A stretch of 64,000 nt of DNA from Ferrimonas kyonanensis DSM 18153 (lineage in GTDB: Bacteria; Pseudomonadota; Gammaproteobacteria; Enterobacterales; Shewanellaceae), in assembly GCF_000425405.1 (NCBI RefSeq), contig NZ_AUDJ01000001.1:310001-374000 (forward strand), read 5' to 3'. Within the stretch, counting starts at the first letter, position 1, and every line of letters begins with the position of its first letter. The notes beneath the pieces were generated by a model, which worked only from the letters and a program-made list of their open reading frames with translations, made no database searches and had not been told where the DNA came from. This document shows positions 1 to 64,000 of this stretch, piece by piece. The position numbers and the translations under genes are program-made.

Positions 1-2
1 AG

Positions 3-473
<471 letters not shown>

Positions 474-500
474 TCGAGATTGGAGGACGGTTGAATTCTA

Positions 501-531
501 GCGGCACGTCACGGGCGTGCCGCTGTGTTTT
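501..531 (+). terminator. Rho-independent terminator after metF
   Basis: An 8-bp perfect GC-rich stem pairs 501-508 (GCGGCACG) with 516-523 (CGTGCCGC) across a 7-nt loop. It is followed by TGTGTTTT. It lies 27 bases after the metF stop and ends that transcript before the chemoreceptor gene. Confidence 0.75.
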
Positions 532-719
532 GAGACTGGGTCATGAACCGGCGGACGCGGTCAGCATAAGCCCAGAAGATTTTGTGACCATTCTTGTGAT
601 TTCGCTCTAAATTTTAGCAAGTTGCGTTTAGATTCACAGGTGCAACTTTGACGGCTGTCATGTTTAGGAATCGCCGCTTTTGTCAAAATACTGACACCCT
701 ACACTCAAACAAGTATCCC

Positions 720-2294
720 ATGCGCAACAATCAACCCGTGACCCAGACCGAGAAGACGCTCAGCATCGATTCCATCCTGCTGTCGACCACGGATCTGGAG
801 GGCAACATAAAATACGCGAATGAGGATTTCACTAGCATTTGTGGTTTCTCGTTTGAGGAACTGCATCGCCAGCCTCACAACATTGTCCGTCACCCGGATA
901 TGCCGCCGGTGGCGTTCGAGTCGATGTGGTCAACGGTGAAAACCGGTCAGCCGTGGATGGGGCTGGTCAAAAACCGTTGCAAGAATGGCGACTATTACTG
1001 GGTCAATGCCTACATTGCCCCGGTCTATGAAGATGGCGTGCTGCACGAGTATCAGTCGGTGCGGCGCAAACCCACCGAGGCTCAGGTTAAGTCGGCCGAT
1101 CGCATCTACAAGGCGGTCAATGCCGGTAAGACCCCCAGGGAGCTGAAGCCAGACTGGCTCGGTTTTGGCGGTCGACTGATGGCGTGGACCCTGCTGACGG
1201 TGCTGCTGACGGCGTACGGTGCCAGCTTTTCGCCGCTGCTGGCGGGTGTGGTTGGGGCCGTGGTGGCCTCGCTGGGGATCTACAGTATGATGGCGCCGTT
1301 TCGGACGCTGGTGGATACCGCCACCAACATCATTGACGACCCCATTGCCTCGGCGGTGTACACCAATCGCCAGGATGAAATCGGTAAAATCGATCTGGCG
1401 ATGCACTTCCTGGTGACCGAGACTGGCGGTGTGGTGGGCAGGATGGCCGACTCCGCCGGCTCCATCAGCGTGCAGAGTACCGATCTGAATGGCACCATCA
1501 ATGAGACCCGCGAGCGCGCCGACAGTCAGAGCCAGCAGACCAGCCAGGCGGCCACCGCCATGGAGGAGATGACCGCCAGCTTTGCCGAAGTGAACAACAA
1601 CACCCAGACCGCCGCCGAAGAGATGGGTGCCAGCCATCAGGCTGCCGAATTGGGCCACGAGCGGTTGGTGACGGTGATCGACGCCATCAATAAGCTCAGT
1701 GATGAGGTGGGCCATTTCTCTGAGGTGGTGGAATCCATTGAACAGGACAGTCGCGACATCAGTGGCGTGCTGGAGGTGATTCGTGGCATTGCCGAACAGA
1801 CTAATTTGCTGGCGCTGAATGCGGCCATCGAAGCCGCCCGGGCCGGTGAGTCTGGCCGAGGCTTTGCGGTGGTGGCCGACGAAGTGCGGCAGTTGTCCAG
1901 TCGCACCAGCGAATCGACGGCGCAGATCGAAGAGATCGTGAATAAGTTCCAGGACAGCACTCGCCGGGCCACCGAGGCGATGCAGGCCGGTCAAAGCCAG
2001 GCGTCGCGTTCGGTTAACCTGGCGGAAGAGGCCGATGCGGCGTTTGAGTCGTTGCGGGCCTCCATCAACCGCATCAGTGGCATGGCGGAGGAGAACGCCT
2101 CGGCCATGAGTCAGCAGACCACGGTAGCGGCGGAGATCAGTGAAGCGATTCAGGTGATCAGTGAGCTGGCTCAGGAAAGCCTGCAGCAGACCGAACTGGC
2201 CAAGGATCGCGGCGATCAGATGAACCGCCTTTCCTACAAGACCCATAACCTGTCGCAGCAATTCTGGCAGCAAAGCGTACAGCGGGACTATTAA
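720..2294 (+). CDS. Aer-like PAS-domain methyl-accepting chemotaxis protein (copy 1)
   Basis: A predicted redox/energy taxis receptor of 524 residues. Order: PAS domain (about 10-120), two membrane-spanning segments (about 160-200), a HAMP-like linker with [13 protein letters not shown], then the long coiled-coil MCP signalling domain. The signalling hairpin tip is [19 protein letters not shown]. The PAS motif [11 protein letters not shown] matches the FAD-binding region of E. coli Aer, so FAD-based redox sensing is likely. I chose the ATG at 720 because MRNNQPVTQ aligns with MRDNQPVTQ of the neighbouring paralogue. A longer frame from a TTG at 648 exists but is not conserved between the copies. 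No CheR/CheB-tethering pentapeptide is seen at the C-terminus (ends QRDY). It has its own terminator. Confidence 0.93.
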
Positions 2295-2325
2295 CGCGTC
2301 GGCGTCAGGCCGATGTGAGCGGGTT

Positions 2326-2360
2326 CCCGCAGGTTGTGTCACTAACCTGCGGGATTTTAT
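2326..2360 (+). terminator. Rho-independent terminator after chemoreceptor copy 1
   Basis: A 10-bp perfect stem (CCCGCAGGTT at 2326-2335 with AACCTGCGGG at 2344-2353) is followed by ATTTTAT. It separates the two Aer-like genes, so they are probably independent transcripts. Confidence 0.8.
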
Positions 2361-2509
2361 GTATTTATGTGTTTAACGCCATGAAAGGGTGGAAGTTTGT
2401 CCTTTTCTGAGATTGTTATTCGTTAACACATGAATAACTTGATGTGGGTCATATTCCCCACCTGAACGGTTTGCCAGAATGGCGCCTTATCCCAAAAAAC
2501 ATCATAACT

Positions 2510-4084
2510 ATGCGTGATAATCAACCGGTTACCCAGAAAGAGAAGCCCCTAAGCCGCGACTGCATTTTGCTGTCGACCACGGATCTGAATGGCAACATCA
2601 AGTACGCCAACGAGACGTTTATCGAGGTGGGGGAGTACTCGTTTGAAGAGTTGCACCGTCAGCCTCACAACATCATGCGCCACCCGGACATGCCTGGAGT
2701 GGCGTTTAAGTCGTTGTGGGATCGCGTAAAGTCAGGACAGCCCTGGATGGGGATGGTGAAAAACCGCTGCAAAAGCGGCGATCACTATTGGGTCAATGCC
2801 TATGTGGCACCGGTGTATGAGGACGGCAAGCTGCACGAATTGCAATCGGTGCGCCGCAAGCCCACGGCCGAGCAGGTCGCGTCGGCCGACCGCATCTACA
2901 GGGCGGTCAACGCCGGTAAAACGCCGAAAGAGATGCGCAAAGATTGGCTCGGCTTCGGCGGCAAGATGATGCTGTGGGCCTCGGCCGTGACTGCCGGTAC
3001 CGCGGCCGGCGCGGCCTACTCGCCGCTGATGGCCGGGGTGGTGGGCGCGGTGCTGGGCGTGGCCGGCATCTATGTGATTCTGTCGCCACTGCGCAAACTG
3101 GTGGATACCGCCACCAGCATCATCGACGATCCCATCGCCGGGGCGGTGTACACCGGGCGTCAGGATGAGATCGGTAAGTTGGATCTTGCCATGCACTACC
3201 TGGTAACCGAAACCGGCGGCGTGGTGGGTAGAATGGCGGACTCGGCCGGTTCTATTAGCGGCCAGAGCAGCAACCTTAACGTCACCATCAATGAAACCCG
3301 CGAGCGGGCCGACAGTCAGAGCCAGCAGACCAGCCAGGCGGCCACCGCCATGGAGGAGATGACCGCCAGCTTCGCCGAAGTGAACAACAACACTCAGAAG
3401 GCCGCCGAAGAGATGGGCGCCAGCCATCAAGCCGCCGAACTGGGTCATGAACGCTTGATGACGGTGATCGACGCCATCAACAAGCTCAGCATCGAAGTGG
3501 GCCACTTCTCCGAGGTGGTGGAATCCATCGAGCAGGACAGCCGTGACATTAACGGCGTACTGGAAGTGATTCGTGGCATCGCCGAGCAGACTAACTTGCT
3601 GGCGTTGAACGCCGCCATTGAAGCGGCCCGGGCCGGCGAATCCGGCCGTGGCTTTGCGGTGGTGGCGGATGAGGTACGGCAACTGTCTAGCCGCACCAGT
3701 GAGTCGACGGCCCAGATTGAAACCATCGTCTCCAAGTTCCAGGACAGCACCCGTCGGGCCACCGCTGCCATGGAAGCGGGCCAGACCCAGGCATCGCGAT
3801 CGGTCAACCTGGCCGAGGAAGCCGATGCGGCGTTTGAGTCGCTGCGGGCCTCCATCAATCGCATCAGCAGCATGTCAGAGCAAAACGCCACGGCCATGAG
3901 CCAGCAGACCACGGTGGCCAGTGAGATCAGCCAGGCGATTCAGGTGATCAGCGAGCTGTCCACCGACAGCCTGGAGCAGACCGAGCAGGCCAAAGATCGC
4001 TGCGAACAGATGAGCCGTCTGTCCAGCAAGACTCACCACTTGTCACAGCAGTTCTGGAAGCAGAGCGTTCAGCGCGAATACTGA
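2510..4084 (+). CDS. Aer-like PAS-domain methyl-accepting chemotaxis protein (copy 2)
   Basis: A paralogue of the preceding gene with the same 524-residue length and the same architecture: PAS with [11 protein letters not shown], two hydrophobic segments near 160-200, HAMP-like linker, MCP signalling domain. The cytoplasmic signalling halves are almost identical at protein level. The PAS and membrane parts have drifted more (for example the FTSICGFS region reads FIEVGEYS here). That pattern suggests a tandem duplication with divergence of the sensing half. The start at ATG 2510 gives [12 protein letters not shown]; an in-frame extension to 2444 is not conserved. The protein ends QREY with no methyltransferase-tethering pentapeptide. 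Likely role: a second redox or oxygen taxis receptor, signalling through CheA/CheW encoded elsewhere. Confidence 0.93.
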
Positions 4085-4111
4085 TTCGAGTCGGTTTCTG
4101 TTGCGACCCAG

Positions 4112-4141
4112 CGCCCCGATGACATCGGGGCGTTGTTGTTT
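4112..4141 (+). terminator. Rho-independent terminator after chemoreceptor copy 2
   Basis: A 9-bp stem (CGCCCCGAT at 4112-4120 with ATCGGGGCG at 4124-4132) has a 3-nt loop and is followed by TTGTTGTTT. It lies between convergent genes, and the T-rich tail is on the plus strand only. Confidence 0.75.
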
Positions 4142-4146
4142 CTGCC

Positions 4147-5244
4147 CTAAAACAACCACTGGGCGGTCAGTTGACCGTAACCGGCGTCGCCCTGATCGGC
4201 GTGCTGCCACGGGTTGCTGCTGTCCATGACTCGATATTGACCGGCCTCAACACCGACCACCAACTCCCGGGTCAGATTGCTGAACAGGTTGATGCCCCAG
4301 TGAGCCCGGTCGCTGCGGGCCACTTCGGTTCGAGTGCGGCCGTAAAAGACGGTGGAGCGCAGGCTGTCGCCCCAGAAGTGACGATAGGCCACCATGGCGG
4401 CGGTGGTGGTTTCCAGCTCCCCGTAGCTGATGTCGGTGGCGGCGCCGGTGCCCACATAACGGCCCAGGTTGCCATAGTGCAGTTGCAGGCGAAGATCGTC
4501 CTGCCCCGGCAGTCGCAGCCGTGCGGCCAGCGAGGCGCCCAAGGCCACCTCGGCCAGACCGTCGGGGTCCAGATAGCGGGCCAAAGCCGACAGTGACAGG
4601 TTGCCCCAGTCGCCATGGCTGTCCCGGCGAACAATCAGGTCCGGCACGCGGTCGTTGTCGGTGCTGATCCATTGAGGTTCCTTGTCGGGCGTGGTGGCCT
4701 GGGTGCCCCAGGTATGGGGGTTTTCCAGGGCCAGTTGCCAGGCACCGCTTTGATAGCGAATCAGCCCTTGCCTGATCATGGCCTCGCCCACCAGTGGGCC
4801 ACCGAGGTTAGTGGTTTCCGGAAAGGTGCTGGTGTTGACCAGGGTCGACCAGGTTTGGCCGGCGGTGAATCCGGCGTAGCTGAAGTAGGCGTGGCGTAAC
4901 CTCGGACTGTAGGAGTTGGAAATTACGCTGTTGCCCTGGCTGGAGCCGACAAAATCGATCTCGGCAAAGCCGTGAACGCCTTCCCGGCTCAGGCCGAGGT
5001 TAAAGCGGCTCTCCTGGGCACTGAACTGCATCCGCTGGGCAGGTTTGGAGACCGCGCCGCTGCCGGTCCAGCCCTGAGTGAAGGGCACGGTGCCGTCGAT
5101 GTAGCGCATCCCAGCCTTGATGAAGCCTCCGGCCTTGAGCGTCAGCTCGTCGGCCCGTGTCGGCACCGCAGTGGTGCAGGCCAGCAGAGTGAAAATCGTA
5201 ACAACTAAGGCGGGGGTGGATCGCTGGCTCAGGGTCGGGCGCAT
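4147..5244 (-). CDS. DcaP-like outer membrane porin
   Basis: A 365-residue outer membrane beta-barrel with an N-terminal signal peptide (MRPTLSQRS, hydrophobic core ALVVTIFTLLACTTA, cleavage near TRADE). The mature start LTLKAGGFIKAGMRYIDG resembles the first strand of DcaP-family trimeric porins. The chain alternates amphipathic strands with turns and ends in QLTAQWLF, the aromatic C-terminal signature recognised by the BAM complex. The ATG at 5244 is preceded by AGAGA and starts right at the signal peptide; the longer frame to 5406 runs into the promoter region. It is divergent from a TetR gene, which may control it. Substrate is unknown; DcaP members pass small anionic or aromatic compounds. 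Confidence 0.75.
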   Translation of the reverse strand: MRPTLSQRSTPALVVTIFTLLACTTAVPTRADELTLKAGGFIKAGMRYIDGTVPFTQGWTGSGAVSKPAQRMQFSAQESRFNLGLSREGVHGFAEIDFVGSSQGNSVISNSYSPRLRHAYFSYAGFTAGQTWSTLVNTSTFPETTNLGGPLVGEAMIRQGLIRYQSGAWQLALENPHTWGTQATTPDKEPQWISTDNDRVPDLIVRRDSHGDWGNLSLSALARYLDPDGLAEVALGASLAARLRLPGQDDLRLQLHYGNLGRYVGTGAATDISYGELETTTAAMVAYRHFWGDSLRSTVFYGRTRTEVARSDRAHWGINLFSNLTRELVVGVEAGQYRVMDSSNPWQHADQGDAGYGQLTAQWLF

Positions 5245-5466
5245 GGGGGCTCTCTTCGGTAAGTGGCGCGCCAACCTTAGAGGCCAATTCGCCGTCAGCC
5301 GGTGAAGCCAGTCACGTTTTCGAAGGCCGGGAAAAGTTGTTCGTGAACCCTCTGGTGAATGTTTTTTTCCGCTGCGGTAAGGTGCCGATAATGAGCGATA
5401 AGGCAAGCCCTGTGGCAGTTATTTCCCCATTGCAATCTTGAAGATCAGACAGGAAGGAGCGGCAAC

Positions 5467-6204
5467 ATGAAGTGCCCGTCAGAGGCGTCACACCGGCAGC
5501 GTTGTAACGCCATTTTGGACGCCGCCGAGGCGCTGGTGGTGGCCGATGGCATCATCTCGTTCAACTTCTCTCAACTGGCTAAGGAGGTCGGTTGCTCCAC
5601 CGGCACCCTGTATCGTTTCTTTGAACGTAAGGAAGACGCGCTGGTGTGCTTGTTTCTGCGCAATGCCACCAGCAACCACCTGCAGGGATTTGTGACCCAA
5701 CACCCCGATTTGACGGCAATGGAAAAGGTGCTGCTGCCGGTGCTGTTTACCTTTGAGATGGTGCAGCGTAACCCCAGTTTCAACGCCCTGCGGTCGGTGT
5801 CGGTTAACGCCCACATCTGGAAGCTGGCCAGTGCCGACAAAGTGGCTCGGCTGCGGCAACGGGTGGACCATTTTTGGAACTGGTTTCATCAGTCGGTGGC
5901 GCAGGCGCAAGCCAGCGGCGAGCTGCAGGCCAGTCCCGACCAGGCCAGGTTGTTGGCTCAGGGGATGGTGTTTTTTCTGACTGGTGCCCTGACTCAGTTT
6001 GAAAGTCAGCTGGTGAGTGGCCGCTATCTGGGAGAGCGCAATGACACCTGCTTTGAGCATCTGTATCAGCTGATGAATCAGTATCGCTGGCACACGCCTT
6101 TTACCGAGGCGGTGTATCGGTCGCTGGCGCAGCAGGTGGCGGCCTACCTGCAGCAGCATTACCGCCGTCACCGCGACTGTGGTCATTGTCAGCAACTGGG
6201 ATAA
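5467..6204 (+). CDS. TetR-family transcriptional regulator
   Basis: A 245-residue DNA-binding repressor-type protein. The N-terminal helix-turn-helix at about residues 34-53 (FSQLAKEVGCSTGTLYRFF followed by ERKEDAL) is typical TetR. The rest is an all-helical ligand-binding domain whose ligand cannot be read from sequence. The tail RDCGHCQQLG carries two cysteines spaced C-x2-C, which is unusual and might bind metal, though this is only a guess. The start ATG is preceded by AGGAAGGAG at good spacing. It is transcribed divergently from the porin gene across a 222-bp intergenic region, so autoregulation plus control of the porin is the simplest model. Confidence 0.9.
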   Translation: MKCPSEASHRQRCNAILDAAEALVVADGIISFNFSQLAKEVGCSTGTLYRFFERKEDALVCLFLRNATSNHLQGFVTQHPDLTAMEKVLLPVLFTFEMVQRNPSFNALRSVSVNAHIWKLASADKVARLRQRVDHFWNWFHQSVAQAQASGELQASPDQARLLAQGMVFFLTGALTQFESQLVSGRYLGERNDTCFEHLYQLMNQYRWHTPFTEAVYRSLAQQVAAYLQQHYRRHRDCGHCQQLG

Positions 6205-6261
6205 AGTCAGGTACGGCCTTGTCCATGTATGAGAGTAAGCACCAATACAGGAAGAACTGGA

Positions 6262-6798
6262 ATGATAAAACGAGCTAACTCGGCGCTGGTGGTTGTGGCG
6301 TTGCTGGCGCTGTTGTCTGGCTGCGCCTCCATGTCGGTACAGCAGTGCCAGCAAGCCAACTGGGCTCGCATCGGCCTGACCGATGGCCAGAGTGGCGTTA
6401 GGGTGACCCGGGTGGATGACTATGTGAAAGACTGCGCGGAAGCCGGAGTTCAGGTCGCGGTGGCGGACTGGACCGAGGCCTATGAGCTGGGGTTGCTAAG
6501 TTATTGTCTGCCTGAGAATGGATTTTTGCAGGGTCGGCAAGGGCACGATTACCATAATGTTTGCCATAACGATCAATTTGTAGAGCGCTACAATCAGGGG
6601 CGGGCCCTGTACCTGAAAGAGAAGCGAATCGCCGAGATAGATACTCAACTGCAGCAGCTCGATAATCAGATTGCCGGATTGGGCGTCAGTGACGATGACA
6701 AAGAGAACCGCAAACAGCTTTGGGCCCAACGGCGGCAACTGTTGGAGGAGCGCGATCGCCTGCTCCACTCCGGCGTTACCTTCAGCATCAGTTTCTAG
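6262..6798 (+). CDS. DUF2799-like outer membrane lipoprotein
   Basis: A 178-residue predicted lipoprotein. The signal sequence MIKRANSALVVVALLALLSGC ends in the lipobox LSGC. The mature part has W-x-R-I-G-L-x-D-G-x-x-G near its start and a repeated D-W-x-x-G-Y/E-x-G-L pattern (DWTEAYELGL), followed by YCLPENGFLQGRQG and GRALYLKEKRI. These are typical of the DUF2799 family of uncharacterised proteobacterial lipoproteins. A C-terminal coiled coil (about 120-165) is rich in Q, L and R. The ATG at 6262 was chosen because AGGAAG lies just upstream and the signal peptide begins there. Function is unknown. It lies 57 bases after the TetR gene, possibly cotranscribed. Confidence 0.72.
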   Translation: MIKRANSALVVVALLALLSGCASMSVQQCQQANWARIGLTDGQSGVRVTRVDDYVKDCAEAGVQVAVADWTEAYELGLLSYCLPENGFLQGRQGHDYHNVCHNDQFVERYNQGRALYLKEKRIAEIDTQLQQLDNQIAGLGVSDDDKENRKQLWAQRRQLLEERDRLLHSGVTFSISF

Positions 6799-6819
6799 CC
6801 GCCACTGGGCGAAGTACCG

Positions 6820-7713
6820 TTATTTTTGCTGCCGGAACGCCTTGGGGGTAACTCCGATCAGGCGCCGAAAGAACTTAATGAAATTGGTGGTTTCCGAAAA
6901 CCCCAGCTGATGGCCCACCTCTGCCACCGACGCGGTGCTGTGGGCCAGCAATCGCTGTGCTTCCAACGCCGTTCGCCGGTCGATCACCTGCTTGGCCGAT
7001 CGCCCCTCTGCCGCCAGACAGGCACGGCTCAATGTACTTTCTGAATAGCCCAGACTCTGAGCGTAATACTGCACCTGACGCTGCTGCAAAAACTGGCGCT
7101 CCAGTGCCTGTCGAAACAGTCGGTAGGTGAGGCTGTGACGCTCTGGCTCATGATCCAGTTGTTGTTGGCGCCGCTGCAGTCGGGCCACCCTCAACAGTAG
7201 GCTCATCAGTTCATGGCGGATCAGCGCCGCGTCCAGTTCGTCGCCGTCGAACTGTTCAAAGTCGTGCCGCAGCCGGGTAAATTCAGCCCCAAGCTGAGCG
7301 GCGTCATCAGGTGACAGCGACAGCAGCGTGTGCCATTCATCGAAGCGCAGCAGGCTCAGTTGCTGCGGCAACTGCTGGCCACTGTGGTAGGGCAGGGCGT
7401 CGGGGGCGATCAGCACGATGTCGGCGTCGTAGTGGTGGTGGGTGAGCCACTGTTGAACCTGGCCGGGGCGAACGCAGACCAGGGTGCCGGGTGCCATCGG
7501 CCAATCCTCAAAATCGATGCGGTGACGACCCTGGCCGGCGGTGACCAGGATCAGCATATAGAGGTGAACCCGTTCCGGCTTTACCATGAAGTCGGCGGAC
7601 ACCTTGCGCTTTAACTCCGACAGCGTCATCGGTTCCAGCCCCAACCCCCTGAGCCTGGGGTTGTTAAAATTGATGTTCCGCAGGGGAAGGGCGTTGTCTT
7701 TGGATGATGGCAT
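6820..7713 (-). CDS. AraC-family transcriptional regulator
   Basis: A 297-residue activator-type regulator. The N-terminal half is a cupin-like sensor (HRIDFEDWPMAPGTLVCVRPGQVQQW). The C-terminal 100 residues hold the two helix-turn-helix units, with the second read clearly as SVAEVGHQLGFSETTNFIKF, FRRLIGVTPKAFR. The start is uncertain: ATG 7713 has AAGGG at proper spacing and is my choice; ATG 7740 and TTG 7752 are in frame upstream but lack good ribosome sites. It is divergent from the SnoaL-like lipoprotein gene, with a 121-bp shared promoter region, so that gene is the likely target. The ligand is unknown. Confidence 0.88.
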   Translation of the reverse strand: MPSSKDNALPLRNINFNNPRLRGLGLEPMTLSELKRKVSADFMVKPERVHLYMLILVTAGQGRHRIDFEDWPMAPGTLVCVRPGQVQQWLTHHHYDADIVLIAPDALPYHSGQQLPQQLSLLRFDEWHTLLSLSPDDAAQLGAEFTRLRHDFEQFDGDELDAALIRHELMSLLLRVARLQRRQQQLDHEPERHSLTYRLFRQALERQFLQQRQVQYYAQSLGYSESTLSRACLAAEGRSAKQVIDRRTALEAQRLLAHSTASVAEVGHQLGFSETTNFIKFFRRLIGVTPKAFRQQK

Positions 7714-7834
7714 CGGCTGCCCTTGCTTGATTTTGACCATTGTTTGAGTCAAATGTACCTATTGGGTCGGCTTCAATAAAGGAATAATCCCCTTATTGAG
7801 ATTTCGCAGTCAGTAATGAGAAAGGATTTTGACC

Positions 7835-8695
7835 ATGAAAAGCTGGACCAAGACCGCAATAACAAGCACGGTAGTAGCGTTGTCCCTGGCCACCACGGCG
7901 TGCAGTAATACCTCTCATCAGCAGCCTGAGCCTCTGAGCAACAAGGACAAGGTGACGGCGCTGCTGAAGAGCATCGAAACCGGCGATGCCGAGCCGGTAA
8001 GCTACATCAACCCCAATAAGTACATTCAGCATAATCTCGGGGTGGCCGACGGCCTGGCGGGCTTTGGCGCCGCATTGCAGGCCCTGCCGGAGGGATCGGC
8101 CCGCGTGGATACGGTGCGGGTGTTTCAGGATGGGGACTTTGTGTTTGCCCACACCGATTACAACTTTTTTGGCCCGAAAATCGGCTTCGACATCTTCCGC
8201 TTTGAGCAGGGGCTGATCGTGGAGCACTGGGACAACCTGCAGCAGACGCCGGACGGTGCCAACCCCAGTGGCCGTACCATGATCGACGGGCCGGTTCAGG
8301 CCGAGGACCTGGACAGCACCGAGGCCAACAAGGTGTTGGTGAAAGGCTTTGTGGACGATGTACTGGTCAGCGGCAAGATGGACACCATTACTCAGTACAT
8401 CGAACCGAACTACTACCTGCAGCATAACCCGGGCATCGCCGACGGCCTGGATGGGTTGGGCTCGGCGCTGGCGGCCATGGCGGAGCAGGGGATCACCATG
8501 GAGTATCAGCAGGTGCATCGAGTGCTGGGAGAAGGCAATTTCGTGTTAACCGTCAGCGAAGGAACCCTAGGGGGCCAGCACACCTCGTTCTACGATCTGT
8601 TCCGAGTCGAGAATGGCAAGATTGTCGAGCACTGGGATACCATCGAAGCCATTCCGCCGCAAAGCGAGTGGAAGAACGGTAACGGCAAGTTCTGA
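7835..8695 (+). CDS. Secreted SnoaL-like (NTF2-fold) protein with two tandem domains
   Basis: A 286-residue exported protein made of two consecutive SnoaL-like domains (about 35-140 and 160-275). Both repeats carry the same landmarks: the pair YIQHNLGVADGLAGFG and YLQHNPGIADGLDGLG, a beta strand with GDFVF/GNFVLTVSE, then D-x-F-R-x-E-x-G-x-I-V-E-H-W-D. In this family that region lines a hydrophobic pocket for hydrolase or isomerase chemistry or for ligand binding. The N-terminus MKSWTKTAITS..ATTACS looks like a lipoprotein signal with a slightly poor lipobox. The start ATG at 7835 has AAAGGA eight bases upstream. It is divergent from an AraC regulator and closed by a strong terminator. The substrate cannot be read. 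Confidence 0.75.
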   Translation: MKSWTKTAITSTVVALSLATTACSNTSHQQPEPLSNKDKVTALLKSIETGDAEPVSYINPNKYIQHNLGVADGLAGFGAALQALPEGSARVDTVRVFQDGDFVFAHTDYNFFGPKIGFDIFRFEQGLIVEHWDNLQQTPDGANPSGRTMIDGPVQAEDLDSTEANKVLVKGFVDDVLVSGKMDTITQYIEPNYYLQHNPGIADGLDGLGSALAAMAEQGITMEYQQVHRVLGEGNFVLTVSEGTLGGQHTSFYDLFRVENGKIVEHWDTIEAIPPQSEWKNGNGKF

Positions 8696-8730
8696 GCAGT
8701 AAACCGGGACATCATCATCACCCGGAAAGC

Positions 8731-8761
8731 AAACGCCCGGCCTAATGGCCGGGCGTTTTTT
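8731..8761. terminator. Bidirectional rho-independent terminator
   Basis: An 11-bp perfect stem (AACGCCCGGCC at 8732-8742 with GGCCGGGCGTT at 8747-8757) has a TAAT loop and T-rich tails on both strands. It lies between two convergent genes, the SnoaL-like gene and the pseudouridine synthase, and can serve both. Confidence 0.88.
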
Positions 8762-8770
8762 GTGGTGAGG

Positions 8771-9727
8771 CTAATCCAGCGGCAACTGATGGCGGCGACA
8801 AAACTCACGCCAATCCTCCGAGTAGTGAGGGTTGGTAACCACTAACTCCGGTGCATCCTGCGATAGCTTTAACTCCACCTCGTGGGCGAACAGCAGATGA
8901 TGGCGGGCGCCCAGGCGAGCCCGGTCGGCATCGGTAACCGCATCGGCCAGTCGCTTCAGGTAGAAGTCGCCGCCGTTGGCGTAAATCTTGTCACCCACGA
9001 TGGCGTGGCCCAGATGAGCCAGGTGGGCACGAATCTGATGTTTGCGACCGGTCACTAACTGACACTCTACCAGCGCATGGCCCTGGCCCCGGGCCAACAC
9101 TCGAAACCGAGTGTGGCTGGCCTTACCCTTTTCATGGTCCGCGACCACGTGCATCTGGCAGCGAATGGGACTGTCGGCCAAGGTATTCAGCTTGCACTTC
9201 ATCTCATGACTGTGCCACTGCGGATTGCCCTCAACCACCGCGTGATAGACCTTACGCTGCATCAACTCAGCCAATTTGGGCTGCCAGTGACTGGCGGCGC
9301 GCTGATCTTTGCCCATCAGCACGATGCCGCCGGTATCCAGATCGAGCCGGTGCAACAGGTGCGCCTGTTTCCAGGGGCTCTGTCGCCGCACCAGTTGCAC
9401 CAGGGTGTTGTGAATATTGCGGGTGGTGCGACTGACCGGCAGGCTCGGAGGCTTGTGCACCGCGATGAGATCGGCCCCTTCCCACAGCAGTTGCCACTGC
9501 GTATCGACCTCTGGCTCGGCGTAGTTGGCGATGCGGTAGTCCAGCACCTGGCCGGCCACCAGCTCCGGATTGCCCTCGGCGAGCTGGCCATCTATCTGCA
9601 CCGAGCTGCTGACTTCAAACGCCTGCCATACGGCGGTATCCAGATAGGGAAACAGTGAACGCAGAAAGTCGTACAACGGCTTGCCGGCGTCTTTGGGGGC
9701 AACGATGTCGGTGAAGGTGGCGGTCAT
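8771..9727 (-). CDS. RluA-family RNA pseudouridine synthase
   Basis: A 318-residue pseudouridine synthase that isomerises uridine in rRNA or tRNA. The catalytic motif reads HRLDLDTGG, with the active-site aspartate in the usual place; most RluA members have DTSG, so Gly replaces Ser here. Other family landmarks are LIAVHKPPSLPV, a tyrosine in RKVYHAVVEG, and the RKHQIRAHLAHLGHAIVGD segment. The N-terminal region is S4-like but divergent. The ATG at 9727 has GGAGA upstream; the frame extends further but without a ribosome site. The exact target base cannot be assigned; it resembles the RluA/TruC branch more than RluC or RluD. Confidence 0.87.
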   Translation of the reverse strand: MTATFTDIVAPKDAGKPLYDFLRSLFPYLDTAVWQAFEVSSSVQIDGQLAEGNPELVAGQVLDYRIANYAEPEVDTQWQLLWEGADLIAVHKPPSLPVSRTTRNIHNTLVQLVRRQSPWKQAHLLHRLDLDTGGIVLMGKDQRAASHWQPKLAELMQRKVYHAVVEGNPQWHSHEMKCKLNTLADSPIRCQMHVVADHEKGKASHTRFRVLARGQGHALVECQLVTGRKHQIRAHLAHLGHAIVGDKIYANGGDFYLKRLADAVTDADRARLGARHHLLFAHEVELKLSQDAPELVVTNPHYSEDWREFCRRHQLPLD

Positions 9728-10040
9728 GGGGTCTCCGTGGTTTCGGGCAGTGTAGCCTATTTGGCCATGGCCCAACACCAGCTGGAGGGACGGGAGGGGC
9801 GCTCCGGGATTGGTGAGTAAGCTGCCGGCGTCACAGCGATCTTATCACGATGACATTTATCTCGTTTCATGCTGCGAATTCTGCAATGCGGTGTTTCGGG
9901 GATCGAAATGAACTGGTTTGCCGATGTGCGTTACTCTAACGGCTATTAAATACCCAGCAGTTAGAGATGTTGATTCAGGGGTAATGTGCCTGCTTAAAAG
10001 CGGCAATACCAATACCCATCTTGGAAGAGGTGTGAACAAA
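9728..10040. other. Intergenic region upstream of the LuxR-type gene
   Basis: These 313 bases lie between two divergent genes, becoming AT-richer toward the LuxR-type gene. No RNA gene or clear promoter box is seen. A 13-codon frame at 9908-9949 (MNWFADVRYSNGY, then stop) starts with the same ATGAACTGG as the LuxR-type gene at 10041. It could be a duplicated start region or a short leader peptide; evidence for translation is weak. Confidence 0.35.
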
Positions 10041-10589
10041 ATGAACTGGATTGTACTGAAATCGGTGAATTTTCAGTTTGAAACTGCAGTTATTGGTACT
10101 TCTGTGGGGTTTCAAGATATTTGTCGCCATCAGTTCTTTGACTATCACGTATCTGATGAGTCGCTAAAAAGTTTGGCAAGCATGTTTGTGGTCTCCAAAT
10201 TTGATAGCAAACACATAAAACATATCGAACTGCTTTGGCGTGACCGACGGCACTCTAATTTCCAGTGTTTTGACCTCATTGATGATGGTGAGTACGTCGG
10301 TGCCATCATTGTCTGCAGTGCAAGTGATCCTGCAGTTCATGTTTTGGGGAATGGCAATAAGTTGAGCCAGCATTTGAGTCTGTCGAGCTTTAGAAAGATA
10401 AGAAGTAACAACAAGACCCGGATTATTGTTAATTTGACTGCCCTTGGATTGAGCACGGGTGAAATATCCCACCTGATGAATCTCACCAGTCGAGGTGTTG
10501 ATTATCACCTGGAAAAAGCGAAACAAAGGCTTGGTGCTACCAATAAAGCAAATTTGGTATTTAAAGCCAATCAGTACGGTTGGTTATGA
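10041..10589 (+). CDS. Orphan LuxR-type helix-turn-helix regulator
   Basis: A 182-residue regulator. The C-terminal 60 residues form a LuxR/FixJ-type DNA-binding domain: ALGLSTGEISHLMNLTSRGV, YHLEKAKQRLGATNKANLV. The N-terminal 110 residues are unrecognised; they are too short and too divergent to call an acyl-homoserine lactone domain, and no receiver aspartate is visible. The start ATG at 10041 follows GGAAGAGG. An upstream extension to 9918 has no ribosome site. No synthase gene is near, so it is an orphan. Base composition is clearly more AT-rich than the flanking genes, hinting at acquisition. The cytochrome gene follows 73 bases downstream and is the obvious candidate target. Confidence 0.75.
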   Translation: MNWIVLKSVNFQFETAVIGTSVGFQDICRHQFFDYHVSDESLKSLASMFVVSKFDSKHIKHIELLWRDRRHSNFQCFDLIDDGEYVGAIIVCSASDPAVHVLGNGNKLSQHLSLSSFRKIRSNNKTRIIVNLTALGLSTGEISHLMNLTSRGVDYHLEKAKQRLGATNKANLVFKANQYGWL

Positions 10590-10662
10590 ACTCTACCCAT
10601 ATCATGGAGGAACAGAAATAACCCGATTGCCAACCTATTACCTACCCATATAAAAAATTAAG

Positions 10663-12636
10663 ATGATGATGAATACAAATAAAATGCCTGCTGCCATAGC
10701 GTTACTGTCGCTACTGGCCCTTAGCGGTTGTGGATCCGATTCGGACTCAAGCTCTGATCCACAACGCCCGATTGCTGATACTGATAAAGTCCATGAAAGC
10801 CTAGAGGTGGCCGTTACCCCGAAATCGGAATTAGAGGGAACCATCAATGTCTACCTTGGCCACTGGTACCCGTGCTCCGACCTGCATCCAGAGATGTGTA
10901 CCCAAGATGCCGATCTGAATGACTTGCCGGCCATCGGGGTTCATGGTGATGAGAACGATCCTAACTGGCTGACTTACGGCCGAGGGAATCCAAACGGAAC
11001 CTACAACAAGGAACATAACCGCCTGACGGCCAGGCCTGCGGCGGGGGCTGACGACTACAGCATGAAGATCAGCGCCGCCGAGCTTAAGCGTTTTGCGGCC
11101 GAATCCGTGCGCAGCGATCTCTTCATTCCCCGCCAGTACTCCGCGCTGGATGTGGTGTTGTATGTCTCCTCCATTCGAGATGATTTCGAAGTCACCCTGG
11201 GTGAATTCAACGAGGAGATGAATACCTATGAATTTACCACGTCGTTTGATGCCAATAATGACGGCGATTACGACGATGAAGGTGATTATAAGGACAGCAA
11301 AAACTGGTACGCGAGTATGTTGTACAGCGGCGGCGATGCCAAAAAAAGCAATGGTCAGCCTACCTTAGAGCCTTTTTATGATCGTATGGATGAGCTTTGG
11401 GTCAAAGAGGGCATGCACATTCGCTTTCAGCCCGAGTCCAGCATCATGACTGCCCGGCGTCAGCAAACTTTAAAGGCCGAAGTGGCGCGTTTTCATGCCG
11501 CCGGAGATAAGGTGGTTCTGCCTGAATTGCGCGTGGACTTTGGCGATGGACGCGGTCCACAGGTTGTGGCTCAGAACGTGGAGGTGAAGCCGCACAATTT
11601 GCGCCCGGACGTATTCCAAAAAGGGGTTATTACTGTCTTGGATGTCGCGCTAACCGCTCACGACGAGTATGGGGTTAAATTTGGCGTCACTTTCTGGCCG
11701 ACCATTGCCACCAACGCCGATGTGGGCTCCTACGCGGTGACCGCCATCGATGAGCAACGAGCCCACGGCTTTTACGGGTGGACCTTGTATCGCGGTGAAG
11801 ACTTCACCAGCAATGATTTCTTCTATCACCCGAATAAGGAGTGGCCAGTTGCCAAAGACGTACAAACGGATACGGAGTTCGGACGTGTGTGTGAGTTTCT
11901 GCGTGATGATGATGGCAACTTAAACCAGGCCGCCGCGCAGGAGTGCATCGATAATTGGTTCAATCTGTTTGGCGGTAAGAATACGCACCGAATGGCCGAT
12001 ACGGTGCCTATGGTCATGCCGCAGCAATACGTAATGTTCGAATGGTTTGCCAACATGGAAAACGCCTGGGAAATGGCCCATCGAAACTATGGCCCGGACG
12101 GCCAGTTCCCCATTTATGACATCGAGCGAGCGGTCGCTCCTTTGGATGAAAACCACTTTGGCTGGAAGGTCGCCGACTGTGCTCAGTGCCACAGCCTGGA
12201 TAACATCCACCTAAACGGTGACTCTCCGACCCTGCCGGAACAAAGCGAACCTTACTACTGCGCGTCGTGTCACGGCAGTAACGGCGCTCCTGTTGGCCAT
12301 GGTGAAGAAGCGCGCTGTTTCTGGTGTCACTCTGAAGATAAGTTGATGCCAAATCACGGCGAGGCTTCTCAGAAAATGTACTTCGATGACACAGAGTGCT
12401 CGGGCGTTACCAAGCAGAAGAAGATTGATATCGGAGGCTACTACGGTCCCTGTGCCGATGCGGTTAAGACTGCCTCGCCCGATTTCCATCGAGAGGTTAA
12501 GGATTTCGCCGATAACTCAACGTTCTATCGCTTACTGCCTGCGGAGAAGCGTATTACCTATGGGAATAATGACTGGCGCACCAGCGAAAGCTTCCCAGAC
12601 CCATACTCCTGTATGACATGTCACCCGAATCAGTGA
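10663..12636 (+). CDS. Tetrahaem c-type cytochrome lipoprotein, uncharacterised
   Basis: A 657-residue predicted lipoprotein: signal MMMNTNKMPAAIALLSLLAL with lipobox LSGC, lipid cysteine near residue 23, then a Ser/Asp-rich tether. Four haem-binding CXXCH motifs lie only in the C-terminal quarter, with first cysteines at about 506 (CAQCH), 533 (CASCH), 552 (CFWCH) and 650 (CMTCH). The large N-terminal part (about 40-480) has no haem motif and includes an acidic run DANNDGDYDDEGD near 204, like a calcium-binding loop. I do not recognise the N-terminal family. It is not a decahaem MtrC/OmcA. Likely an envelope electron-transfer protein or enzyme needing Ccm maturation. Three tandem ATGs make the start uncertain by two codons. 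A strong terminator follows. Confidence 0.78.
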   Translation: MMMNTNKMPAAIALLSLLALSGCGSDSDSSSDPQRPIADTDKVHESLEVAVTPKSELEGTINVYLGHWYPCSDLHPEMCTQDADLNDLPAIGVHGDENDPNWLTYGRGNPNGTYNKEHNRLTARPAAGADDYSMKISAAELKRFAAESVRSDLFIPRQYSALDVVLYVSSIRDDFEVTLGEFNEEMNTYEFTTSFDANNDGDYDDEGDYKDSKNWYASMLYSGGDAKKSNGQPTLEPFYDRMDELWVKEGMHIRFQPESSIMTARRQQTLKAEVARFHAAGDKVVLPELRVDFGDGRGPQVVAQNVEVKPHNLRPDVFQKGVITVLDVALTAHDEYGVKFGVTFWPTIATNADVGSYAVTAIDEQRAHGFYGWTLYRGEDFTSNDFFYHPNKEWPVAKDVQTDTEFGRVCEFLRDDDGNLNQAAAQECIDNWFNLFGGKNTHRMADTVPMVMPQQYVMFEWFANMENAWEMAHRNYGPDGQFPIYDIERAVAPLDENHFGWKVADCAQCHSLDNIHLNGDSPTLPEQSEPYYCASCHGSNGAPVGHGEEARCFWCHSEDKLMPNHGEASQKMYFDDTECSGVTKQKKIDIGGYYGPCADAVKTASPDFHREVKDFADNSTFYRLLPAEKRITYGNNDWRTSESFPDPYSCMTCHPNQ

Positions 12637-12659
12637 TGATTCGTTAACAGAGTGACTCA

Positions 12660-12690
12660 AATGCCAGAGCCGTTATGCTCTGGCATTTTT
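12660..12690 (+). terminator. Rho-independent terminator after the cytochrome gene
   Basis: An 11-bp perfect stem (AATGCCAGAGC at 12660-12670 with GCTCTGGCATT at 12677-12687) has a six-base loop, followed by T residues. The flanking A-rich side lets it also work for the convergent LysR gene. Confidence 0.85.
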
Positions 12691-12716
12691 CATGTTGAGG
12701 TGTATTGCAGCAAGCC

Positions 12717-13613
12717 TTACAGGTTGGGCAGGGCGTTTAGGAAGGCTGTTAACTCATCGGTAAACACCTTCACTCGGTGGGGGCGATGCTGACGAGACGG
12801 GTAGATGGCGTACATGACGTTCTGGTTGTAGATATCATCGGAAAACAGACGCACATACTGGTTCTTTGGCAGGTTTCGAAATGCGCCATTGGGCAGGCAG
12901 GCGACACCCAGATTTTCTGATACCATTTTTGCCAGCACGTCGGGCAGATCGGAAGTGATGCGAGTTGAAGTGATAAATTCACCACTCAATCCTTGGCCGT
13001 TGTCCCACTGTTGCTTGCCTTGGCGGTAACTGGTGTCTATCTGCAGTTGCAAATAGGGGTAATTCGATAATTCGCTTGGGTGTTTCGGCACACCATATTG
13101 TTCCAATAAGCCCTTGCCGGCAAAGAAGTGTCGTTTACCCTGGAAAATGAGCTTGGCAACCAGGGAGGTGTCATTGGGTAAATTAGGGCTAATGGCGATG
13201 TCGTAGTTATGCAGAGTTTCAATGCGGCGACCGTGACTCCCTTTCACGCTAAGTTCAACATTCGGATAACGCTTCATAAAGGGTGCCAAAAATTCACCGG
13301 CTAAAATGTTGCCAAACGTGGGTGGCACCATCAGGCCAATGGGGCCACGAACTTCTTGCTTGTCGTTGACCAGGTTACGAATGTTGTCTTCTTCACTCAA
13401 CAGTATTTCTACCCGCTTCAGAATGGCGGTGCCCTGACTGGTGGTGTGAAACTCTCTGCCACCGCGGTGAAACAGTTGGGTGTTCAGCTCATCTTCCAGG
13501 CTTTTAATCTTACGGCTTATGGATGAGGCGGTGATGTCGAGAATCTCAGAAGCACGAGCAATACTCTGCGTCTTGGCCACCACCATAAAGACTCTAAGTG
13601 CACCTAAATTCAT
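12717..13613 (-). CDS. LysR-family transcriptional regulator
   Basis: A 298-residue LysR-type regulator. The winged helix-turn-helix at residues 1-60 reads MNLGALRVFMVVAKTQSIAR, with SSISRKIKSLEDELNTQLFH completing it. The effector domain (about 90-295) has the usual two-lobe periplasmic-binding-protein fold (GPIGLMVPPTFGNILAGEFL). The ATG at 13613 has GAGGT upstream. It is convergent with the cytochrome gene and its upstream side faces an empty 0.6-kb region, so its target is not evident from context. Composition is moderately AT-rich, like the preceding island. Confidence 0.9.
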   Translation of the reverse strand: MNLGALRVFMVVAKTQSIARASEILDITASSISRKIKSLEDELNTQLFHRGGREFHTTSQGTAILKRVEILLSEEDNIRNLVNDKQEVRGPIGLMVPPTFGNILAGEFLAPFMKRYPNVELSVKGSHGRRIETLHNYDIAISPNLPNDTSLVAKLIFQGKRHFFAGKGLLEQYGVPKHPSELSNYPYLQLQIDTSYRQGKQQWDNGQGLSGEFITSTRITSDLPDVLAKMVSENLGVACLPNGAFRNLPKNQYVRLFSDDIYNQNVMYAIYPSRQHRPHRVKVFTDELTAFLNALPNL

Positions 13614-14239
13614 TATCCAGTTACCTCGTTGAGTGTAAAAGTACTGAGATTATTCATTGTCTGAAAACGCATAACTTTGGTTATTATAGGTTTTTAGCTG
13701 ATGAGTCAGTGGTGAATAAACCTGGGCTAAGCGAGCGTATCTGTAAAACACAGAAAAAGTCGCTATTGGTTTTATATTTATTGATCTAAATACCGGCCCA
13801 TTGTACGACGAACTGAACATTAGTTCAGGTGTACAGATCACTGATGCCAAAACAAACCAAAGCGCGGGGCGAAAATAGCCGCTGCCGTGTTACTGGGTGG
13901 CGAGGGCCCAGAGGAATTACGGGGTTGAGTGGACAGGGAGACCGCATTGGAGTGGCTGGCGACTCATAATTCAGAGCCGTTGCACATTCGAGGTGCGGCT
14001 AACCCGTGTTGGTCGATGGAACTTGGCTGAGAGGCTGGGTATTGCGGCACATGTTTTTTAGGATCGCCAACTCGATCGTATTTACGGTACCGACCAGTGA
14101 ACGCTCCCATATCGGCTTGCGAAGGAGCGTTTATTGCGTCACGACAATGCCCCGCTCTCGCTGCCTTGGTATGGGAGAGCCTACTTTCAGATTTGGGCTT
14201 CAATTCTCGCTTATGCGACCGCGAAACGCCCGTAGAGGA
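13614..14239. other. Gene-poor stretch, possibly degenerate DNA
   Basis: In 626 bases I find no gene that I can support. Short frames exist on both strands but none has a ribosome site or recognisable product. The first 180 bases are AT-rich and hold the LysR promoter. The rest is GC-balanced with an inverted repeat (AACGCTCC at 14100-14107 with GGAGCGTT at 14124-14131). No tRNA, transposase remnant or terminal repeats were recognised. It may be decayed coding sequence. Confidence 0.4.
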
Positions 14240-14629
14240 TCAATCTTGCTGAATCAACTCAACCTTGTAGCCATCGGGATCGGTTACAAAAGCGATGTGG
14301 GTTGAGCCGCCCAGTACTGGCCCGGGTTCGCGGCTGATGTTACCGCCGGCCGCGCGAATTTTATCGCAGGCCGCGTAGATGTCTTCAACACCTAGGGCGA
14401 TGTGGCCAAATGCGTTGCCGTGATCGTAATTGGACTCGCCCCAATTGTAGGTCAGTTCAATAACGGCATGACCTTGGCTTTCTTCACCGTAACCAACGAA
14501 GGCCAGGGTGTAGTGGTAGTCTTTGTTTTCAACCTGACGCAGCAGCGTCATGCCCAGTACGTTGGTGTAAAAGGCGATGGCTTTATCCAGGTCGCCCACG
14601 CGCAGCATGGTGTGAAGCAGTTGTGCCAT
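14240..14629 (-). CDS. gloA: Lactoylglutathione lyase (glyoxalase I)
   Basis: A 129-residue cytoplasmic metalloenzyme converting the methylglyoxal-glutathione hemithioacetal to S-lactoylglutathione. It matches E. coli GloA closely ([41 protein letters not shown]). The four metal ligands are present at His6, Glu58, His76 and Glu124. The short bacterial form with this pattern is usually nickel-activated. The terminator is unclear. It lies downstream of another VOC-family gene on the same strand, 82 bases apart, with a hairpin between. Confidence 0.95.
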
Positions 14630-14662
14630 TCGGGTTTCTCCAAGATGGTCTGGATTGGTAAC

Positions 14663-14686
14663 AAGCCAGCATCATGGTGCTGGCTT
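14663..14686 (-). terminator. Possible terminator between the two VOC-family genes
   Basis: A 9-bp perfect inverted repeat (AAGCCAGCA at 14663-14671, TGCTGGCTT at 14678-14686) has a 6-nt loop. The tail after the stem on the minus strand is only weakly T-rich, so termination may be partial. Confidence 0.45.
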
Positions 14687-14711
14687 GAGTTCAGCCGCTG
14701 AGATCGACGAC

Positions 14712-15197
14712 TTACTCGTACTCTGAGGAGTAGGTTTCGGCGTAGGAGTGAGAATACAGCTCGAACAGGTTGCCGAACGGGTCTTCCAGATACACCATCT
14801 TCGCCGGCTTGCTGTCGTCTTCCGGGTGGTAGCGCATAATGTCCATCCGCTGCTTGCCGCCATACTGAATGGTTTTTTCAATGACACCTTCAAAGTCGGT
14901 GGTTTCCAGGCAGAAGTGGAAGATGCCGATGCGAGAGAAGTCGACCTCATGGCGCTCCTGGCGATCCTTCATTTCAAACAGTTCAACGCCGATGCCGTCA
15001 GTCGTCAGCAGGTGGGCGATGTTGAAGCCTTTAAAGCCTTCGCCGAATACCTGAGTGCACATGCGACCGATGGCGGTCTCGCGCTCCTCCAGGACTTCGC
15101 TCTTGCCCATGACCATCTTCAGGCCCAGTGCTTTGGTGTAAAACTCGATGGCCTTGTCCATGTCGGTGACCATGATGCCTACGTGACTCATTTTCAT
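14712..15197 (-). CDS. VOC-family (glyoxalase/dioxygenase superfamily) protein
   Basis: A 161-residue protein with two beta-alpha-beta-beta-beta modules of the vicinal oxygen chelate fold. The first half begins MSHVGIMVTDMDKAIEFYTK and the second contains GIFHFCLETTDFEGV and EDPFGNLFELYSHS. Likely metal ligands are the His of MSHVG, the His of HFCLE and the Glu of LFELYS. It is clearly different from the adjacent GloA and carries a longer C-terminal tail (AETYSSEYE). The substrate is unknown: glyoxalase-like, epimerase or ring-cleavage activities all occur in the family. An imperfect inverted repeat at 15287-15311 lies upstream in its promoter region. Confidence 0.8.
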   Translation of the reverse strand: MKMSHVGIMVTDMDKAIEFYTKALGLKMVMGKSEVLEERETAIGRMCTQVFGEGFKGFNIAHLLTTDGIGVELFEMKDRQERHEVDFSRIGIFHFCLETTDFEGVIEKTIQYGGKQRMDIMRYHPEDDSKPAKMVYLEDPFGNLFELYSHSYAETYSSEYE

Positions 15198-15286
15198 AAT
15201 AGGGTGCTCCAGATTCGTTGTGGTGGTGCGTATCTTGTTTCGATGTGGAGCAGTATAGGAAGGGTCAAAGATATAGTTAAATTATC

Positions 15287-15311
15287 AAATGTGATTTTTA
15301 TGATTACATTT
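15287..15311. promoter_or_regulatory. Imperfect palindrome upstream of the VOC-family gene
   Basis: AAATGTGAT and ATTACATTT form 9-base arms with one mismatch around a 7-base centre. It is in the AT-rich region between the VOC gene and the CAP-domain gene and looks like a regulator site. The arm spacing is too wide for CRP. A TATAAT on the minus strand lies at 15318-15313, next to it. Confidence 0.3.
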
Positions 15312-15496
15312 TATTATATCTTGATTTGAGGAGGCTTGAGTCGAGCCCGGTTCAGCTGGTAGCAGCCTGGTGGCCTATGGACGCTAGCGGCTGCTGACTA
15401 TTAGTCGCTATTCTCTCTCGTTGATACTTCACCTGGAGCGTGCCAATATCTCAGCTTACTGCGTTAGTAGGGTTACTGAATGTGCTTTTAGGGGGG

Positions 15497-16015
15497 ATGA
15501 TGTTGCGGTTTGGGCTGATACTGGTGACAATCGTCGCACAGGGCGAAGTAGGCATGGCTGTGGCTGCTGATGGTAACGGCTTGAATCAATGCCGGGATAA
15601 TCTGCCTGAACTGATAGAGCGCATCAACGAGGTTCGGACCAGTGGACAACTGTGCGGGGGGCGTCGATACCCGGCAGTGGCTCCGCTGCAAGCCCATGGC
15701 TTGTTGCAACAAGCAGCCTGGGAACACGCCTCTAACATGGCTAACTACAATTTTCTCAGCCATACCGGTCTGGATGGCAGCGATGTGGGTCAACGTGTTA
15801 CTGCTTTGGGGTATGAATGGCAGTTTGTCGGTGAGAACATTGCCGCCGGCCAGCCTAATGTGGATACCGCAGTCAAAGAGTGGCTGGCCAGTCCCGGCCA
15901 TTGTCAAAACCTGATGTCATCGGAATACCGGGAAACCGGAGTCGCCTGTGTTGCCAACCCAGATTCGGAATACGGCTACTACTGGACTCAGGTATTTGCA
16001 GTGGGGTTCGAGTGA
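15497..16015 (+). CDS. Secreted CAP-domain (SCP/PR-1-like) protein
   Basis: A 172-residue exported protein with one CAP domain. Signature motifs are LLQQAAWEHASNMANYNFLS, HTGLDGSDVGQRV, GENIAAGQP and WLASPGHCQNLMSSEYRE with TGVAC. Two His and two Glu form the usual CAP cavity. Bacterial CAP proteins are envelope or secreted proteins of unclear function, some binding lipids or acting as proteases. The N-terminus MMLRFGLILVTIVAQG is a signal peptide. ATG 15497 (or 15500) directly follows AGGGGGG; a GTG at 15440 gives 19 more residues with a weaker site. It is a single gene with no obvious partner. Confidence 0.8.
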   Translation: MMLRFGLILVTIVAQGEVGMAVAADGNGLNQCRDNLPELIERINEVRTSGQLCGGRRYPAVAPLQAHGLLQQAAWEHASNMANYNFLSHTGLDGSDVGQRVTALGYEWQFVGENIAAGQPNVDTAVKEWLASPGHCQNLMSSEYRETGVACVANPDSEYGYYWTQVFAVGFE

Positions 16016-16413
16016 TTATGATGGTAAATATTGCTCTGTTTGGCTTCTATAGTCACTCAGTTAATAGGTGACTCAATAACTTAAGCCATCACTCGGTGCT
16101 TAGTGAATTATACAATTCAAACATCAATAACAGTTCTTATCAATGATATGATGCTTATTGTTACCATAGAGTCTGCGTTCTACTTATCTAACCCTTGCTA
16201 GCCGCTATTTTAGCTGTGAGTGGTTGTGATTGATTGTGACTTCTATCGAATTGCTGTTCTGGTTTGTTGATGCGCCGTATCTATAACCTGCTGATTAATA
16301 TTGTTATTATTGTTTTTTGATGTGTGTGTTTGTGATCTTTTGTTATTCACGAGTATAGTCGTAATTTCTTTGCTACCTTTCTTTCATTCGTTGAGTGAAT
16401 CAGGACAAGGAAG
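16016..16413. other. AT-rich region upstream of the bacteriocin export operon
   Basis: These 398 bases are markedly AT-rich with runs such as TTGTTATTATTG. No open frame is supported. The region holds a candidate promoter at 16330-16359 and the ribosome site of the adaptor gene. Its composition differs from the core genes and marks the left edge of the accessory locus. Confidence 0.5.
16330..16359 (+). promoter_or_regulatory. Candidate sigma-70 promoter for the export/bacteriocin operon
   Basis: TTGTGA at 16330-16335, an 18-base spacer, then TATAGT at 16354-16359. This lies 54 bases before the adaptor start and is the best -35/-10 pair I see in the region. It was found by eye only. Confidence 0.4.
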
Positions 16414-17661
16414 ATGGCTGGTTTATTTAGAGCACAGGCAATAGAAGCGCAAAAACATCGACTCACGGGAGTCGTGTCTTTGTCTCAGCCAATGTCGATT
16501 CACTATATAGCCTTAAGTCTTGTAGTCTTTACTATTGCGTTGATTGTTTTCCTTCTGACCTCTGAATATGCACGAAAAGAAACGGTTAAGGGGTATCTGA
16601 AGCCAGACAAAGGCATGATTCGTGTGTACTCCGACAGAAGAGGGGCCATTACCGAACTTCATGTTGAGGAGGGGCAAAAGATTGGTAAAGGCGACCCTCT
16701 GATTACCATCACTGACAGCCGTTCCCTTACCTCGGGCGGAGAACTTGAAGATACCCTGATAGAAGAGATCGACAAGCAGATCTCTATCCTTAACAGGGAG
16801 CTTGTTCATCGCAAAGATTTGGAACATAAACAGCAACATAAACTGGCTACAGACATCGATGCTCTAGAGCGCCATATCGATGATCTTGGATTGCAGCTCT
16901 CTCTCATTTCAGAGCGTTTGGAGATCAAAGAAGTTCTTCTAGATAAATCAAAGGAACTGCACCAGAACGGATTTATATCAACATCGGATTTCCACGCCCA
17001 AAAGGAGCAACTGCTGCTGGTGCAACACGCCAAGGAACAGGCTCAGATCGATAAGAACCAGAGTCAGTCCAGGTTGGAACAGCTGCAACAGGAATCTGGA
17101 ATGTTGCCCCACCAACGTTCATTGCAAATCCTTGAGATCGAAAAGAAGTTAACCATTTTTCTTCGACAGCGAACTGAGGTGCAGAACCGGTTTCGCTACG
17201 TCATTCGTGCGACCTCAAACGGAACGGTAACCGCTATTCAAACAGCGATAGGGGAGTACATTTCATCTTCGGTACCGTTAATGAGTGTAATTCCCGAGGG
17301 AGCGGTTTTAGTTGCGGAGTTGCTATTACCGAGTCGCTCAGCAGGATTTGTAAGAAAGGGGGATACAACGCGTCTGCGATTCGACGCCTTTCCTTATCAG
17401 AGATTTGGGTCCATGGCCTCTCATGTTTATCAGGTCGATAAGGTTGTTCTTGAGCAAAATGACAGCCGATTGCCCATTCCAATGAATGAGCCTGTTTATC
17501 GAGTGCAGGCCAAGCTTCCGGTACAAAGTCTGAATGCTTACGGCGAGTCGTTTCAACTGAAAAGCGGCATGCAACTGGAGGCGGACATTATTCTGGAAAG
17601 CCGAAATTTGGTCCAATGGCTGCTGGATCCCATCTATAGCCTGAAAGGGAGGGTTGGGTAA
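16414..17661 (+). CDS. HlyD-type membrane fusion protein of a bacteriocin exporter (CvaA-like)
   Basis: A 415-residue periplasmic adaptor linking an inner membrane ABC exporter to a TolC-like channel. Residues about 29-50 form the single membrane anchor (ALSLVVFTIALIVFLL). A lipoyl/barrel-sandwich half follows (VYSDRRGAITELHVEEGQKI), then a long coiled coil (about 110-240, rich in L, E, Q and K), the second lipoyl half (IRATSNGTVTAIQ) and a C-terminal beta domain. This matches CvaA/MchE-type adaptors used with C39-peptidase ABC exporters. GGACAAGGAAG lies directly before the ATG. It overlaps the exporter gene by one base (TAATG), showing translational coupling. No outer membrane channel gene is nearby, so a housekeeping TolC is probably used. 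Confidence 0.9.
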   Translation: MAGLFRAQAIEAQKHRLTGVVSLSQPMSIHYIALSLVVFTIALIVFLLTSEYARKETVKGYLKPDKGMIRVYSDRRGAITELHVEEGQKIGKGDPLITITDSRSLTSGGELEDTLIEEIDKQISILNRELVHRKDLEHKQQHKLATDIDALERHIDDLGLQLSLISERLEIKEVLLDKSKELHQNGFISTSDFHAQKEQLLLVQHAKEQAQIDKNQSQSRLEQLQQESGMLPHQRSLQILEIEKKLTIFLRQRTEVQNRFRYVIRATSNGTVTAIQTAIGEYISSSVPLMSVIPEGAVLVAELLLPSRSAGFVRKGDTTRLRFDAFPYQRFGSMASHVYQVDKVVLEQNDSRLPIPMNEPVYRVQAKLPVQSLNAYGESFQLKSGMQLEADIILESRNLVQWLLDPIYSLKGRVG

Positions 17662-19808
17662 TGTCTGGCAAGAGCGATAACAACCAAACGGCTTCAATGC
17701 TGGATTTTTCCGGTATTAAGCGAGTGCCAGTGATTCTCCAGGCCGAGGTCGCTGAGTGTGGTTTGGCCTGTTTGGCTATGGTTGCCAGTTTTCATGGCAA
17801 AAGGCTGGATTTAGCTGCAGTAAGAAAGCGGTTTTCAACCGGCCTTAAAGGGATGAACTTGCAACAAATGATCGAAGTGGCAGATTCGTTAGGTCTGGCG
17901 AGTCGAGCACTTAAATGCCCTCTGGAGGAGGCTGGTCACCTATCTTTACCCTGTGTCATCCACTGGGATATGAATCATTTTGTGGTGCTTACCAAAGTCA
18001 CTTCCAAGCACGTGATGGTCAATGATCCGGGAAAGGGACGGTGCCAGTATGGCCTGGATGAATTTGCGACTCACTTCACTGGCGTGGCACTGGAGCTGTC
18101 TCCGACTCAGAGTTTTATCCGTGAGGATGAGCGTCAAAGAATGCGGTTAGGGCAACTGTGGTCTAAATTGACCGGATTCAAATCTGCACTACTGGCACTT
18201 TTGGGTTTCTCTCTGTTGCTGCAGCTATTTTCTCTGGTGTCTCCCTATTACATGCAGTGGGTGGTCGACGAGGTATTGATCAGCCAAGATGTGGCACTAC
18301 TTAAAGTGCTGGCCTTGGGATTTGCCCTGATAGTCTTGATAACTGTCGCAACCACCGTCGCTCGCTCCTGGTTAGTCTTAAGGCTGTCCGCCTTATTCAA
18401 TATGCAATTGGGTGTGAATCTATTGCACCACCTATTGAGACTGCCGATGAGTTTCTTTGAGAAACGGCATATTGGTGATCTGGTTTCTCGATTTGGATCA
18501 TTGGCCAATGTCAGAGAGCGGATAACCAGCGGTCTGGTGGAGACGACAGTCGATGGCTTGATGTCCATTGCGGTATTGATCATGATGTTTATCTACAGCA
18601 TTAAGCTGACCGTGGTTGTCTTGATCGCCGTGGCATTGTATTACCTTCTTCGATTATCTCTGTATCGACCATTGCATAGAACCACCGAGGAGTCGATTCA
18701 AGCGAGTGCCAAAGAGCAAAGTAATTTTCTGGAAAATGTCAGGGGTATTCAGACAATTAAGCTTTTTACTCGGGAAGCTCAACGACAATCCCTTTGGCAA
18801 AACCAGTATGCGGATGTCATCAACGCCGACATTAGGTTGGGAAAATTAAAGATCGGATTTGAGTCATCGAGCAAGTTTCTGTTTGGAATTGAAAATATTG
18901 TCGTTGTTTACATTGCGGCCATGACCGTTATGGATGGAAAGATGACGGTTGGTATGGTGCTGGCTTTTATGGCCTATAAACAACAGTTAACAGAGCGAGC
19001 GACCAGTTTTCTTGAACAGTTGATCGAATTTCGCATATTGCGTCTACATTTGGACCGAATATCGGATATCGCCTTGCATGAACAAGAAAGCTGTCGAGAC
19101 GGTGATCAACTGCTGGAAGCACCTCACGGGCGATTGACTGTTGAGGGAGTGAGCTTCTCCTATGGAGATGCTGTTCCTGTTCTGCAGGAGGTATCTCTGG
19201 TCATTGAACCTGGAGAGTGTATTGCCATCGTTGGCGCATCGGGTGAGGGCAAGTCAACGTTGATGAAGTTGATGCTTGGATTACTGTCTCCTGTGAGTGG
19301 CCGAATTTGCTTGGATGGGGTGGACATCAATACTCTCGGGCTGACTCGTTATCGTCGTCAGATTGCCGCTGTGATGCAGAATGACACCCTTTTTTCCGGA
19401 AGTGTCGCTGACAACATCACCTTCTTCGATCCCGAACCAAATCTGTTGAAGATGCAGAAATGTGCCCAATTGGCGGCAATAGACAGTGAAATTCGGGGCT
19501 TTCCAATGGGCTATGACAGCCTTGTAGGAGATATGGGTAACCAGTTTTCCGGCGGTCAAATGCAGAGGATATTGCTGGCCCGAGCGCTGTATCAGGAGCC
19601 GAGTGTGTTGTTCTTGGATGAGGCCACCAGTCATCTGGACTTGGACAATGAAACTCAGATTAGTCAACAGATTAGCAAGCTGCCGATTACCAGAATAATT
19701 GTTGCCCATCGTCCTGAAACGATTCGTCATGCCGATCGTGTCTTTGCTCTGGAGTCAGGCAGGGTGCGGGACATCAATGTTGAGGAGGCGATCAGCACTA
19801 ATTCGTAG
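17661..19808 (+). CDS. Bacteriocin ABC exporter with N-terminal C39 peptidase (CvaB-like)
   Basis: A 715-residue peptidase-containing ABC transporter that cuts double-glycine leaders and exports the mature peptide. The C39 domain (about 20-145) has Gln27, catalytic Cys33 in AECGLACLAM, His106 in HWDMNHFVVL and Asp122 in VNDPGKG, so the protease looks active. The membrane domain spans about 165-440. The ATPase has Walker A GASGEGKST, signature FSGGQMQR, Walker B VLFLDEAT and the H-loop IVAHRPET. Its length matches CvaB/MchF exporters. The two double-glycine peptide genes lie immediately downstream and are the obvious substrates. It is translationally coupled to the adaptor gene. Confidence 0.95.
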   Translation: MSGKSDNNQTASMLDFSGIKRVPVILQAEVAECGLACLAMVASFHGKRLDLAAVRKRFSTGLKGMNLQQMIEVADSLGLASRALKCPLEEAGHLSLPCVIHWDMNHFVVLTKVTSKHVMVNDPGKGRCQYGLDEFATHFTGVALELSPTQSFIREDERQRMRLGQLWSKLTGFKSALLALLGFSLLLQLFSLVSPYYMQWVVDEVLISQDVALLKVLALGFALIVLITVATTVARSWLVLRLSALFNMQLGVNLLHHLLRLPMSFFEKRHIGDLVSRFGSLANVRERITSGLVETTVDGLMSIAVLIMMFIYSIKLTVVVLIAVALYYLLRLSLYRPLHRTTEESIQASAKEQSNFLENVRGIQTIKLFTREAQRQSLWQNQYADVINADIRLGKLKIGFESSSKFLFGIENIVVVYIAAMTVMDGKMTVGMVLAFMAYKQQLTERATSFLEQLIEFRILRLHLDRISDIALHEQESCRDGDQLLEAPHGRLTVEGVSFSYGDAVPVLQEVSLVIEPGECIAIVGASGEGKSTLMKLMLGLLSPVSGRICLDGVDINTLGLTRYRRQIAAVMQNDTLFSGSVADNITFFDPEPNLLKMQKCAQLAAIDSEIRGFPMGYDSLVGDMGNQFSGGQMQRILLARALYQEPSVLFLDEATSHLDLDNETQISQQISKLPITRIIVAHRPETIRHADRVFALESGRVRDINVEEAISTNS

Positions 19809-19819
19809 AAAGGAATTTG

Positions 19820-19888
19820 ATGCCGGAATACACAAGGCATTGGATCAAGGGCGGAATGTGTAGCCCTTGTCATCATGCAAGTTGCTGA
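19820..19888 (+). CDS. Possible 22-residue Cys/His-rich peptide
   Basis: A very short frame, MPEYTRHWIKGG followed by MCSPCHHASC, begins 11 bases after the exporter stop and has AGAAAGGA at good spacing. It contains a GG followed by a 10-residue Cys/His-rich tail, recalling a processed peptide, but the leader lacks the conserved L-x3-E-L-x2-V positions of the other two. It may be a real small peptide, a decayed remnant or chance. Confidence is low because only the ribosome site supports it. Confidence 0.25.
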   Translation: MPEYTRHWIKGGMCSPCHHASC

Positions 19889-19951
19889 TTTTGAGGCTAT
19901 GCTTTAAATCCGCACTTGCATAAACAGGGAACGTTAAATAAGGATGTTGTT

Positions 19952-20122
19952 ATGCAGGAATTGACAAATAGTGAATTGAATAATGTTGTTGGAGGTCACC
20001 CAATAATTGTTGTTGTTGGGTTTGTTGTACGTTCAACCATTTTCAGAAATGCAGTGAAAGGATCAATTACAGCCTTTTCGGCATATGCGGGCTATCGAGC
20101 TGTTGGAACACTTGAATTCTAA
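19952..20122 (+). CDS. Double-glycine bacteriocin precursor, peptide 1
   Basis: A 56-residue precursor. The leader MQELTNSELNNVVGG is exactly 15 residues and fits the double-glycine consensus at every key position: Leu -12, Glu -8, Leu -7, Val -4, Gly -2, Gly -1. Cleavage would leave a 41-residue, cysteine-free, cationic (about +3), hydrophobic peptide starting HPIIVVVGFVV and ending VGTLEF. It contains GxxxG-like motifs (GSITA, SAYAG) as in two-peptide class IIb bacteriocins. The ATG at 19952 has AGGA seven bases upstream; a longer frame from 19916 would bury the leader. It sits behind the C39 exporter and 9 bases before the second precursor. Sequence family not recognised. Confidence 0.85.
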   Translation: MQELTNSELNNVVGGHPIIVVVGFVVRSTIFRNAVKGSITAFSAYAGYRAVGTLEF

Positions 20123-20131
20123 GGATAGAAT

Positions 20132-20296
20132 ATGACTTTATTAAATGGAAATGAAATGTTGGAAGTTCAGGGGGGGAACCCTGTTGCTATTGCTCTTCTG
20201 GTTGTAGCTGCTCGTTACTATGGAAGAAAGGCAATTGGTATGTCTGTCGGTGCATTCGTTTCAGGCGGCATTGGCCGTTGGTTGAATACTAACTAG
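20132..20296 (+). CDS. Double-glycine bacteriocin precursor, peptide 2
   Basis: A 54-residue precursor starting 9 bases after peptide 1, with AAGGA ahead of the ATG. Its leader MTLLNGNEMLEVQGG is also 15 residues and matches the consensus: Leu -12, Glu -8, Met -7, Val -4, Gly -2, Gly -1. The predicted mature peptide has 39 residues, starts NPVAIALLVVAARYYG, ends GRWLNTN, has no cysteine and is about +4. A glycine-zipper run includes AxxxG (ARYYG), GxxxG (GMSVG), AxxxG (AFVSG) and GGIG, the helix-helix contact pattern of class IIb bacteriocin partners. The tandem arrangement, equal leaders and complementary helices suggest the two peptides act together on a target membrane. Confidence 0.85.
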   Translation: MTLLNGNEMLEVQGGNPVAIALLVVAARYYGRKAIGMSVGAFVSGGIGRWLNTN

Positions 20297-20301
20297 GAAG
20301 C

Positions 20302-20335
20302 AGTCAAATGTGGCTTTTTGCCACATTTGACTTTT
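20302..20335 (+). terminator. Strong stem-loop terminator/attenuator inside the bacteriocin operon
   Basis: A 12-bp perfect stem (AGTCAAATGTGG at 20302-20313 with CCACATTTGACT at 20321-20332) has a 7-base loop, followed by TTT. It stands 5 bases after the second peptide stop and directly before the ribosome site of the next gene. It should end most transcripts after the peptide genes and let a fraction read into the candidate immunity genes. Confidence 0.85.
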
Positions 20336-20347
20336 AAGGAACTGGAT

Positions 20348-20635
20348 ATGTTTTCTAGAGATTGCCCACATTGTAAATCCTCGATAGATTTTTCCTACAT
20401 CAAGAAGTTCGTGGATGACGAGCGTATTCCTTGCCCTCATTGCCACCGGGTTCTTAGGGTTAGCCCTGTCGCGTCTCTGATCAACAGTGTTTTTATCGGT
20501 TTGGTAGTTGGTGGAGCGCTGGGGCTGTTCACTGACATCCGAGTGGACTTTATAGTTGTCATTGGCGGACTGGTGACGGTATTTTTCCAGAAATACTTGG
20601 ATGTGTTTTTTTCATTGGTAGAAGATAAAAGCTGA
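20348..20635 (+). CDS. Zinc-ribbon small membrane protein A, candidate immunity protein
   Basis: A 95-residue protein with no recognised family. The N-terminal 35 residues hold CPHC at 6-9 and CPHC at 29-32, a C-x2-C-x19-C-x2-C zinc-ribbon pattern. Two hydrophobic segments follow (about 44-62 and 65-84, e.g. SVFIGLVVGGALGLF). The ATG at 20348 has AAGGA at 7-base spacing; a TTG frame further up lies inside the terminator loop. Its place directly after the peptide genes, small size and membrane segments fit an immunity protein, but no known immunity family is recognised. It shares the exact cysteine spacing with the next gene. Confidence 0.7.
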   Translation: MFSRDCPHCKSSIDFSYIKKFVDDERIPCPHCHRVLRVSPVASLINSVFIGLVVGGALGLFTDIRVDFIVVIGGLVTVFFQKYLDVFFSLVEDKS

Positions 20636-20645
20636 GGGGAAAAGG

Positions 20646-20954
20646 ATGAAACTTGGCCACTTGGAACGGTACTGCGGTAATTGTGGGCATCAATTTAGCA
20701 GGGAATTGCTGATGTCGTTGATTACAAAAAATAAGATTGACTGTGAACGATGCCGGTTTATTAATACCCCTGCAATCCTATCAGGAAACCTTGTTATATT
20801 ATTTGCGTTTTTTCCTTTTGTGTTTGGGCTATATTATTTTCTTGGATCTTGGAATAGCTATGTCTTGGATGCCATATCCTTTGGGGTTGGTTTTGCTCTA
20901 ATCAGGCTAAGTGCCCCCTTTTCCTCTCTGAAATCGTTCCCGCCGGAAGACTAG
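20646..20954 (+). CDS. Zinc-ribbon small membrane protein B, candidate immunity protein
   Basis: A 102-residue protein starting 10 bases after protein A, with GAGGGG upstream. It has CGNC at 10-13 and CERC at 33-36, the identical C-x2-C-x19-C-x2-C spacing, then two membrane segments (ILSGNLVILFAFFPFVFGL and a second near 73-90). It is therefore probably a diverged paralogue of protein A. Two related immunity-like genes next to two precursor peptides suggest either one per peptide or a joint complex. This is inference from context; function is unproven. Composition is AT-rich like the rest of the locus. Confidence 0.7.
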   Translation: MKLGHLERYCGNCGHQFSRELLMSLITKNKIDCERCRFINTPAILSGNLVILFAFFPFVFGLYYFLGSWNSYVLDAISFGVGFALIRLSAPFSSLKSFPPED

Positions 20955-20959
20955 GGAAG

Positions 20960-21184
20960 ATGACCTTTCCTAAAGGAAATGCCCCATCTTACGAAGCCTT
21001 ATTCTATTTCGCCCTATGGCTATTGATGTTTGCGGTTTTAGTGACATTACTGAGCGCCCTGGCGCTGTCTGAGTCGCCGAAGCTCGATGCTTCCTTGCTG
21101 GCGGGCGCATGGTTGTGTTCGGCGGCCAATGCGCTGTGGTTGCTGCTTAACCTGGAGTGGCTGTTGGGAAAGCCAAAGTCATAA
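20960..21184 (+). CDS. Small two-helix membrane protein at the end of the bacteriocin operon
   Basis: A 74-residue hydrophobic protein starting 5 bases after protein B, with AGGGAAG just ahead of the ATG. Two membrane segments are seen (about 13-34, ALFYFALWLLMFAVLVTLL, and 46-66, AGAWLCSAANALWLLLNLEW). It lacks the zinc-ribbon cysteines. Its codon use is GC-richer than the preceding genes, so it may be a native gene that the locus landed next to, or an additional immunity or accessory factor. Not recognised. Confidence 0.6.
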   Translation: MTFPKGNAPSYEALFYFALWLLMFAVLVTLLSALALSESPKLDASLLAGAWLCSAANALWLLLNLEWLLGKPKS

Positions 21185-21277
21185 CGGTAGCGGCATCGCC
21201 CCATCTGTTTTAGGAGTTAGCCCCAAGGCGGCGGAGTGTGTTTTAGCCGGCGGTTGTTCCCTGCCGAAGCGCAATGG

Positions 21278-21559
21278 CTATTGCCACTCACCTTGGGCCT
21301 GTTCATGGCGAATCACCTGATAGACGGCGATGTTGGCCATGGTCAGGTTGCGCACCAGTTCAGGAATGCACTGCATCGGCAGCTCACACTGGTAGCCGTG
21401 GGGCAGGGCGATGAGCTTGCGGCTGTGCTCGGGACCAAGAAAGTCGGTGAGAATGGTTTTGGCGGCGCCGTTGGATTCCGCTACTTCAAAGGTGACCCGG
21501 TAGAGATCGCTGGAGTAGTCTTTGGGAGTGCCCTGAATCTGGGTGTCGCTAGAACGCAT
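21278..21559 (-). CDS. Conserved hypothetical protein
   Basis: A 93-residue soluble protein of unknown function. Its start ATG at 21559 has AGGAAG at good spacing; the frame continues to 21712 without a better start. The text DLYRVTFEVAESNGAAKTIL and PELVRNLTMANIAVYQVIRH suggests a compact alpha/beta domain. No motif is recognised. It lies downstream of the Cys-rich hypothetical gene on the same strand, about 107 bases apart. I cannot assign a role. Confidence 0.6.
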   Translation of the reverse strand: MRSSDTQIQGTPKDYSSDLYRVTFEVAESNGAAKTILTDFLGPEHSRKLIALPHGYQCELPMQCIPELVRNLTMANIAVYQVIRHEQAQGEWQ

Positions 21560-21666
21560 GAGATCTTCCTGTGGTTGGCTGCTTTTGGCCAGCGTTGAGG
21601 CGCCATTATTGGCGTAACGGCCGCACAGTTCAATCTTGACATCTGGCCCGAGTTTGGGCGGGTGGC

Positions 21667-21930
21667 TTACACCACGCCGTTGCGTTTCAGGCCCCGATGA
21701 ACGTTGCGGCACAGCTTGCCCAGACGTGAAACGTCGCCCAGCTTAGGCACCTCACCCTGTTCCAGCCGGGTCTCCCAGTCACACAGTTCGGTGTCCACCA
21801 ACTCCAGCAGTTTTTTGGGGCAGCCAATGCACTTGCCGCCACACAACTCGGCTTCGGGCACGCCAAAAGGGAAGGCGTCCCGGGCCTGCTGAATCAGCTG
21901 TGTCATGGCGGTGTGGCAATCGGGTTTCAT
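21667..21930 (-). CDS. Conserved hypothetical protein with a Cys cluster
   Basis: An 87-residue protein of unknown function. A cluster CGGKCIGCPKK (three cysteines, with further cysteines at the N-terminus, in ELCDWE and near LCRNVH) suggests metal or iron-sulfur binding. The C-terminal half EQGEVPKLGDVSRLGKLCRN is helical. The start is uncertain: ATG 21930 and ATG 21906 are both in frame and neither has a strong ribosome site. It is located just downstream of uvrA on the same strand and may be cotranscribed with it. Confidence 0.55.
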   Translation of the reverse strand: MKPDCHTAMTQLIQQARDAFPFGVPEAELCGGKCIGCPKKLLELVDTELCDWETRLEQGEVPKLGDVSRLGKLCRNVHRGLKRNGVV

Positions 21931-22004
21931 ATCGTTGTTGGCGCTTAAACAAAGAGGCCCAGTCTGTCGCGACCGGGCCGGATGGGTCAAGGTTGGCGTT
22001 GCGG

Positions 22005-24830
22005 TCAGGCGAGCAGCGGCTTCAGGAAGCGGGCGGTGTGCGAGACCTTGTGCTTGGCCACCTGCTCGGGGGTGCCGGTAACCAGGATTTCACCGCCACC
22101 GGAGCCGCCCTCGGGGCCGAGGTCTACAATCCAGTCGGCGGTTTTGATCACATCCAGGTTGTGTTCAATTACCACCACGGTGTTGCCGTGATCGCGCAGT
22201 CGGTGCAGTACGTCCAGCAGCATCTGAATATCCTGGAAGTGCAGGCCGGTGGTGGGCTCGTCCAGAATGTACAGGGTCTTGCCGGTGTCACGCTTGGACA
22301 ACTCCCGCGCCAGCTTCACCCGCTGGGCTTCACCGCCAGAGAGGGTGGTGGCCGATTGGCCCAGGCGAATGTAAGACAGGCCCACATCCATCAGGGTTTG
22401 CAGCTTGCGGGCAATGGCCGGGACCGGGTCGAAGAACTGACGCGCCTCTTCGACGGTCATCTCCAGCACTTCATGAATGCTCTTGCCTTTGTAGTGCACT
22501 TCCAGCGTCTCGCGGTTGTAGCGCTTGCCCTTACACTGGTCGCACGGCACGTACACGTCTGGCAGGAAGTGCATCTCTACCTTGATCACGCCATCGCCCT
22601 GACAGGCTTCGCAGCGCCCGCCACGGACGTTAAACGAGAAGCGACCGGGCTTGTAGCCTCGGGCGCGGGATTCGTGAGTACCCGCAAACAACTCCCGAAT
22701 CGGAGTGAAGATGCCGGTGTAGGTGGCCGGGTTGGAGCGGGGGGTACGGCCAATGGGGCTCTGATCGATGTCCACCACCTTGTCGCAGTTATCCAGACCC
22801 TGGATGCTGGTGTAGGGGGCCGGTTCGTCGACGCTGGCGCCGTTGAGTTCGATGTGGGCCAGCTTGTAGAAGGTATCGTTGATCAGGGTTGACTTACCGG
22901 AGCCGGAGACGCCGGTAATGCAGGTCATCAGGCCGCAGGGAATGGTCAGGTCGACCCGCTTCAGGTTGTTGCCACTGGCCCCTTTGAGTTCAATGACGCT
23001 GTCTTTGTTGAATGCCACCCGTTGCTTAGGAATGGCGATCTGTTTCTTACCCGACAGGTATTGGCCGGTAAGTGAGTGCTCGCTATCACAAATGGCCTGG
23101 TAATCACCCTGAGCCACAACGGCACCGCCATGAACGCCGGCACCGGGGCCGATGTCGACAATGTGGTCGGCGGTGCGAATGGCGTCTTCGTCGTGCTCCA
23201 CCACAATCACCGTGTTGCCCAGATCCCGCAGGTGGGTCAGGGTGCCGAGCAGACGCTCGTTGTCACGCTGATGCAGGCCGATGGAGGGCTCGTCCAGTAC
23301 GTACATGACCCCCACCAGGCCGGCACCAATCTGGCTGGCCAGACGAATGCGCTGGGCTTCGCCGCCGGACAGGGTTTCTGCCGAGCGTGACAGCGTCAGG
23401 TAGTTGAGGCCTACGTTCACCAGGAAGCCGAGGCGGTCGCAAATCTCTTTCAGTACCTTCTCGGCAATCTGGGCGCGTTGCCCTTCGAGCTCAATGCTCT
23501 GGAACCACTCCAACGCCTGGCCGATGGACCATTCCGCCAGGATCGGCAGGTTGACCTCATTCACGAACACGTTGCGGGCTTCTTCCCGCAGCCGCGAACC
23601 ACCGCAGCTGCGGCAACTGGAGGTGCTGATGTACTTGGTCAGCTCCTCTCGCACCGAGTTAGACTCGGTGTCTTTGTAGCGGCGCTGCATGTTGTTGAGA
23701 ATGCCTTCGAACGGGTGGTTGCGAGTCACCACATCGCCCCGGTCGTTGACGTATTTAAAGGCGATGCTCTGGCGGCCAGAGCCGTTCAGCACTACGTCAC
23801 GGGCTTTCTTGGGCAGGTCTTCAAAGGGTTCATCCAGGTCAAACTTGTAGTGGTCGGCCAGGGATTTGAGCATCTGGTAGTAGTAGAAGTTGCGCTTGTC
23901 CCAGCCGCGAATGGCGCCGCCAGCCAGCGACAGTTCCGGGTTAGTGATCACTCGCTGCGGGTCGAAAAATTGCTGCACACCCAGGCCATCACAGGTGCCG
24001 CAGGCTCCGGCCGGGTTGTTAAAGGAGAAGATCCTCGGCTCCAGTTCACTCATGGCGTAGCCACAGAGTGGGCAGGCGAAGTTGGCCGAGAAGATCAGCG
24101 GTTCGGCATTGGCGTCGTCCATGCTGGCAACATGAACCACCCCCCCGGACAGCTCCAACGCGGTTTCAAAGGATTCCGCCAGTCGTTGGGCCAAATCGTC
24201 GCGAACCTTGAAGCGGTCTACCACCACTTCGATGTTGTGTTTTACGTGCAGGTCCAGCGGCGGTGGATCCGACAGGTCGCAGACCTCGCCGTCGATGCGG
24301 GCGCGAATGTAGCCCTGAGCCGCCAGCCCCTCCAGCAGCTTGGTGTGTTCGCCTTTACGGCCCTGAACCACCGGCGCCAGCAGCATCTGCTTGCTGCCTG
24401 CGGGCAGGGTCAGCACTTTGTCCACCATCTGGCTGACGGTCTGGGCGGCCAGCGGCTGGCCGTGGGTGGGGCAGCGGGGCTCGCCGACCCGGGCAAACAG
24501 CAGTCGCAGGTAGTCGTACACCTCGGTAATGGTGCCCACGGTGGAGCGAGGGTTGTGGGAGGTGGACTTTTGCTCGATGGAGATCGCTGGTGACAAGCCT
24601 TCGATGTGGTCGACGTCGGGCTTTTCCATCAGCGACAGAAACTGGCGGGCGTAGGCCGACAGGGATTCCACGTAGCGGCGTTGGCCTTCCGCATACAGGG
24701 TATCGAACGCCAGCGACGACTTGCCTGAGCCCGACAGCCCGGTGATCACAATCAGCTTGTCGCGGGGAAGGGTCAGGGAGATGTTTTTCAGGTTATGGGT
24801 GCGGGCGCCGCGGACGTCAATCTGATCCAT
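22005..24830 (-). CDS. uvrA: Excinuclease ABC subunit A
   Basis: The 941-residue damage-recognition ATPase of nucleotide excision repair. Two ABC modules are complete: Walker [12 protein letters not shown] and [11 protein letters not shown], with signatures [16 protein letters not shown] and [16 protein letters not shown]. Zinc modules are seen in [17 protein letters not shown] and [15 protein letters not shown]. Length and motifs match E. coli UvrA (940). The start ATG at 24830 gives [19 protein letters not shown], as in the family. It is divergent from yajR. I see no good CTG-N10-CAG LexA box in the intergenic region, so SOS control cannot be claimed. Confidence 0.98.
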
Positions 24831-25028
24831 GATACTGCCAGAGTTAAAAACAATTTGATCAGTATCGCATAATCTTTATTGCTAAGGCACTTCCACAAAA
24901 TCGATGGTCTTAATCTGCATTGTAAAGTCCAGTTTAAGGGCGGCCACGGCGAACACCGGCACAGATTGACACTGTGCAGCGTGTTCAGCTCTGGTAAACT
25001 GTCGCCCCCGAAGCGCTCCAGTTAGAGG

Positions 25029-26396
25029 ATGCATGCAGTGAGTAATGGGTTGAACCCTACCGAACGCCGAGCGGCGTTTACCCTGGCCAGTGTTTATGGC
25101 CTGCGGATGTTTGGGTTATTTTTGATCATGCCGGTGTTGGCGATTTATGGCCAGCACCTGGACGGCTTCTCCCCCATGTGGGTGGGTTTGGCCATTGGTG
25201 GCTACGGCCTGACGCAGGCGTTGCTGCAGATTCCGGCGGGCATGCTGTCGGACAAATACGGTCGTAAACCGGTGATCACCGTCGGCCTGATCCTGTTTAT
25301 TATTGGTAGCCTGGTGGCGGCCACCGCCGACAGCATTCAGATGGTGACGGTGGGCCGTGCCTTGCAAGGCATGGGGGCAGTGGCCTCGGCGGTGCTGGCC
25401 CTGGCGTCGGATCTGACCCGGGAAGAGCAGCGTCCCAAGGTGATGGCGGTGATCGGTTCCTTCATCGGCCTGTCGTTTGCCATTAGCCTGGTGGCCGGCC
25501 CGACGCTGGCCTCTTCAATGGGGTTGAGCGGCCTGTTTTATTTGACCGCGGTGCTGGCTTCGGCGGCGCTGCTGGTGGTGCACGGTCTGGTGCCCAACGC
25601 GGTACGCCAGGCGCCCACCGGCGATGTGGTGGCCGTTCCGGCCCGGTTCCTGAAGATGCTTAAGAACCCGCAGCTGCTGCGCCTGGACATCAGCATCTTT
25701 GCCTTGCACTTCATTATGTGTGCGCTGTTTGTGGCGCTGCCGATTGCCGTGGTCGATAGTGGCCTGGTGGCCACTTCGCACTGGAAGCTGTACTTGCCGG
25801 CATTGCTGCTGAGCTTCGTGCTGATGGCGCCGATGATCATCTTTTCGGTCCGTAAGCAGGACAGCCGTCGCCCGTTCCTGATGGCGATGCTGCTGCTGAT
25901 GGGGTCGATGCTGATGATGGCTTTCGCTCACCACAGCCTGTGGGTGCTGGGGGCGGCGACGCTGGTGTTCTTTACCGGTTTCAACTACCTGGAAGCATCA
26001 CTGCCGACGCTGATCTCCCGCCTGAGTCCGGCTGGAGATAAAGGCTCGGCCATGGGCATCTACTCCACCAGCCAGTTTATGGGGGCGTTTTTCGGTGGCT
26101 CCATCGGTGGCGGCATGTACACCATGTTCGGTGCTGAAGGGGTGTTCCTGGTGTGTGCCGGCCTGACTCTGTTGTGGTTTATTCCGATGCTGGGCCTGAA
26201 AAACCCTCGCTCGGTCAAGAGCATTACCATGGACGCGCACATCAATAACGACGCCCATGCCAAGGCCCTGGCCAGCCAGTTGCTGGCTCAACCCGGCGTG
26301 GCGGAAGTGACCTTGATTCTGGAACAGCAGGCGGCCTACCTGAAGGTAGAGGAACCGTTTGATATTGAACAAGCCAGACAGTTACTGGCGAACTGA
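25029..26396 (+). CDS. yajR: Major facilitator efflux transporter, YajR type
   Basis: A 455-residue MFS transporter with 12 predicted membrane segments and a C-terminal ferredoxin-like YAM domain (about 390-455, AHINNDAHAKALASQLL to ARQLLAN). That domain is diagnostic for YajR. The MFS motif A is GMLSDKYGRKPVI, and DLTREEQRPKVMA matches the YajR loop. The substrate is unknown; proton-driven drug efflux is assumed. ATG 25029 abuts AGAGG; an in-frame GTG at 25038 has better spacing and may be the real start. It is divergent from uvrA, as in related genomes with the MSHA locus. Confidence 0.92.
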   Translation: MHAVSNGLNPTERRAAFTLASVYGLRMFGLFLIMPVLAIYGQHLDGFSPMWVGLAIGGYGLTQALLQIPAGMLSDKYGRKPVITVGLILFIIGSLVAATADSIQMVTVGRALQGMGAVASAVLALASDLTREEQRPKVMAVIGSFIGLSFAISLVAGPTLASSMGLSGLFYLTAVLASAALLVVHGLVPNAVRQAPTGDVVAVPARFLKMLKNPQLLRLDISIFALHFIMCALFVALPIAVVDSGLVATSHWKLYLPALLLSFVLMAPMIIFSVRKQDSRRPFLMAMLLLMGSMLMMAFAHHSLWVLGAATLVFFTGFNYLEASLPTLISRLSPAGDKGSAMGIYSTSQFMGAFFGGSIGGGMYTMFGAEGVFLVCAGLTLLWFIPMLGLKNPRSVKSITMDAHINNDAHAKALASQLLAQPGVAEVTLILEQQAAYLKVEEPFDIEQARQLLAN

Positions 26397-26419
26397 TAGC
26401 GAAGGCTGAGGGGAAAACG

Positions 26420-27346
26420 ATGGCCAAGGGAGTGGTGTTTTGGTTGTTGTTGCTGTTAACCGCATCGGTGCACGCCAGAGAGGTGGAGCACCTGAGTATC
26501 AACCGGGTACTGTCCCGGCCGGGCGAGCCCCTCGAGTTGACCATCAATGTGGTTGGCGACGCCTTTGTGGTGGAGCAGCTGCGCTTCTTTCTGGTTCAGG
26601 ATGGCCGTCGCACCCTGTTGCATCGTTCATCGGTCAACAACTATAAGCTGCACCTCAAGGGGCGCGAGCCGGTAAACGGCAACCGCGCCGAGGTGGTAGT
26701 GTCCAGCCTGTTTCATGACTCGGCCGACAAGCTGATTCACTTTACCGTCAAGCTGGATGGCGATAAGGCCCGTTCACCGGAAGTGGTGGCGACAGTACAA
26801 CGGGTGGCACCTGCCGTCGATTCTCATTCCCGCTCGGTTCCCCCCAGGGCTTGCCCGCTGAATGGTCGCAGCTTCTGGTCCATGAGCCGGGATCTGGCCC
26901 CGCAACTGGGCTTGGGGCATTACGGCGCCATGATGGCGCTGGTGCAGGCCAATCCCGACTGCTTTAGCAACGGCGATCCGCAGAAACTGCACTGCGAGGC
27001 GCTGGCTTGCCCACCGGCCTTGGTGCTGAACCAGTGGCAGAACGAAGCCCGGGCCAAGCAGGCGTTTTATCGCGCCCCACAAGCCAAATCGCAGCCCCCC
27101 ATCGTGATGGACAAGCGCTCGCTGTGGTCGGTGGCCAGGGTCTCTGCCGGCAAGATGGGGCTGGGTCAGTACGGAGCCTTGATGGCGCTGGTGCAGGCCA
27201 ACCCCGGCTGTTTTCGAGGCGGTAATCCAAATTCCCTGACTTGTGAGCAGCTTAGTTGGCCAGAGGCCAAGATAATCGGCCATTGGAACTCAGAGGCCAG
27301 TGCCAAAAAGCGCTTTGAAAGCTTGAGCAAAGCCAGCGGCAGGTGA
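26420..27346 (+). CDS. FimV-like periplasmic protein with duplicated domain
   Basis: A 308-residue exported protein. Signal peptide: [19 protein letters not shown]. The N-terminal part (about 20-130) is a beta-rich domain like the FimV N-terminus ([14 protein letters not shown]). Two repeats follow (about 150-200 and 238-288) with the pattern R-S-x-W-S, [20 protein letters not shown] and CEAL/CEQL, each with two cysteines. The W-S..ANPxCF pattern is like the LysM-like peptidoglycan-binding segment of FimV and T3P18-type proteins. GAGGGGAA precedes the ATG. It lies next to ssb and the MSHA locus, and a role in pilus or polar assembly at the cell wall is plausible but inferred. Confidence 0.65.
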
Positions 27347-27410
27347 TGATCCTGTCACGGTGCTGTGGTACCCTTGCTCGATTAGAGAAAATTCAGAATT
27401 GGAGACAACG

Positions 27411-28049
27411 ATGGCCAGCCGTGGCGTCAATAAAGTGATTCTCGTTGGTAACCTGGGACAAGATCCTGAGGTTCGTTATATGCCGAACGGTAACGCCGTG
27501 GCAAACATCACCGTAGCAACCAGTGAAACCTGGAAAGACCAGCAGGGTCAGCAGCAGGAGCGTACTGAGTGGCACCGTGTGGTGATGTTCCGTCGTTTGG
27601 CTGAAATCGCCGGTGAATACCTGCGTAAAGGCTCCAAAGTGTACCTGGAAGGCAAACTGCAAACCCGCAAGTGGCAGGACAACAACGGCCAGGATCGTTA
27701 CACCACCGAAGTGGTGGCGGATGAGATGCAGATGCTCGATTCCCGTGGCGGCCAGCAAGGCGGCGGTTTCCAGGGTGGCCAGCAAGGTGGTGGCTTCCAG
27801 AGTGGCCAGCAAGGTGGTGGTTTCCAGGGTGGCCAGCAAGGCGGCCAGGGCAACTACGGCGGCGGTCAGCAGTCTGCGCCTCAGCAGAACTATGCACCGC
27901 GTCAGCAAGCTGCTCCTGCACAGCAACAGCAGAAGCCTGCCGCACCTCAGCAGCCTGCTCAGCAAAAGCCGGCCGCACCGCAGCAGACTGCCCAGCAGAA
28001 CTACACTCCGGATCTGGACGATGGCTGGGACGACGATATCCCGTTCTAG
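27411..28049 (+). CDS. ssb: Single-stranded DNA-binding protein
   Basis: A 212-residue SSB protecting single-stranded DNA in replication and repair. The OB fold occupies residues 1-110 ([40 protein letters not shown]). A long Gly/Gln/Pro-rich linker follows, with three 9-residue repeats [10 protein letters not shown], then Q/A/P-rich runs. The acidic tip [12 protein letters not shown] is the docking site for partner proteins. The ATG at 27411 has GGAGA upstream. The linker is longer than in E. coli SSB (178 residues). Position next to the MSHA locus is the same as in Vibrio and Shewanella. Confidence 0.98.
27750..27851 (+). repeat. 27-bp tandem repeats in the ssb linker
   Basis: Three full copies (27750-27776, 27777-27803, 27804-27830) of a unit starting GGCCAGCAAGGTGGTGG and a partial fourth copy to 27851. 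Each encodes nine residues. In-frame repeat number could change by slippage without breaking the protein. Confidence 0.9.
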
Positions 28050-28076
28050 GATTCCGATGTCGTTCGGTAAAGATTG

Positions 28077-28106
28077 AAAAAGGCCCTGACTCGTCAGGGC
28101 CTTTTT
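28077..28106 (+). terminator. Rho-independent terminator after ssb
   Basis: A 14-bp stem (AAAAAGGCCCTGAC near 28077-28090 with GTCAGGGCCTTTTT at 28093-28106) has a two-base centre and a T tract. It is a strong terminator 27 bases after the ssb stop. Confidence 0.92.
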
Positions 28107-28463
28107 GTTGTCGGTTCGGCGGTGGTGCCACTTTTCATTGTTGAAGTGAATGCCGCACCCCAGAGGGCGGGGATAGTGGCCGTCGATAATGGCGTAAACC
28201 GTTTGCAAATGCCCGCCGGAAAAGGCTTTTCGATATTGCCTGAGCAATTTACTCGGTGTGCATATTGGAGTACCGTGAAGACTATGGTGTGTCACGCTAT
28301 GGGTTTCATTGGTAAGTTCATTGGCAGCGAAGGGGAGTGCCTTCGTTTTAGTGCTCACTGAGAGAACAATAATGCACTGAATTTTCCTGCAGGCGTGCCG
28401 CCTTTGGGGATGGATGATTAAGACAAGCTCGGCATGGACAAGATCGGGCAGACAGGGGCGTCG
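28107..28463. other. Intergenic region between ssb and csrD
   Basis: About 357 bases without a supported gene. A frame of 95 codons crosses it but begins inside the ssb terminator and has no ribosome site. The region should hold the csrD promoter; no clear -35/-10 pair stands out. Confidence 0.5.
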
Positions 28464-30386
28464 ATGAAGAAAACCCAGGAACAGACTCAGCGCTTAATTG
28501 CGTTTTGGGTCGCCTCTTTGAGTATCGTGGTGTTTGCGCTGTTGGTCAGCGCCTGGACTGCGGCGTACTCCCATTCCAGCCGCAACCAACAACAGAATGT
28601 GGAGCATCTGGCCGCCACGCTGGAGCGACAATTTTTCCGCAATGCGGACCTGTCTGCCCTGGACCGCTGGCTGCCGGATCTCCTGCTTAGCTACGAATTC
28701 TCCCGTTTCGGTTTGGAGCGGGATGGCCATGACCTGTATCGCTGGCAGGCGCCTTATCCACTGCACCGACGCCAGAATCATTTCGACATTCGCCTTTCCA
28801 ATGAAGTGCATATGCAGGTAGTGATGCCGGCGCCCCAGATCCTGACTGGTTTCTCCGGCAGAGAGTGGGCGGTGATTTTTGCCGGCCTGCTGGCTTCGGT
28901 GGCGATGGTGGTCATCGGTTACTTCTGGTTGTCTCGGGAGATGAACGGAGTCGAGATGCTGGCCAGGCGTTGTCGAAAAATACTGGCCGGTGACATGTCG
29001 GCGGCTGCCCACGCCGCTTCTGGCGAACGCCCCATCAGTGCGGCCCGGGCCATCAGCCGACTGCACCGCAGCTGGAATCATGAGCGTCAGGCCAAGAAAA
29101 ACCTGGATCATTACATTCGCGCCAATACCTTCCTCGATGCCAACCTGGGGATCGGTAACCGCTCCTTCTTTGAGCATCGACTGCAGGCGTTTGCCGAGCA
29201 AGGCGAGATTAAACAGCAGGGTATGGTCAGCCTGGTGCAGTTTACGGCCCTGGAAGGGGTGTCGGCATCGGAGCGTAAGGCGGTCATGAGCCAGTTCATC
29301 GATCTGACCCGGCCGCTGATCGCCGATCATTTCGATGCGGTATTTGCCAGCCGCAGCTCGTTTGAGCTGGGGCTGTTGATTCCGCAGTTGCCGTTGAAAG
29401 AGTGCGAAGGGCTGTTGGCCAAATTGGTGAAGGTGGGCGACATGTTGGCGCTGCCCAAGTCGGTGGACGCCGAAGAGCTGATGCACATCGGTGTGGCTTA
29501 CTACAACCGCGGTGACACCCCGGATCAGGTCATGGGCGAAGCGGAGATGGCCCTGAGAGCGGCCCAGCTTCAGGGCGACAGCGGTTGGTTTATGTACGAC
29601 AAGGGGGCGGTCGATCGGGAGTTGGCCCAGGGGTCGGTGCGCTGGCGTTCGATGATCGAAAATGCCCTGTCCCGGGACGGGCTGGTGATCTACATGGCAC
29701 CGGTGAAGGATCATAAAGGGGGCCTGAACCACCTCGAGGTGTTCAGTCGCATGCGCAACAACCAAGGCGAGTTGATGCGAGCCACCCTGTATCGGCCCAT
29801 GGCCTGGCGCTGTGGGTTGATACCGCAAATCGAGCTGAGACTGGTGGAGATCGCCCTGCGTCAGCTGCGCGACCACGACTGGCCGGCGGCAGTATCGGTG
29901 AATGTGTCGGCGGAATCCTTGCTGCATGAACGCTTCATTAAACGGCTGAAGATGATCCTCGCCAGCTACAGCACTCGCCGGCAGCAACTGATCGTGGAGA
30001 TCAATGAGCGCGAGCTGGTCAGCCAGGCCGATAAGCTGGAGAAGCCGCTGCGGCAGTTGCAGGCGGCCGACTGTCTGCTGGCGGTGGACGGCGTTGGACA
30101 GTCAGTCGAAGAATTGGACTACATCGACCGATTTGCTGTGAACTACCTTAAATTGCACACTAGTCTGTCGCAAAAAATCCATCTTAGGCCAGAAAATCAG
30201 CTATATATTGGTAGTCTGGTTAAGAGTTTGGCCCACTCAAAAGTCAAAGTCATGGCCGAGGGAGTGGAGCAGGAGGAGGAGCGGCAGCGACTGGCGTTGT
30301 TGGACGTGGTGGCCTATCAGGGCGCCCTTGCCGGCAAGGCGACGCCACAGCTCCAGCAGATAAAGTCGCAATTCAAGGATTTTTGA
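28464..30386 (+). CDS. csrD: RNase E specificity factor CsrD (MshH)
   Basis: A 640-residue membrane protein with degenerate GGDEF and EAL domains, the CsrD/MshH type that targets CsrB-class small RNAs for RNase E decay. Two membrane segments (about 14-36 and 130-150) flank a periplasmic region, followed by a HAMP-like helix. The GGDEF-like domain (about 215-390) has ASRSSFELGLLI where the catalytic loop should be. The EAL-like domain (about 400-635) has LEVFSRM in place of EAL. So neither makes nor breaks c-di-GMP. ATG 28464 (GGGG upstream) is preferred over ATG 28434. It stands first in the MSHA locus, as mshH does in Vibrio. Confidence 0.88.
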   Translation: MKKTQEQTQRLIAFWVASLSIVVFALLVSAWTAAYSHSSRNQQQNVEHLAATLERQFFRNADLSALDRWLPDLLLSYEFSRFGLERDGHDLYRWQAPYPLHRRQNHFDIRLSNEVHMQVVMPAPQILTGFSGREWAVIFAGLLASVAMVVIGYFWLSREMNGVEMLARRCRKILAGDMSAAAHAASGERPISAARAISRLHRSWNHERQAKKNLDHYIRANTFLDANLGIGNRSFFEHRLQAFAEQGEIKQQGMVSLVQFTALEGVSASERKAVMSQFIDLTRPLIADHFDAVFASRSSFELGLLIPQLPLKECEGLLAKLVKVGDMLALPKSVDAEELMHIGVAYYNRGDTPDQVMGEAEMALRAAQLQGDSGWFMYDKGAVDRELAQGSVRWRSMIENALSRDGLVIYMAPVKDHKGGLNHLEVFSRMRNNQGELMRATLYRPMAWRCGLIPQIELRLVEIALRQLRDHDWPAAVSVNVSAESLLHERFIKRLKMILASYSTRRQQLIVEINERELVSQADKLEKPLRQLQAADCLLAVDGVGQSVEELDYIDRFAVNYLKLHTSLSQKIHLRPENQLYIGSLVKSLAHSKVKVMAEGVEQEEERQRLALLDVVAYQGALAGKATPQLQQIKSQFKDF

Positions 30387-30435
30387 CACTGTCAGACTAT
30401 TGACGGCTATGGATGGTTACCAGTAGGGAATGTGG

Positions 30436-30441
30436 TAATAT
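30436..30441 (+). promoter_or_regulatory. Possible -10 element of the MSHA assembly operon
   Basis: TAATAT stands 70 bases before mshI in the 125-bp gap after csrD. The matching -35 is poor (ATGGTT at 17-base spacing). Other sigma factors may drive the operon. Confidence 0.25.
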
Positions 30442-30511
30442 AGCAAAACGCGTGTTTAACCAACTGACAGCGCTTAAATAACTAATTAGCTTTAATGTAA
30501 AGGGCGGAACT

Positions 30512-31372
30512 ATGGGAATCTTTTCTCGCCGGTCAGCAGAACCGCTGCTGATGGGTGGTTATTTGGTGGGCAACTTATGCCACCTCGCTGTCGAGAATTT
30601 CCGTCTGCCACCGCTGTCTGTGGACACTCCGGAGTCCTGGAAAGCGACCTTTAACAGTTTGCCGAACGCCCCCAAAGTGATTCGCTTACTGCTCAGTTCC
30701 GATCTCTATGAGGTGATCACCGTCGACCGCCCCAACGTCGATGCGACAGAGATGCGGGCGGCATTGACCTGGTCGGTGAAAGACCTCAGCGGCATTCCCC
30801 TCGAGCACCAGCATCTGGATTTTTTCGAGCTTAAGGTGCAGCCGGCGGGCCCGAAAAAGCTGCAGGTGGTGGTAGCGGATAAGCGTAAGCTGACCCCTCT
30901 GGTGACGGCCCTGCAGAAGCAAAAGGTGCGCATCGAACTGATCACCATCGAGGAGATCGCCCTGACGAACCTGATGCCAAAAGATGAGCGACCCCATCTG
31001 ATGCTGTGTCAGCAGCAGGACAACCAGTTGCACCTGGTGGTGTCGGTGGCCGGCGAGTTTGTCCTGAAGCGGCCAATCAGTGGGGTTCAGTTTGTTGAAG
31101 AGCAGGACGACGCCGGCCGTCAGGCTCAGTTCGATTTTCTGACCCTGGAGTTGCAGCGGTCGCTGGATTACCTGGATCGGCAACTGCGTTTGCCAGCGCC
31201 TTCTAGCATGAATCTGCTGTTACCGGTGGAGCTGCAGCAGTGGCTGGAGCCCAGGATACAGACCTTCTTTGAGATTCCCGTGGTGCAGGTCGCCAGTGTT
31301 GATTGCGATGTGGTGCAGTGCATCGCCAAGGCGGCATTGGCAGAACGCCCCGAGGTGATGGATGAAGCATAG
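30512..31372 (+). CDS. mshI: MSHA biogenesis protein MshI (PilM-like)
   Basis: A 286-residue cytoplasmic protein of the PilM/actin-like fold that forms the inner-membrane platform base of the MSHA type IV pilus. It has no signal peptide. The segments RLLLSSDLYEVITVDRPNVD and ALTWSVKDLSGIPLEHQHLD resemble MshI of Vibrio and Shewanella. It starts the run of tightly packed assembly genes and overlaps the next gene by 11 bases, so translation is coupled. PilM partners bind the N-terminus of PilN-like proteins, and such a gene follows directly. Confidence 0.88.
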   Translation: MGIFSRRSAEPLLMGGYLVGNLCHLAVENFRLPPLSVDTPESWKATFNSLPNAPKVIRLLLSSDLYEVITVDRPNVDATEMRAALTWSVKDLSGIPLEHQHLDFFELKVQPAGPKKLQVVVADKRKLTPLVTALQKQKVRIELITIEEIALTNLMPKDERPHLMLCQQQDNQLHLVVSVAGEFVLKRPISGVQFVEEQDDAGRQAQFDFLTLELQRSLDYLDRQLRLPAPSSMNLLLPVELQQWLEPRIQTFFEIPVVQVASVDCDVVQCIAKAALAERPEVMDEA

Positions 31373-31961
31373 AGTTAACTTATTCAGTTCCGATCTGCTG
31401 CCTAAGCAGATTCGGCTCAATTTCAATCGGACCGTTGCCGCCATGGCGGCGGTGCTGGTGCTGATGGTGGCGGCGTACGGCTGGTTGAGTTACCTGCATC
31501 AGCAGAGTGAGGCCGAGCTGGCCAGCCTGCAACAGCAGCAAACCGATCAACAGCAACAGATTCAGCAGCTCACCGAGCAGATGACCGCTCGTCAGCCGGA
31601 TCAGCACCTGTTGCAGCAAGTGGAGATTCTGCAGCGTCAGCTGGATGCCATGGAATCCCTGGGGCTGGAGCTGGATCGTCGCAGCGTCATGGCCAATCCC
31701 GGTTTTTCCAACTTGATGAAAGAGTTGGCACAAAGCAGTGATCAGCAGGTGTGGTTGCAGCGCTTCGGAGTGTCCGACAACGGCATTGTGTTGCAAGGGC
31801 TGGCGCAGTCGCCGGCCGCCGTGCCCCAGTGGCTGGCCAAGTTGGGCCTGAAACACTCATTGCGGGGCCGCTCCCTGAGCCAGTTCACCCTCAATGGCGG
31901 CACCGATGGCCCGGTTACCTTTGTGGTGGGGCATGGCCTCGAAGAGGAGGAGGGCGAATGA
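31362..31961 (+). CDS. PilN-like MSHA biogenesis protein
   Basis: A 199-residue bitopic inner membrane protein. A short cytoplasmic tail MKHRVNLFSSDLLPKQIRLN (the PilM-binding type of motif) leads to a membrane segment (about 27-46, AAMAAVLVLMVAAYGWLSYL). A Q-rich coiled coil (about 48-110) and a small ferredoxin-like periplasmic domain follow. This is the PilN/GspL-type part of the pilus alignment complex. Vibrio annotation often calls it a second MshI. The stop overlaps the next start (ATGA). Confidence 0.85.
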   Translation: MKHRVNLFSSDLLPKQIRLNFNRTVAAMAAVLVLMVAAYGWLSYLHQQSEAELASLQQQQTDQQQQIQQLTEQMTARQPDQHLLQQVEILQRQLDAMESLGLELDRRSVMANPGFSNLMKELAQSSDQQVWLQRFGVSDNGIVLQGLAQSPAAVPQWLAKLGLKHSLRGRSLSQFTLNGGTDGPVTFVVGHGLEEEEGE

Positions 31962-32629
31962 ATCGGATTGAGAAACTGAGAAGCCAGTTTGATGCCCTCA
32001 GCGTTCGAGAGCGCGGCCTGATCTTTGGCGGCGGCCTGGTGGTGCTGACGATGTTGCTGTTTACCCTGCTGGTGGAACCGATGTGGCTGAAGCTGCAGCA
32101 GAACCAAAGCAGCATCGGCAGCATCGAAGCGCAGCTGCCTGCCTATCAGGCTCAGGTTATGGAATTGAACGACCAGTTGGCGTCCGACCTGGATGAGGCC
32201 AATCGACTGAAGATGGACGAGCTGTCGGAGCAGATTGCCCAGGAGCAGTCGAAGCTGGGGGAGCGGGTCATTGGTTTGATTCTGCCCGAGCAGATGCCGA
32301 CGGTACTGGCGCAGATGCTCACCAGTGCGGCCCAGGTTGAGCTGGTATCGCTGGTGTCCAATCCGGCGGAGCCGCTGTCACCGGCCAGCTCCCTGTATCA
32401 GCATGGCCTGACGCTGACCCTGAAAGGGGAGTATTTTGGTCTGATGAAAGTGCTGGCCAAGATGGAAGCCCTGCCGCAACAGTTTTACTGGCAGAAAGTG
32501 GATTATCAGGTGGAAGAGTATCCGATGGCGATCATGACCCTGGATATTTATACCTTAGGAACAGAGAAGGAGTTGATTCGTGTTGGTACGCGTCTTCGTA
32601 GTGATACTGAGCTGTTTTCTGTTAACTGA
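31958..32629 (+). CDS. mshJ: MSHA biogenesis protein MshJ (PilO-like)
   Basis: A 223-residue bitopic membrane protein. The membrane segment lies at about 22-42 (GLIFGGGLVVLTMLLFTLLV), followed by a coiled coil (about 50-105) and a periplasmic domain ending near VDYQVEEYPMAIMTLDIYTL. It pairs with the PilN-like protein in the alignment subcomplex, as PilO does. The true start is the ATG at 31958, which overlaps the preceding stop; a longer frame upstream is an overlap artefact. Its 3' end overlaps mshK by 50 bases. Confidence 0.87.
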   Translation: MNRIEKLRSQFDALSVRERGLIFGGGLVVLTMLLFTLLVEPMWLKLQQNQSSIGSIEAQLPAYQAQVMELNDQLASDLDEANRLKMDELSEQIAQEQSKLGERVIGLILPEQMPTVLAQMLTSAAQVELVSLVSNPAEPLSPASSLYQHGLTLTLKGEYFGLMKVLAKMEALPQQFYWQKVDYQVEEYPMAIMTLDIYTLGTEKELIRVGTRLRSDTELFSVN

Positions 32630-32894
32630 GGTTCAGGCACAGCCATTAAGAGATCCGACCCAGCCTCCGGCTTGGGCAGCACCGTCACAAGCGGCCGCAC
32701 CGGTGTCCAACTCGGGGCAGCTGCAATCCATCGTGGTGTCCGACACGAAGCGGATGGCCATTATTGGTGGCAAAAGCTATGGCCGTGGCAGCCAGGTGCT
32801 GGGATCCAGAATTACAAGAATCGAGCGGGATGCTGTCTGGCTGGCCGATGGCCGCAAGCTGGTACTGTTTCCCAAGTTAGGTGTTCAATTATGA
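32580..32894 (+). CDS. mshK: MSHA biogenesis protein MshK (PilP-like)
   Basis: A 104-residue exported protein. It starts at a GTG with AGGAG upstream and has a signal peptide (LVRVFVVILSCFLLTEVQAQ). QPLRDPTQPP is the hallmark of MshK/PilP-type proteins that link the inner membrane complex to the secretin. The rest is a small beta domain (SIVVSDTKRMAIIGGKSYGR). Overlaps with mshJ (50 bases) and mshL (4 bases) show tight coupling. Confidence 0.87.
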   Translation: MLVRVFVVILSCFLLTEVQAQPLRDPTQPPAWAAPSQAAAPVSNSGQLQSIVVSDTKRMAIIGGKSYGRGSQVLGSRITRIERDAVWLADGRKLVLFPKLGVQL

Positions 32895-34579
32895 AGAAAA
32901 TCAGGGAATCGATGACGGTTATCAAAGCACTTCCCCTACTGGCGTTGGTGTTGCTGGCGGGGTGTCAATCACTGCCGGAAGATCGACAGGATCCTGCAGG
33001 TAGCAAGCAGGCCTTGAATCAAGCCATCGAGGAGCAAGCGGGAAAGGCGTCTGCGGTGCAACCGCCGATGGCGCTGCCGAACGAGATTGCCCGGGAACTG
33101 ACGGCCTCGACGCCGGTGATCCCCAAGCCGGCAGTACCGCTCATCGATGTGGCCGCCAAGGATGTGGATGCCCGGGTGTTCTTCTCCAGCCTGGTGGAGG
33201 GCAGCCCCTACAGCGTCGCCCTACACCCTGGCGTACAGGGCAGCATCTCGCTGAACCTGAAGCAGGTGTCGGTGGATGAGGTACTCAAGACCATCGAAGA
33301 TATTTATGGCTACGACGTGCGTCGCACCGGCCGTGTGCTGCAGGTGTACCCAACCGGCATGCGTACCGAAACCTTCTCGGTCAACTACCTGTACATGCAG
33401 CGTAACGGTTTGTCGGTGACCAGCGTCAACTCCGGTGGTCTCACTGACGACAATTCCAACAATAATAACGACAACAATAACAACAGCGGCAGCAACAATA
33501 ACAACCGCTCCAACAACTCCAATAACAACAATTCGGACAGCAATTCCGGCGGCACCAATGTCAATGGCACTCGAATTGAAACCCTCAACAAGACCGATTT
33601 CTGGACCGAGCTGAAAGAGACCCTGACCACCCTGGTGGGCACCGGCAAAGGCCGTTCCGTGGTGTTGCTGCCCCAGGCCGGGTTGGTGACCATTCGTGCC
33701 TTCCCGGATGAAATTCGTCAGGTTCGCGAGTTCCTGACCACCGCCGAAGGTCACATGCAGCGGCAGGTGATTCTGGAAGCGCGGATTCTGGAAGTGCGCC
33801 TGAACGACGGCTACCAGCAGGGCATTCAATGGAGCCTGCTGGACGATGGCACCGGTGCCGACAACGTCTGGTCCGGTGGCACCAGTGCTGGCACCTTCGG
33901 CAACGCGGTCACCGACGTGCTGGGTAACGTCACCGGCCTTAAGTTCAGCAACAGTGACTTCAGTGCGGTGATCAACCTGCTGGACACTCAGGGCGACGTG
34001 GACACCCTCTCCAGCCCACGGGTAACCGCCACCAACAACCAGAAGGCGGTCATCAAGGTTGGCTCCGACGAGTACTTCGTTACCGAGGTGTCCTCCACCA
34101 CCGTGGCTTCCACCACGCCGGTGACCAGCCCGGAAGTGGAACTGACGCCGTTCTTCTCTGGCATTGCCCTGGACGTGACCCCGCAGATCTCCGCCGATGG
34201 CGAGGTGCTGCTGCACGTCCACCCATCGGTAACCGACATCTCCGAGCAGGTGAAAACCATTAAGGTGCTGGATGATGTGCTGGAGTTGCCGCTGGCGCAA
34301 AGCGACATTCGTGAGTCCGACACCCTGGTGCGCGCCAAGAGTGGCGACGTGGTGGTGATCGGTGGCCTGATGAAGACCTTGATGGAGGACGTGGAGTCCA
34401 AGGTACCGTTCCTGGGAGACATTCCGGCGGTAGGGGAGTTGTTCACCAACAAATCTCAGCGGGAGCAGAAAACCGAGCTGATCATCCTGATTAAGCCGAC
34501 GGTGATTGAGAAGGGCACCTGGGAGCAGCAATTGAAGCAGTCCCAGTCACTGATCAACACCTGGTACCCGAACGAGTAA
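32891..34579 (+). CDS. mshL: MSHA pilus secretin MshL
   Basis: A 562-residue outer membrane secretin through which the pilus exits. It has a lipoprotein signal with lipobox LLAGC near residue 22, an N-terminal secretin/TonB short domain (about 85-150), then an unusual Asn-rich stretch at about 186-225. The secretin core follows (VILEARILEVRLNDGYQQGI, the VPFLGDIPAVGELF signature). The ATG overlaps the mshK stop. The Asn run interrupts the N1-like domain region and probably forms a disordered loop. All core secretin motifs are intact. Confidence 0.94.
   Translation: MKKIRESMTVIKALPLLALVLLAGCQSLPEDRQDPAGSKQALNQAIEEQAGKASAVQPPMALPNEIARELTASTPVIPKPAVPLIDVAAKDVDARVFFSSLVEGSPYSVALHPGVQGSISLNLKQVSVDEVLKTIEDIYGYDVRRTGRVLQVYPTGMRTETFSVNYLYMQRNGLSVTSVNSGGLTDDNSNNNNDNNNNSGSNNNNRSNNSNNNNSDSNSGGTNVNGTRIETLNKTDFWTELKETLTTLVGTGKGRSVVLLPQAGLVTIRAFPDEIRQVREFLTTAEGHMQRQVILEARILEVRLNDGYQQGIQWSLLDDGTGADNVWSGGTSAGTFGNAVTDVLGNVTGLKFSNSDFSAVINLLDTQGDVDTLSSPRVTATNNQKAVIKVGSDEYFVTEVSSTTVASTTPVTSPEVELTPFFSGIALDVTPQISADGEVLLHVHPSVTDISEQVKTIKVLDDVLELPLAQSDIRESDTLVRAKSGDVVVIGGLMKTLMEDVESKVPFLGDIPAVGELFTNKSQREQKTELIILIKPTVIEKGTWEQQLKQSQSLINTWYPNE
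33447..33566 (+). repeat. Asn-codon-rich low-complexity tract in mshL
   Basis: About 120 bases dominated by AAC/AAT codons with AGC and GAC, encoding roughly residues 186-225 of MshL. It is simple-sequence DNA within a core gene and could vary in length. Confidence 0.85.
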
Positions 34580-34581
34580 CT

Positions 34582-35499
34582 ATGTACCTGTATCACTTTG
34601 GCCTCAGGGAGTTACCTTTCTCCCTGACGCCAAACACCCAGTTCTTCATGCAGATTGCGCCCCATGTGGAAGCGTTGCAAGTGCTGCATACGGCACTGGC
34701 GGCCGGTGAAGGCTTCATCAAAGTAACCGGCGAGGTTGGCACTGGCAAAACTCTGTTGTGCCGCAAGATGCTCAATGAGCTGGGCAATCAATATCAGATC
34801 GCCTATCTGCCCAATCCCTGCCTGAGTGCCGATGAGCTGCGCCAGGCGGTGGCCACTGAGTTGGGAATTCCTCAGCAACAGGATCAGCATCGCCTGACCG
34901 AAGCCATTAGCCATCGGTTGTTGCAACTGGCCGGGGAAGGCAAGCGGGTGGTGCTGCTGCTGGATGAGGCTCAGGCCTTGCCGGATGAAAGCCTGGAAGC
35001 GCTGCGCCTGTTTACCAACCTGGAGACCGAGTACGCCAAGTTGCTGCAGGTGGTGTTATTTGGTCAGCCGGAGCTGGATCGCCGCCTGGCGGACACCCAG
35101 TTTCGGCAGTTGCGTCAGCGCATCACCTTCAGCTACCAGCTTCGAGGGCTGACGCTGCAGGAGACCTGCGCCTACGTCGAGCACCGACTGGCCATTGCCG
35201 GCTATAAGGGGGAGTCCCTGTTCAGCTGGCAGCAGATGGCCTGGTTGCACCGGGCCAGCAATGGCATTCCCCGGCTATTGAATGTGCTGTGCCACAAAAC
35301 CCTGATGCTGGCCTACGGCGCCGGTGTGCAGGGCAGAATTGATAACGCCATGGTGCAGGCGGCGGTGGCGGACACCGAGTCTGCCTATCGTCTGTTGCCC
35401 TGGTGGCGGGAGAACCTGTTGATGGTGATGTCGCTGATGATGCTGACTCTGGCGGCGGCCGGTTTGGGTTTGAGTTTCTACCTGGAGGGGAGCCTGTGA
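34582..35499 (+). CDS. mshM: MSHA biogenesis ATPase MshM (ExeA-like)
   Basis: A 305-residue AAA ATPase of the ExeA/GspA type. Walker A is GEVGTGKTLLC and Walker B is VVLLLDEAQALP; arginine fingers lie near RQRITFSYQLRGL. The start MYLYHFGLRELPFSLTPNTQ is typical for the family. A C-terminal membrane segment (about 280-300) is present. Such proteins help place or multimerise the secretin across the cell wall. It starts 2 bases after mshL and overlaps mshN by 4. Confidence 0.92.
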   Translation: MYLYHFGLRELPFSLTPNTQFFMQIAPHVEALQVLHTALAAGEGFIKVTGEVGTGKTLLCRKMLNELGNQYQIAYLPNPCLSADELRQAVATELGIPQQQDQHRLTEAISHRLLQLAGEGKRVVLLLDEAQALPDESLEALRLFTNLETEYAKLLQVVLFGQPELDRRLADTQFRQLRQRITFSYQLRGLTLQETCAYVEHRLAIAGYKGESLFSWQQMAWLHRASNGIPRLLNVLCHKTLMLAYGAGVQGRIDNAMVQAAVADTESAYRLLPWWRENLLMVMSLMMLTLAAAGLGLSFYLEGSL

Positions 35500-36689
35500 G
35501 TGTAATCAACAAGATGCTTAAGGATCTCGACCAGGATCAGCGCCAGCGCATTGTCCACCCCAATCTGGTGTCGATGCCGTCGTCACCCTCGGCGCGGCAG
35601 CCGCGCAACTGGTGGTGGCTGGTGCTGCTGCTCAGTGTGGTGGCGGTTGGTCTGAGCTGGTACAGCCTGTGGCCCAACCTCAGCGGTCGGGCGGAGACCC
35701 TGCTGACGCAGGCGCCGGCCAGTGCCACCGCTCAAGAGGTGGTCGAGCCTCTGCCTATGGCCCCGGCAGTGACGCCGGCAGTGAGTGTGATTTCCGAGCC
35801 GCAGCCAGCCCAGGTGCCAGTAACCTCAGTGCCAGCAACCTCGGCGCCAGCGACCTCGGTGCCAGCGATTGAGACCGTGGCTGCGGCCAACAACGACGCC
35901 GCCGCGAACACCTCGAAGGCCAACGCGCCTGCCACGACTGCCTCAGCCCGGCCGACGGTTCGGATCGAAGCGGCCATCGAGCCAGAGCAGCGCCAGGCTG
36001 CCAGCATCGAACAGGCACCGATGTCGGCACCTGCGGCGGTTACGCCCAAGGCGGAACCCAAGGTCGTCGCCGTGGCAGAGGTGGTTGCCCCTAAGCCAAA
36101 GCCGGTGATGGTGGTGACCCCGGCGGCGTTGACCTCAGAGCAGCAGGCGCAACAATTTCTGGCTCAGGCGCAGCAGCGCCAGGGCGGCACCGACTTATTG
36201 AAACAGGCTCTGGCCCTGGATCCTCAGTTGCATGAGGCCAGGGTATTGCTGGCGGAGCGCCAGGCCGCCACCGACCTGGGCACGGCCCTGGTGACGCTGG
36301 CCAAAGCCAGCCAGGCCTACCCTCTGCACAGTGAGTATCCGCTGTTGGCGGCAGAGCTTAGCCAGCAGGCGGGCCAGGATGAGCAGGCCAAATTGTGGCT
36401 GGGGCAGTTGGCGCAAAAGCCGCTGACCTCAGAGCTGCTGGCGCGGCGGGCCGCGGTGGCTCAGGGGCTGTCCATGTTGACCATGGCGGTCAGTGATTAT
36501 CAGGCTCTGACTCAGGCGCAGCCGGAGCAAGGTCGCTGGTGGTTGGGGCTGGCCTACAGCCTCGATCGCATGGGTCAGTATTCAAAGGCGCTGCCGGCGT
36601 ATCAGCAGGCGGCGCGGACCAACACCTTATCGACGTCGGCCCGGCAATACATCGACCAACGGCTGAAGCAACTTGGAGAAGCGGGATGA
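35496..36689 (+). CDS. mshN: MSHA biogenesis TPR protein MshN
   Basis: A 397-residue inner membrane protein. Cytoplasmic start MSVINKMLKDLDQDQRQRIV (family signature), membrane segment at about 44-60 (WWLVLLLSVVAVGLSWYSL), an Ala/Pro/Thr-rich linker (about 75-205) with short repeats of the PATSAPATSVP type, then TPR repeats (about 210-397). The GTG start overlaps the mshM stop. MshN-type proteins bridge ATPase and secretin. The linker repeat DNA (around 35815-35870) could slip in frame. Confidence 0.88.
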   Translation: MSVINKMLKDLDQDQRQRIVHPNLVSMPSSPSARQPRNWWWLVLLLSVVAVGLSWYSLWPNLSGRAETLLTQAPASATAQEVVEPLPMAPAVTPAVSVISEPQPAQVPVTSVPATSAPATSVPAIETVAAANNDAAANTSKANAPATTASARPTVRIEAAIEPEQRQAASIEQAPMSAPAAVTPKAEPKVVAVAEVVAPKPKPVMVVTPAALTSEQQAQQFLAQAQQRQGGTDLLKQALALDPQLHEARVLLAERQAATDLGTALVTLAKASQAYPLHSEYPLLAAELSQQAGQDEQAKLWLGQLAQKPLTSELLARRAAVAQGLSMLTMAVSDYQALTQAQPEQGRWWLGLAYSLDRMGQYSKALPAYQQAARTNTLSTSARQYIDQRLKQLGEAG

Positions 36690-38440
36690 AGCCTCAGTTA
36701 AAGCAGCGTTTGGGTGATCTGCTGGTGGGCCAGCAGATCATTACCGAGGCGCAGCTCAACCAAGCCCTGGACGCCCAGCGCAGCGGCGGCCGCAAACTGG
36801 GTCGGACGCTGATCGATCTCGACTTTATCAGCGAAGAGCAGCTGTTGTCGTTTCTGTCCAAGCAGCTGAATGTGCCCTTTGTGGACATCAGTGAGCGTCG
36901 ATTGGACCCGGCGGTGGTGAAGCTGCTGCCGGAGATGCACGCCCGTCGTTTTCGGGCCCTGGCCATCGACGGTGACGATCACTCGGTGACGGTCGCCATG
37001 AGTGACCCGGCGGATCTCGGTGCCTACGACTCCATCGTCAGCTTGCTGGCTCCGCGCCGGGTGGAACTGGCGCTGGTGACCGAAGGCCAGTTGTTTGAAG
37101 GCATCGACAACCTGTTTCGTCAGACCGATCGCATCGCCTCCATCGCCGGTGAGTTGCAGCAGGAGTACCAGCAGGAGCAGGAGTTCGATCTTGCCAGCAT
37201 TACCGCTCAGGACGCGGACAATGAAGCCACCGTGGTTCGGCTGCTGAACTCGATCTTCGAAGATGCCATTCGAATTCGGGCCTCGGACATCCACATTGAG
37301 CCCGGCGATAAAGAGCTGCGGATTCGTCAACGGGTCGACGGTCAGCTTCAGGAAACCGTGCTGACCGAATACGGCATCGCCAGTGCCTTGGTGCTGCGAA
37401 TCAAGTTGATGGCCAATATGGACATCTCCGAGAAGCGGATTCCTCAGGATGGCCGTTTCCACTTTGAAGTGGGCAAGCATCAGCTGGATGTGCGGGTCTC
37501 CACCATGCCGGTGCAGTTCGGTGAATCTGTGGTGATGCGTCTGCTGGACCAGTCTGCGGGTCTGCTGCAGCTGGAACAGACCGGGATGCCCGCGGACATT
37601 ATCAGCCGCATTCGCCATCAGATCAGTCGTCCCCATGGCATGATCCTGGTGACCGGCCCCACAGGTTCCGGTAAGACCACCACCCTGTATGCGGTGCTGA
37701 ATGAGCTCAATAAAGCCAACACCAAGATCATTACCGTCGAAGACCCGGTGGAATACCGACTGCAGCGGGTCAACCAGGTTCAGGTGAATCAGAAGATCGG
37801 CCTGGGGTTCTCGGAAGTGCTGCGAACCACCCTGCGTCAGGATCCCGACATCATCATGGTGGGGGAGATGCGCGACCAGGAGACCGCAGAGATTGGCCTT
37901 CGCGGGGCGATCACCGGTCACTTGGTGCTGTCGACCCTGCACACCAACGACGCCATCACCTCGACCCTGCGTCTTATCGACATGGGGGCGGCCCCGTACC
38001 TGGTGGCCAGTGCCCTGCGGGCGATCATCGCCCAGCGGTTGGTGCGTCGAATCTGCCCCCGTTGCGGCGAGACGCACGCGCCGAGCACTTCGGAGCTGGC
38101 GTGGCTGCGCCACATTCAGCCCAATGTCGACCACGGCCAGCAAGGCTACCGCAAGGGACGAGGCTGCCAGTACTGTAACCACACCGGTTATCGCGGCCGT
38201 ATCGGCGTGTTCGAGATGCTGGAGCTGGATGAGCCGATGGTGGAAGCCCTGCGCATGGGCAGCCCGGAAGCGTTCGCCAAGGCGGTTCGCAGCAGTGGCC
38301 AGTTCCGGCCGCTGGTGGACAGTGCCCTGTCTTACGCTGCCTCCGGCATTACCAGCATCGCCGATGCCATGCGACTGGCCGAGGACGTCAGCGAAATTGC
38401 CGCGCCGCTGATCGAACGGGCTCAGGAGATGAGGGACTGA
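36686..38440 (+). CDS. mshE: MSHA pilus extension ATPase MshE, c-di-GMP binding
   Basis: A 584-residue GspE/PilB-type hexameric ATPase that powers pilus extension. The N-terminal MshEN domain shows the two-part c-di-GMP motif: RLGDLLVGQQIITEAQLNQA at residues 8-27, then KLGRTLIDLDFISEEQLLSF. The motor domain has Walker A GPTGSGKTTTLYA, the Asp box, Walker B IIMVGEMRDQETAEIGL, and a zinc site from CPRC and CQYC. So MSHA extension here is likely controlled by c-di-GMP as in Vibrio cholerae. It overlaps mshN by 4 bases. Confidence 0.96.
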   Translation: MKPQLKQRLGDLLVGQQIITEAQLNQALDAQRSGGRKLGRTLIDLDFISEEQLLSFLSKQLNVPFVDISERRLDPAVVKLLPEMHARRFRALAIDGDDHSVTVAMSDPADLGAYDSIVSLLAPRRVELALVTEGQLFEGIDNLFRQTDRIASIAGELQQEYQQEQEFDLASITAQDADNEATVVRLLNSIFEDAIRIRASDIHIEPGDKELRIRQRVDGQLQETVLTEYGIASALVLRIKLMANMDISEKRIPQDGRFHFEVGKHQLDVRVSTMPVQFGESVVMRLLDQSAGLLQLEQTGMPADIISRIRHQISRPHGMILVTGPTGSGKTTTLYAVLNELNKANTKIITVEDPVEYRLQRVNQVQVNQKIGLGFSEVLRTTLRQDPDIIMVGEMRDQETAEIGLRGAITGHLVLSTLHTNDAITSTLRLIDMGAAPYLVASALRAIIAQRLVRRICPRCGETHAPSTSELAWLRHIQPNVDHGQQGYRKGRGCQYCNHTGYRGRIGVFEMLELDEPMVEALRMGSPEAFAKAVRSSGQFRPLVDSALSYAASGITSIADAMRLAEDVSEIAAPLIERAQEMRD

Positions 38441-38441
38441 T

Positions 38442-39659
38442 ATGGCCCAGTACAGCTATCAAGGTCGTGACGCCACTGGAGCTCAGGTCGAAGGGGTACT
38501 GGAAGCGAACAATGAGAGCGCGGTGGCGGATCAATTGATGCGCCGCGCCATCATCCCGCTGCGCATCGAAGAGAAGCGTGGCGGCGATGGCATCGACTGG
38601 CAGGCGATGTTCCGCCCCAAGGTCAAGATGACCGACCTGCAGATGTTTACCCGGCAGATGCTGTCTCTGACCCGTTCGGGCATTCCGTTACTGCGGGCCA
38701 TTACCGGCCTGGCAGACAGCAGCCACTGTAAGGTGTTGTCGAAAGCGCTGAGAGAGGTGGCCGGCCAACTGACCTCGGGTTACTCGTTGTCGTCGGCGCT
38801 GAACCAGCATCCACACGTATTCAGTGAACTGTACGTGGCCATGGTGCACGTAGGTGAGAATACCGGTCAGCTGGATCAGGCATTTTCGCGCCTGTCACAG
38901 CATCTGGAGATGGAGCAGGATACCAAGCGGCGTATCAACAGTGCCCTGCGCTACCCCATTATGGTGCTGGGCGCCATTGCCATCGCCCTGGTGGTGCTCA
39001 ACATCTTCGTGATCCCCGAATTTGCCAAGATGTTCTCCAAGTTCGGCGCCGAACTGCCGTTGCCGACCCGGATCCTGATCGCCACCTCGGATTTTTTCGT
39101 TAACTACTGGCCGTTGTTGCTGCTGGGGTTGATCGCCACGGTCGTCGGTTGGCGCATGTGGTTGGCCACCGACTCAGGAAGGCTCAAATTTGATCGCTTT
39201 AAACTGCGGATGCCCATTGTTGGCAGCATCATGGAACGGGCCACCCTGGCTCGGTTTGCCCGCAGCCTGGCGATGATGCTTCGAGGCGGGGTACCGGTAA
39301 ACCAGTCGCTGTCTCTGGTGGCCGACGCGGTGGACAACCGCTTTATGCACGACCGTATCGTCGAGATGCGCCGGGGCATCGAAGGGGGCGAGTCCATTAC
39401 CCGTACCGCCAACCATTCACAGTTGTTTACGCCGCTGGTGTTGCAGATGCTGGCCGTAGGCGAAGAAACCGGACGAATTGATGAATTGCTCGACGATGCT
39501 GCCGAGTATTACGAGCGCGAAGTGGACTACGACTTGAAAACCCTGACCGCCAGAATCGAGCCAATCTTGCTGGTGATTGTGGCGGCCATGGTGATGGTGC
39601 TGGCATTGGGTGTGTACCTGCCGATGTGGGACATGTTCAGTGCCTACAAGGGGCGCTGA
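38442..39659 (+). CDS. mshG: MSHA platform protein MshG (GspF/PilC-like)
   Basis: A 405-residue polytopic inner membrane platform protein with two GspF domains (about 68-190 and 270-395). Motifs are FTRQMLSLTRSGIPLLRAI and RFARSLAMMLRGGVPVNQSL. Three membrane segments are visible, with the last near 375-395 (ILLVIVAAMVMVLALGVYLP). It couples ATPase motion to pilin insertion. It starts one base after the mshE stop and its own stop overlaps mshF by one base. Confidence 0.94.
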   Translation: MAQYSYQGRDATGAQVEGVLEANNESAVADQLMRRAIIPLRIEEKRGGDGIDWQAMFRPKVKMTDLQMFTRQMLSLTRSGIPLLRAITGLADSSHCKVLSKALREVAGQLTSGYSLSSALNQHPHVFSELYVAMVHVGENTGQLDQAFSRLSQHLEMEQDTKRRINSALRYPIMVLGAIAIALVVLNIFVIPEFAKMFSKFGAELPLPTRILIATSDFFVNYWPLLLLGLIATVVGWRMWLATDSGRLKFDRFKLRMPIVGSIMERATLARFARSLAMMLRGGVPVNQSLSLVADAVDNRFMHDRIVEMRRGIEGGESITRTANHSQLFTPLVLQMLAVGEETGRIDELLDDAAEYYEREVDYDLKTLTARIEPILLVIVAAMVMVLALGVYLPMWDMFSAYKGR

Positions 39660-40123
39660 TGAGCCTGCAAAAGGGCACAGACATTCGACTGAGGCGCGAT
39701 CTCATTCGATTGACTACGCTTATTGTGGTGCTGGCTATCATGTTGGCTTTATTGGTGAATTGGCGACAGGGTGAACCCAAGGTCGATCGCCAAATGGCCT
39801 ATCTGATGCAAAGCCGGTTGGTGACCAGTATCAACCTGGCGCGGGTCACCTGGATGAAGTCCGGACGACCCGAACAGATTCAGTGGCAGCCGCCGGGCTG
39901 GGATACCGAGCCGGTTTGGCTGGCGATGAGTCATCGTGGCTGGCCGCAACCTCAGGGCGATTGTGGCCGTCTGTGGTCGGCCATGATGGGCACCGAGCCG
40001 CTCGGCGAGGCGGTGAGTATTGACCAGGATGATAAAAATTGCTGGGTAAGTTTTAACTCCCACGCGCTTATAAGGTATCATTCGGCAACAGGAAGCGTCA
40101 TTTTATTGGCTAACGCCAAATAA
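39659..40123 (+). CDS. mshF: MSHA biogenesis protein MshF
   Basis: A 154-residue bitopic membrane protein (membrane segment about 18-36, LTTLIVVLAIMLALLVNW). The periplasmic part contains W-rich text MSHRGWPQPQGDCGRLWSAM with two conserved cysteines. Position between mshG and mshB identifies it; its molecular role is unknown. The ATG overlaps the mshG stop. It is the last gene of the tightly overlapping assembly block, followed by a 98-base gap before the pilin genes. Confidence 0.82.
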   Translation: MSLQKGTDIRLRRDLIRLTTLIVVLAIMLALLVNWRQGEPKVDRQMAYLMQSRLVTSINLARVTWMKSGRPEQIQWQPPGWDTEPVWLAMSHRGWPQPQGDCGRLWSAMMGTEPLGEAVSIDQDDKNCWVSFNSHALIRYHSATGSVILLANAK

Positions 40124-40221
40124 TTTGCGCATCATCGAGATAAACAGCTGTTTTTGTGGGTGCCTTGTTTACATTTTATCCATAAAATAGAGTGAACGTT
40201 TTGAAACGGAAGGAAGCGAGT

Positions 40222-40821
40222 ATGAAGAAGCAAAGCGGCTTTTCCTTAGTGGAATTGGTGATCGTAGTTGTGGTTTTGGGGTTGCTCGCAGCAGTGGCAC
40301 TTCCCCGTTTTATTAACATTACCGACGAAGCGGAAGACGCGGCGTCTGAAGGTGTGGCCGGCGGTTTCGCCTCTGCCATCGGCATTACCCGCGCCCAGTG
40401 GGAAGTGGAAGGTCGTCCAGATGACGGTAAAGTGCTGTTGGGCGGCACTGATATCGGTGTCAACGAGTTCGGTTACCCATCTGGCGATGCCTCTGCTGTG
40501 ATCGCTGTCAACGCCATGAATGCGACTCGCTGTAATGGCGCGTTTGGTGACGTGCTGCAAAGCCCACCGCCAAGCACCGAGGGTGCCACCAATAAGGATC
40601 TGCGTAACTTCCGTTACACCGCTCAGGTGATCAATAACGGCGGCGCAACCGTGACTCGTCCTAACGGCTCTAGCATTACGGCTGATCTGTGCATCTACCA
40701 TCAGGTGGCAACACTGAACCTGGCCGAAAACGGCCGTACTGCCGGTCCTTTTGTAACTACTACAGGTAAAGGCTTCACTTATGACCCAGGCACCGGCCAG
40801 GTCGTTACCTTTACCAACTAA
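40222..40821 (+). CDS. mshB: MSHA minor pilin MshB
   Basis: A 199-residue type IV prepilin. Cleavage site KKQSG/FSLVELVIVVVVLG: Gly at -1, Phe +1, Glu +5, then the hydrophobic helix. The globular head has two cysteines (ATRCNGAF and ADLCIYH). It is longer than the MshA-type pilins and ends YDPGTGQVVTFTN. ATG 40222 follows GGAAGGAAG. MshB is a minor or priming pilin in related systems. Confidence 0.88.
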   Translation: MKKQSGFSLVELVIVVVVLGLLAAVALPRFINITDEAEDAASEGVAGGFASAIGITRAQWEVEGRPDDGKVLLGGTDIGVNEFGYPSGDASAVIAVNAMNATRCNGAFGDVLQSPPPSTEGATNKDLRNFRYTAQVINNGGATVTRPNGSSITADLCIYHQVATLNLAENGRTAGPFVTTTGKGFTYDPGTGQVVTFTN

Positions 40822-40848
40822 TTGGTTTTCAGTACGAGGACAATGATC

Positions 40849-41343
40849 ATGACGAATCAACGTGGCTTTACTCTGATTGAACTGGTGGTGGTGATCATCG
40901 TGCTGGGCATCCTGGCCGTGACCGCAGCACCGAAGTTTATTGATCTGCAGACCGATGCTCGCATCGCTACCCTGAAAGGCGCCAAGGGTGCCATTCAGGG
41001 CGCCAACGCCTTGGTGTATGCCAAGGCCGCGGTCAATGGTGTGGAAGGTGATAACTGCACTGGCAAGACCGATGGTGGCTGTAAAGCGGTTCAGGATGAC
41101 ATCAGTATTCTGCCCGTGTTTGGCAGCATTGGCGCCTCGAAGACTGATCTGAATGAAGTAGTTGAGCTGGACAGCAATGAGTGGGATCTCGATGACACCA
41201 CCACCTCCGGTACCGTTTACATCACCCCGCACGACTTTGCGGTGGATACTGCATCCGGCAAGCCCAAGGCCTGTCAGCTGGAGTACGTACCGGCGGATGG
41301 CTCGGTTGCTGCGAGCTACACCATTGAAGACAACGGCTGTTAA
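40849..41343 (+). CDS. mshA: MSHA major-type pilin, copy 1
   Basis: A 164-residue prepilin, first of three tandem MshA paralogues. Short leader MTNQRG, then the mature start FTLIELVVVIIVLGILAVTA shared by all three. This copy has an extra cysteine pair (DNCTGKTDGGC) besides the C-terminal pair (KACQLEY and a C-terminal Cys). The head is of the MshA type. The start ATG at 40849 has GAGGA at 8-base spacing; ATG 40843 is too close. A hairpin with a short U-rich tail follows at 41359-41379. Confidence 0.88.
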   Translation: MTNQRGFTLIELVVVIIVLGILAVTAAPKFIDLQTDARIATLKGAKGAIQGANALVYAKAAVNGVEGDNCTGKTDGGCKAVQDDISILPVFGSIGASKTDLNEVVELDSNEWDLDDTTTSGTVYITPHDFAVDTASGKPKACQLEYVPADGSVAASYTIEDNGC

Positions 41344-41358
41344 GTCGATTGAGATTGT

Positions 41359-41388
41359 GGGGCGAAACGGAGTCGCCCCGAGTTTGTG
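41359..41388 (+). terminator. Intra-operon hairpin after pilin copy 1
   Basis: A 7-bp stem (GGGGCGA at 41359-41365 with TCGCCCC at 41373-41379), followed by GAGTTTGTG. The T tract is weak, so it may be a partial terminator or an mRNA-stabilising hairpin. Confidence 0.5.
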
Positions 41389-41448
41389 CCGTTGCGGTGA
41401 ACAAAGAGAAGTGGCGCTGCAACGGAAAGTATTTTGGGAATTTGTAGT

Positions 41449-41946
41449 ATGAAACAACAATCCGGTTTTACCCTGATTGAGCTGGTGGTGGTGATCATCG
41501 TGCTGGGCATCCTGGCCGTAACCGCTGCGCCGAAATTTATTGATCTGCAGACTGATGCTCGTGTGGGTACGCTAAACGGCGCCAAAGGGGCGTTGCAAGG
41601 GGCTAATGCGCTGGTGTATTCCAAGTCAGCGATTAACAACCTGCACAAACAAGATGGAACTGGTACTAAAACCGTTACCCTTTATGGTACGACTACAGTG
41701 ACTCCGCTGTTTGGTTACTTGAAAGCATCGAAAGATGACGTCGCTAATGCTGTCGAGCTGGACAGCAGCTGGGTGGTTGATGTCGATGATGCGACCACTC
41801 CGACCAAGGTGTTTATCCATCCAACAGGCGTTACCTTTGATAAAGATGAAACCGGTGAAACCGGTGACAGTTGTCATCTGAGCTATACACCTGCGGGTTC
41901 CGTAGGCGCGTCACCGACCTATTCAATTGTGAAAGGCAAGTGCTAA
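41449..41946 (+). CDS. mshA: MSHA major-type pilin, copy 2
   Basis: A 165-residue prepilin. Leader MKQQSG, mature start FTLIELVVVIIVLGILAVTA. The head differs strongly from the flanking copies (LHKQDGTGTKTVTLYGTTTV) but keeps the C-terminal disulfide pair (DSCHLSY and the final KC). No strong ribosome site is visible (GGGAATTTGTAGT upstream), which might lower its translation. It is followed by a good terminator. Codon use is a little more AT-rich than copies 1 and 3. Confidence 0.88.
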   Translation: MKQQSGFTLIELVVVIIVLGILAVTAAPKFIDLQTDARVGTLNGAKGALQGANALVYSKSAINNLHKQDGTGTKTVTLYGTTTVTPLFGYLKASKDDVANAVELDSSWVVDVDDATTPTKVFIHPTGVTFDKDETGETGDSCHLSYTPAGSVGASPTYSIVKGKC

Positions 41947-41966
41947 CTTAAGCTTCAAAATTGATG

Positions 41967-42008
41967 AGGCTGAGTAGCAAGTGTGATACTCAGCCTTTTG
42001 TTCTTTTT
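41967..42008 (+). terminator. Terminator between pilin copies 2 and 3
   Basis: A 10-bp perfect stem (AGGCTGAGTA at 41967-41976 with TACTCAGCCT at 41987-41996), 10-base loop, followed by TTTGTTCTTTTT. It should stop most readthrough into copy 3 unless a promoter lies within the short gap. Confidence 0.8.
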
Positions 42009-42022
42009 AAAGGAATAAAAGT

Positions 42023-42499
42023 ATGAAACAGCAATCCGGTTTTACCCTGATTGAATTGGTGGTAGTGATCATCGTGCTGGGCATCCTGGCCGTGACCGCG
42101 GCACCGAAGTTCATCGATCTGCAGACCGATGCCCGTGCTGCCACCCTGAGTGGCATGCAGGCGGCAGTGAAAGGCGCCGATTCTCTGGTGTACGCCAAGG
42201 CCGCCATCGCCGGCGACGAAGGCAAAGCCACCGCCACCGTCAGTGTCAACGGCACCGATGTGAACCTGGTTTATGGCTACCCCAAGGCCACCGTGGCTGA
42301 TTTGAGTGCGGTACTGGAGATCGACACCACCAACGAGTGGACCATCGATGTCACCAAGAAACCTGCGGGTGTCGGTGCGGTAATCCACCCGAAGGACTTC
42401 GACCCCGGAGCCCTGGGCGTGAATGAGTGTTACGTGACCTACAAAGAGGCCACGGCCACGACTCCACCAGTGGTGGAAGTCAAGAAGACTAAGTGCTGA
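42023..42499 (+). CDS. mshA: MSHA major-type pilin, copy 3
   Basis: A 158-residue prepilin with leader MKQQSG and the shared mature start FTLIELVVVIIVLGILAVTA. The head (YAKAAIAGDEGKATATVSVN to the C-terminal KTKC) resembles Vibrio and Shewanella MshA most, with the Cys pair NECYVTYK and the final Cys. AGGA lies upstream of the ATG. It is nearest to mshC, the usual place of mshA, so it may be the ancestral major subunit. It stands behind a terminator, so its expression may differ from copies 1 and 2. Confidence 0.9.
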   Translation: MKQQSGFTLIELVVVIIVLGILAVTAAPKFIDLQTDARAATLSGMQAAVKGADSLVYAKAAIAGDEGKATATVSVNGTDVNLVYGYPKATVADLSAVLEIDTTNEWTIDVTKKPAGVGAVIHPKDFDPGALGVNECYVTYKEATATTPPVVEVKKTKC

Positions 42500-42508
42500 T
42501 TTACTAGA

Positions 42509-42526
42509 AAATAACCTTGGTTATTT
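42509..42526 (+). other. Short palindrome covering the mshC translation start region
   Basis: AAATAACCTTGGTTATTT (18 bases) is a perfect palindrome ending just at the mshC ATG. It occupies the place of the ribosome site, which is otherwise not visible. It could form a small hairpin limiting mshC translation or be an operator. Confidence 0.4.
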
Positions 42527-43009
42527 ATGGGTGAACGACAGAAAGGCTTTACGCTGATCGAGCTGGTTACCATCATCGTGCTGGTGACCATCCTTTCTGT
42601 TGCCGCCCTGTCCCGATTTTTAGGGGCGGATCAGTTCGCCACCTACACCGCTCGCGATCAACTGCTGTCAGAGCTGCATTATTTGCAGCAGCTGAATCTG
42701 GCCGGTCAGAACTGCCAGTTGAACGTCAATGGCAATGGCTTCTGGTTGACCGCCACCTGCGGTTCCCCTTCAAAACGCGCCCGTCAGGAGCGTTGTGATT
42801 CCGGTGCGGTGATCAACAATGGCGTCTGTCTTAACGATGGCGTTGCCCTGACCATGGCCGGTACCAATGTCTTTTCCCTGAGCTTTGATGATCTGGGTCG
42901 AGTCAATAACTGCACCCTCACCGCCGGCCAGTGCCGTTTGACGATTTCCGGATCAGACACTCTGTCGCTGTGCATCGAAAACCAGGGGTACATCCATGAT
43001 TGCCCGTAA
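42527..43009 (+). CDS. mshC: MSHA minor pilin MshC
   Basis: A 160-residue prepilin-like protein. Leader MGERQKG, then FTLIELVTIIVLVTILSVAA. The head has several cysteines (AGQNCQLNV, ATCGS, ERCDSG, GVCLNDG, NNCTLTAGQC, SLCIENQ), giving potential disulfides. It resembles GspH/MshC minor pilins of the initiating complex. It lacks a clear ribosome site because a palindrome occupies that spot. Its 3' end overlaps mshD by 14 bases. Confidence 0.85.
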   Translation: MGERQKGFTLIELVTIIVLVTILSVAALSRFLGADQFATYTARDQLLSELHYLQQLNLAGQNCQLNVNGNGFWLTATCGSPSKRARQERCDSGAVINNGVCLNDGVALTMAGTNVFSLSFDDLGRVNNCTLTAGQCRLTISGSDTLSLCIENQGYIHDCP

Positions 43010-43484
43010 GCGTGGTTTTACCTTAATCGAGATGGTGGTCGGCATGGTGGTGCTGGCGATCTCACTGGTGATGTTGTCGACGCTGATGTTTCCGCAGGCG
43101 GAGCGGGCGGCGCAGGGCATCTACCAGGCTAGGGCGGCCCAGGCCGGCCAGGTGGTGATGGGCGAATTGATGGCTCGGCAGTTCGACAGCGCCACCCCCA
43201 GTGGTGGCGGCGTCGTGGCCGGGTTGAACTGCACCAAGGTGACGCCGGGTACCGATCCCACTCAGTGGCTGTTCTTGGAAGACTTCAATGGCTACCGTGG
43301 CAGCGTCGATGACCTGCTTGGCAGCAGCAGTTACGATCGGTACCGGGTGGCCATCGATGTCGGCTGCAACACCGCAGCCGTGGGGGCCACCGCCTGGTCC
43401 GGTGGCGCCAAGGTAGTGACCATCACCATTTCCGCCCCGGATGGCAGCCCCTACCCCTATCAACTGGTACGGGGGAACTACTGA
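42996..43484 (+). CDS. mshD: MSHA minor pilin MshD
   Basis: A 162-residue prepilin-like protein. Leader MIARKRG, then FTLIEMVVGMVVLAISLVML. The mature start keeps Glu +5. The head contains two cysteines (AGLNCTKV and DVGCNTA). It is equivalent to GspI/PilV-type minor pilins. It overlaps mshC and its last base is the first base of mshO (TGATG junction), so the minor pilins are translated together. Confidence 0.87.
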   Translation: MIARKRGFTLIEMVVGMVVLAISLVMLSTLMFPQAERAAQGIYQARAAQAGQVVMGELMARQFDSATPSGGGVVAGLNCTKVTPGTDPTQWLFLEDFNGYRGSVDDLLGSSSYDRYRVAIDVGCNTAAVGATAWSGGAKVVTITISAPDGSPYPYQLVRGNY

Positions 43485-44275
43485 TGCGCCAGCGCGGCTT
43501 TACCCTGATGGAGTTGCTGGTCACCATGTTGATTCTGGTCATCATCGCCATCGGCGTGACCAGCTTTATCAATTTCTCTACCCGCATCTACGTCGATAGC
43601 CAGCAGTGGGGCGATGCCGTAGCTCAGCAGCGCTATGGCATGCAGCGTCTCAGCCTCGAAGTGCGTGATGCCTTGCCCGGCAGCATGGCGGTGACCACCA
43701 CGACCACCGCCCATTGCTTGACGTTTCGTCCCATCGTAAACAGTGGTCACTTCCTGGAAGCGCCGGTGCACAATAATCCACAACAGATCAGTATTTTTGC
43801 CCTGGACTGTTGCACCGCTGCCGACTGCCAGGCCTGCATTCCTGGTGATGCCGGTAACCAGTTTGGCATCGCGATCCTCGACGGTTACGCTGTGCCCAAC
43901 CCGCTGCCCAAGTTTCCTAACTCCAGCTGCAATGGTGACAACATCTGCACCCTGAATCTGGATACGGCGCTGACCCAGGGGGATTTTTCGGTGGGCAAAC
44001 GCTTCTATCTTGCCGATAACCCCATCAGCTATTGCCTGCAAAACACTGGCGCCTTGGTGCGAACCAGCGGCAGCGATGTCAGCACCATGGGAGAGGGCTA
44101 CACCAATAACCTGGCCGCCTGCAATCTGAACGACCGCAATAACGAGCAGTGCCCGTTTATTATTCAGCCGCCGAGCCTGGCTCGAAACAACGTGGTCAAG
44201 CTGCAACTGTGGTTGACTCAGGCCGGACAGAGCACCCGCTTCGCTCAGGAGGTGCAACTTGAAAATGTTCCCTAG
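43484..44275 (+). CDS. mshO: MSHA minor pilin MshO
   Basis: A 263-residue prepilin-like protein. Leader MRQRG, then FTLMELLVTMLILVIIAIGV. It has a large head with a Cys-rich loop (ALDCCTAADCQACIPGD) and further cysteines, probably disulfide-linked. Size and place match the GspJ/PilW-like MshO of the tip complex. It overlaps mshP by about 17 bases. Confidence 0.87.
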   Translation: MRQRGFTLMELLVTMLILVIIAIGVTSFINFSTRIYVDSQQWGDAVAQQRYGMQRLSLEVRDALPGSMAVTTTTTAHCLTFRPIVNSGHFLEAPVHNNPQQISIFALDCCTAADCQACIPGDAGNQFGIAILDGYAVPNPLPKFPNSSCNGDNICTLNLDTALTQGDFSVGKRFYLADNPISYCLQNTGALVRTSGSDVSTMGEGYTNNLAACNLNDRNNEQCPFIIQPPSLARNNVVKLQLWLTQAGQSTRFAQEVQLENVP

Positions 44276-44696
44276 CCGACAGCGCGGCAGCACCCTGATC
44301 ATTGCCCTGTTTGTCACCGTGGTGATGTTGGTGCTGGGGGTGGCATTGATGCAGATGCTGGAAAATCAGGATGACCAGATGCTGCTGGAAGTGAACGGCA
44401 GCCGCACCTGGGCGGCAGGGCAATCCGGTCTGGACTGGGGCCTGGCCCGGGTTTTGAATCGGGGCACTGAAATCGCGGCCACCGCCTGCGCCAATGCGGC
44501 CGCAACACTGACCCCTGGCGCCGGGCTGCCAAATAACGGGGGCTTTCCCGGCTGCCGGGTTCAGGTGAGCTGCGCCCACACCCCCTTTATGGTGGATGGC
44601 GTGGCCCGAAACCGTTTTATGATTACCGCCAATGCCAGTTGTGGCCCCTCCGGGCTGACAGTGAATCGTAGATTCGAATCACAGGCATTTGATTAA
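44259..44696 (+). CDS. mshP: MSHA biogenesis protein MshP (PilX/GspK-like)
   Basis: A 145-residue protein with a PilX-like N-terminus (RQRGSTLIIALFVTVVMLVL) lacking the usual Glu +5, as in other MshP/GspK-type components. The head carries cysteines at ATACANA, FPGCRV, SCAH and ASCGP. TTG 44259 has AGGAGG at ideal spacing; ATG 44265 is the alternative start two codons later. It completes the minor pilin set. Confidence 0.83.
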   Translation: MKMFPSRQRGSTLIIALFVTVVMLVLGVALMQMLENQDDQMLLEVNGSRTWAAGQSGLDWGLARVLNRGTEIAATACANAAATLTPGAGLPNNGGFPGCRVQVSCAHTPFMVDGVARNRFMITANASCGPSGLTVNRRFESQAFD

Positions 44697-44704
44697 TAAT
44701 GACA

Positions 44705-44744
44705 ACCCACTCACAGACAGGTCATAGTAATGACTGTAGTGGGT
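44705..44744 (+). terminator. Hairpin between mshP and mshQ
   Basis: A long imperfect stem: ACCCACT (44705-44711) with AGTGGGT (44738-44744) outside, and GTCAT (44721-44725) with ATGAC (44730-44734) inside. There is no T tract, so it is more likely an attenuating or mRNA-end hairpin than a full terminator. It may lower MshQ relative to pilins. Confidence 0.5.
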
Positions 44745-44760
44745 CAAACTGAGCAGGGTA

Positions 44761-47700
44761 ATGTTGAGTACACGACGAACCTGGTTATACCGGATCATTG
44801 CTTTTGTCAGCGCTGCGGCCTTTACCGGTATCACGTGGGCGTTGCCGATGTGCGTGGAGGTGTTTCCCAGTGCATTGCAGGGGCATAAGTCTGGTGCCAA
44901 GGTTACTCTGAAAGATCAGTCCCGAGTTTATCAAGACCCCGATAACACCTTTGAATTCGTCAGCCGCTCTTTTTCCAGCAATTATCACTGTGGTGGTGGT
45001 GCTTGTGCCATCAATAACCAGCTTGCCGAGCGTTTGAGCTTGCCGTCGGTGACGGATCCCAACGATTTTGCCAACGATCCTAACGACTTTCCCAGTACTT
45101 CCGGCGGCAGTTCGCCGGATCTGCGTTGCAACGGTGGCCGTTTAAAGCTGGGGCAAGGCAGGAATAACACCAATCGTTTCAATACGCTGGTTGTGCCTTC
45201 GGGGTGCATGGTGGAGTTCCACTCCAAGTACGACGATTACTATTTTAATAAATTGGTGGTGGAGGCCGGCGCCGAAGTGCGCATGGATGGACAGCGGTTG
45301 TTCGTTCGTACCCTGGAGATGGATAACTGGAACAGCAACTACGGCATCTACTCGGTATCCGGCGTCAACGAACTGCACGCCTACAACGCCAAACTTGAAG
45401 GGGGCAGTGCCATCTACCCTTGGGGTGGCACCTTGGAGATGTACGGTTACCACGACATTAAGGTGGAGGACCAATCCTCTATCGATGCCGACTTTGCCGG
45501 CCGTTACATGAATAAATTGGAGGTGAAGAATTCTGGTTCGGTCACCATGGACTCGAACCCGTTCACTATTAAAACCCTGAACTTAAAGGACAATGGCGTA
45601 CTGGATTTTGCCAGCCCGGGGACCCTCAGGGTTAAGGATTCTCGTATCGAAGACTCGGCCATCATTCGCTCCAATGCTGGCTTGGTGGACTACACCGTTT
45701 ATCATGACTTTAAGGTGACTGAGCAGGCCGCTCTGGCCATCGAATTTCAGCCGCACTATGCCAATTCGATGACGTTTTACGACAACGACAATGCCACCTA
45801 CCGGTTTGCCCCCGGGGATTACCCCATCAAAACACTCGATTTTGGCGATGAAGATGACGCCGGATCATCGACCCGAATTGCCATTTCAGGAGCGGGTACC
45901 GTTCGTTGGTTCTTAAAGGACAGTGGCCTCAACCTGAGACGGGGCATTCGAATCAACGACGGTGGCAGTGCCAGCAGTTGGCAGGTGTATACCCCCAAAG
46001 ATTCCACTTTGCGAGATCAGGCCCAATACACCGGTGTGCTGTACAGCGCCGACAAGAAGACCAAGATTGAAGATCAGGCTCGCATTCTTGGAGTGGTGTC
46101 CGCCGATGACGTCGAGTTAAAAGATCAATCCGCAGTGTACTATCGAGGCAGTGCACTCGATGGGGACTTTTCCGGACTGTGTGTTGATGGCTCACCAGAT
46201 GATGACCCCTATATCCGCTTTGGTCGGGTTACGCTCAACGGCAGCGGCCAGGCCACCATCAGCTTTGACAACTACAGCGGCTCGGAGGCGCCGTTGGTGT
46301 TCTTGATGCCACCAACCGATAAAGCCACGGTTTATCAGCAGTATCCTGCCAGTGTCCGAGTTCGGAGCGTGTCGGTTTCCGGAGCCACCATCGAGCGTTG
46401 GCGCCCTCATGCCTACTATGGCTCGCCCAGTCGACTGGATATTACCGAGGTGGACTACCTGGTCGTGTCGCCGGGCCGATATTCGCTGAAAGACAGTGCC
46501 GGCATCGAGCGGGTCAAGCTGGAAGCAGGACTAAAGAGCAGCTGTAAGTACGCCGGCAAGAGCAGCAGTTCTGGCAGTGCTTGCAGTGCGGGTTCGGAGA
46601 GCATTACTTTCGGTCGAAGCCTGTCGGGTTCGGTGGCGGTACTCGCTGAGCTGCAGAGTCACAACAACATCAATTACTGGGCACCGTTTTTTACCGCTCG
46701 GGTTGAGAGCGTGACGTCCAGCGGATTCCACCTGGGACTGGAAGGCAGCGAGGTGGATAACTATTTCTGGCAGACCGAAAATATCGGTTGGTTGGCCATT
46801 GATGGATCCGGCACGGTGGACATCAATGGGGAAATGCTAAAGGTGGAGTCCGGCAATCACCTGCAAAGCTACCGCTTCTCTGGTAACAACTACCGCTCAA
46901 CCCGGGATCTGAACCAGCAGTGTTGGAACAGCAATAACTTTAGCTTTGCTTCTGCGTTTCCCGGGCCGCCGCTGTTTTTCTCCAACAAGCGTACCCGCCA
47001 TGGAGGGGACGGAGGCTGGGCCAGGACCTGTACCCTGACCGCGACTCAGTTTAACGTCATCGTTGAGGAGGATTATTTCTCCGACGGCGAGCGCAGCCAT
47101 TACGGCGAGTACTTCAGTTATCTGGCCATCGAGGCGCCGTCGGTGGCGCCACCAACCACGGTTCGCCTGCGTCATCCAGACACCGCCATTAACTGTGTCG
47201 GTGCTCAGATGGTGGTGGATCTGTGCAGCAACGCCAACTGCACCAGTTTCGATACCAGTGCCGAACTGGTGGTCACCTTCACCTCCACCGCCGCCGGGCA
47301 GTGGAAAAACAACCGTACCGGCCAGACCGGCAGCACCCTGACGGTTCGCCACGGCGACACGTTGACTCTGTGGCAGCCGCTGGAAACCACGGTGACTTTG
47401 GGGGTCAGCAATCACCCCTATCAGTGCCTCAGTGACAATGGTGACGCCGACTGCCAGGTGGACTACAAACTGAGCGGACTGCTGCTGACACCGGATACGG
47501 CCGAGATGACGTCGTGTAAGACCGGCCACCGGCTGCAGGTGGCGGTGGTGGAAACCGACAGCAACAGCCCGCAACAGTGCATCGCCGGTGCCTCTGGCAG
47601 CGAAACCGTCAACCTGAGCTTTGCCTATGAGCAGCCGTCGTCGCCGGAGGTGCAGGCGCCTCTGTACCTTGATGGCCTGACATTCACCGCTTCGGCGCAG

Positions 47701-49260
47701 CAATCGTTGACCATGGACTTTAGTATTGATGGCACCGATTCGGTGTCCATGCGCTACCCCGAAGCCGGCAAGCTGAAACTGCTGGCGTCCATGACTCGGG
47801 GCGAGGGCGACGGTGAGGTGACCCTAACCGGTGAGGCCAGTTTTGATTGGTTGCCTGCCGGGTTCCATATCGGCGCCGACAACGAGCAGTGCGACAGTAA
47901 CTTCACCCGTTGTAAACCTTACCGCAAGGCCGGCCAGTCGCTGGATGTGGACGTCAGTGCCCACTGCTGGGTGGCCAATGATGATGGTTCCTACGCCAAT
48001 AATCCCGTGACCAAGAATTTCCGCCACGACGGCATCAAGCTGAAGCCTGAGTTGGTGGCGCCCGCCAATGCCAATGCCAGCAACAGCACCGACGATGCCA
48101 ATGCGGTGGCCGAAGTCACCGCCGGCGGCAGCGGCAGTGCCGACAAGACGCTGGATGAAGTGGGGGTGTTCCGCTATGTCCTCGATGGTGATGTCAGCTA
48201 TCTGGGCGGTAAGATTGATGAAGACAACTACAGCAGCCGCAACATCGGTCGCATTACTCCAGCCTATCTGAGCGTGCAGACCGGCAACACTCAGTTGCAG
48301 GGGTATTGTGGCGACTTCAGTTACCTAGGCCAGCCCATCGCCTTTAGCCATGCGCCGGTGTTGACGGTGGTGGCCAAAGGCACCGGCAACAAGGTCACCA
48401 ATAATTTCGACAGCGAGTTCTGGAACCTGGGCAACCCTCTGGCCAGCTTGAGTTATGCCACCGGCGTAGCCGGTCTCGGCCTGCAGGACACCGGCTTGCC
48501 GGCGTTGGAGCGCGACAGCGGTGATTTTGACGGCTCGCGGGAGTTTGCCCTGAGCAAAGAGTGGTTGCGCTTTAGGCGGCCGGTAGCCGCCATGGCGCCG
48601 GTGAATTACCATGTCGCCACTGGCCCCAACTTGCAGATGAGCATCGATAAAGCGGCCTTTACCATCAATGCCGACCAGGTATGTCTGGGCCAGTGGGGCA
48701 GTTGTGAGGGCACCAGCTTTGGCACCGATGTGGCCGGCGTGCGCCAGAGTTACGTGCTGGCGCCACAGCTGCGCTATGGCCGGGCGGTATTGGCCAGCGC
48801 CTATGGCAGTGAGAACCAGACCCTGACGCTGCCGCTGACGGTGGAGTATTACAACGGCGCTAATTTCAGTGCCAATATCCTCGATGGCGGTTTCTATGCC
48901 GACGGTCGCCCCTATGTGGCGGCCTCGCTGGGCAGTTCCGGCCGGGTTAGCCTCAGCGGCAGTTTGAATCCGATGCCGCTGACGTCGGGCAACGGTTACG
49001 TCAACCAGGGGGAGTTTCCCTCTCTGCGGGTGGCCGGTACCGGCGCGGTAACCCCGACGCCGTTAACCCTGGAGTACCATCTGGAAGCGCCTTTTGTGGC
49101 CCAGAGCCAGTGTTCGTTCCCCAATCAGGACTCGGAGGCGCCGACGTGGCTGCAGTGGTACTGGGAGTCGGCAACCACTCCGAGTAACCCGAAGGCCTCG
49201 GTGACGCTGGGGCGTTTCCGCGGCCATGACAAGGTGATCTACCGCCGGGAAATTTTCTAA
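44761..49260 (+). CDS. mshQ: MSHA tip adhesin-like protein MshQ
   Basis: A 1499-residue very large exported protein. Signal peptide about 1-28 (IIAFVSAAAFTGITWA). The first 470 residues are repetitive beta-helix-like sequence (phrases such as KLVVEAGAEV, LNLKDNGVLDFASPG, ARILGVVSADDVELKDQSAV). The middle part has H-type-lectin-like or beta-sandwich repeats (residues about 480-750). The C-terminal 600 residues are the DUF6701 type that defines MshQ. It probably caps or decorates the MSHA pilus as an adhesin. It is the last gene of the locus and is followed by mreB, as in Vibrio. Confidence 0.88.
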   Translation: MLSTRRTWLYRIIAFVSAAAFTGITWALPMCVEVFPSALQGHKSGAKVTLKDQSRVYQDPDNTFEFVSRSFSSNYHCGGGACAINNQLAERLSLPSVTDPNDFANDPNDFPSTSGGSSPDLRCNGGRLKLGQGRNNTNRFNTLVVPSGCMVEFHSKYDDYYFNKLVVEAGAEVRMDGQRLFVRTLEMDNWNSNYGIYSVSGVNELHAYNAKLEGGSAIYPWGGTLEMYGYHDIKVEDQSSIDADFAGRYMNKLEVKNSGSVTMDSNPFTIKTLNLKDNGVLDFASPGTLRVKDSRIEDSAIIRSNAGLVDYTVYHDFKVTEQAALAIEFQPHYANSMTFYDNDNATYRFAPGDYPIKTLDFGDEDDAGSSTRIAISGAGTVRWFLKDSGLNLRRGIRINDGGSASSWQVYTPKDSTLRDQAQYTGVLYSADKKTKIEDQARILGVVSADDVELKDQSAVYYRGSALDGDFSGLCVDGSPDDDPYIRFGRVTLNGSGQATISFDNYSGSEAPLVFLMPPTDKATVYQQYPASVRVRSVSVSGATIERWRPHAYYGSPSRLDITEVDYLVVSPGRYSLKDSAGIERVKLEAGLKSSCKYAGKSSSSGSACSAGSESITFGRSLSGSVAVLAELQSHNNINYWAPFFTARVESVTSSGFHLGLEGSEVDNYFWQTENIGWLAIDGSGTVDINGEMLKVESGNHLQSYRFSGNNYRSTRDLNQQCWNSNNFSFASAFPGPPLFFSNKRTRHGGDGGWARTCTLTATQFNVIVEEDYFSDGERSHYGEYFSYLAIEAPSVAPPTTVRLRHPDTAINCVGAQMVVDLCSNANCTSFDTSAELVVTFTSTAAGQWKNNRTGQTGSTLTVRHGDTLTLWQPLETTVTLGVSNHPYQCLSDNGDADCQVDYKLSGLLLTPDTAEMTSCKTGHRLQVAVVETDSNSPQQCIAGASGSETVNLSFAYEQPSSPEVQAPLYLDGLTFTASAQQSLTMDFSIDGTDSVSMRYPEAGKLKLLASMTRGEGDGEVTLTGEASFDWLPAGFHIGADNEQCDSNFTRCKPYRKAGQSLDVDVSAHCWVANDDGSYANNPVTKNFRHDGIKLKPELVAPANANASNSTDDANAVAEVTAGGSGSADKTLDEVGVFRYVLDGDVSYLGGKIDEDNYSSRNIGRITPAYLSVQTGNTQLQGYCGDFSYLGQPIAFSHAPVLTVVAKGTGNKVTNNFDSEFWNLGNPLASLSYATGVAGLGLQDTGLPALERDSGDFDGSREFALSKEWLRFRRPVAAMAPVNYHVATGPNLQMSIDKAAFTINADQVCLGQWGSCEGTSFGTDVAGVRQSYVLAPQLRYGRAVLASAYGSENQTLTLPLTVEYYNGANFSANILDGGFYADGRPYVAASLGSSGRVSLSGSLNPMPLTSGNGYVNQGEFPSLRVAGTGAVTPTPLTLEYHLEAPFVAQSQCSFPNQDSEAPTWLQWYWESATTPSNPKASVTLGRFRGHDKVIYRREIF

Positions 49261-49400
49261 TCAACCGTGGCGGCTAACGGCAAAAAAAGCTGCGTTTAAT
49301 GGGCCGTTGAGTGTGCTTAAAAGCGCTAGCCGTCATAAAAAAGTAGTGCGCCGATTTTTCGACACTGTGAAATAAGCCATAACCCTAGTGCTCAAGCGGG

Positions 49401-49429
49401 TTGTGGATTGGTCAGGGCGTTGGTAAAGT
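49401..49429 (+). promoter_or_regulatory. Candidate sigma-70 promoter for mreB
   Basis: TTGTGG at 49401-49406, a 17-base spacer, TAAAGT at 49424-49429, about 47 bases before the mreB ATG. It was found by eye and is a moderate match to consensus. Confidence 0.4.
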
Positions 49430-49436
49430 TAGCTGA

Positions 49437-50516
<1,080 letters not shown>

Positions 50517-50534
50517 GCCGCAGGCCCCCGCCCA

Positions 50535-51383
50535 ATGAAGCCCTTTTTTATTCGTGGCGCCTCACCGCAATACCGCCTGTTTATGGCGGTATTGCTGTCT
50601 CTCGCCCTGATTTTGGCCAACGATCGTCTGCTGCCGATGCGCTCGGCGCTGGCCACCCTGGTCAGCCCGTTGCAGCACTTTGCCAACGTACCGGCGGTGG
50701 TGATGGACCAGCTGTCCACCAACCTCTCCAGTCGCTCCAACCTGCTGCGGGAAAATGAACGCCTGCAGCAGCGGCAGCTGTTGATGAGTGAGCAGTTGCT
50801 GAAGATGGCCAACCTGCAGGAGGAGAACGCCCGCCTGCGTGCGCTGCTGCAATCCTCCACCCGTCAGGATGCCCGTCGCATGGTGGCGGAGGTGATGTAC
50901 GTCGATCGGGATCCCTTTAAAAATCAGGTGCTGATCGACAAAGGGGTCAACGAAGGGGTGTACGTGGGCCAGCCAGTGCTGGACGACTCCGGTGTGGTGG
51001 GGCAGGTGACCGAGGTGTCGCAAACCACCGCCCGAGTGCTGCTGATCGCCGACTTTACCCACGCCATTCCGGTGCGGGTGGCGCGCAACGACGTGCGGGC
51101 GGTGGCCAATGGCAGCGGCAAGCTGGATCTGCTGCAGCTGACCAATGTGGCCATGAGTACCGACATCAAGGTGGGGGATCTGTTGATCTCCTCCGGCCTG
51201 GGGCGGCGCTTTCCCGAAGGCTACCCGGTGGCCACCGTGACTCAGGTGGTGCGGGATGAAGGCATGACCTGGGCTCAGGTCTCGGCCGAACCGGTGGCGC
51301 ACCTGGATCGCATTCGTTATCTGTTGCTGTTGTGGCAGCACGAAGTTCAGGGCCCGGCGTCCTTGGAGAGCTCCGATGGATAA
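50535..51383 (+). CDS. mreC: Rod shape-determining protein MreC
   Basis: A 282-residue bitopic periplasmic scaffold of the elongasome. The N-terminal membrane segment lies at about 13-30 (FMAVLLSLALILANDRLL), a coiled coil at about 65-105, then the two six-stranded beta domains (VMYVDRDPFKNQVLIDKGVN, GVVGQVTEVS). It starts 18 bases after mreB and overlaps mreD by 8 bases. It is a little shorter than E. coli MreC (367), lacking the long C-terminal tail. Confidence 0.96.
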   Translation: MKPFFIRGASPQYRLFMAVLLSLALILANDRLLPMRSALATLVSPLQHFANVPAVVMDQLSTNLSSRSNLLRENERLQQRQLLMSEQLLKMANLQEENARLRALLQSSTRQDARRMVAEVMYVDRDPFKNQVLIDKGVNEGVYVGQPVLDDSGVVGQVTEVSQTTARVLLIADFTHAIPVRVARNDVRAVANGSGKLDLLQLTNVAMSTDIKVGDLLISSGLGRRFPEGYPVATVTQVVRDEGMTWAQVSAEPVAHLDRIRYLLLLWQHEVQGPASLESSDG

Positions 51384-51858
51384 GCCGCAACGTTATAGCC
51401 TTATCTGGATCACCATTCTGGTGGCCCTGTTTTTACAAATCATGCCATTGCCTCAGGTGGTGGCCTCCTGGCGTCCGGACTGGGTGCTGCTGGTGCTGGC
51501 GTACTGGACTCTGGCGTTGCCCCACCGGGTGGGCATCTTTACCGCTTTCGTAGTGGGACTGCTGCTGGACGTGCTGTTGGGGGCAACCCTGGGAGTGCGT
51601 TCGCTGGCGCTGTCGGTGGTGATCTACCTGGTGGCGCTGCAGTACCAGAAACTGCGCCACTTTTCCTGGGTGCAGCAGGTCAGCATACTGGCGGGATTGA
51701 GTCTGGCCAGCCATTTACTGGTATTCTGGGCGGAGTACCTGCACAGCGGCGTATCGCTGTCGTGGGAGTACCTTCGTCCCGTCGTCACCACGCCGTTGTT
51801 GTGGCCCTGGGTATTCTGGTTGCTGCGACGGATTCGGCGTCACTACAAGGTGAAGTAA
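51376..51858 (+). CDS. mreD: Rod shape-determining protein MreD
   Basis: A 160-residue polytopic membrane protein with about five hydrophobic segments ([20 protein letters not shown], then [14 protein letters not shown]). It ends [10 protein letters not shown]. It is the membrane partner of MreC and works with RodA and PBP2. Translationally coupled to mreC and followed by maf two bases later. Confidence 0.94.
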
Positions 51859-51859
51859 C

Positions 51860-52423
51860 ATGACACAGATTCAGTGTTTCCTAGCTTCCTCGTCCCCCAG
51901 GCGCAGAGAGTTGCTGGGGCAGTTGGGCTATCGGTTTGACTGCGTCAGCCCGCACATCGATGAAACCCCGGCGCCGGGCGAAGGTCCAAAACAGTATGTC
52001 CGTCGTCTGGCGGCAGAGAAGGCTCGGGCCGGCCAGGCGCTGGTCAGCCAGCCCTTGCCGGTGATCGGCTCCGACACCATCGTGGTGCTGGATCAGCAGA
52101 TTCTGGGTAAGCCGATAGACGCTGCCGATGCCATGGCCACCCTGCAACGCCTTCAGGGGCGCAGCCACCAGGTGATGACCGCCGTGGCCTGCGTGCAGGG
52201 GGATCGCATCGAACAGGCCCTGGTGATCACCGAGGTGACGTTCTGCGCCATGAGCGAGGAGCAGATACGAGCCTATGTCGACAGCCAGGAGCCCATGGAC
52301 AAAGCCGGCAGCTACGGCATCCAGGGGCTGGGGGGCGCCTATGTGCAGGCCATCAATGGCAGTTACTCTGCCGTGGTGGGGCTGCCCATGGTGGAAACCC
52401 GTCAACTTTTACAACGCATTTAA
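51860..52423 (+). CDS. maf: Maf-family nucleotide pyrophosphatase
   Basis: A 187-residue Maf-like enzyme that hydrolyses non-canonical or dTTP/UTP-type nucleoside triphosphates. The phosphate-binding start is [20 protein letters not shown] and the catalytic stretch is [34 protein letters not shown] is the typical C-terminal motif. It corresponds to the YhdE member found next to mreD and rng in E. coli, the dTTP/UTP pyrophosphatase type. Confidence 0.94.
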
Positions 52424-52435
52424 CCGGGAGGCCAG

Positions 52436-53926
52436 GTGCAACCGTCTTCAGTCGTTGGAACCGAGCTACTAATTAACGTCACCCCTACCGAGAACCGGGT
52501 CGCGCTGCTTGAGCGTGGCCAGTTGCAGGAGGTGCACATCGAGCGCCGCGGTAAGTTGGGCATTGTCGGCAACATTTACCGGGGCAAGGTCACCCGGGTG
52601 CTGCCGGGCATGCAGGCGGCGTTTGTCGACATCGGCCAGGACAAGGCGGCATTTTTGCACGCGTCGGACATCATCCCTCACACCGAGTGTGTGGCGGAGC
52701 CGGAGAAGAAACAGTTTCAGGCCCAGGACATTGCCACTCTGGTGCGCCCGGGCCAGGACATCATGGTTCAGGTGACCAAGGATCCCCTGGGGACCAAGGG
52801 CGCCCGCCTGACCACCGACATCACCCTGCCGTCCCGTTATCTGGTGTTTATGCCGGGTGCCGCCCACGTGGGGGTGTCGCAGCGGGTGGAATCCGAGCAG
52901 GAGCGGGAACGGTTGAAGAAGATCGTCGGCCAGTTTGTGGATACCGACGGCGGGTTCATCATCCGTACCGCCGCCGAAGCCGCCAGCGAGCAGGAACTGG
53001 CCCACGATGCCGCGTTCCTGCGCCGAGTGTGGCGTAAGGTATCGGAACGGCGTCGCCGCCCCGGCGGTAAGGTCACGCCCCTGTATGAAGATCTGACTCT
53101 GCCACGGCGGATTTTACGGGATCTGGCCATCAGCAAGATCGAGCGGGTGCAGGTGGACTCTCGCCTGGCCATTGCCGAGCTGACCGAGTTTGCCGAGGAG
53201 TTCGTGCCGGAAGTGGCACCGGTGCTGGAACATTTCACCGGCCCGTCGCCGCTGTTTGATCTGTTTGATGTGGAGAATGAGATCCAACGTTCCCTCGAGC
53301 GTAAGGTGGAGCTCAAGAACGGTGGTTACCTGATCATCGATCAGACCGAGGCCATGACCACCATCGACATCAATACCGGCGCCTTTGTCGGCCATCGCAA
53401 CCTCGAAGAGACCATCTTCAATACCAACCTGGAAGCCACCCGGACCATCGCCCACCAGTTGCGGTTGCGTAACCTGGGCGGGATCATCATCATCGACTTT
53501 ATCGATATGACCTCGGAAGAGCATCGTAGCCGGGTACTCAGCACCCTGCAGGCGGCCCTGGATCAGGATCGGGTTAAGACCAGTGTCAGCGGTTTCTCTC
53601 GGCTGGGGCTGGTGGAAGTGACCCGCAAGCGCACCCGGGAAAGTCTGGAGCATGTGCTGTGCGGCGAATGCCCCAGCTGTAAGGGCACCGGCAGCATGAA
53701 GACCGTCGATACCGTCTGTTACGAGATGTTCCGTGAGATCATTCGAGTGGATCGTCAGTATGACGCCGATGAGTTTTCGGTGTACGTGGCGCCGACGGTG
53801 CACGATGCCCTGGTCGGCGACGAAGCCCATAGCCTGGCGGAGCTGGAGGTGTTTATCGGTAAACGGATCCGTTTGCAGCCTGAGCCGCTGTACAGCCAGG
53901 ATAAGTTTGACGTGGTGATGATGTGA
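52436..53926 (+). CDS. rng: Ribonuclease G
   Basis: A 496-residue endoribonuclease of the RNase E/G family, processing 16S rRNA 5' ends and degrading mRNAs. The S1 RNA-binding domain lies at about 35-125 (GNIYRGKVTRVLPGMQAAFV). Catalytic aspartate is in TTIDINTGAFVG. The zinc-link cysteines are CGECPSC. GTG start at 52436 follows GGGAGG. E. coli RNase G is 489 residues. It sits between maf and yhdP in the conserved order and overlaps yhdP by 4 bases. Confidence 0.97.
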   Translation: MQPSSVVGTELLINVTPTENRVALLERGQLQEVHIERRGKLGIVGNIYRGKVTRVLPGMQAAFVDIGQDKAAFLHASDIIPHTECVAEPEKKQFQAQDIATLVRPGQDIMVQVTKDPLGTKGARLTTDITLPSRYLVFMPGAAHVGVSQRVESEQERERLKKIVGQFVDTDGGFIIRTAAEAASEQELAHDAAFLRRVWRKVSERRRRPGGKVTPLYEDLTLPRRILRDLAISKIERVQVDSRLAIAELTEFAEEFVPEVAPVLEHFTGPSPLFDLFDVENEIQRSLERKVELKNGGYLIIDQTEAMTTIDINTGAFVGHRNLEETIFNTNLEATRTIAHQLRLRNLGGIIIIDFIDMTSEEHRSRVLSTLQAALDQDRVKTSVSGFSRLGLVEVTRKRTRESLEHVLCGECPSCKGTGSMKTVDTVCYEMFREIIRVDRQYDADEFSVYVAPTVHDALVGDEAHSLAELEVFIGKRIRLQPEPLYSQDKFDVVMM

Positions 53927-56900
53927 CACTCACCGCGCGCGCGCGGCGTCTGCTCCGATTTTGTTGGTACGGTGCCGCGACGGTCATCGTCCTGTTCGCC
54001 TTGCTGGTCAGCGCGGTGCGTTCACTGCTGCCCGAACTGGACTCCATTCGCGATGATTTGACTCAGCAGATTCAGCAGCGAAGTGGCTTGGTCATGACGA
54101 TGGAGCAACTGGGGGCCAGCTGGGAACCCAAGGGCCCGCAGTTGGTGATCAAGGCCTTCCATCTGCCCGCCCAGCAAGATCTCAACATCGACATCCAGGT
54201 TCAGGAGGCCGTGGCCCAGCTGGACTTCTGGCGTTCGTTGCGGGATCTGGATTTTCGTTTCGACCGGGTCACTTTCAACGGTGTCGAGGTGCATGTCCAT
54301 GGTCCGTTGACCAACTCCGGCGGTGACAGCGGCAACGCCGTCAGCGCCTTTAAAAACACCTTCCTGCATCAGCTCAGCGAACTGAATATCTCCGAAGGGG
54401 TGCTGTACCTGCACCTGTCCGACAACAAGCCGGAACCCATTCACATTGCCAACCTGCAATGGCGCAACCGCGGCAACCGTCACCTGGGTGAAGGGCGGCT
54501 GTATCTGGATGAGACCAGCAACCTGGATGAAACCCTGAAGCTGGCGGTGGAACTGCGCAGTGCCCAGCAGCAGCGCTTGTTCGGGCGTGGTTATTTGCAA
54601 GCGGAGCAGTTGGATATCGGTGACTGGCTGGCTCGTCAGTTTGGTAACGGTTCTCGCCAGTTCCGTGGCGTGCTCAATATGCAGTCCTGGCTCAGTTTCG
54701 ACGAGCAGGGGGTGCGTGGGGCACAGATCGCCTTTGGTGAGAGTGACTTCAGCTGGCAGCAACCGCAGGCACAGCGGATGGCCATCAAGGGCGGCAGCCT
54801 GGTGTGGACCCCCACGGCCACCGGCGGCGAGCTGTCCAGCCGTGATCTGCAACTGACCAGCAATGGTCAACCCTGGCCCGAGACTCGCCTGGCGCTGTCG
54901 CAGCAAGGCGACGACGTCAGCCTGTGGATGAATCGGTTGCCGCTGGACAAACTCAAGCCGTTGCTGGGGTTGTTACCGGGCATTAAGGATCGAACCCTGG
55001 CGGATCTGCTGGATGCCAACGGCCGCGGCCAGCTGGCCGACATCAAGCTGCAGCAGCGGCCAGACGGCTGGTCCGCGTCTGCCGGATTGAAGGATCTGGG
55101 CTGGGACATGAGCGGCAAGGTGCCAGGATTGTCCGGTCTCAACGGTCAGTTTGTCTGGCACAAAGATCATGGCCGCTTGAGCCTGCCCAAGCAGGATCTG
55201 GCCTTTTACTGGCCGTGGCAGTTTTCCCATACGGTGAAGTTCAGCGAGGTCTCCGGAGAGCTGACCATCGATCGGCAGCAGGGCTGGCTGGTGAAAACCG
55301 ACAGCCTGAAGCTCGACGGCGACATCCTCAAGGCCGATCTCGAGGCCGCTTTGCTGCTGCCGGAGCAGGGCGCCACCAGGTTGCAGTTGTACGGCAATGC
55401 CGAACTGAAGCAGGCAGAGATGGCCGGGCGGTTGTTCCCGCGTAAGGCCATGGGCGAAGCGCTGTCGGATTACCTGTCCACCTCGCTGCAGGCCGGACAC
55501 ACCGACGATGCTCAGATTCTCTGGCACGGTGATTTTAGCGATTATCCCTATGACGGTGGTCAGGGGGTGTTCCAGGCCGGGTTTACCCTGAAGCAAGGCC
55601 AGTTCCAGTTTCTTCCCTCTTGGCCTGCCGTTACCGGCATCACCCTGCAGGCGCTGTTTGAAAATAAGCGCATGGATCTGTGGCTGAAACAGGGATTGCT
55701 GGACCAGGTGCCGGTTCAGGACGCTCACGTCTTTATTCCCACCCTCGACAGCAACGCGACCCTGACGGTGTTGGCCGGGGTCCGCGCCGACGCTCAGGCT
55801 GCCACCCAACTGATGCAGGCATCGTCGCTGTCGGCCTCGGTTGGGGCCACCCTGGCGCAGCTGAAGATAGAGGGGCCGGTGGCGACCAGCCTGGATCTGA
55901 CCTTTCCCCTGGGAGCCGGGGTGGAGGATCAGTCGCCCGCCATTCTGGGACGGGTGGCGTTCTGGGATAACCCGGTGTATCTGACCGCCTTGTCGACACA
56001 GCTGTCCGGACTGCGTGGCGAGCTGCAGTTCAACGGCGACCAGGTGACGGCTACTGATCTTGGTGCCCGAGTGTTTAACCAGCCCCTGTCCATCAGTCTG
56101 AACACCGGTCGCAGCAGTGACACCGAATACCGGGCCGATCTGCAGCTCGGTGGCCAGTGGCAAACCGCCAACATCGATGAGAATAATGTCTTTCCGTTGT
56201 TTAGCCACCTTGAGGGCCAGGCTCGCTGGAGCGGCGATGTCGGCTTGGTTTTCCTGGAAGGTGGCGGCTATCGCTATGACGCTCAGATCAACAGTGATTT
56301 GGTGGGCCTGAACATCGATCTGCCGGCACCGGTAGGCAAGTCGGCATCGACTCCTTATCGGGCGGTGCTGGAGGTGCACGGCGATGACAGCGGTGCCGAG
56401 TTGCAGTTCAGCGAAGGGATGCGACTGGGGTATCTGGCTCAGTTCCGCATCGATGAACAGGGGTTCCACTGGCCCAATTATCAGCTGGCCATCGGTAAAC
56501 GCCCCAGCCTGTATGGCGTCGAGGGTGGCTCCATCGATCTGGCCATGAGCGAGGTAGAGCTGACCGAGTGGCTGCCGTTGATCACCGCTTTCATCGATAC
56601 CAGTTCCGATAAACAAGCCAGCATGGTGCCGCCGCTGACTCGAGTGCATGGCTCCATCTCGCGCCTGGATATTTTCGGTCTCTACTTCGATCAGACGTTG
56701 CTGGAAGGCTGGCCGGATGAATCGGGCTGGCGCTTTCGGGCGGAGTCGGATCAGCTGCGCGGGGACGTGCGCATCGGCAAGCAGTGGCGCCAAAATGGCA
56801 TCGGTGTTATTGCCGATCGGTTGCAGTTGCTGTGGGACGGCAGTGATGACAGCCCACAGAAAGCCAGCGCCGATTTGATCGCCAAGATGCCCGGAGTCAG

Positions 56901-57831
56901 CATCGAAGTGGCCGATTTTTCGGTCAAGGATCTGCCTCTGGGGCAGTTAACGCTGACCGCCTCTCACACCGAGTCCGGTTACAGCGTCGATCGCATCGAG
57001 TTGTCGCGGCCCGAGTACCAACTGAACGCCTCCGGACTGTGGGTGGCGGATGGCGACCTGACCCGGTTCGACCTGGGCGGTGAGCTCAATAGCCCCGACT
57101 TTGGCAAGCTCAGTTCGGTGATCAAGCAGCCGCTGGGAATCAAGTCGTCGCCGCTGGATACCCAGTTTGCGGTCAGCTGGCAGAATGCGCCCTGGGAGCC
57201 GGACTACGCCAGCCTTAACGGCAGCCTTGGCTTTGAACTGGGTCAGGGCCACTTGTCGGAAGTCTCCGATAAGGGCGCCCGGATCCTGTCTCTGTTCAGC
57301 CTGGACTCGTTGCTGCGCAAGTTGTCACTCGATTTTACCGATGTCTTTGGTAAAGGATTTTATTATCAGTCCTTTAAAGGGGACATTACCTTCACTGACG
57401 GCGTCTCGACCACCACCAATACGGTATTGGACGGGGACGCGGGGGTGATGAAGATTAACGGTGACAGCGATCTGGTCAGCCATCAACTGGATTACCGCAT
57501 CAGCTTCTCACCGGCCCTGACTGCCAGTGTGCCGGCGGTGGCGTTGATCTCTGGCGCGTCCCTGACCGTGGGGGTCGGGGCCTTTGCGGTGTCCAAGATT
57601 CTGGAGCCGGTGATCGAGATCATCACCCAGCTGAACTTCAAGTTGACCGGAACCTTTGAAGAGCCGATTCTGGAAGAGTTGGAGCGGGCTAAGCGGGAGA
57701 TTCGCATCGTCGAAGACAGCCCCGCCCCCGAGACCAGCCCGAAGCCGGCGCCGGCCACCGAGGCGCAACCGCAGATGGAGGCGTTGCCGGAACCCCTGCC
57801 AGATGGGGACGGCAAAAGCGTCGGACAATAG
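53923..57831 (+). CDS. yhdP: AsmA-like phospholipid transport protein YhdP
   Basis: A 1302-residue envelope protein of the AsmA-like clan (YhdP/TamB group), which bridges inner and outer membranes and carries phospholipids outward. One N-terminal membrane anchor is present (about 14-34, WYGAATVIVLFALLVSAVRS). The rest is a long repetitive beta groove with DUF3971-type text (SELNISEGVLYLHLSDNKPE, VDRIELSRPEYQLNASGLWV) and a hydrophobic C-terminal segment (about 1200-1240), ending in a Pro/Glu-rich tail. GTG start overlaps the rng stop. E. coli YhdP is 1266 residues. Confidence 0.94.
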   Translation: MTLTARARRLLRFCWYGAATVIVLFALLVSAVRSLLPELDSIRDDLTQQIQQRSGLVMTMEQLGASWEPKGPQLVIKAFHLPAQQDLNIDIQVQEAVAQLDFWRSLRDLDFRFDRVTFNGVEVHVHGPLTNSGGDSGNAVSAFKNTFLHQLSELNISEGVLYLHLSDNKPEPIHIANLQWRNRGNRHLGEGRLYLDETSNLDETLKLAVELRSAQQQRLFGRGYLQAEQLDIGDWLARQFGNGSRQFRGVLNMQSWLSFDEQGVRGAQIAFGESDFSWQQPQAQRMAIKGGSLVWTPTATGGELSSRDLQLTSNGQPWPETRLALSQQGDDVSLWMNRLPLDKLKPLLGLLPGIKDRTLADLLDANGRGQLADIKLQQRPDGWSASAGLKDLGWDMSGKVPGLSGLNGQFVWHKDHGRLSLPKQDLAFYWPWQFSHTVKFSEVSGELTIDRQQGWLVKTDSLKLDGDILKADLEAALLLPEQGATRLQLYGNAELKQAEMAGRLFPRKAMGEALSDYLSTSLQAGHTDDAQILWHGDFSDYPYDGGQGVFQAGFTLKQGQFQFLPSWPAVTGITLQALFENKRMDLWLKQGLLDQVPVQDAHVFIPTLDSNATLTVLAGVRADAQAATQLMQASSLSASVGATLAQLKIEGPVATSLDLTFPLGAGVEDQSPAILGRVAFWDNPVYLTALSTQLSGLRGELQFNGDQVTATDLGARVFNQPLSISLNTGRSSDTEYRADLQLGGQWQTANIDENNVFPLFSHLEGQARWSGDVGLVFLEGGGYRYDAQINSDLVGLNIDLPAPVGKSASTPYRAVLEVHGDDSGAELQFSEGMRLGYLAQFRIDEQGFHWPNYQLAIGKRPSLYGVEGGSIDLAMSEVELTEWLPLITAFIDTSSDKQASMVPPLTRVHGSISRLDIFGLYFDQTLLEGWPDESGWRFRAESDQLRGDVRIGKQWRQNGIGVIADRLQLLWDGSDDSPQKASADLIAKMPGVSIEVADFSVKDLPLGQLTLTASHTESGYSVDRIELSRPEYQLNASGLWVADGDLTRFDLGGELNSPDFGKLSSVIKQPLGIKSSPLDTQFAVSWQNAPWEPDYASLNGSLGFELGQGHLSEVSDKGARILSLFSLDSLLRKLSLDFTDVFGKGFYYQSFKGDITFTDGVSTTTNTVLDGDAGVMKINGDSDLVSHQLDYRISFSPALTASVPAVALISGASLTVGVGAFAVSKILEPVIEIITQLNFKLTGTFEEPILEELERAKREIRIVEDSPAPETSPKPAPATEAQPQMEALPEPLPDGDGKSVGQ

Positions 57832-57855
57832 CAGGATCACGGCCAGGAGGGCCCG

Positions 57856-58689
57856 ATGCAGCTGTATGCACTGCAATGCTGTTCCCTGGAGCAGCCCAAT
57901 GAGAATCTCAGCCAGTTGCGGCAGCTGATGCAGCCGTTGCTGGACCAGTCCGGCCCCAAACTGGTGGTGTTGCCGGAGTGTGCCCTGTGTTTTGACGGTC
58001 CTCCGGGTCAGTGGCAGGCGCTAGCCGAGCCTCTTGGTCAGGGGGCGATGCAGCAGGCGTTGTCGCTGTTAGCGAGCGAGTTTGGCTGCATACTGGTCGC
58101 CGGAACCATACCAATACGGGCCGAAGACGGCCGCGCCTATGCGGCCTCGTTGGTGTTTGATGAGCAGGGGCGGCGCATTGGCCACTACAATAAGATTCAT
58201 CTGTTTGATGTCGATGTCGACGATGCCACCGGTCGCTACCGGGAAAGTGACACCACCTGCCCCGGTGATCACATCGAGGTGATCGACACCGCCGCTGGCC
58301 GCATCGGTGTGGCGGTGTGTTACGATCTGCGCTTTCCGGAGTTATTCCGGGCGCTGGCCAGTGCCGGTGCCGATGTGGTGGTGGTGCCCAGTGCCTTTAC
58401 TCAAAAAACCGGCGCGGCCCACTGGCGCACTTTGCTGCAGGCTCGGGCGCTGGAAAACCAATGTTATGTGGTGGCGGCCAATCAGGCCGGTACCCATGGG
58501 CGAGGGCGGCAGACCTGGGGCCACTCGATGGTCGTGGATCCCTGGGGGCGGGTGCTGGATGAACTGGCGCAACAGCCGGGATTGGCAACGGCGCGACTCG
58601 ATCAACAACGTATTACTGAGATTCGGCGAGCGATGCCGGTTCTTAACCACATTCGGCTTCCCCTGGGAGTCAGAGAAAGGAACAAGTGA
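57856..58689 (+). CDS. Nitrilase-family carbon-nitrogen hydrolase
   Basis: A 277-residue amidase of the nitrilase superfamily. The triad is visible: Glu41 in VVLPECAL, Lys in YNKIHLFD, Cys in [11 protein letters not shown]. The sequence is closest in style to Nit1/Nit2 deaminated-glutathione amidases ([26 protein letters not shown]), a metabolite-repair role. CAGGAGG precedes the ATG. Its stop overlaps the tldD start (GTGA). The yhdP-nitrilase-tldD order is conserved in marine gammaproteobacteria. Confidence 0.93.
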
Positions 58690-60143
58690 ACCCTATGACT
58701 CTTAAGAACGTGTCAGCCACTCTGCTCAGCCCCACCGGTTTGTCGGTGGACGATCTGGAGCGCACCCTGGCGCGCATCCATCAGCATAAGCTGGATTATT
58801 CGGACATCTACCTGCAGTCGGCCCGGCACGAATCCTGGGTGCTGGAGGACGGCATCGTTAAAGAGGGCAGTTTCAACATCGAGCAAGGGGTCGGTATCCG
58901 CGCCATCGATGGCGAAAAAACCGGCTTTGCCTACGCCGATGAGATCACCCTGGATGCGCTGCAGCAGTCGGCGGATGCCGCCCGGGGCATTGCCGCCGCC
59001 GGCGCCGATGGTCGGGTCATGGCGCTGAGCAACCGCCCCAGCGTACGTCGCTATCCGGCCGAAGACCCCATTCGTAGCTGGGAGCAGCAGCAGAAGTTGT
59101 CGTTGCTGCAGGAGATGGATCAGTATGTGCGGGCCCTGGATTCCCGAGTGCAGCAGGTGATTGCCAGTTTGTCGGCGGTGTACGAAGAGGTGCTGGTGGT
59201 GGCGTCCGACGGTACCCTGGCGACGGACATTCGTCCGCTGGTGCGACTGAACTGCTCGGTGATCATGGTGGACGGCGATCGCCGTGAACGGGGCAGTGCC
59301 GGCATGGGAGGGCGTTACGACTACGCCCAGCTGGATGCCAGCAATGACGATGACCGCCGCCGAGCGCTGGATCTGTGCCATCAGGCGGTGCGCATGGCCG
59401 AAGTGAATCTGCGGGCGGTGGATGCCCCTGCCGGAGAGATGCCGGTGGTGCTGGGTTCCGGTTGGCCCGGGGTGTTGCTGCATGAGGCGGTGGGCCACGG
59501 TCTGGAAGGCGACTTTAACCGCAAGGGCTCCAGTGCCTTCGCCGGTCGCATCGGTGAAAAGGTGGCCAGTGAGTTATGCACCATTGTCGATGACGGCACC
59601 CTGGACGGACGTCGAGGCTCGGTCAGCATCGACGATGAAGGTACGCCGGCGCAAAACACCGTGCTGATCGAGAACGGCATCCTGAAAGGCTACATGCAGG
59701 ACAAGCTCAATGCTCGACTGATGGGCATGGCGCCCACCGGCAACGGCCGTCGTGAGTCGTACGCCCACATGCCAATGCCGCGGATGACCAACACCTACAT
59801 GCTGGCTGGAGACAAAGAACCGGAGGAGATCATCGCCTCGGTGAAACAGGGGATCTACGCCCCTAACTTCGGTGGTGGCCAGGTCGACATTACCTCGGGC
59901 AAGTTTGTGTTTTCGGCCTCGGAAGCCTACCTGATCGAAAACGGCAAGATCACCACCCCGATCAAAGGGGCCACCTTGATTGGCAATGGCCCCCAGGCGA
60001 TGCAGACCATCAGCATGGTTGGCAACGACCTCAAGCTGGATAACGGCGTCGGCGTCTGTGGCAAAGAGGGGCAGAGCGTGCCTGTGGGGGTCGGCCAGCC
60101 CACTCTGAAGTTGGATCGTCTCACCGTCGGTGGCACAGATTGA
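58686..60143 (+). CDS. tldD: Metalloprotease TldD
   Basis: A 485-residue subunit of the TldD/TldE zinc protease, which degrades unfolded peptides and matures microcin B17-type and CcdA substrates in E. coli. The metal motif [12 protein letters not shown] is present with the downstream [16 protein letters not shown] segment. GTG 58686 overlaps the preceding stop with AAGGA upstream; ATG 58695 is an alternative. E. coli TldD is 481 residues. A terminator follows. The partner TldE (PmbA) is not in this window. Confidence 0.97.
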
Positions 60144-60168
60144 GTCTTTTGCACTGATTTGACTTAAC

Positions 60169-60194
60169 AAAGGCGAGCTATGCTCGCTTTTTTA
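60169..60194 (+). terminator. Rho-independent terminator after tldD
   Basis: A short stem GCGAGC (60173-60178) and GCTCGC (60182-60187), with a 3-base loop and flanking A and T runs (TTTTTTT), 25 bases after the tldD stop. Confidence 0.85.
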
Positions 60195-60226
60195 TTTGCA
60201 TTTATGCTTCACTCATCGGATCAGCT

Positions 60227-60232
60227 TATAAT
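60227..60232 (+). promoter_or_regulatory. Candidate -10 box of the TolC/HlyD/ABC-2 operon
   Basis: A perfect TATAAT stands 64 bases before the chosen start. The -35 is weak (ATGCTT at 17-base spacing). The palindrome at 60264-60281 lies 32 bases downstream of it, a place where a bound repressor would block transcription. Confidence 0.5.
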
Positions 60233-60263
60233 GCTTCTCCTTACGACTTTAATGGGTTTAAAA

Positions 60264-60281
60264 TTAGAGTCATGACTCTAA
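60264..60281. promoter_or_regulatory. 18-bp perfect palindrome, likely operator
   Basis: TTAGAGTCATGACTCTAA is a perfect inverted repeat in the leader of the export operon, 14 bases before the start codon and just downstream of the TATAAT. It looks like the site of a dimeric repressor (TetR or MarR style). No regulator gene is adjacent in the window. Confidence 0.6.
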
Positions 60282-60295
60282 GTACAGGATGCACA

Positions 60296-61678
60296 ATGCG
60301 TTACTGGATTGGGATACTCGCGTGCGTCTGCACCGCGGCCACGGCACAACCGCTGAGCTTATTGCAAGCCTGGCAGCGGGTGGAAACCGTCAGCGACAAG
60401 CTGCAGGCGGAACATCAGGCGGAAAATCGCGCCGCCGCCGAGCTCGGCGCCGCCGAGCAACTGGGGATGCCGTCGCTGTCCCTGAGTGGCAGCTATACCC
60501 GGCTGGATAAGCCGATTGAACTGGACTCCCGTGCCATCAATCCCATTGGTGATCTGTTGCAGCTTCCCCAGGTGGGCGCCATCGCGGGTCAGTTGGGGAT
60601 GGATCTGTCCGGCTTGAACTGGAAGACCGAAATCACCGACCGCGACATCTACCACGCCAGCCTGAAAGCGGTTTGGCCACTGTACGTGGGCGGACGCATC
60701 GAAGCCGCCCAGGCGATCAAGGCCGCCGAGCTGGATCAGCAGAAGCAGCAGGGGGAGCTGAGCCGTCAGGAGCGGTTCACCACCTTGGTGGAACGCTACT
60801 TTGCGGTGGTGCTCAGCACTCAGGTGGAACAGCTGCAGCGCCAGCGTCTGCAGACGTTGACTGAGCACCTGCAGCACGCCGAAGCGATGCAGAAGCAGGG
60901 CCAGATTGCCGAAGTGGAACGTCTGAATGCCCAGGTGGCGATGGAGCAGGGCCAGGTGGCGCTGTCTCAGGCCCAGCGGCGCAGTAAACTGGCGCACATG
61001 GCGCTCAACACTTTGCTGCAGCAGAATCAAGTGGATACCGCCCAGGGGCTGGGATTGCCACTGACTCAGCCGGATCTGGACCGCTGGCAGCAACAGATGC
61101 TGGAGGTGCACCCGGCGCTGGCGTTGTATCAGGCCAAGGAGGCCCAGGCCCAGGGGGCCATCGATGCCGAAAAGGGTCGTTACAAGCCGGAAGTGGCGCT
61201 GTTCGGCAACTACACCTTTGAGACTCAGGACAGCCTGGCGGCGGAGCTGGAGCCGGACTGGCTGGTTGGGGTAACGGTGAAGGTGCCACTGTTTACCAAC
61301 GACGGCCGTTCCGATCGGGTGCGAGCGGCGAAAAGCGCCCAGCTGCAGGTGCAGCATCTGCGTGCCCAGACACAACAGGATCTGCAGCTGTTGATGGCAT
61401 CCCGCGGCCAGGAGCTAAGCCAGGCACAGCATGAATACCGCGCCCTGGCGACCGCCGAGACGCTGGCCAAGGAGAACCTGCGCTTGCGGCAACTGGCGTT
61501 TAGCCAAGGGCTGAGCACCTCCATCGATCAGGTGGACGCCAGCGACAAATTGCTGGAGGTACAGACCGCCCGCGCTGCCGCCCAATACCGTTATCTGGTC
61601 GCTCTGGGGCAATTGGCCGCCATGAGCAGCAACCAGCAACGTCTTTTCCAACTGCTTGAACGCACGGAATCAGAATGA
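60296..61678 (+). CDS. TolC-family outer membrane efflux protein
   Basis: A 460-residue outer membrane channel. The signal peptide MRYWIGILACVCTAATAQ lacks a lipobox cysteine at the cleavage site, so it is TolC-like rather than OprM-like. Two repeats of the TolC coiled-coil/beta fold are visible (VWPLYVGGRIEAAQAIKAAE and VKVPLFTNDGRSDRVRAAKS). ATG 60296 has AGGA at 7 bases; an ATG at 60272 lies inside the palindrome. It is the first gene of an operon with an HlyD adaptor and two ABC-2 permeases, overlapping the next gene by 4 bases. Confidence 0.9.
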   Translation: MRYWIGILACVCTAATAQPLSLLQAWQRVETVSDKLQAEHQAENRAAAELGAAEQLGMPSLSLSGSYTRLDKPIELDSRAINPIGDLLQLPQVGAIAGQLGMDLSGLNWKTEITDRDIYHASLKAVWPLYVGGRIEAAQAIKAAELDQQKQQGELSRQERFTTLVERYFAVVLSTQVEQLQRQRLQTLTEHLQHAEAMQKQGQIAEVERLNAQVAMEQGQVALSQAQRRSKLAHMALNTLLQQNQVDTAQGLGLPLTQPDLDRWQQQMLEVHPALALYQAKEAQAQGAIDAEKGRYKPEVALFGNYTFETQDSLAAELEPDWLVGVTVKVPLFTNDGRSDRVRAAKSAQLQVQHLRAQTQQDLQLLMASRGQELSQAQHEYRALATAETLAKENLRLRQLAFSQGLSTSIDQVDASDKLLEVQTARAAAQYRYLVALGQLAAMSSNQQRLFQLLERTESE

Positions 61679-62649
61679 AACGAATCAACCAAACCCTGGG
61701 GTTCATCGCCCTGCTGTTGTTGCTAGGTCTGGCTGCCCGGGCGGCCTGGATCCTGAGTCAGCCCAAGGCGGCCCACATTCAGGGCCAGATTGAAGCCCGC
61801 CAATATCACGTCTCTTCCAAGATACCGGGAAGGCTGGAGCGGATTCTGGTGCACCGGGGCGACCAGGTGACCAAGGGCGACCTGTTGTTTGCCATCAGCA
61901 GCCCGGAGCTGGAAGCCAAGCAGATGCAGGCTCAGGCCGGCTTGGAAGCGGCGAAGGCTTTGAAAGCCCAGGCCGACAACGGTGCCCGGGCGCAGGAGGT
62001 GCTGGCGGCCAAGGAGCAGTGGAATAAAGCCAAGGCGGCGGCCAAGCTGGCCAGAGTCACCTATGAGCGGGTGGAAAACCTGTTCGACGAAGGGGTGGTG
62101 GCCCGGCAGAAGCGCGATGAAGCCTTCACTCAGTGGCAGGCGGCCAACTTCACCGAAAGTGCCGCCAGAGCGGTGTACCTGATGGCCGACGAAGGGGCCC
62201 GTCAGGAGACCAAAGACGCCGCCGCCGGTAAAGCCATGGCGGCTCAGGGGCAGCTGAACGAGGTGCAGGCGGTGCTGGCGGACAGTCAGATGCGCGCGCC
62301 TCGAACCGGTGAGGTGAGCCAGGTGATGCTGGATGAGGGCGAATTGGCGCCGTCCGGGTTCCCGGTGGTGACCTTGGTGGACATGACCGATGCCTGGGCG
62401 CTGTTTAATGTCCGTGAAGATCGGCTGGCGGAGTATCCAGAGGGTGAGCTGGTGCAGGTGCGGATTCCGGCGCTCAATGCCAGCTTCCCCTTTGTAGTGC
62501 GCTACCGGTCGGTGCTGGGGGATTACGCCACCTGGAACGCCAGTGAAAGCGGCATGGATTTTGATTTGCGTACCTTTGAGGTGGAACTGGTGCCCCAGAG
62601 CCCCATCGAAGGCCTGCGTGCCGGCATGACGGCGCTGATTGACCTATGA
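61675..62649 (+). CDS. HlyD-family membrane fusion protein
   Basis: A 324-residue periplasmic adaptor. Membrane anchor at about 8-24 (LGFIALLLLLGLAARAAWIL), lipoyl halves (YHVSSKIPGRLERILVHRGD and MRAPRTGEVSQVMLDEGELA) and a helical hairpin (about 75-195). It is of the short YbhG/YhiI-like type that works with ABC-2 permeases. Start ATG overlaps the TolC-like stop, and its own stop overlaps the permease gene. Confidence 0.92.
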   Translation: MKRINQTLGFIALLLLLGLAARAAWILSQPKAAHIQGQIEARQYHVSSKIPGRLERILVHRGDQVTKGDLLFAISSPELEAKQMQAQAGLEAAKALKAQADNGARAQEVLAAKEQWNKAKAAAKLARVTYERVENLFDEGVVARQKRDEAFTQWQAANFTESAARAVYLMADEGARQETKDAAAGKAMAAQGQLNEVQAVLADSQMRAPRTGEVSQVMLDEGELAPSGFPVVTLVDMTDAWALFNVREDRLAEYPEGELVQVRIPALNASFPFVVRYRSVLGDYATWNASESGMDFDLRTFEVELVPQSPIEGLRAGMTALIDL

Positions 62650-63722
62650 GCCGCTCAAGGGTGGTCCTGCTGCACCGAAGCTTTCGGGATCTGCTGTCGG
62701 ACCCGTGGCAAGCGAGCCTGATGACCTGGCTGCCGGTGTTGCTGGGGATCATCCTCTGGGGCGTGTTTGCCCGCGGCCTGCCCACCGAATTGCCGGTGGC
62801 CTGGGTCGATATGGATAACACCGCCACCAGCCGCACCCTGGGACGCCACCTTGAGGCGTCACCGGCCATTGCCCTGACCCAGTATGCCGACGGTCGCAGT
62901 GCCCAGTTGGCGATGCGCCAGGGAGAGATGTTTGCGCTGGTGCTGATTCCTGCTCACTTCGGTGAAGACCTGATGGCCGGGCGCACGCCGGATCTGGCGG
63001 TGCGCTACAACACTCAGTTCATTCTGGTGGGCAAGCGTCTGTACAGCGCCGCACTGGCGTCGTTGCAGGGCGGTCTGGCCGACGTGGGCTCGTTGGCGAC
63101 CCTGGCCAGCGGGATACCGGCGGAGTACGCCGAGCAGGCGTTGTCACCGGTGAAGGTGGAGCTCAAATCGATGTTCAATCCGGACTTGAGCTACCTGCCT
63201 TTCCTGTTGCCCGGCATCATGTTGGCGTTGTTCCAGTTGCTGGTGATGGCTACCCTGGTGAATACCGTGGGGCGCGGTAAGCGTGGCCTGCCGTTGCGCA
63301 TTGCCCTGTTGATGCTGTGGTGGTGGCTGATGGGCGGCATTGGCCTGTTGGTGATGTACGAAGGACTGGAGTTGCCGATGATGGGATCCTTGTGGGTGCT
63401 GTGGTTGGCGATGATCCCTCTGCTGGGAGGCATTGCCGGCATGATTCTGCTGATCGCCCTGATTGTGGATGACCCGGTTCGGGCCACCAGCATTGGCGGG
63501 GCGCTGTTCGCGCCGGCATTTGCCTACATGGGGGTCAGTTTCCCGGTCAATAGCATGCCTTGGCCCGCGGAGATCTGGCGGGTGCTGATGCCCAGCACTC
63601 ACTATGTGCCGCTGCTGCTTCAGGGTGGCGGTAATCATCATTGGTCGTCACTGTGGCCGCTGTTTCTTATGTCACTGTTGCTGGTTCCCGTGGCCCGCCG
63701 GTATCGGGGAGTGCGAGCATGA
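62646..63722 (+). CDS. ABC-2 type permease (first of two)
   Basis: A 358-residue inner membrane protein. It has an N-terminal membrane helix (about 24-42), a large periplasmic domain (about 45-170, LPVAWVDMDNTATSRTLGRH) and five more hydrophobic segments (about 180-358, LPFLLPGIMLALFQLLVMAT). It is the YhgE/YbhR-like ABC-2 architecture. An ATPase gene is not seen before it in the operon. ATG overlaps the preceding stop. Confidence 0.88.
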   Translation: MSRSRVVLLHRSFRDLLSDPWQASLMTWLPVLLGIILWGVFARGLPTELPVAWVDMDNTATSRTLGRHLEASPAIALTQYADGRSAQLAMRQGEMFALVLIPAHFGEDLMAGRTPDLAVRYNTQFILVGKRLYSAALASLQGGLADVGSLATLASGIPAEYAEQALSPVKVELKSMFNPDLSYLPFLLPGIMLALFQLLVMATLVNTVGRGKRGLPLRIALLMLWWWLMGGIGLLVMYEGLELPMMGSLWVLWLAMIPLLGGIAGMILLIALIVDDPVRATSIGGALFAPAFAYMGVSFPVNSMPWPAEIWRVLMPSTHYVPLLLQGGGNHHWSSLWPLFLMSLLLVPVARRYRGVRA

Positions 63723-64000
63723 GTTGGTGGACCTTGTTTCGGCGCGAATGGCTGGGCCTGCTGACCGATAAGGCGGCGATGTTGACCGCCATCGGCGGCA
63801 TTCTGTTTTACGCCGTGATCTACCCCCTGCCTTATGATCATCAGGTGGCCGGGGCGCAACCGGTGGCGGTGGTGGATCTGGACCAAAGTGCCACCAGTCG
63901 CAAGTTGATTCGTATGTGGTCGGCATCGCCAAAAATTCACATCAGCGACAACTATCCGGAGGTTGACCGGGCCGAGCAGGCACTGCACGACGGTGACATC
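63719..64000 (+). CDS. ABC-2 type permease (second of two), 5' part
   Basis: The first 94 residues of a second ABC-2 permease, running off the window. Start MSWWTLFRREWLGLLTDKAA, a membrane helix near 23-38 and a periplasmic start AQPVAVVDLDQSATSRKLIR that mirrors the VDMDNTATSRTL of the preceding permease. The ATG overlaps the preceding stop. The two permeases are paralogues and probably form a heterodimer. Confidence 0.88.
   Translation, partial: MSWWTLFRREWLGLLTDKAAMLTAIGGILFYAVIYPLPYDHQVAGAQPVAVVDLDQSATSRKLIRMWSASPKIHISDNYPEVDRAEQALHDGDI

Follow-up and report, generated by a model that had tools for sequence, protein, structure and literature searches.

A probable double-glycine bacteriocin cassette with two adjacent precursor genes, a dedicated exporter and a candidate membrane immunity protein in Ferrimonas kyonanensis DSM 18153

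Sequence analysis gives good support to the assignment of two small adjacent genes of Ferrimonas kyonanensis DSM 18153, p1 and p2, to a double-glycine bacteriocin locus with a dedicated exporter. Taken as a whole, the locus is best explained as a cassette for a type I-secreted, unmodified two-peptide double-glycine bacteriocin, with the small membrane protein zn1 as its immunity protein, a reading to which we assign a probability of about 0.6. The peptides themselves look new; the general kind of system is already known.

All of the genes described below are located on the forward strand of the window, i.e., the whole 64-kb stretch of DNA that was analysed. The first of them (16414–17661) encodes an HlyD-family periplasmic adaptor of 415 aa, which matches Pfam HlyD_3 (54.6 bits) and HlyD_D23 (46.8 bits) and scores under the cut-off of TIGR01843. 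It overlaps by one base the gene of a 715-aa ABC exporter (17661–19808) with Pfam C39, ABC_membrane and ABC_tran domains; the one-base overlap and the domains agree with what the preliminary description of this DNA had reported. The C39 domain scored 116.9 bits in a Pfam profile search, and exporter residues 20–704 align with PDB 8vp3, an "ABC-type bacteriocin transporter". An inactive C39 domain had been named as an outcome that would speak against a bacteriocin; C33, H106 and D122 are, however, present, aligning with a solved peptidase-containing exporter, and the exporter is apparently intact. It is the single C39 match in the whole genome at an E-value threshold of 0.001, and has numerous homologues in Alteromonadales. 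A C39 exporter with its active-site residues, together with an HlyD adaptor, is the equipment of class II bacteriocin and microcin systems in the broad sense. The cassette itself holds no outer-membrane channel gene; several OEP-family proteins are encoded in the genome, one of them within the window, near 60563–61621.

The two precursor genes follow the exporter. The p1 precursor (19952–20122; 56 aa) consists of a 15-aa double-glycine leader, MQELTNSELNNVVGG, and a 41-aa mature peptide, while that of p2 (20132–20296; 54 aa) is made up of a 15-aa leader, MTLLNGNEMLEVQGG, and a 39-aa mature peptide. The genes are separated by 9 bp, and AAGGA is found upstream of each. Both leaders conform to the pattern L-12, E-8, L/M-7, V-4, GG, and among the window's ORFs of 25–130 aa, taken from either strand, the strict motif was matched exactly twice, by p1 and p2 (shuffled background, about 0.7 per 64 kb). 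In addition, the p1 leader passes NCBIfam TIGR01847, bacteriocin_sig (17.2 bits; cut-off, 15.7). The mature peptides are cysteine-free and carry net charges (K+R−D−E) of +3 and +4, respectively; in these respects the precursors are as previously described. No promoter-like site was found in front of p1 (19809–19951), and the total for the region, 8, compares with 7.4 in shuffles. A lantibiotic or another modified peptide was considered and rejected: profile scans of eight neighbouring proteins revealed no modification enzyme, with further ORFs of 11–26 kb inspected by eye, and neither p1 nor p2 contains Cys.

The weak matches of p1 to ComC (E-value, 0.06) and BlpC (E-value, 0.017), which are profiles of double-glycine-leader pheromones, might indicate that p1 and p2 are exported quorum-sensing signals and not toxins. 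These matches are, however, confined to the p1 leader, no histidine kinase or regulator was detected among the eight neighbouring proteins scanned, and the small membrane proteins that are co-inherited with peptide types fit immunity; a signalling role is thus considered very improbable.

GxxxG or GxxxG-like helix-pairing motifs are typical of class IIb two-peptide bacteriocins, and the mature peptides had been called rich in them. This claim has to be withdrawn, since the counts of GxxxG (0 in p1, 1 in p2) and of small-xxx-small (4 and 6; shuffle means, 2.9 and 4.3) are not above those of shuffled sequences. Against curated class IIb families, p1 remained under the cut-off for both TIGR03949 (E-value, 0.59) and lactococcin G-alpha, NF038035 (E-value, 0.06), and p2 matched neither of the two; weak TIGR03949 matches, all under the cut-off, were seen in five of the 10 related precursors scanned.

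For comparison, 87 related exporter loci (1.11 Mb) were examined, L093, L094 and L097 being left out as duplicates of L014, L008 and L043. The leader motif was matched 125 times in these loci and 12, 14 and 12 times in dinucleotide-shuffled copies, one peptide being counted twice because L028 and L044 share part of a contig. At least one leader peptide was present in 67 loci; as the motif is strict, the 20 loci without a match are not proven empty, and the peptide of G236, which has T at −8, is one that the motif misses. Eighteen adjacent pairs of leader peptides were found, with gaps of −1 to 27. Four pair types recur in different species, each followed by its same membrane protein, namely those shared by L004/L096 (z: peptide A, 20; peptide B, 16; membrane protein, 9; third peptide, 18), L029/L033 (23, 12 and 37 for A, B and the membrane protein), L034/L142 (12, 11 and 25) and, with a weak match of the second peptide, L003/L069 (21, only 3.3 and 18). 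A hairpin with a stem of at least 9 follows the last gene in 12 of 17 pairs and the first gene in none of the 17; this count was confined to ORFs that begin with ATG and have an exact GG, hence the absence of L092 and a total of 17 instead of 18. Pooled over all 18 pairs, GxxxG is enriched in the second peptides (31 vs. 11.9) and little so in the first ones (8 vs. 5.1). The Alteromonadales loci present one exporter family combined with swappable modules, each with two or three peptides and a matching membrane protein and often with a hairpin.

The term "two-peptide" used in the preliminary description is favoured by this comparison, i.e., by the adjacent pairs, the four co-kept pair types and the hairpin after the second gene, but can only be presumed for p1 and p2 in particular, because z-score and profile comparisons yielded no clear homologous pair at other loci. 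A weak relative of p2 occurs in G016 (39%; E-value, 0.002; z, 6.4 between mature peptides). Homology to the pair of L009, whose zn1 is the nearest one, was rejected (z, only 1.6 and 2.5), as was p1 being a diverged FVALYW-type peptide (mature-profile E-value, 0.13).

It is also conceivable that p1 and p2 are each a one-peptide bacteriocin in its own right, of the class IIa microcin kind, and that they share the exporter, with immunity perhaps divided between zn1 and zn2; the order of two peptides followed by two zn proteins would suit such an arrangement. FVALYW-type peptides are single, with a CxxC membrane protein, in L033, L113, L114 and G236 and paired in L008 and L092, hence pairing is not a general requirement; moreover, 77 leader peptides are unpaired under the hairpin-count rules, although one of these (L092) is really the second of a pair. 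Against this stand the closest similarity of zn2 to partners of another peptide type and the fact that at other loci both members of a pair travel together, followed by a homologous membrane protein, and we consider independent action unlikely.

Under the preferred two-peptide reading, immunity would be encoded just beyond p2. A hairpin with a 13-pair stem and a TTTT tail (20302–20332) separates p2 from zn1; the promoter/terminator scan, which required five T, did not list it. The zn1 gene (20348–20635), with its start probably at 20348 rather than 20318, encodes a 95-aa protein with a CxxC...CxxC zinc-ribbon-like part and two membrane helices, positioned at residues 40–61 and 66–87 in an AlphaFold model (mean pLDDT, 85.9). 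No solved fold was accepted as resembling zn1 (best PDB match E-value, 0.24). Position, family association and the model make zn1 the candidate immunity gene adjoining the peptides. It is followed by zn2 (20646–20954; 102 aa), a second CxxC...CxxC membrane protein, and by a membrane-protein-like ORF of 74 aa (20960–21184), which has no family match and possibly belongs to the cassette. Based on position and family association, zn1 and zn2 are likely the immunity genes of the cassette. Because zn2 is closest to the partner of an FVALYW-type peptide found in a congener at the same chromosomal site, it may represent orphan immunity. The two genes (20348–20954) sit within the span covered by the preliminary description and are unnamed there.

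Relatives of the zn proteins are found directly 3' of leader peptides in several other genomes. As alignment seeds account for six of the seven strong zn matches in exporter loci and for three of the four full-length peptide matches, only non-seed matches count as tests. Those of L033, G084, G076 and G236 each lie 30–161 nt after a leader peptide; no recognised leader peptide adjoins the non-seed places of G480, G432 and G470, or 17 places with weak zn-profile matches. According to a 2022 review (PMC10233263), class II microcin immunity proteins have no conserved sequence feature by which to locate them. We tentatively propose, at somewhat less than even odds, that CxxC–CxxC zinc-ribbon-like, two-helix membrane proteins constitute an immunity family of Gram-negative double-glycine bacteriocins that is new and can be recognised by sequence, with zn1 serving its own pair and zn2 being an orphan against the FVALYW-type bacteriocin of the congener G012. 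If true, searches for new bacteriocins of Gram-negative species could start from this signature where it adjoins leader peptides.

The cassette lies in a low-GC island (0.462 vs. 0.572 for the window). The same chromosomal site is occupied by the FVALYW-type peptide in G012, and is near-empty, with a probable zn1 remnant, in the very near relative G009; within one genus, one site carries different modules or a near-empty scar. A phage or anti-phage origin was rejected: there was no useful PHROG or PADLOC match, the two PADLOC matches falling in the exporter ATPase region.

In the mechanism we propose, p1 and p2 would be expressed jointly from their adjacent genes, and the C39 domain would recognise the common leader pattern and cleave after GG. 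Judging by domains and residues, both mature peptides would leave through the exporter, the adaptor and a TolC-like channel whose gene lies outside the cassette. The two hydrophobic, cationic peptides probably have a joint action, directed at the inner membrane of related marine bacteria. Most peptide transcripts probably stop at the hairpin after p2, with some read-through yielding zn1 and zn2. With its zinc-ribbon-like domain and inner-membrane helical hairpin, zn1 would be the cognate immunity protein, as gene association suggests, and zn2 might protect against the different, FVALYW-type peptide of congeners.

Like Gram-positive class IIb bacteriocins, the cassette encodes adjacent cationic double-glycine-leader peptides, the p1 leader matching bacteriocin_sig; unlike them, it has a Gram-negative host, an HlyD adaptor, no GxxxG enrichment and no member-level family match. 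A double-glycine leader, a C39 exporter, an adaptor, a TolC channel (presumed here, outside the cassette) and an adjacent membrane immunity protein (a candidate here) are shared with class IIa microcins of the MccV type (PMC10233263). These, however, are single peptides of 5–10 kDa, in contrast to the pair of about 4 kDa each in the cassette, and, according to the same review, they are confirmed from Enterobacteriaceae only. Moraxella catarrhalis McbABCI likewise combines two secretion genes, a short double-glycine bacteriocin and a small immunity gene (again, a candidate here), but it has one peptide (101-aa precursor) and an immunity ORF overlapping the peptide gene (PMC2761928).

The statement that such systems are best known in Gram-positive bacteria needs amending, as Caulobacter Cdz (PMC5380434) and a pair in Shewanella oneidensis MR-1 are proteobacterial. 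For CdzABCDI, type I secretion of two proteins is proven and contact-dependence has been demonstrated (PMC5380434). It has the same parts, i.e., an adaptor and a type I exporter, two hydrophobic peptides of small size with leaders of the double-glycine type, and a small membrane immunity protein (the candidate zn1 here), and such systems are predicted particularly in gammaproteobacteria, which would allow p1 and p2 to form a surface-held, contact-dependent toxin instead of a freely diffusing one. The Cdz precursors are longer (86/84 aa vs. 56/54 aa) and carry glycine zippers, p1 and p2 fall under the 60–151 residues of the Cdz-like set and show no GxxxG excess, and CdzI has three predicted TM helices against two in zn1 (PMC5380434). 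A Cdz-like mode of action is accordingly rated as quite improbable. On the MR-1 megaplasmid (NC_004349, SO_RS22345–22360), an exporter 68.8% identical to that of the cassette is directly preceded by HlyD and accompanied by two adjacent leader peptides annotated as "bacteriocin-like peptide", after which come a hairpin, seen by eye, and a short hydrophobic ORF. The MR-1 peptides are longer than p1 and p2 and contain Gly and Cys, the first leader ends in GS, and the downstream ORF (71 aa, outside the gene table) differs from zn1 in having no CxxC pair. With this relative, the architecture is also available in a laboratory strain that is amenable to genetics.

Judging by its sequence, the locus is a real and new bacteriocin cassette, ordinary in kind. 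The genes for the HlyD adaptor (16414–17661), the ABC exporter (17661–19808) and the two double-glycine precursors p1 (19952–20122) and p2 (20132–20296) were located as the preliminary description had placed them, with base 17661 common to adaptor and exporter. Both precursors indeed carry the claimed 15-residue leader (Leu −12, Glu −8, Leu/Met −7, Val −4 and GG), and they are the sole matches to the strict leader motif among ORFs of 25–130 aa on both strands of the 64-kb window. The exporter is composed of C39, ABC-membrane and ABC-ATPase domains, and is the only protein in the genome with a C39 match at E 0.001. Residues 20–704 can be aligned with 8vp3, a solved "ABC-type bacteriocin transporter", and the aligned part includes Cys33, His106 and Asp122, which we take to be the catalytic residues. 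Precursor p1 scored 17.2 bits in NCBIfam bacteriocin_sig (cut-off, 15.7), and p2 passed no cut-off in the family-profile searches, NCBIfam included. The mature peptides are cationic (net charge +3 for p1, +4 for p2) and cysteine-free, as proposed, but the proposed richness in GxxxG was not borne out, the content being no higher than in shuffled sequences. Two-peptide action of p1 and p2 is likely.

For comparison, 87 loci (80 exporter loci, six non-duplicate congener loci and the window; 1.11 Mb) were analyzed. Their leader ORFs number 125, whereas three shuffles yielded 12, 14 and 12; at least one is present in 67 of the 87 loci, and there are 18 neighbouring leader-peptide pairs spaced by −1 to 27 nt; two of these pairs (L018 and L099), polar or proline-rich, may represent another kind of peptide. 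All 153 combinations of the 18 pairs were compared at a likeness threshold of z of at least 5 (z, similarity score). Both members were alike in L004/L096 (Shewanella chilikensis and a genome of the genus Ferrimonas) and L029/L033 (Pseudoalteromonas and Thalassotalea), and a single like-placed member in L003/L069, L008/L092 and L024/window. Two more matches involve L034, one with its own second pair and one crosswise with L092, and the pairs of L034/L142, identified outside this comparison, are alike in both members. The next small membrane protein is homologous too in L004/L096 (z 9), L029/L033 (z 37), L003/L069 (z 18) and L034/L142 (z 25), while those of the different pair types represented by the first three are unalike (z −0.8 to 2.3). 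Weak relatives of p2 are the first peptides of L142 (z 6.4) and L034 (z 4.2) and the second of L024 (z 5.1); p1 has no relative among the compared pair peptides. A third leader peptide follows the conserved pair in both L004 (4315–4461) and L096 (6108–6254), with 25 of 33 mature residues identical, and the three together could possibly constitute a three-peptide bacteriocin.

Immediately ahead of the gene behind p2 lies a hairpin (20302–20332) with a 13-pair stem and a TTTT tail, which was not reported by a consensus terminator scan requiring five T. Hairpins with stems of at least 9 pairs, at most 60 nt downstream, follow the last gene in 12 of 17 pairs, where shuffles would give 1.4, and the first gene in none of the 17. 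For leader peptides outside these pairs the count is 37 of 77, with shuffles predicting 5.1; open frames of at least 200 codons from these loci gave 66 of 443, with 17.6 predicted. Promoter-like sites occur at shuffle level (8 versus 7.4), with none in the exporter–p1 gap. We infer that the hairpin marks p1–p2 as one unit, whose peptides would be expressed more strongly than the genes behind.

The most interesting part of the cassette is the two membrane proteins encoded there, zn1 (20348–20635) and zn2 (20646–20954), candidate immunity proteins with two CxxC pairs each and hydrophobic helices. The family was aligned with six and then ten members, and the residues shared by all ten are just four Cys and one Leu. 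No Pfam model is common to all ten, and NCBIfam TIGR04104, a putative zinc-finger family, matched weakly, below its cut-off. AlphaFold models zn1 (mean pLDDT, 85.9; pTM, 0.60) as a small Cys-bearing N-terminal domain followed by helices 40–61 and 66–87; the N-terminal domain presumably binds zinc.

The two proteins are hardly alike (z 2.2). The nearest relative of zn1 is the L009 protein (z 26), itself behind another pair, followed by proteins of L008, L041 and L092 (z 12.5, 12.3 and 8.9). Neither p1 nor p2 resembles the L009 peptides significantly (z 1.6 and 2.5), so on the peptide side it is position that links zn1 to its pair. In turn, zn2 comes nearest to the L008 and L092 proteins (z 15.8 and 9.9), both behind pairs of the FVALYW type, and is less like those of L041 and L009 (z 4.8 and 3.5); thus, zn2 may protect against a neighbour's bacteriocin, a reading against which the non-significant match between p1/p2 and the peptides of L009 counts.

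When 394 genomes of the order were searched with a zn profile, 24 places turned up, spread over 21 genomes; four of these places are seeds used to build the profile. At the three strongest non-seed places (G084, G076 and G236; E-values, 1e-12 to 5e-8), a leader peptide lies 30–58 nt upstream; the other 17 have none by the strict motif, save a 109-residue ORF in L123 unlike a precursor. Within the exporter loci, one strong non-seed member (L033) lies 161 nt behind an FVALYW-type leader peptide, and three weak members (E-values, 1e-4 to 3e-3) have a leader peptide upstream in L023 and L072 and none at L042. The family search matched 6 of 152 genomes, and no leader peptide stands beside the zn-like gene in the non-seed G432 and G470. 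In G480 (L137) the zn1-like gene is truncated and stands as an orphan, with no leader peptide recognised within its 3-kb stretch; it may be a decayed immunity gene. An FVALYW-type profile gave five partial and four full-length matches in the 394 genomes; all four full-length ones (three seeds and the independent G236) are directly ahead of a CxxC membrane protein. Such a protein directly follows a single FVALYW-type leader peptide in L113 (G084), L114 (G076) and L155 (G236). For L113 and L155, the 3-kb stretch shows no exporter gene, so some of the three may be stand-alone peptide–immunity modules served by an exporter elsewhere; L114 has an exporter-like ORF upstream.

The exporter was found in 8 of the 14 genomes of the genus, the window genome (4.93 Mb) included (E 1e-100). 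In four of them (window, G005, G008 and G012) it has a CAP-family gene on one side and uvrA, with a small neighbour, on the other. The peptides at this site vary: G012 has an FVALYW-type pair, G005 one 73-aa precursor and G008 one 67-aa precursor (loci L092, L093 and L095). In the congener G009 (UvrA, 98.8% identical), CAP and uvrA are kept, the two flank matches lying only ~350 bp apart, and this gap contains a 35-nt match to zn1 (83%) and a 15-residue tblastn match; thus, the cassette seems to have been lost there. The CAP-domain gene itself (15440–16015) adjoins the exporter in all four genomes. In GC content the cassette forms a low island (0.462, versus 0.572 for the window); only 2 of 119 segments of equal size are lower. 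Elsewhere in the window, genes named by eye include a multihaem c-type cytochrome-like lipoprotein with several CXXCH near its C-terminus (10663–12636) and, nearby, a LysR-like ORF (12717–13613, minus strand); an OEP-family (TolC-like) outer-membrane efflux protein (~60563–61621) is one among several in the genome.

Among titles and abstract openings of the open-access literature, no paper on these peptides or on a zinc-ribbon family of immunity proteins was recognised. The literature covered includes passages of a microcin review (PMC10233263), a Moraxella paper (PMC2761928), marine bacteriocin papers (PMC10456417, PMC11278639) and PMC9200625. Cdz of Caulobacter, described in PMC5380434, has been proven to be a two-protein bacteriocin that is exported by type I secretion, depends on contact and comes with a small membrane protein for immunity; relatives of Cdz, sought among ORFs of 60–200 residues, were reported at 60–151 residues, a range exceeding the p1 and p2 precursors, and 14% have two adjacent toxins. 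In the exporter search of plasmids, 885 records matched at E 1e-100, the best being the Shewanella oneidensis MR-1 megaplasmid (68.8%), where two annotated bacteriocin-like peptides, a hairpin (recognised by eye) and a hydrophobic ORF of 71 aa follow the exporter.
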